Shown here in pieces: positions 1 to 10,284 of a stretch of 10,284 bases of DNA. Under the pieces are notes generated by a model that saw only the letters and a program-made list of their open reading frames with translations, searched no databases and had not been told where the DNA came from. This DNA is from Sphingomonadales bacterium (lineage in GTDB: Bacteria > Pseudomonadota > Alphaproteobacteria > Sphingomonadales > Sphingomonadaceae): contig JAGPVK010000205.1 of assembly GCA_018067055.1 (NCBI GenBank), positions 1 through 10,284 of the forward strand, in the 5' to 3' direction. Made by a program: the position numbers and the translations under genes. The number at the start of each line of letters is the position of its first letter. The stretch's first letter is position 1.

Positions 1-1
1 G

Positions 2-655
2 ATGACCACCAGCGACCGTATCGCCGCCCTCGCCTCGTTTTTTTCCTGCTCGCCGGAAGAGGCCGCGAAGGTCGACGCTGCGACCCGACTGGTACAGTAT
101 CGGCACAAGGATATTCTCGCCCATCAGGGCGATCTCGGGGCCAAGCTGTGGATCGTGCTCGAAGGCCGGGCGCAGTTGCAAATCATCGGCATCGATGGCC
201 AGACCAAGCTGCTCGCTGCCCACGGCCCCGGAGAATTATTCGGTGCCTTCCCGCACGAGCGGATCGTGATTTCCGATGTCGTGGCCCAGAACCGGCTGTC
301 GGTGCTTGAAATAGCCACCGCAAAAATGACCAGCCTGTTGCGGGAAGAAACCCGGATCGGCAGCGGTCTGTCGAAAATATTGGGGCGGCAATATAATGCG
401 GTACTCGACCGGATGGCCGCGCGCATCACCCTGACCGCCAATGGCCGGGTCTATGCCGAATTGCTGCACGAAGCGGGCGAAGAGGACCGGATATCGCCGC
501 CACCGGTGATCGCGGCGCTGGCGTTGTCGGCGCAGACCACCCGCGAAACCGGCTCGCGGGCGATCAATGCGCTGGAGCGGCGTGGAATCATTCGGCGCGA
601 CGATGAACAGCTGAAAATCCTGTCGCGTGGCCTGCTCGAAGACCTGGTGATCTGA
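2..655 (+). CDS. Crp/Fnr-family transcriptional regulator
   Basis: This 217-residue protein has the size and two-part layout of Crp/Fnr regulators. Residues about 10-120 form a cyclic-nucleotide-binding-type beta barrel, with GDLGAKLWIVLEGRAQL and GPGELFGAF as the typical glycine-rich turns. A long dimerisation helix follows at about 120-145, then a winged helix-turn-helix at about 150-210. The recognition helix reads TTRETGSRAINALERRGII, matching the RETxxR pattern that E. coli CRP uses to read GTGA half sites. The arginine-serine pair that contacts cAMP phosphate in CRP is not evident after GELFGAF (the stretch is PHERIVISDVV), so cAMP may not be the ligand. No FNR-type cysteine cluster is seen. 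The ATG sits at the window edge, so an upstream start cannot be excluded. It converges on the minus-strand operon with only 10 bases between stop codons. Confidence 0.9.
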   Translation: MTTSDRIAALASFFSCSPEEAAKVDAATRLVQYRHKDILAHQGDLGAKLWIVLEGRAQLQIIGIDGQTKLLAAHGPGELFGAFPHERIVISDVVAQNRLSVLEIATAKMTSLLREETRIGSGLSKILGRQYNAVLDRMAARITLTANGRVYAELLHEAGEEDRISPPPVIAALALSAQTTRETGSRAINALERRGIIRRDDEQLKILSRGLLEDLVI

Positions 656-665
656 ACGGAGCCGC

Positions 666-2153
666 TCAGGCAAGGGACCATAAAGGCAGTGCGCCATAAG
701 CGGTCTGCAATTCGCCAATCTCCTCGATCGCCGGACTGGCCGATTGCAGCATCAGCACCATCGCCGATTTCCAGTCGGTCAGAACTGCTCCCCCGCTTGA
801 CGCACGCGCCAGATCGCTGGTCTGTTCCAGCAAGGAGGCCAGTGGCCGTTGTGGGTCGATGATATCGATCAGCAGGCTGATCCTGCTTTCCCCATCATGC
901 TGCAACAGCAACCGGCTATCAGATATCAGCTGCGCGATATCGGTTGAAATTCTGTATCGGGCGTCGCCGGCTGACTCGAAATCAACCGCGCTGTCGGCAA
1001 GCGGTGACAGCGCATCCCGATCCGCATTATCAACCCACAATATCGCGGCAATTTCCCTGGTTTCTGCTCCGGAGTTGGCAATGATCGAATGGTGATCCGC
1101 ATTGCGGACCACATCTATCGTAAACTGGTCGTGACCGGTTTCGGACCAGACCAGATATTGGCGGCGCGGTTCATCGTCCCGGCCAGTGATCGTGATCGCC
1201 TTTGGCCTGCTCTTCAGCACTCCGGCATTGCGAACGCACTGGCCCATCGCAACCCGATCGGCCAACTCCACCGCGACCGCCAGCGGCCGTTCTTCCTCAT
1301 CGGGCAATTCGGTCAGCACATCCAGTCTGGACGCCACCTCGATCAGCGCATCGAACCGGCCGAGCCAATGGTCGCCAAAGGGCGCAACCGACAGTTCGCG
1401 GAAACGGTCCACCGGGTAGGGCAAGGTGATCTGCAATTCCGCGCCCGCCCGGTGCAGCGCTTCGGCGATCAATATGTCTGCCCCTGCTGCCAATGCCCCA
1501 AAGCCGAACCCCGGCTGCTCCCGCGCGATGATCGCGTTGATCTTATCGGCAATTTTCGGATTCTGGTCGTCGAGCCCGATGATACCGCTGAAATAGAGAC
1601 TGGGCGGTGGACGATGCCGGTCCAGCCAGGCGGCGTCCCTGCCCTGTTCGGCAAGGATCAGCTCAAACTGGCCGATGGTGGCGGCATGATCTTCCCAGGC
1701 TTGCGGCAGTTTCGATATTCCATCGGCCAGTGCCGCGCGGGCGCCGGTTTCATCGCCAAGGAGCAGCATCGCCTCCGCCCGGGTCGCGGCGCGCCAATAG
1801 GCATTTTCGCCTTGCCCCGGATCGTCATCGAGCAGCGCCATGGTCTCTTGAGCAAGTGCCTTCGCCCTTTCCGGCCTGCCGCCCAGCAGTGCCAGCGCGG
1901 CGGCATTGATCAGCGGATAGCTGTCCCGCTCCAGCCCGGCAGCAGCAGCATAAGCAGAAGCCGCTTCACCATAGAACCGGGCACGGTCAGCCCCGTCGGC
2001 TGCTTTCGCCTGATCCTTGAGCAGGCGACCCTTCAGAGTCAGCGCCTTCGGATCATCCCCCCGTTCATCCCAGCCCGAAGACTGAAACAAGGCCCAGGCC
2101 CGCGCCGGATTCCCGGCACGGGCGATGGAGAGGATTTGGTGGAGGGCGATCAA
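666..2153 (-). CDS. TPR/SLOG-like protein, candidate nucleotide sensor
   Basis: This 495-residue protein is the last gene of the TIR operon. Residues about 1-175 are alanine-rich TPR-like helices (KGRLLKDQA near 41, YPLINAAALALLGG near 79, YWRAATRAEAMLLLGD near 119), resembling the TRAFs-binding/DUF4071 type. Residues about 186-255 resemble a Rossmann-like SLOG fold: LYFSG at 186-190, then GALAAGADILIAEAL at 219-233, then LPYP at 244-247. That order fits an N-terminal strand, a glycine-rich nucleotide-binding loop with helix, and a following strand. The C-terminal 240 residues are unassigned. The start is TTG, because a TAA stop lies immediately upstream in frame and GGGGA is well placed as a ribosome binding site. 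No signal peptide or membrane segment is seen. SLOG proteins in conflict systems bind or make nucleotide-derived signals, which suits a TIR partner. The domain call is by pattern only. Confidence 0.75.
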   Translation of the reverse strand: MIALHQILSIARAGNPARAWALFQSSGWDERGDDPKALTLKGRLLKDQAKAADGADRARFYGEAASAYAAAAGLERDSYPLINAAALALLGGRPERAKALAQETMALLDDDPGQGENAYWRAATRAEAMLLLGDETGARAALADGISKLPQAWEDHAATIGQFELILAEQGRDAAWLDRHRPPPSLYFSGIIGLDDQNPKIADKINAIIAREQPGFGFGALAAGADILIAEALHRAGAELQITLPYPVDRFRELSVAPFGDHWLGRFDALIEVASRLDVLTELPDEEERPLAVAVELADRVAMGQCVRNAGVLKSRPKAITITGRDDEPRRQYLVWSETGHDQFTIDVVRNADHHSIIANSGAETREIAAILWVDNADRDALSPLADSAVDFESAGDARYRISTDIAQLISDSRLLLQHDGESRISLLIDIIDPQRPLASLLEQTSDLARASSGGAVLTDWKSAMVLMLQSASPAIEEIGELQTAYGALPLWSLA

Positions 2154-2180
2154 TTATTTTCCCCAGTCAATCCTGGAAAC

Positions 2181-2858
2181 TCAAGGTGGCGTTCCCCCAC
2201 CATCCGGATATCCGACATCTGGGTCGATAATTATCGGTATGAACCTATCGATATTATTTTCTGTAGAAACGATATCAAGGTGAATATTGAATGGGATACT
2301 CTTTCCCTCATGGTGCACTTTTAATTTATGACCATCAACGATGAAATATGCCACGCGGCTGACTGTACCTTCTTCAACGGTATTATATGTATCAGGAACA
2401 ACGGTACCATCTGTCAAAACACGTTTGGCATCAAACGCGATCTTGTTGCTGTCGTCGGTTGCATCTGCACCATATCCCGACTGAACTGTAAACGGGTCAT
2501 CCACATGGCAGAAACGCCAATTGTCATGTTTTGACGAAACCCTGAATGCAACATACACGAGTTCCTCAAGTCTGAGTGAAAGCGATGATCTATATTTTCT
2601 ACCCGGCGGTCGATCGATTTTCTTTCGGGGGGCTGGGTCATTCCCGCTTGCGTAACTAGCCAATAGCTCGCGAAAATGAAGTTCGGGGTCATCAGTCCTC
2701 AATTTCTCCCGACCATATTTATTGTCCCGATAAATTATTTCAATTTTTTTTCCATTGCCGGTAATCTTGATTTCCACATCAACAAATATCGCAATAGTTG
2801 GAATTTCCGTATCAGATATAGAAGCCGTCGGCTCATGATCCCTTGATTTAGTTCCCAT
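2181..2858 (-). CDS. Uncharacterised protein between TIR and SLOG-like genes
   Basis: I cannot assign a function to this 225-residue protein. It looks soluble and rich in beta strands (IPTIAIFVDVEIKI near the N-terminus, RVAYFIVDGHKLKVHH and IPFNIHLDIV later), with a basic proline-containing linker around RKKIDRPPGRKY. It ends in a strand and glycine/proline tail, PIIIDPDVGYPDGGG. Other visible marks are WRFCHVDDPF in the middle and a run of acidic residues before RVLTDGTVV. The ATG start lies 11 bases inside the TIR gene, preceded by GGGAAA, which implies translational coupling. It is followed after 27 bases by the SLOG-like gene. Its DNA is much more AT-rich (about one third GC in places) than the distal gene (about two thirds). 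Its place in the operon suggests it works with the TIR protein, perhaps as an adaptor or ligand-binding part, but that is inference. Confidence 0.75.
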   Translation of the reverse strand: MGTKSRDHEPTASISDTEIPTIAIFVDVEIKITGNGKKIEIIYRDNKYGREKLRTDDPELHFRELLASYASGNDPAPRKKIDRPPGRKYRSSLSLRLEELVYVAFRVSSKHDNWRFCHVDDPFTVQSGYGADATDDSNKIAFDAKRVLTDGTVVPDTYNTVEEGTVSRVAYFIVDGHKLKVHHEGKSIPFNIHLDIVSTENNIDRFIPIIIDPDVGYPDGGGTPP

Positions 2859-4431
2859 TTTTATTTCCCTTTTCGATCATTTGGCTAGATGTTCGGACTA
2901 GCCATTTTCCCCATTTTGAATTTTCTGGATCTCGTTTGGTTAGCTTGCTCGCCAACCGGTTCGCTCGCGTTGTATATGACCTGGCGGAATCAAAGTTACC
3001 CAGATCATTGTGCAACTCTCCCAGGGTCATAAGCACCCTCATCCATTGATCTGCCACATCCATATTCTGCTGTTCTTCGTTGAACATGGACTCAAGTAGC
3101 TTTTCCTGATTCTGGTAATCACGAAGTGCGCCATTGCTATCGTTAAACTTGAGCTTCGCCTCAGCGAGCCAACCTAATCTATTTGCAACATTCTGAATCG
3201 CAATCTTGCTTGCCGGAGTCCGTTCAAGGACAATTTCCATGGCATCTAAAGATGCCTGACAATATTGCACTTTTGGCGTGGCATTGTCTGATCGGCGAAG
3301 TTCCAATGTGCACAAATTTCCATCGGCATAGCCCTTCTCCCGCAACCAAACCAAATCAGAAGAATCTATGGCCACCAATTGGTCTGCCAACAATTTGTAT
3401 CGCCCCCAAAACTCACTGGCATGCATCCATTTGTTCTGCATATAAGCCACATACCCAACCCAATATTCACTTTGCGCATGCCCGAAAATCCGGTCCGGAT
3501 TCTCCGGATCCCTTGCCAGCAAAGCCGCCGTCACCCGGTGCGCCTCGGTGAATTTCGCCAGCGCCTTGTCCAGATCCCCGCGTTTCTCGTCATCCTCCCC
3601 CATCGCGTGCAATATCCGCGCGCGGCGTTCCAGGCTCTCGGCGGGCATATCGGACAGGTCGGCCTGATCGTCATAATAATCCATCGCCCGTTCGTTGACC
3701 TTGGTCATCACATCCAGCCGGCCGACACCCTTCAATTCCGTCCGCAAATCGGTCAGCATATATTCGACCAGCCCTTCGGCTTCGGCTTGCTGATGCTGCG
3801 CTTCGTTGCGCGACTGGATTGCGTAAATTGTCATCCCGATCATCGCTAGCAGCGCGACCAGCGCGCCGCCCGTGACCGCCATCACGCGGCGAATGCGACG
3901 GGCCGCATCGCGCTGGACCAGCGCGTCGAGTGGCACCCCGGCGATACCCGCGACAATCTTCAGAAAGCCCAGCCGCCAGCCATCGCCCTGCTTGCGCAGG
4001 TCTGCCGCCAGTGGCTCCGCACCGTTTCGCAGCGCTGCGGGGAAAGCCTCCTCCGGCTCGCCGCGGACCAGCGCCGCCAGCACCGGCCGATCCGGATGCA
4101 GCGCCCGGAACAGTTCAATTTCGCGCGTCACCCAGATCGAAGCCCTGGCGTCTGGCGAGCAGATCACCACCAGCACCTGCGACCCGGCCAGCGCCTGCTT
4201 TACCGATTCCGACAGGTCCTGTGCGGCTGGCAGATCTTCACGATCGCGGAATATCCGTCCGAGACGGCCGTTGTCCTGGTTATCAATCCGGTCAGCCTGC
4301 AGATGCTGCGGCAGCCGGTAGGTTTCGATTTTGCGATGCAGTTTTTGCGCGATCGCGGCATCGGCATGGCTGTAGCTGACAAAGGCGCGAAAATGCACCG
4401 CGAGCGGATCAGATTTCTCTGCTTCTGCCAA
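2848..4431 (-). CDS. TIR-domain protein with transmembrane segment and TPR-like C-terminus
   Basis: This 527-residue protein begins with a TIR domain at about 13-140. Visible parts are the first strand RAFVSYSHAD (15-24), the loop RDREDLPAAQDLSESV (62-77), the strand VLVVICSPDA, and SIWVTREIELF (98-108), in which Glu104 after Trp100 sits where catalytic TIR NADases carry their glutamate. A basic stretch RRIRR leads into one hydrophobic span at about 183-205, so the TIR domain probably lies at the inner face of the membrane. A coiled linker (RNEAQHQQAEAEGLVEYMLTDL) and TPR-like helices follow to the end. The TTG start is supported by an in-frame stop 8 codons upstream and GGGG before it; a GTG 11 codons later is the alternative. 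TIR enzymes cleave NAD or make cyclic ADP-ribose isomers, but activity here is inference. Bacterial TIR-TM-TPR proteins of this style are common and mostly uncharacterised. Base composition drops from GC-rich to AT-rich around residue 315. Confidence 0.85.
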   Translation of the reverse strand: MAEAEKSDPLAVHFRAFVSYSHADAAIAQKLHRKIETYRLPQHLQADRIDNQDNGRLGRIFRDREDLPAAQDLSESVKQALAGSQVLVVICSPDARASIWVTREIELFRALHPDRPVLAALVRGEPEEAFPAALRNGAEPLAADLRKQGDGWRLGFLKIVAGIAGVPLDALVQRDAARRIRRVMAVTGGALVALLAMIGMTIYAIQSRNEAQHQQAEAEGLVEYMLTDLRTELKGVGRLDVMTKVNERAMDYYDDQADLSDMPAESLERRARILHAMGEDDEKRGDLDKALAKFTEAHRVTAALLARDPENPDRIFGHAQSEYWVGYVAYMQNKWMHASEFWGRYKLLADQLVAIDSSDLVWLREKGYADGNLCTLELRRSDNATPKVQYCQASLDAMEIVLERTPASKIAIQNVANRLGWLAEAKLKFNDSNGALRDYQNQEKLLESMFNEEQQNMDVADQWMRVLMTLGELHNDLGNFDSARSYTTRANRLASKLTKRDPENSKWGKWLVRTSSQMIEKGNKNGN

Positions 4432-4485
4432 TTTTGCCCCGCGATCGAATGTTCAGACGACATTTGCCCGATAGCCTTGCGCATA

Positions 4486-4514
4486 ATCGTATCGGGAATC
4501 GTGATCTCTGTCAC
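4486..4514 (-). promoter_or_regulatory. Candidate sigma70-type promoter of the TIR operon
   Basis: Read on the minus strand, GTGACA (4514-4509) matches five of six bases of the -35 consensus TTGACA. It is followed by a 17-base spacer and TACGAT (4491-4486), four of six bases of TATAAT. Transcription would start near 4479, about 48 bases before the TTG start of the TIR gene. No other comparably good pair was seen in this gap. It is predicted by eye only. Confidence 0.5.
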
Positions 4515-4515
4515 G
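4500..4515. promoter_or_regulatory. CRP-like palindromic operator (GTGA-N6-TCAC)
   Basis: The sequence CGTGATCTCTGTCACG is a perfect five-base inverted repeat around a six-base centre, which is the core spacing of CRP-family sites. Its right half is the -35 box of the proposed TIR-operon promoter, with the centre at about -28 from the predicted start. That placement suits repression better than classical activation, whose class II sites centre at -41.5. The Crp-type regulator at 2-655 has a RETxxR recognition helix that would suit this half site. The site also lies about 90 bases upstream of the small + strand membrane gene and could act there too. Regulator and ligand are inferred. Confidence 0.5.
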
Positions 4516-4605
4516 GATTAAAAGTTTGCGCTCTTGTTACATAAAGTTTCGAACCAGCTTGCTGCAAATTTGGCGTTAGCAAAGCGACTTATGATGGAGA
4601 TCACC

Positions 4606-4890
4606 ATGCCAACCGAGGTCATTGCATTTCTGCTGACATATGCGATCGGTAGCTTCCTGCTGACGGCACTGTTCGTGAGGCTGGAGGAGAGATCTGCACT
4701 TGCCGTGATGGTGCGCCGTCATTTTTACTGCTTTCCATTCATGCCGCCAATCCTGCTGGGCTGGGGTTTGGTACACGGCATGAGCCGGGCAGTGCGTGCG
4801 GTAGATGCTTTTCTGCGCTATTGCTTCGAAATTCTGTCGGGAAGAAAGACGTATCGGCGTCAAAAAATAGACCAATATTATAATGACTAG
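4606..4890 (+). CDS. Small membrane protein of unknown function
   Basis: From the preferred start this is a 94-residue protein with two likely membrane segments, VIAFLLTYAIGSFLLTALFV near the N-terminus and FMPPILLGWGLVHGM in the middle, separated by a basic loop (RRHF). It ends in a hydrophilic basic tail (GRKTYRRQKIDQYYND). The ATG at 4606 is chosen because GGAG lies seven bases upstream. Two adjacent ATGs at 4591/4594 and one at 4534 are in frame but lack such a site. It is transcribed away from the TIR operon and shares its upstream region, including the CRP-like palindrome. No family is recognised. The gene is short and the call rests on membrane character and the ribosome binding site. 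Confidence 0.55.
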   Translation: MPTEVIAFLLTYAIGSFLLTALFVRLEERSALAVMVRRHFYCFPFMPPILLGWGLVHGMSRAVRAVDAFLRYCFEILSGRKTYRRQKIDQYYND

Positions 4891-5167
4891 TCGGCGTCTT
4901 GATATTCGGAATACGAAAATTAATCAGCAGTGCGTAGCCCCGTATCTTTCGAGTATCCTCATTCTCCGCTACCGCGAATATAGATTTGTCTGGCGCAATG
5001 CTCGACGAAAATTGTTGCCAAGCATTTCTTATAGCTACGAATATGAAACCAAAGAATTGTCGGATAATGCATGCCTAATGATCTTGCGCAATTGCTCGCT
5101 TCAACAACGCAGCCAGCGCAGCCGAATGGGCCAGCGCCAACAGGGTTTCATTTGCGCCTAACCGCAC

Positions 5168-5190
5168 AAAAATGCTCTTCAATCAGAGCA
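5168..5190 (-). terminator. Candidate intrinsic terminator downstream of manC
   Basis: On the minus strand a six-base stem TGCTCT/AGAGCA closes a six-base loop GATTGA and is followed directly by TTTTT. This is the arrangement of a Rho-independent terminator, although the stem is short and only half GC. It lies about 200 bases beyond the manC stop and would end the manA-manC transcript. Confidence 0.5.
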
Positions 5191-5212
5191 CGCCGCGATC
5201 ATTGCGGCGCTC
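5186..5212. repeat. GC-rich hairpin next to the terminator
   Basis: GAGC-AC-GCCGC (5186-5196) pairs with GCGGC-GCTC (5204-5212) around a seven-base loop GATCATT, giving nine pairs with a two-base bulge. It overlaps the right arm of the terminator stem, so the two structures are partly mutually exclusive. The element is flanked by CAATCAG at 5180-5186 and again at 5213-5219. No T run follows on the + strand. Confidence 0.5.
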
Positions 5213-5367
5213 CAATCAGCAGATAGCTGCACAGTATCGAGGATGAGCTGACGCCGCCGGTACCGATTGGTATGTTAACCGCAGTCTATCGAAAAAGGGG
5301 ACTATTGAGGCCGCCTCCGGTCCAGTCTGAATAGCAAGGTCCGCGCTTTGCGGCATCTTCACCTATA

Positions 5368-5381
5368 ATCTAAGCTTAGAT
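5368..5381. repeat. Perfect 14-base palindrome after manC
   Basis: ATCTAAGCTTAGAT is a perfect palindrome without a spacer, 10 bases beyond the manC stop. With no loop it is a weak RNA hairpin, so a protein-binding dyad or chance are both possible. A TATAAT hexamer overlaps its left edge on the + strand, but no -35 partner is visible. Confidence 0.4.
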
Positions 5382-5391
5382 GGTTTCTGGT

Positions 5392-6459
5392 TCATTCAGA
5401 ACTGGTACGTTCTTGCAAAATACGTTTTACGTTTTGCGATTGGCCGCGCGGCAGGATCATGACCTGTTTTTCATTTGCGACTATTATCAAATCTTCCAAC
5501 CCGAATGTGGAAACTTCAATCCCGCTAGCATGGACAAAAATATTCTTGGAAGCGATTGCGGTGACCTTGCCAAAAGTAACATTGGATTGCTTGTCTGCAG
5601 CATTGATTTCAAATAGAGAATCCCAGCTTCCGACATCAGACCAGCTTGGGTTTACAGGAGTTACCGCGACCTTGTCAGATTTCTCCAAAACGGCATAGTC
5701 GATCGATTCAGACGGCGCATTTGCAAATTCCGGCTCCTTCGGCCGGACGACGGAATCATCAGAATCGTAGTTCTGCATGGCATCTGTCGCCGCTTGCAAA
5801 ATTTCTGGTGCATATTTGCCAAGAGCATTCAAATATGAATCGGCGCGAAACAGAAAAATTCCGGCATTCCAGTGAAAACCGCCTTCTCTCAACATATCCT
5901 CTGCATTTTCCCGAGCAGGCTTTTCAACAAAACGCTTCGTAGCGAAACTGTTGTCGCTTCCACTTATGGGATCACCTTGTTGGATATAGCCGTATCCGGT
6001 TTCCGGTCCGCTGGGCGTGATACCAAATGTTACGAGCCATTCCGCTTCCATGAGAGGCAGGGATTGTCGGACAGCGTGCTCAAACGCCGGAACATCCAAA
6101 ATTACATGATCACTGGGCATAACCAGCATAACGTCTCGCGGATTTTCACAGGCTAACGCTGCGAGCGCTATTGCTGGCGCGGTATTGCGTGCACAAGGTT
6201 CAAGGATGAGTTTGAACGAATCGATGTCCATCTCCCGAAGTTGATCGGTCACCAATTCGGCGTGTGACGCACCCGAAACGATTGTCGGTGCAGTAAACAA
6301 GTCCTTATTCTTGCACCGCTCAATCGTCTGCTGGAATAAGCTGAACGGCCCCGTCAGGTTTAAAAATTGTTTAGGGCGTTCTGCTGTCGACAGCGGCCAT
6401 AACCGCGTCCCGGATCCACCGGACAATATGACGGGGGTGATAGTTTCATTGTCAGACAT
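5392..6459 (-). CDS. manC: Mannose-1-phosphate guanylyltransferase
   Basis: The enzyme joins mannose-1-phosphate and GTP to give GDP-mannose, the activated sugar for polysaccharide and glycan synthesis in the cytoplasm. The 355-residue product has the nucleotidyltransferase signature GGSGTRLWP (14-22) with PKQF (29-32), then EPCARNTAPAIA (87-98), MPSDHVI (114-120), GYGYI (155-159), VEKP (178-181), WNAGIF (197-202) and SDVGSW (274-279). A short C-terminal beta segment follows at about 290-345. The larger fused isomerase domain of bifunctional (type II) enzymes is absent, consistent with the separate manA upstream. An in-frame ATG at 6573 would add 38 residues lying within manA, so the ATG at 6459, 10 bases after the manA stop, is preferred although its ribosome binding site is weak. 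It is probably co-transcribed with manA and ends at the proposed terminator. Confidence 0.95.
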   Translation of the reverse strand: MSDNETITPVILSGGSGTRLWPLSTAERPKQFLNLTGPFSLFQQTIERCKNKDLFTAPTIVSGASHAELVTDQLREMDIDSFKLILEPCARNTAPAIALAALACENPRDVMLVMPSDHVILDVPAFEHAVRQSLPLMEAEWLVTFGITPSGPETGYGYIQQGDPISGSDNSFATKRFVEKPARENAEDMLREGGFHWNAGIFLFRADSYLNALGKYAPEILQAATDAMQNYDSDDSVVRPKEPEFANAPSESIDYAVLEKSDKVAVTPVNPSWSDVGSWDSLFEINAADKQSNVTFGKVTAIASKNIFVHASGIEVSTFGLEDLIIVANEKQVMILPRGQSQNVKRILQERTSSE

Positions 6460-6469
6460 TTTCAGTTGC

Positions 6470-7273
6470 TCATTTTGTTGTGCAGGCGATGATTGCTTTG
6501 CGATTGTTTGACATATCGATATCCGCTTGGCTCGCGCATATTCCACACTCACCGATTTCAATGGGCGTCCCACACACCTTTACGTTTCCGTCTAGCGATA
6601 TGAGCTGCCATTCTGTAGCCTCTATGCCGGTCAATGGCTCAATGTCATCACCGATAATCTGAAAAATGCGAAAATATGGGCTGTCGACAAGCATAGCGGA
6701 TTGATCAGCGGGAATTTTGGAATGGTTGTTCATATCATAGGGGCGGAGCGCGGCGACATTGAGCGCACCCTCGATATGTAGTTCACGTGGCCTGCCATAA
6801 TCATATAACCGATAGGTCAAATCAATATTCTGTTGGACTTCGAGAAGGACGATGCCAGGTCCAATTGCATGCACCGTTCCTGCGGGAATATGGAATATGT
6901 CACCCGCTGAAACGGGTTTCCAATCCAGCAAATTTTCCATTTCTTCGGAGATGATTGCTTCTCGCAGTTCGCTTGGCTGGACTTCTTTTACTAGACCGAT
7001 GCCAAGTGTTGCCCATGACTCCGCGTGCAAGATCAACCAGGATTCTTCCTTGCCATGAGGAAATCCCATTCTGCGGGCCTGTTGGTCATCGGGATGGACC
7101 TGGATGGAAAGCTTTTCACTGGTGAAAAGATATTTGATCATCAGCTGAGGGCTTATGCCTTTCGGTGCTTCAAACCAGATTTCTCCAATTTTCTTCCCGC
7201 TATCCGCTTGGAAAATATCAGGCAGAACTGTCTCACCCCAGGGTTTCTCGACAAACCTTCTCTTTAACTTCAT
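6470..7273 (-). CDS. manA: Class I (type I) mannose-6-phosphate isomerase
   Basis: This cupin metalloenzyme interconverts fructose-6-phosphate and mannose-6-phosphate, the entry step towards GDP-mannose. In the 267-residue protein the zinc-site motifs are present: SIQVHPDD (56-63) with Gln58 and His60, GKEESW (74-79) with Glu77, and IPAGTVHAI (129-137) with His135. The N-terminal KPWGE (10-14) and the active-site-like EVQQNIDLTYRLYDYGR (145-161) also fit the family. The length is that of the short form, without the large insertions of the enterobacterial enzyme. It starts 16 bases after the dehydrogenase remnant and ends 10 bases before manC, so the two intact genes form a tight pair. A phosphomannomutase, needed between the two reactions, is not in the window. 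Confidence 0.95.
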   Translation of the reverse strand: MKLKRRFVEKPWGETVLPDIFQADSGKKIGEIWFEAPKGISPQLMIKYLFTSEKLSIQVHPDDQQARRMGFPHGKEESWLILHAESWATLGIGLVKEVQPSELREAIISEEMENLLDWKPVSAGDIFHIPAGTVHAIGPGIVLLEVQQNIDLTYRLYDYGRPRELHIEGALNVAALRPYDMNNHSKIPADQSAMLVDSPYFRIFQIIGDDIEPLTGIEATEWQLISLDGNVKVCGTPIEIGECGICASQADIDMSNNRKAIIACTTK

Positions 7274-7289
7274 AGACTGATATCAAGTC

Positions 7290-7784
7290 TCACTGAATTT
7301 CCCCGACGCTCGTGTATATCAATCTGGTTTGCATAACTTTTGATGGATTGTAAATGTTTCGTAAGTCGACCAGCACGTCGCCCTTCATTACATGGGCAAG
7401 CTTCTTCAAATCCAGAATATGGAATGCATCCCATTCGGTGAAGAGGACGACCGCATCCCCATCTTTTCCAGCATCATAGCTGCCGCTTGGCATCTCGACT
7501 GCTGGCTTTATTTCTCGCGCCCATTTTATTCCCTCGGGATCATAGACTGTCACTTCTGCTCCAGTGTCAATTAATGTTTACGCGATCACGATCGAGTGTG
7601 CGTCTCTCATATTATCAATATTGGGTTTGAAATTAAGTTCCAGCAAAGCCACTTTTTTACCGCGCACGCCCCGATCCAGCGCTTGAATGACCTTGCGGTC
7701 CATCGCCCGTGTGCGTTGGTCATTTACCTTCACCACGGCTTCGAAGATGCGGGCCGGGCTATCATTGTCCGATGCGGATTTCAT
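7290..7784 (-). pseudogene. ugd: UDP-glucose 6-dehydrogenase remnant
   Basis: Only the C-terminal portion (about 165 codons of a usual 430-440) remains. The first piece (7784-7581) carries RIFEAVVKVNDQRTRAMDRKV and VRGKKVALLELNFKPNIDNMRDAHSI, the linker and start of the C-terminal domain. The second (to 7290) carries YDPEGIKWAREIKPAVEMP, DAVVLFTEWDAF and VLVDLRNIYNP. Both are in one frame, separated by a single TAA (7580-7578) where related proteins have glutamine, so CAA to TAA is the simplest event. Near-invariant positions have changed too (family GLTFKPNTDDMRDAPSI against ELNFKPNIDNMRDAHSI). A TAG precedes the first piece and nothing resembling the NAD-binding domain or catalytic-cysteine region lies upstream, so the gene is dead. 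A GDP-mannose dehydrogenase origin is less likely given the DLRNIYNP ending. Confidence 0.9.
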
Positions 7785-8254
7785 CTAATGGAGAGTGTGG
7801 CCCAATTGGCGCAATCGGACCTGATTGCGCAGAAGAAGAGTAATCTTGCAACTTCTGCAATGGCGAAGCCATGCTTAGGAGAGACAATGATCGAATTAGC
7901 GACGTAAAAGATGAACGATAGCAATTAGAGTATAATTATATCGTGTCCAAATATTGCGGTGACTCCTTCAAACTCATCGGGGCATGCTCGGATCGCTAGC
8001 GTAGAAGGGGAAAGAGAAGAAGACTTTTGAAACGGGACCTATCGCAAATATTTACCCGACAGACCGAACGGTGTCAGTCACCAGAATACGACTCGAAGTC
8101 CAACCAATCAGCTAAATATCCCTTGAGATACCCACAATTCCCGATAGGAATGGGCTCCCTTTATTAAATAGGCTTTCGGCCATAAGCGCTCTTTGATATG
8201 ATAGCGGTTTACGGAGGGTCGCGAACATAGTTTCATCGACAAGGCAGAGCCTTT
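7785..8254. other. Intergenic region with remnant-like left edge
   Basis: This 470-base stretch has no convincing gene. Its left part abuts the breakpoint of the dehydrogenase remnant. A short + strand frame at 7788-7907 (MESVAQLAQSDLI...) is open but unrecognised and may be part of a deleted gene. A weak hairpin, ATTCC/GGAAT around CGATA, lies at 8137-8151. TATGAT at 8197-8202 on the + strand is a reasonable -10 box for the transferase gene about 50 bases downstream, but its -35 partner (TTTCGG) is poor. Nothing else was recognised. Confidence 0.55.
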
Positions 8255-9277
8255 ATGACGTTAAATATTGCGGCGATGGTAATCGTTTCCTTCTTGTTCA
8301 CCGTAGCGCTGATATTAGCGGGTGGCGGGCTGGCGAAAAAATTAGGCTTGATGGATGTGCCGGGTGGTCGCAAAAAGCACATGCATCCTACTCCGCTGAT
8401 GGGGGGGCTGACCATTATTTTGATAATCTTGCCCTTGATGGTCGCTTACTCCCTATTCTTTCCAAGCTATTTTCAGGGCGCCATTTTGGCGATCGCTACC
8501 GTGGGAGGCCTGATTGCAGCTCTCGCGATCGTCGATGATCGTGTCCATATATCGCCAATAATCCGTTTGGCTATTTCCGCCCTGTTCTTTGGTGTTGCGA
8601 TGTCATTGGTGCCGGGTTTGCAAATTGGCGCTATCACCTGGGACGGAGGGGCCGGATACATATCGCTAGGGCGATATACCATCATATTGACTGTCGTGGC
8701 GCTGATCGCGTTGATAAACGCGGTGAATATGGCTGACGGCAAAAATGGTTTGGTCACTGGTCTCTGCTTCGGCTATTCGCTCATTTTGCTTGTAAGCGCG
8801 CGATCCGATCTGGCTCCGATCCTTGGCATTCTCGTCGGCGCGACATCGGCGTTATTTGTGTTCAATTTGACCGGAAAGATTTTTCTGGGCGACGGCGGAA
8901 GCTACGGACTCGCTGCATTCGTGGGCATGTTTGCTATCTATGTCTATCAAAGGTCGGACATATTGATATCGGCCGATCAAGTCGGGCTGATGTTCATGAT
9001 CCCTGTCGGTGATATGGCGCGGTTGATGATCGCGCGCATACGGGCTGGGGAATCCCCGATGAAACCGGATCGAAACCATTTACATCATTTGCTGCAAGAG
9101 CGGATCGGATGGCGAAATGGATTGTTTACATATTGGGGGATGGTATTCTTGCCGAACATAGTCGCATTCGCATTGCCATCGTCAAGCTGGGCGATGATCT
9201 TGCTTTCATTCATTTGCTATTGGCTTGTCTTTTCTTACTGCAAACGGGACAGCAAAGGCGTTTTCACCATCGCATGA
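8255..9277 (+). CDS. Polyprenyl-phosphate sugar-1-phosphate transferase (WecA/MraY family)
   Basis: The protein would transfer a sugar-1-phosphate, probably N-acetylglucosamine- or related, from a UDP-sugar to undecaprenyl phosphate at the inner membrane, starting a lipid-linked glycan. The 340 residues form about ten hydrophobic spans. Family signatures appear in order: GGRKKHMHPTPLMGGL (37-52), the acidic pair in AIVDDRV (91-97), NAVNMADGKNGL (154-165), FLGDGGSYGL (210-219) and the cytoplasmic histidine motif PDRNHLHHLL (273-282). The ATG start has AAGG ten bases upstream and begins directly with a membrane helix. Compared with typical NxxNMxDGxDGL and GDxGS motifs, GKNGL and GDGGS are mild variants. 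It stands alone on the + strand near manA-manC, supporting a surface polysaccharide role. WecA-like and TagO-like specificity cannot be separated from sequence alone. Confidence 0.9.
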   Translation: MTLNIAAMVIVSFLFTVALILAGGGLAKKLGLMDVPGGRKKHMHPTPLMGGLTIILIILPLMVAYSLFFPSYFQGAILAIATVGGLIAALAIVDDRVHISPIIRLAISALFFGVAMSLVPGLQIGAITWDGGAGYISLGRYTIILTVVALIALINAVNMADGKNGLVTGLCFGYSLILLVSARSDLAPILGILVGATSALFVFNLTGKIFLGDGGSYGLAAFVGMFAIYVYQRSDILISADQVGLMFMIPVGDMARLMIARIRAGESPMKPDRNHLHHLLQERIGWRNGLFTYWGMVFLPNIVAFALPSSSWAMILLSFICYWLVFSYCKRDSKGVFTIA

Positions 9278-9733
9278 TCTGCGAATATCGCGGCCCTGTT
9301 GCCCATCCAGAAGCGATTCATATCTCGGCGTCATGACTGAGCAATTGCGCGACTTAAGCAAGGGATTGCCTAGAGTAGCCTTCAGCTATGTGAAGCGGAG
9401 CAGCGCTTTACTTTTCGGGTTAGCGGCAAAGGCTGCCGGGGTAGCGCATCCCAGCGATGAGTGTCGACGCTGTAAATCATATCCGCTTCATTAGTCCGTC
9501 CTTTCATAGGTCGGACTCTAATCAATTCAGAAAAAGTTTTAAGGGGTCACACGAGTCCAGATGAACAGACGGACGAAGCAGATATGTATGGATGTGATCC
9601 TATCCCAGATCATCGCAGTGGCAGCCTTGATCGACGCTTTTGTGCCGACAATTTTGTCGCTTCTCGCAGGTTGCGCCAATATTGATTTTTCCAAATCCAT
9701 GGTCAAACTGAAACAGCGAAAAATTTGTTCCAG
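9278..9733. other. Intergenic region with a stable hairpin
   Basis: No gene is supported in these 456 bases. An open + strand frame at 9561-9863 overlaps the end of the opposite gene and has no good ribosome binding site. Short + strand frames at 9109-9336 and 9225-9494 begin inside the transferase gene and have no domain content. The main structure is the hairpin at 9493-9517. Confidence 0.6.
9493..9517. repeat. Strong hairpin downstream of the transferase gene
   Basis: AGTCCG-T-CCT (9493-9502) pairs with AGG-T-CGGACT (9508-9517) around the loop TTCAT, giving nine pairs with one T-T mismatch. It lies about 215 bases after the transferase stop. No T run follows on either strand, so it is not a standard intrinsic terminator. 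It may protect a transcript 3' end, act with Rho, or be a protein site. Confidence 0.55.
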
Positions 9734-10284
9734 TCAAATCGGTTTCGGTAAAATTGTAATTGAACGAACTTCTCCTTCAAGGTCTGGTTTATCAGACCAC
9801 GCGCGCGCGAAGATTGAAATGTTAATAATTCCGCAATTCTCGGGAATGTTGGCTACAGAGTAGCTGCTAGGCGATTTCGAGAAAGATAGCTTGACCAGTG
9901 TCTCTTTGCTTTTTGCGCATTGCAAGCGAATTTCAACATCATTGAGCTGCGCTACTGGTATCATATCATGTACTATTTTGAGATCAAATGGCGCTCGCGG
10001 GCTGACAATTAACCTCTCTGCAATGGTGTCAGCCTTTCCGCTTTTGACGAAGAAATCGAGCCGTTCTGGCTTTCCGCCGACTTGCGCACGCATACCGGGA
10101 TCATCCTTCAACTGCCAATCGAAAGGAGGCATTGTGGTGCTCCAATCAACTTCTTGGAATTTTCCGGCTGAACCGAAAGGGCCTCCAGCAGATGGTGCAG
10201 AAATCCTTCTATAAAGGGCCACTGCAGTTTCTATTCGTCCTGCCTTAACCAGTGCACCAATTATTGCCTTATCAGTATCACGTT
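9734..10284 (-). CDS. C-terminal part of an uncharacterised protein, cut by window edge
   Basis: The reading frame is open to the right window edge, so only the last 182 residues are seen. An internal GTG at 10222 need not be the start, because the 20 codons before it are open and protein-like. The first visible residues (AIIGALVKAGRIETAVALYRRI) look like a TPR-type helix pair. The rest is beta-rich with spaced aromatic and polar residues (PPFDWQLKDDPG, ERLDFFVKSGK, FDLKIVHDM, VEIRLQCAKS, CGIINISIFARAW), suggesting a beta-sandwich such as a carbohydrate-binding or accessory domain. No catalytic motif is visible. Position beside polysaccharide genes suggests a role in surface glycan production or export, but this is inference. 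Confidence 0.7.
   Translation of the reverse strand, partial: RDTDKAIIGALVKAGRIETAVALYRRISAPSAGGPFGSAGKFQEVDWSTTMPPFDWQLKDDPGMRAQVGGKPERLDFFVKSGKADTIAERLIVSPRAPFDLKIVHDMIPVAQLNDVEIRLQCAKSKETLVKLSFSKSPSSYSVANIPENCGIINISIFARAWSDKPDLEGEVRSITILPKPI

What the first reader, a model, noticed from the sequence alone, without database searches (positions are those of the whole stretch)
666..4431. Three-gene TIR / unknown / SLOG-like operon as a candidate nucleotide-signalling defence system
Seen: a membrane-anchored TIR protein with a glutamate at the NADase position, an overlapping gene of unknown function, and a TPR protein with a Rossmann-like segment (FSG, GALAAGADILIAEAL, LPYP). Known: TIR enzymes make NAD-derived signals, and SLOG domains sense such signals in Thoeris; comparative genomics has linked TIR, SLOG and TPR modules in conflict systems. 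Inference: the TIR protein makes or degrades a nucleotide signal read by the SLOG-like protein, with the middle protein as adaptor or effector. Unlike Thoeris there is no SIR2 domain and no obvious effector nuclease, so the output would differ.
Basis: partly seen in the sequence, partly recalled or inferred. Interest (0 to 1): 0.8.

Follow-up and report, generated by a model that had tools for sequence, protein, structure and literature searches.

The report
TIR-SLOG operon with exchangeable cassette
A bacterial gene cluster that probably senses invaders pairs a TIR enzyme, which may make a signal, with a SLOG sensor, which may read it, and a 1.3-kilobase piece of it, possibly the detector, is different in each close relative while the parts on either side stay the same.

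The parts
2848..4431 (-). TIR-TM-TPR protein, 527 aa; TIR domain about 3988-4383, Glu104 codon 4120-4122, hydrophobic stretch about 3817-3885, TPR module from about 3771 down to 2851
   Evidence: PF13676 E 3.2e-11, PF08937 E 8.2e-9, TPR_2 E 1.4e-5; Glu104 in 71 of 72
2152..3471 (-). exchangeable cassette: C-terminal half of the TIR protein's TPR module (from about residue 330) plus the whole middle gene
   Evidence: 60-bp bins, mean DNA identity to 5 same-genus relatives: 59-96% (mean about 82) from 4431 to 3472, 27-51% in every bin from 3471 to 2152, 89% in the next bin; window GC about 44% in the cassette against about 63% in the flanks; protein profile
2181..2858 (-). middle protein, 225 aa, diverged PF20301 relative, beta-sandwich model; Asp212-Pro213 codons 2220-2225, low-confidence Pro/Gly tail after it
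   Evidence: PF20301 19.1 bits, cut-off 25; plain search hits PF20301 protein P0005 at E 5.8e-4 and a G033 place at E 5e-10 that is PF20301; model pLDDT 90.7; fold matches
666..2153 (-). distal protein, 495 aa: TPR-S part 1614-2153, YpsA-like SLOG 1107-1610, decayed class III cyclase-like domain 669-1061
2..655 (+). Crp/Fnr-family regulator, tail-to-tail with the operon, 10 bp gap, at the contig end; cyclic-nucleotide pocket motif decayed (FGAFP in place of FGE..R[ST])
   Evidence: PF00027 E 3.2e-12, PF13545 E 1.1e-7; beside the distal gene in 71 of 80 loci, 68 of them tail-to-tail; motif

Best explanation
The locus is a four-gene conflict (most likely anti-phage) system of the TIR-to-SLOG type. 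The constant parts are the membrane-anchored TIR enzyme with the first half of its TPR module, the TPR-SLOG reader, and a Crp/Fnr regulator. The variable part is a 1.3-kb cassette that codes for the second half of the TIR protein's TPRs and for the small middle protein; these two vary together, are probably a cognate pair, and set what is sensed. On sensing, the TIR domain would convert NAD into a messenger, the YpsA-like SLOG domain of the distal protein would bind it, and the output would pass through the cyclase-derived C-terminal domain to the Crp/Fnr protein. In relatives with intact cyclase motifs that last step probably uses a cyclic nucleotide; in this lineage the cyclase and the Crp pocket have both decayed, so the step is probably protein contact or another ligand. 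Shown by computation: gene content, SLOG and cyclase folds (predicted models), joint state of cyclase motifs and Crp pocket, a cassette with sharp ends, co-variation of its two parts. Inferred: exchange by recombination, NADase activity, messenger, binding, direction of signalling, defence.
Against: No experiment links any part to phage defence. PADLOC gave no match at E<=1 for the middle or distal protein, and the window's right flank has polysaccharide genes, not a recognised defence island. One plasmid record and no phage record match the distal protein. In other clades (for example L115/L148) the cassette is as similar as the rest, so exchange is not universal. Fast divergence without exchange could give part of the pattern: in 8 of 11 same-genus loci the nearest middle protein is only 28-35% identical. 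The cyclase-Crp table rests on related loci; only two lineage groups keep the intact state. Relatives with intact cyclase motifs but no Crp within 1.5 kb exist (L164-L172, L176, L030-L036), so the cyclase does not always have a Crp neighbour. TIR was not seen within 1.5 kb in L173-L175. The Crp of the window has no known ligand.
Confidence: 0.62

Rival explanations
1. The cassette is not a sensor but a polymorphic effector-inhibitor (toxin-immunity-like or kin-recognition) pair: the middle protein restrains the TIR protein through its matching TPR half, and mismatch or loss releases NAD depletion.
For: Matched variation of the two cassette parts (partial r 0.71) is what cognate inhibitor pairs show; the middle gene overlaps the TIR gene by 11 bp.
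Against: TIR, the would-be toxin, lies in the constant part (71-85% over residues 1-150). A SLOG reader and a regulator in conserved synteny fit signalling better. Two same-genus loci have TIR directly before a TPR-S protein with no middle gene (L032, L034).
Confidence: 0.2
2. The locus is a regulatory or stress system unrelated to invaders, with Crp/Fnr as the real output.
For: Crp/Fnr partner in 71 of 80 loci; mostly chromosomal, in many named Sphingomonadales and some Caulobacterales.
Against: A variable 1.3-kb cassette, patchy presence (38 of 98 relatives) and non-conserved flanks are typical of conflict systems.
Confidence: 0.15
3. The middle protein is a nucleotide synthetase, as the Pfam name of PF20301 says, and makes the messenger.
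For: Pfam name 'Predicted novel nucleotide synthetase'.
Against: The model is a small beta-sandwich with SO1698, PixA and MakD as best fold matches. In 72 sequences only Asp212-Pro213 is invariant; the next acidic columns are Asp214 (59 of 72, at the start of the tail) and column 195 (Asp or Glu in 57 of 72), so no set of conserved metal-binding or transfer residues is apparent.
Confidence: 0.06

Closest known systems
Thoeris (ThsB TIR + ThsA SIR2-SLOG)
   Same: TIR enzyme paired with a SLOG-bearing reader; TIR matches PF08937 ThsB_TIR above cut-off; SLOG of YpsA type
   Different: no SIR2 hit; reader is TPR-SLOG-cyclase-like; two extra genes; membrane anchor; variable cassette; NCBIfam Thoeris type III ThcB4 matches only far below its cut-off (19.4 of 220 bits)
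TPR-S (PF20308) and pNTSase1 (PF20301) conflict systems of Burroughs and Aravind 2020 (J Bacteriol; recalled, paper not held)
   Same: distal protein is PF20308; middle protein belongs with PF20301; the abstract, as recalled, speaks of a TPR scaffold predicted to recognise NAD-derived signals
   Different: SLOG and cyclase domains after the TPRs, Crp partner, cassette and beta-sandwich Asp-Pro fold are from this work; I could not check what the paper says of them
DP-EP family PF08985 (SO1698, self-cleaving; Osipiuk et al. 2012, seen only as cited in PMC11655445)
   Different: no profile-level similarity (hhalign probability 1.1); longer; Ser two residues before the Asp replaced by Ile here
Class III nucleotide cyclases and Crp
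   Same: fold of residues 365-495; 5 of 10 relatives scanned match PF00211 above cut-off
   Different: catalytic motifs lost in the window lineage, and the Crp pocket motif lost too

Membership tests
Thoeris | TIR domain with catalytic Glu | tested here: met
   PF08937 36.2 bits, cut-off 21.2; Glu104 in 71 of 72; that this Glu is catalytic is inferred
Thoeris | reader with SLOG domain | tested here: met
   no SIR2 hit; the remaining domains are TPR and a cyclase-like fold
TPR-S PF20308 | profile match above curated cut-off | tested here: met
   31.6 bits, cut-off 27.6
pNTSase1 PF20301 | profile match of the window protein above curated cut-off | tested here: not met
   19.1 bits, cut-off 25
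pNTSase1 PF20301 | homology through intermediates | tested here: met
   plain search: P0005 (PF20301) E 5.8e-4, G033 place E 5e-10 which one search finds as PF20301; 68 of 72 aligned relatives hit PF20301 at E<=1, though that set was partly chosen through PF20301 members
DP-EP PF08985 | beta-sandwich fold of SO1698 | tested here: met
DP-EP PF08985 | profile similarity | tested here: not met
   PF08985 not among the 12 families listed for 72 members at E<=1; hhalign probability 1.1
DP-EP PF08985 | Asp-Pro at the same C-terminal place | tested here: inconclusive
   D212-P213 in 72 of 72 of A3, but where the aligned ranges end model residue 213, not 212, pairs with chain residue 116; in the 80 loci 13 of 75 middle genes lack [ILVF]DP in the last 60 residues, though 2 of them (L127, L128) show an Asp-Pro that this pattern misses and L147 is probably a wrong ORF
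DP-EP PF08985 | self-cleavage | not testable with these tools
   needs the protein
Class III nucleotide cyclase (active) | metal Asp motifs and transition-state Arg motif | tested here: not met
   not conserved in the window lineage, region between the two Asp motifs largely deleted
Crp/Fnr | cNMP-binding fold plus Crp HTH | tested here: met
   PF00027 and PF13545 above cut-off
Crp/Fnr that binds a cyclic nucleotide | pocket Glu and R[ST] (motif recalled) | tested here: not met
   FGAFPHERIVISD in the window

The most novel reading that the evidence does not exclude
A new immune architecture: a TIR signalling core with an exchangeable sensor cassette, in which the middle protein is an Asp-Pro self-cleaving beta-sandwich whose clipping, or release of its Pro/Gly tail, licenses the matched TPR half and switches on the TIR enzyme; the NAD-derived messenger is then relayed by SLOG to a cyclase that makes a second, cyclic-nucleotide messenger for a dedicated Crp protein. 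The present lineage kept the pathway but lost the second messenger at both ends. The same TPR plus Asp-Pro module also serves nSTAND1 proteins in other Pseudomonadota, so it would be a general plug-in detector for different immune enzymes.
Probability: 0.33. Interest if true: 0.9.

Novelty: new variant of a known kind. Interest (0 to 1): 0.76.

Why it matters
How TIR-based bacterial immune systems recognise their trigger is, to my knowledge, largely open. A sharply bounded, variable cassette marks the part that is under pressure to change, names the two proteins that must match, and offers ready-made swap experiments between close relatives. The joint loss of cyclase motifs and Crp pocket suggests a two-messenger relay caught at different stages. 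The link between SO1698-type self-cleaving proteins and TIR and nSTAND1 proteins would give that peptidase family a biological setting.

Tried and rejected
Middle protein as nucleotide synthetase: not supported by the model nor by residue conservation. PDB sequence searches of the three window proteins found nothing useful; the profile of the middle family gave only a chance-level ribosomal match. Foldseek alone gave no significant hit for the middle protein; the SO1698 match comes from the second-look aligner. Profile comparison of the middle family with the DP-EP family failed, so I do not file the middle protein as DP-EP, only as possibly working like it, with the shared partner gene as independent support. 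One bridging protein (G766) matches DP-EP (hhalign probability 85.7; PF08985 E 0.0092, below cut-off) but not the PF20301 profile (probability 0.8). Of 8 loci with a related TPR module fetched beyond the Sphingomonadales and the DP-EP set, only G766 (L230) showed a DP-tailed next gene; L231 has a next gene without it; in L232 and L237 the gene runs to the contig end; in L233-L236 I could assign no such gene. I first thought all of L030-L036 were two-gene TIR + TPR-S loci; a check found TIR beside TPR-S only in L032 and L034 within the 1.5-kb flanks. Papers: searches found no held paper describing this operon; Burroughs and Aravind 2020 and Osipiuk et al. 2012 are not held, so statements on them are recall or second-hand (passages of PMC11655445). 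Only passages were read of PMC7824862, PMC9503650, PMC8195603 and PMC7159879. Rows dropped: the pair analysis used 72 TIR proteins with E<1e-80 (71 loci and the window) less L114, L119 and L143, i.e. 69; 96 loci with a Crp were reduced to 88 distinct, and 'intact cyclase' was scored there by the WGD motif plus length over 540, the other motifs being checked for the 8 positives.

Full report
WHAT IS THERE. The window holds a minus-strand operon of three genes: a TIR-TM-TPR protein (4431-2848), a 225-aa middle protein (2858-2181) and a 495-aa TPR-S protein (2153-666). A plus-strand Crp/Fnr gene (2-655) ends 10 bp from the operon's end. To the right lie polysaccharide genes. The window is a whole 10,284-bp contig of an 80% complete assembly; the same gene order recurs in many other genomes, so it is not an assembly artefact. 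The nearest named relatives are Parasphingorhabdus and Sphingorhabdus.

CONSERVATION. In 98 relatives (own genome included) the distal protein matches in 38 and the TIR protein in 33, but the middle protein, by plain sequence search, in only 6. A scan of public genomes with the distal family gave 267 relatives, of which the best 80 were kept. In these 80, TIR lies upstream in 74, a middle gene in 75 (52 by HMM, 23 by position), and a Crp/Fnr gene lies tail-to-tail within 400 bp in 68 and co-directional in 3 more; 9 have none, two of them cut by the contig end. By their record titles the loci are mainly Sphingomonadales, with some Caulobacterales. No other flanking gene cluster is shared by more than 5 of 74 loci, so the unit is these four genes. 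In two same-genus genomes a TIR gene lies directly before a TPR-S-SLOG-cyclase gene with no middle gene (L032, L034).

CYCLASE AND CRP. I scored the cyclase WGD motif and the neighbouring Crp's cyclic-nucleotide pocket in 88 distinct loci. The 8 loci with the motif all have the pocket Glu and the R[ST] pair; the 80 without have neither. The two other cyclase motifs are present in all 8. The nominal Fisher value is 1.6e-11, but the loci are related and independent events are few: L025-L029 and, in another family with Crp co-directional and upstream, L173-L175. The simplest reading is that cyclase and Crp once talked through a cyclic nucleotide and that this link was lost at both ends. Against a fixed link: relatives with intact motifs but no Crp within 1.5 kb exist (L164-L172, L176, L030-L036). 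The pocket motif is recalled knowledge of Crp.

INDEPENDENT LINK TO DP-EP. SO1698-type genes (PF08985) are rare: 1 of 200 phylum genomes and 14 of 148 in the order of that one. In 14 of 14 such loci the gene just before is a protein of 1,051-1,141 residues whose TPR region matches the profile of the TIR protein's TPR module at E 1e-34 to 1e-46 (E-values for a small ORF set); all 5 of these scanned carry Trans_reg_C and nSTAND1. One further genome (G766) has a TIR-TM-TPR gene followed by a small gene with a DP-EP-like end. So the two small families share fold, a D-P-x-[VI]-x-N-like end and the kind of partner. Against this: no profile similarity, a one-residue shift at the end of the structural alignment, Ile instead of Ser two residues before the Asp here (I in 44, T in 16, S in 4 of 72), and 13 of 75 middle genes in the 80 loci without [ILVF]DP in the last 60 residues (2 of these have an Asp-Pro the pattern misses and one is probably a wrong ORF), 6 of them with an H-G-G-[IV]-H-P type end. 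Self-cleavage is therefore a prediction, not a finding.

THE CASSETTE. Among ten same-genus relatives, six have a distal protein 74-78% identical to the window's while their middle proteins are 22-27% identical. Along the TIR protein, mean identity to five relatives is 48-97% per 15-residue bin up to residue 330 and then drops at once from 69% to 20%. At DNA level it averages about 82% down to position 3472, is 27-51% in every bin from 3471 to 2152, and 89% in the next bin, where the distal gene begins. GC falls in the same stretch in all six genomes. Over 69 loci and 2,346 pairs the TIR C-part and the middle protein vary together (r 0.85; partial r 0.71, 0 of 999 permutations). Another clade shows its own swap (L090 against L092 and L095), while other clades keep cassette and flanks at similar identity. 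I take this as a module exchanged by recombination in conserved flanks, coding for a matched pair that most likely sets specificity; fast divergence in place is not excluded for every case.

MECHANISM AND VERDICT. The best-supported chain is: cassette pair senses, TIR makes an NAD-derived signal, SLOG reads it, cyclase-derived domain and Crp carry the output. The first and last steps rest on comparative evidence only; the enzymology is inferred from named families. Compared with Thoeris it shares TIR and SLOG but lacks SIR2. PF20308 and PF20301 show that the parts were seen before, so I call it a new variant of a known kind. The cassette and the joint loss of cyclase and Crp pocket were not found described in the held library, which does not hold the most relevant paper.

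Noticed in passing
window 7290-7553 (-): An 87-aa ORF matches only the C-terminal UDP-binding domain of UDP-glucose dehydrogenases (PF03720); it looks like a remnant of a longer gene, near an NTP-transferase/GMP-type gene and a family 4 glycosyl transferase gene.
   Followed up: partly
L093, L094, L099, L100, L104, L126, L136, L146 (middle genes): A subtype of middle protein ends in H-G-G-[IV]-H-P-like tails, 6 of these 8 without an [ILVF]DP; whether it is processed differently is unknown.
   Followed up: partly
L190, L205-L217: A pair of genes in another order of the phylum: a large TPR protein (Trans_reg_C and nSTAND1 in all 5 scanned) followed by a PF08985 self-cleaving-family protein, 14 of 14 loci; the one small protein scanned has no PADLOC match at E<=0.01.
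   Followed up: partly
L032, L034: Two-gene loci: a 337-aa TIR protein directly before TPR-S-SLOG-cyclase with the cyclase motifs present, no middle gene and no Crp in the 1.5-kb flank.
   Followed up: partly
L232-L237: TPR modules like that of the TIR protein are also fused to other N-terminal domains, some of which look TIR-like or like wHTH/NTPase proteins by eye.
   Followed up: no
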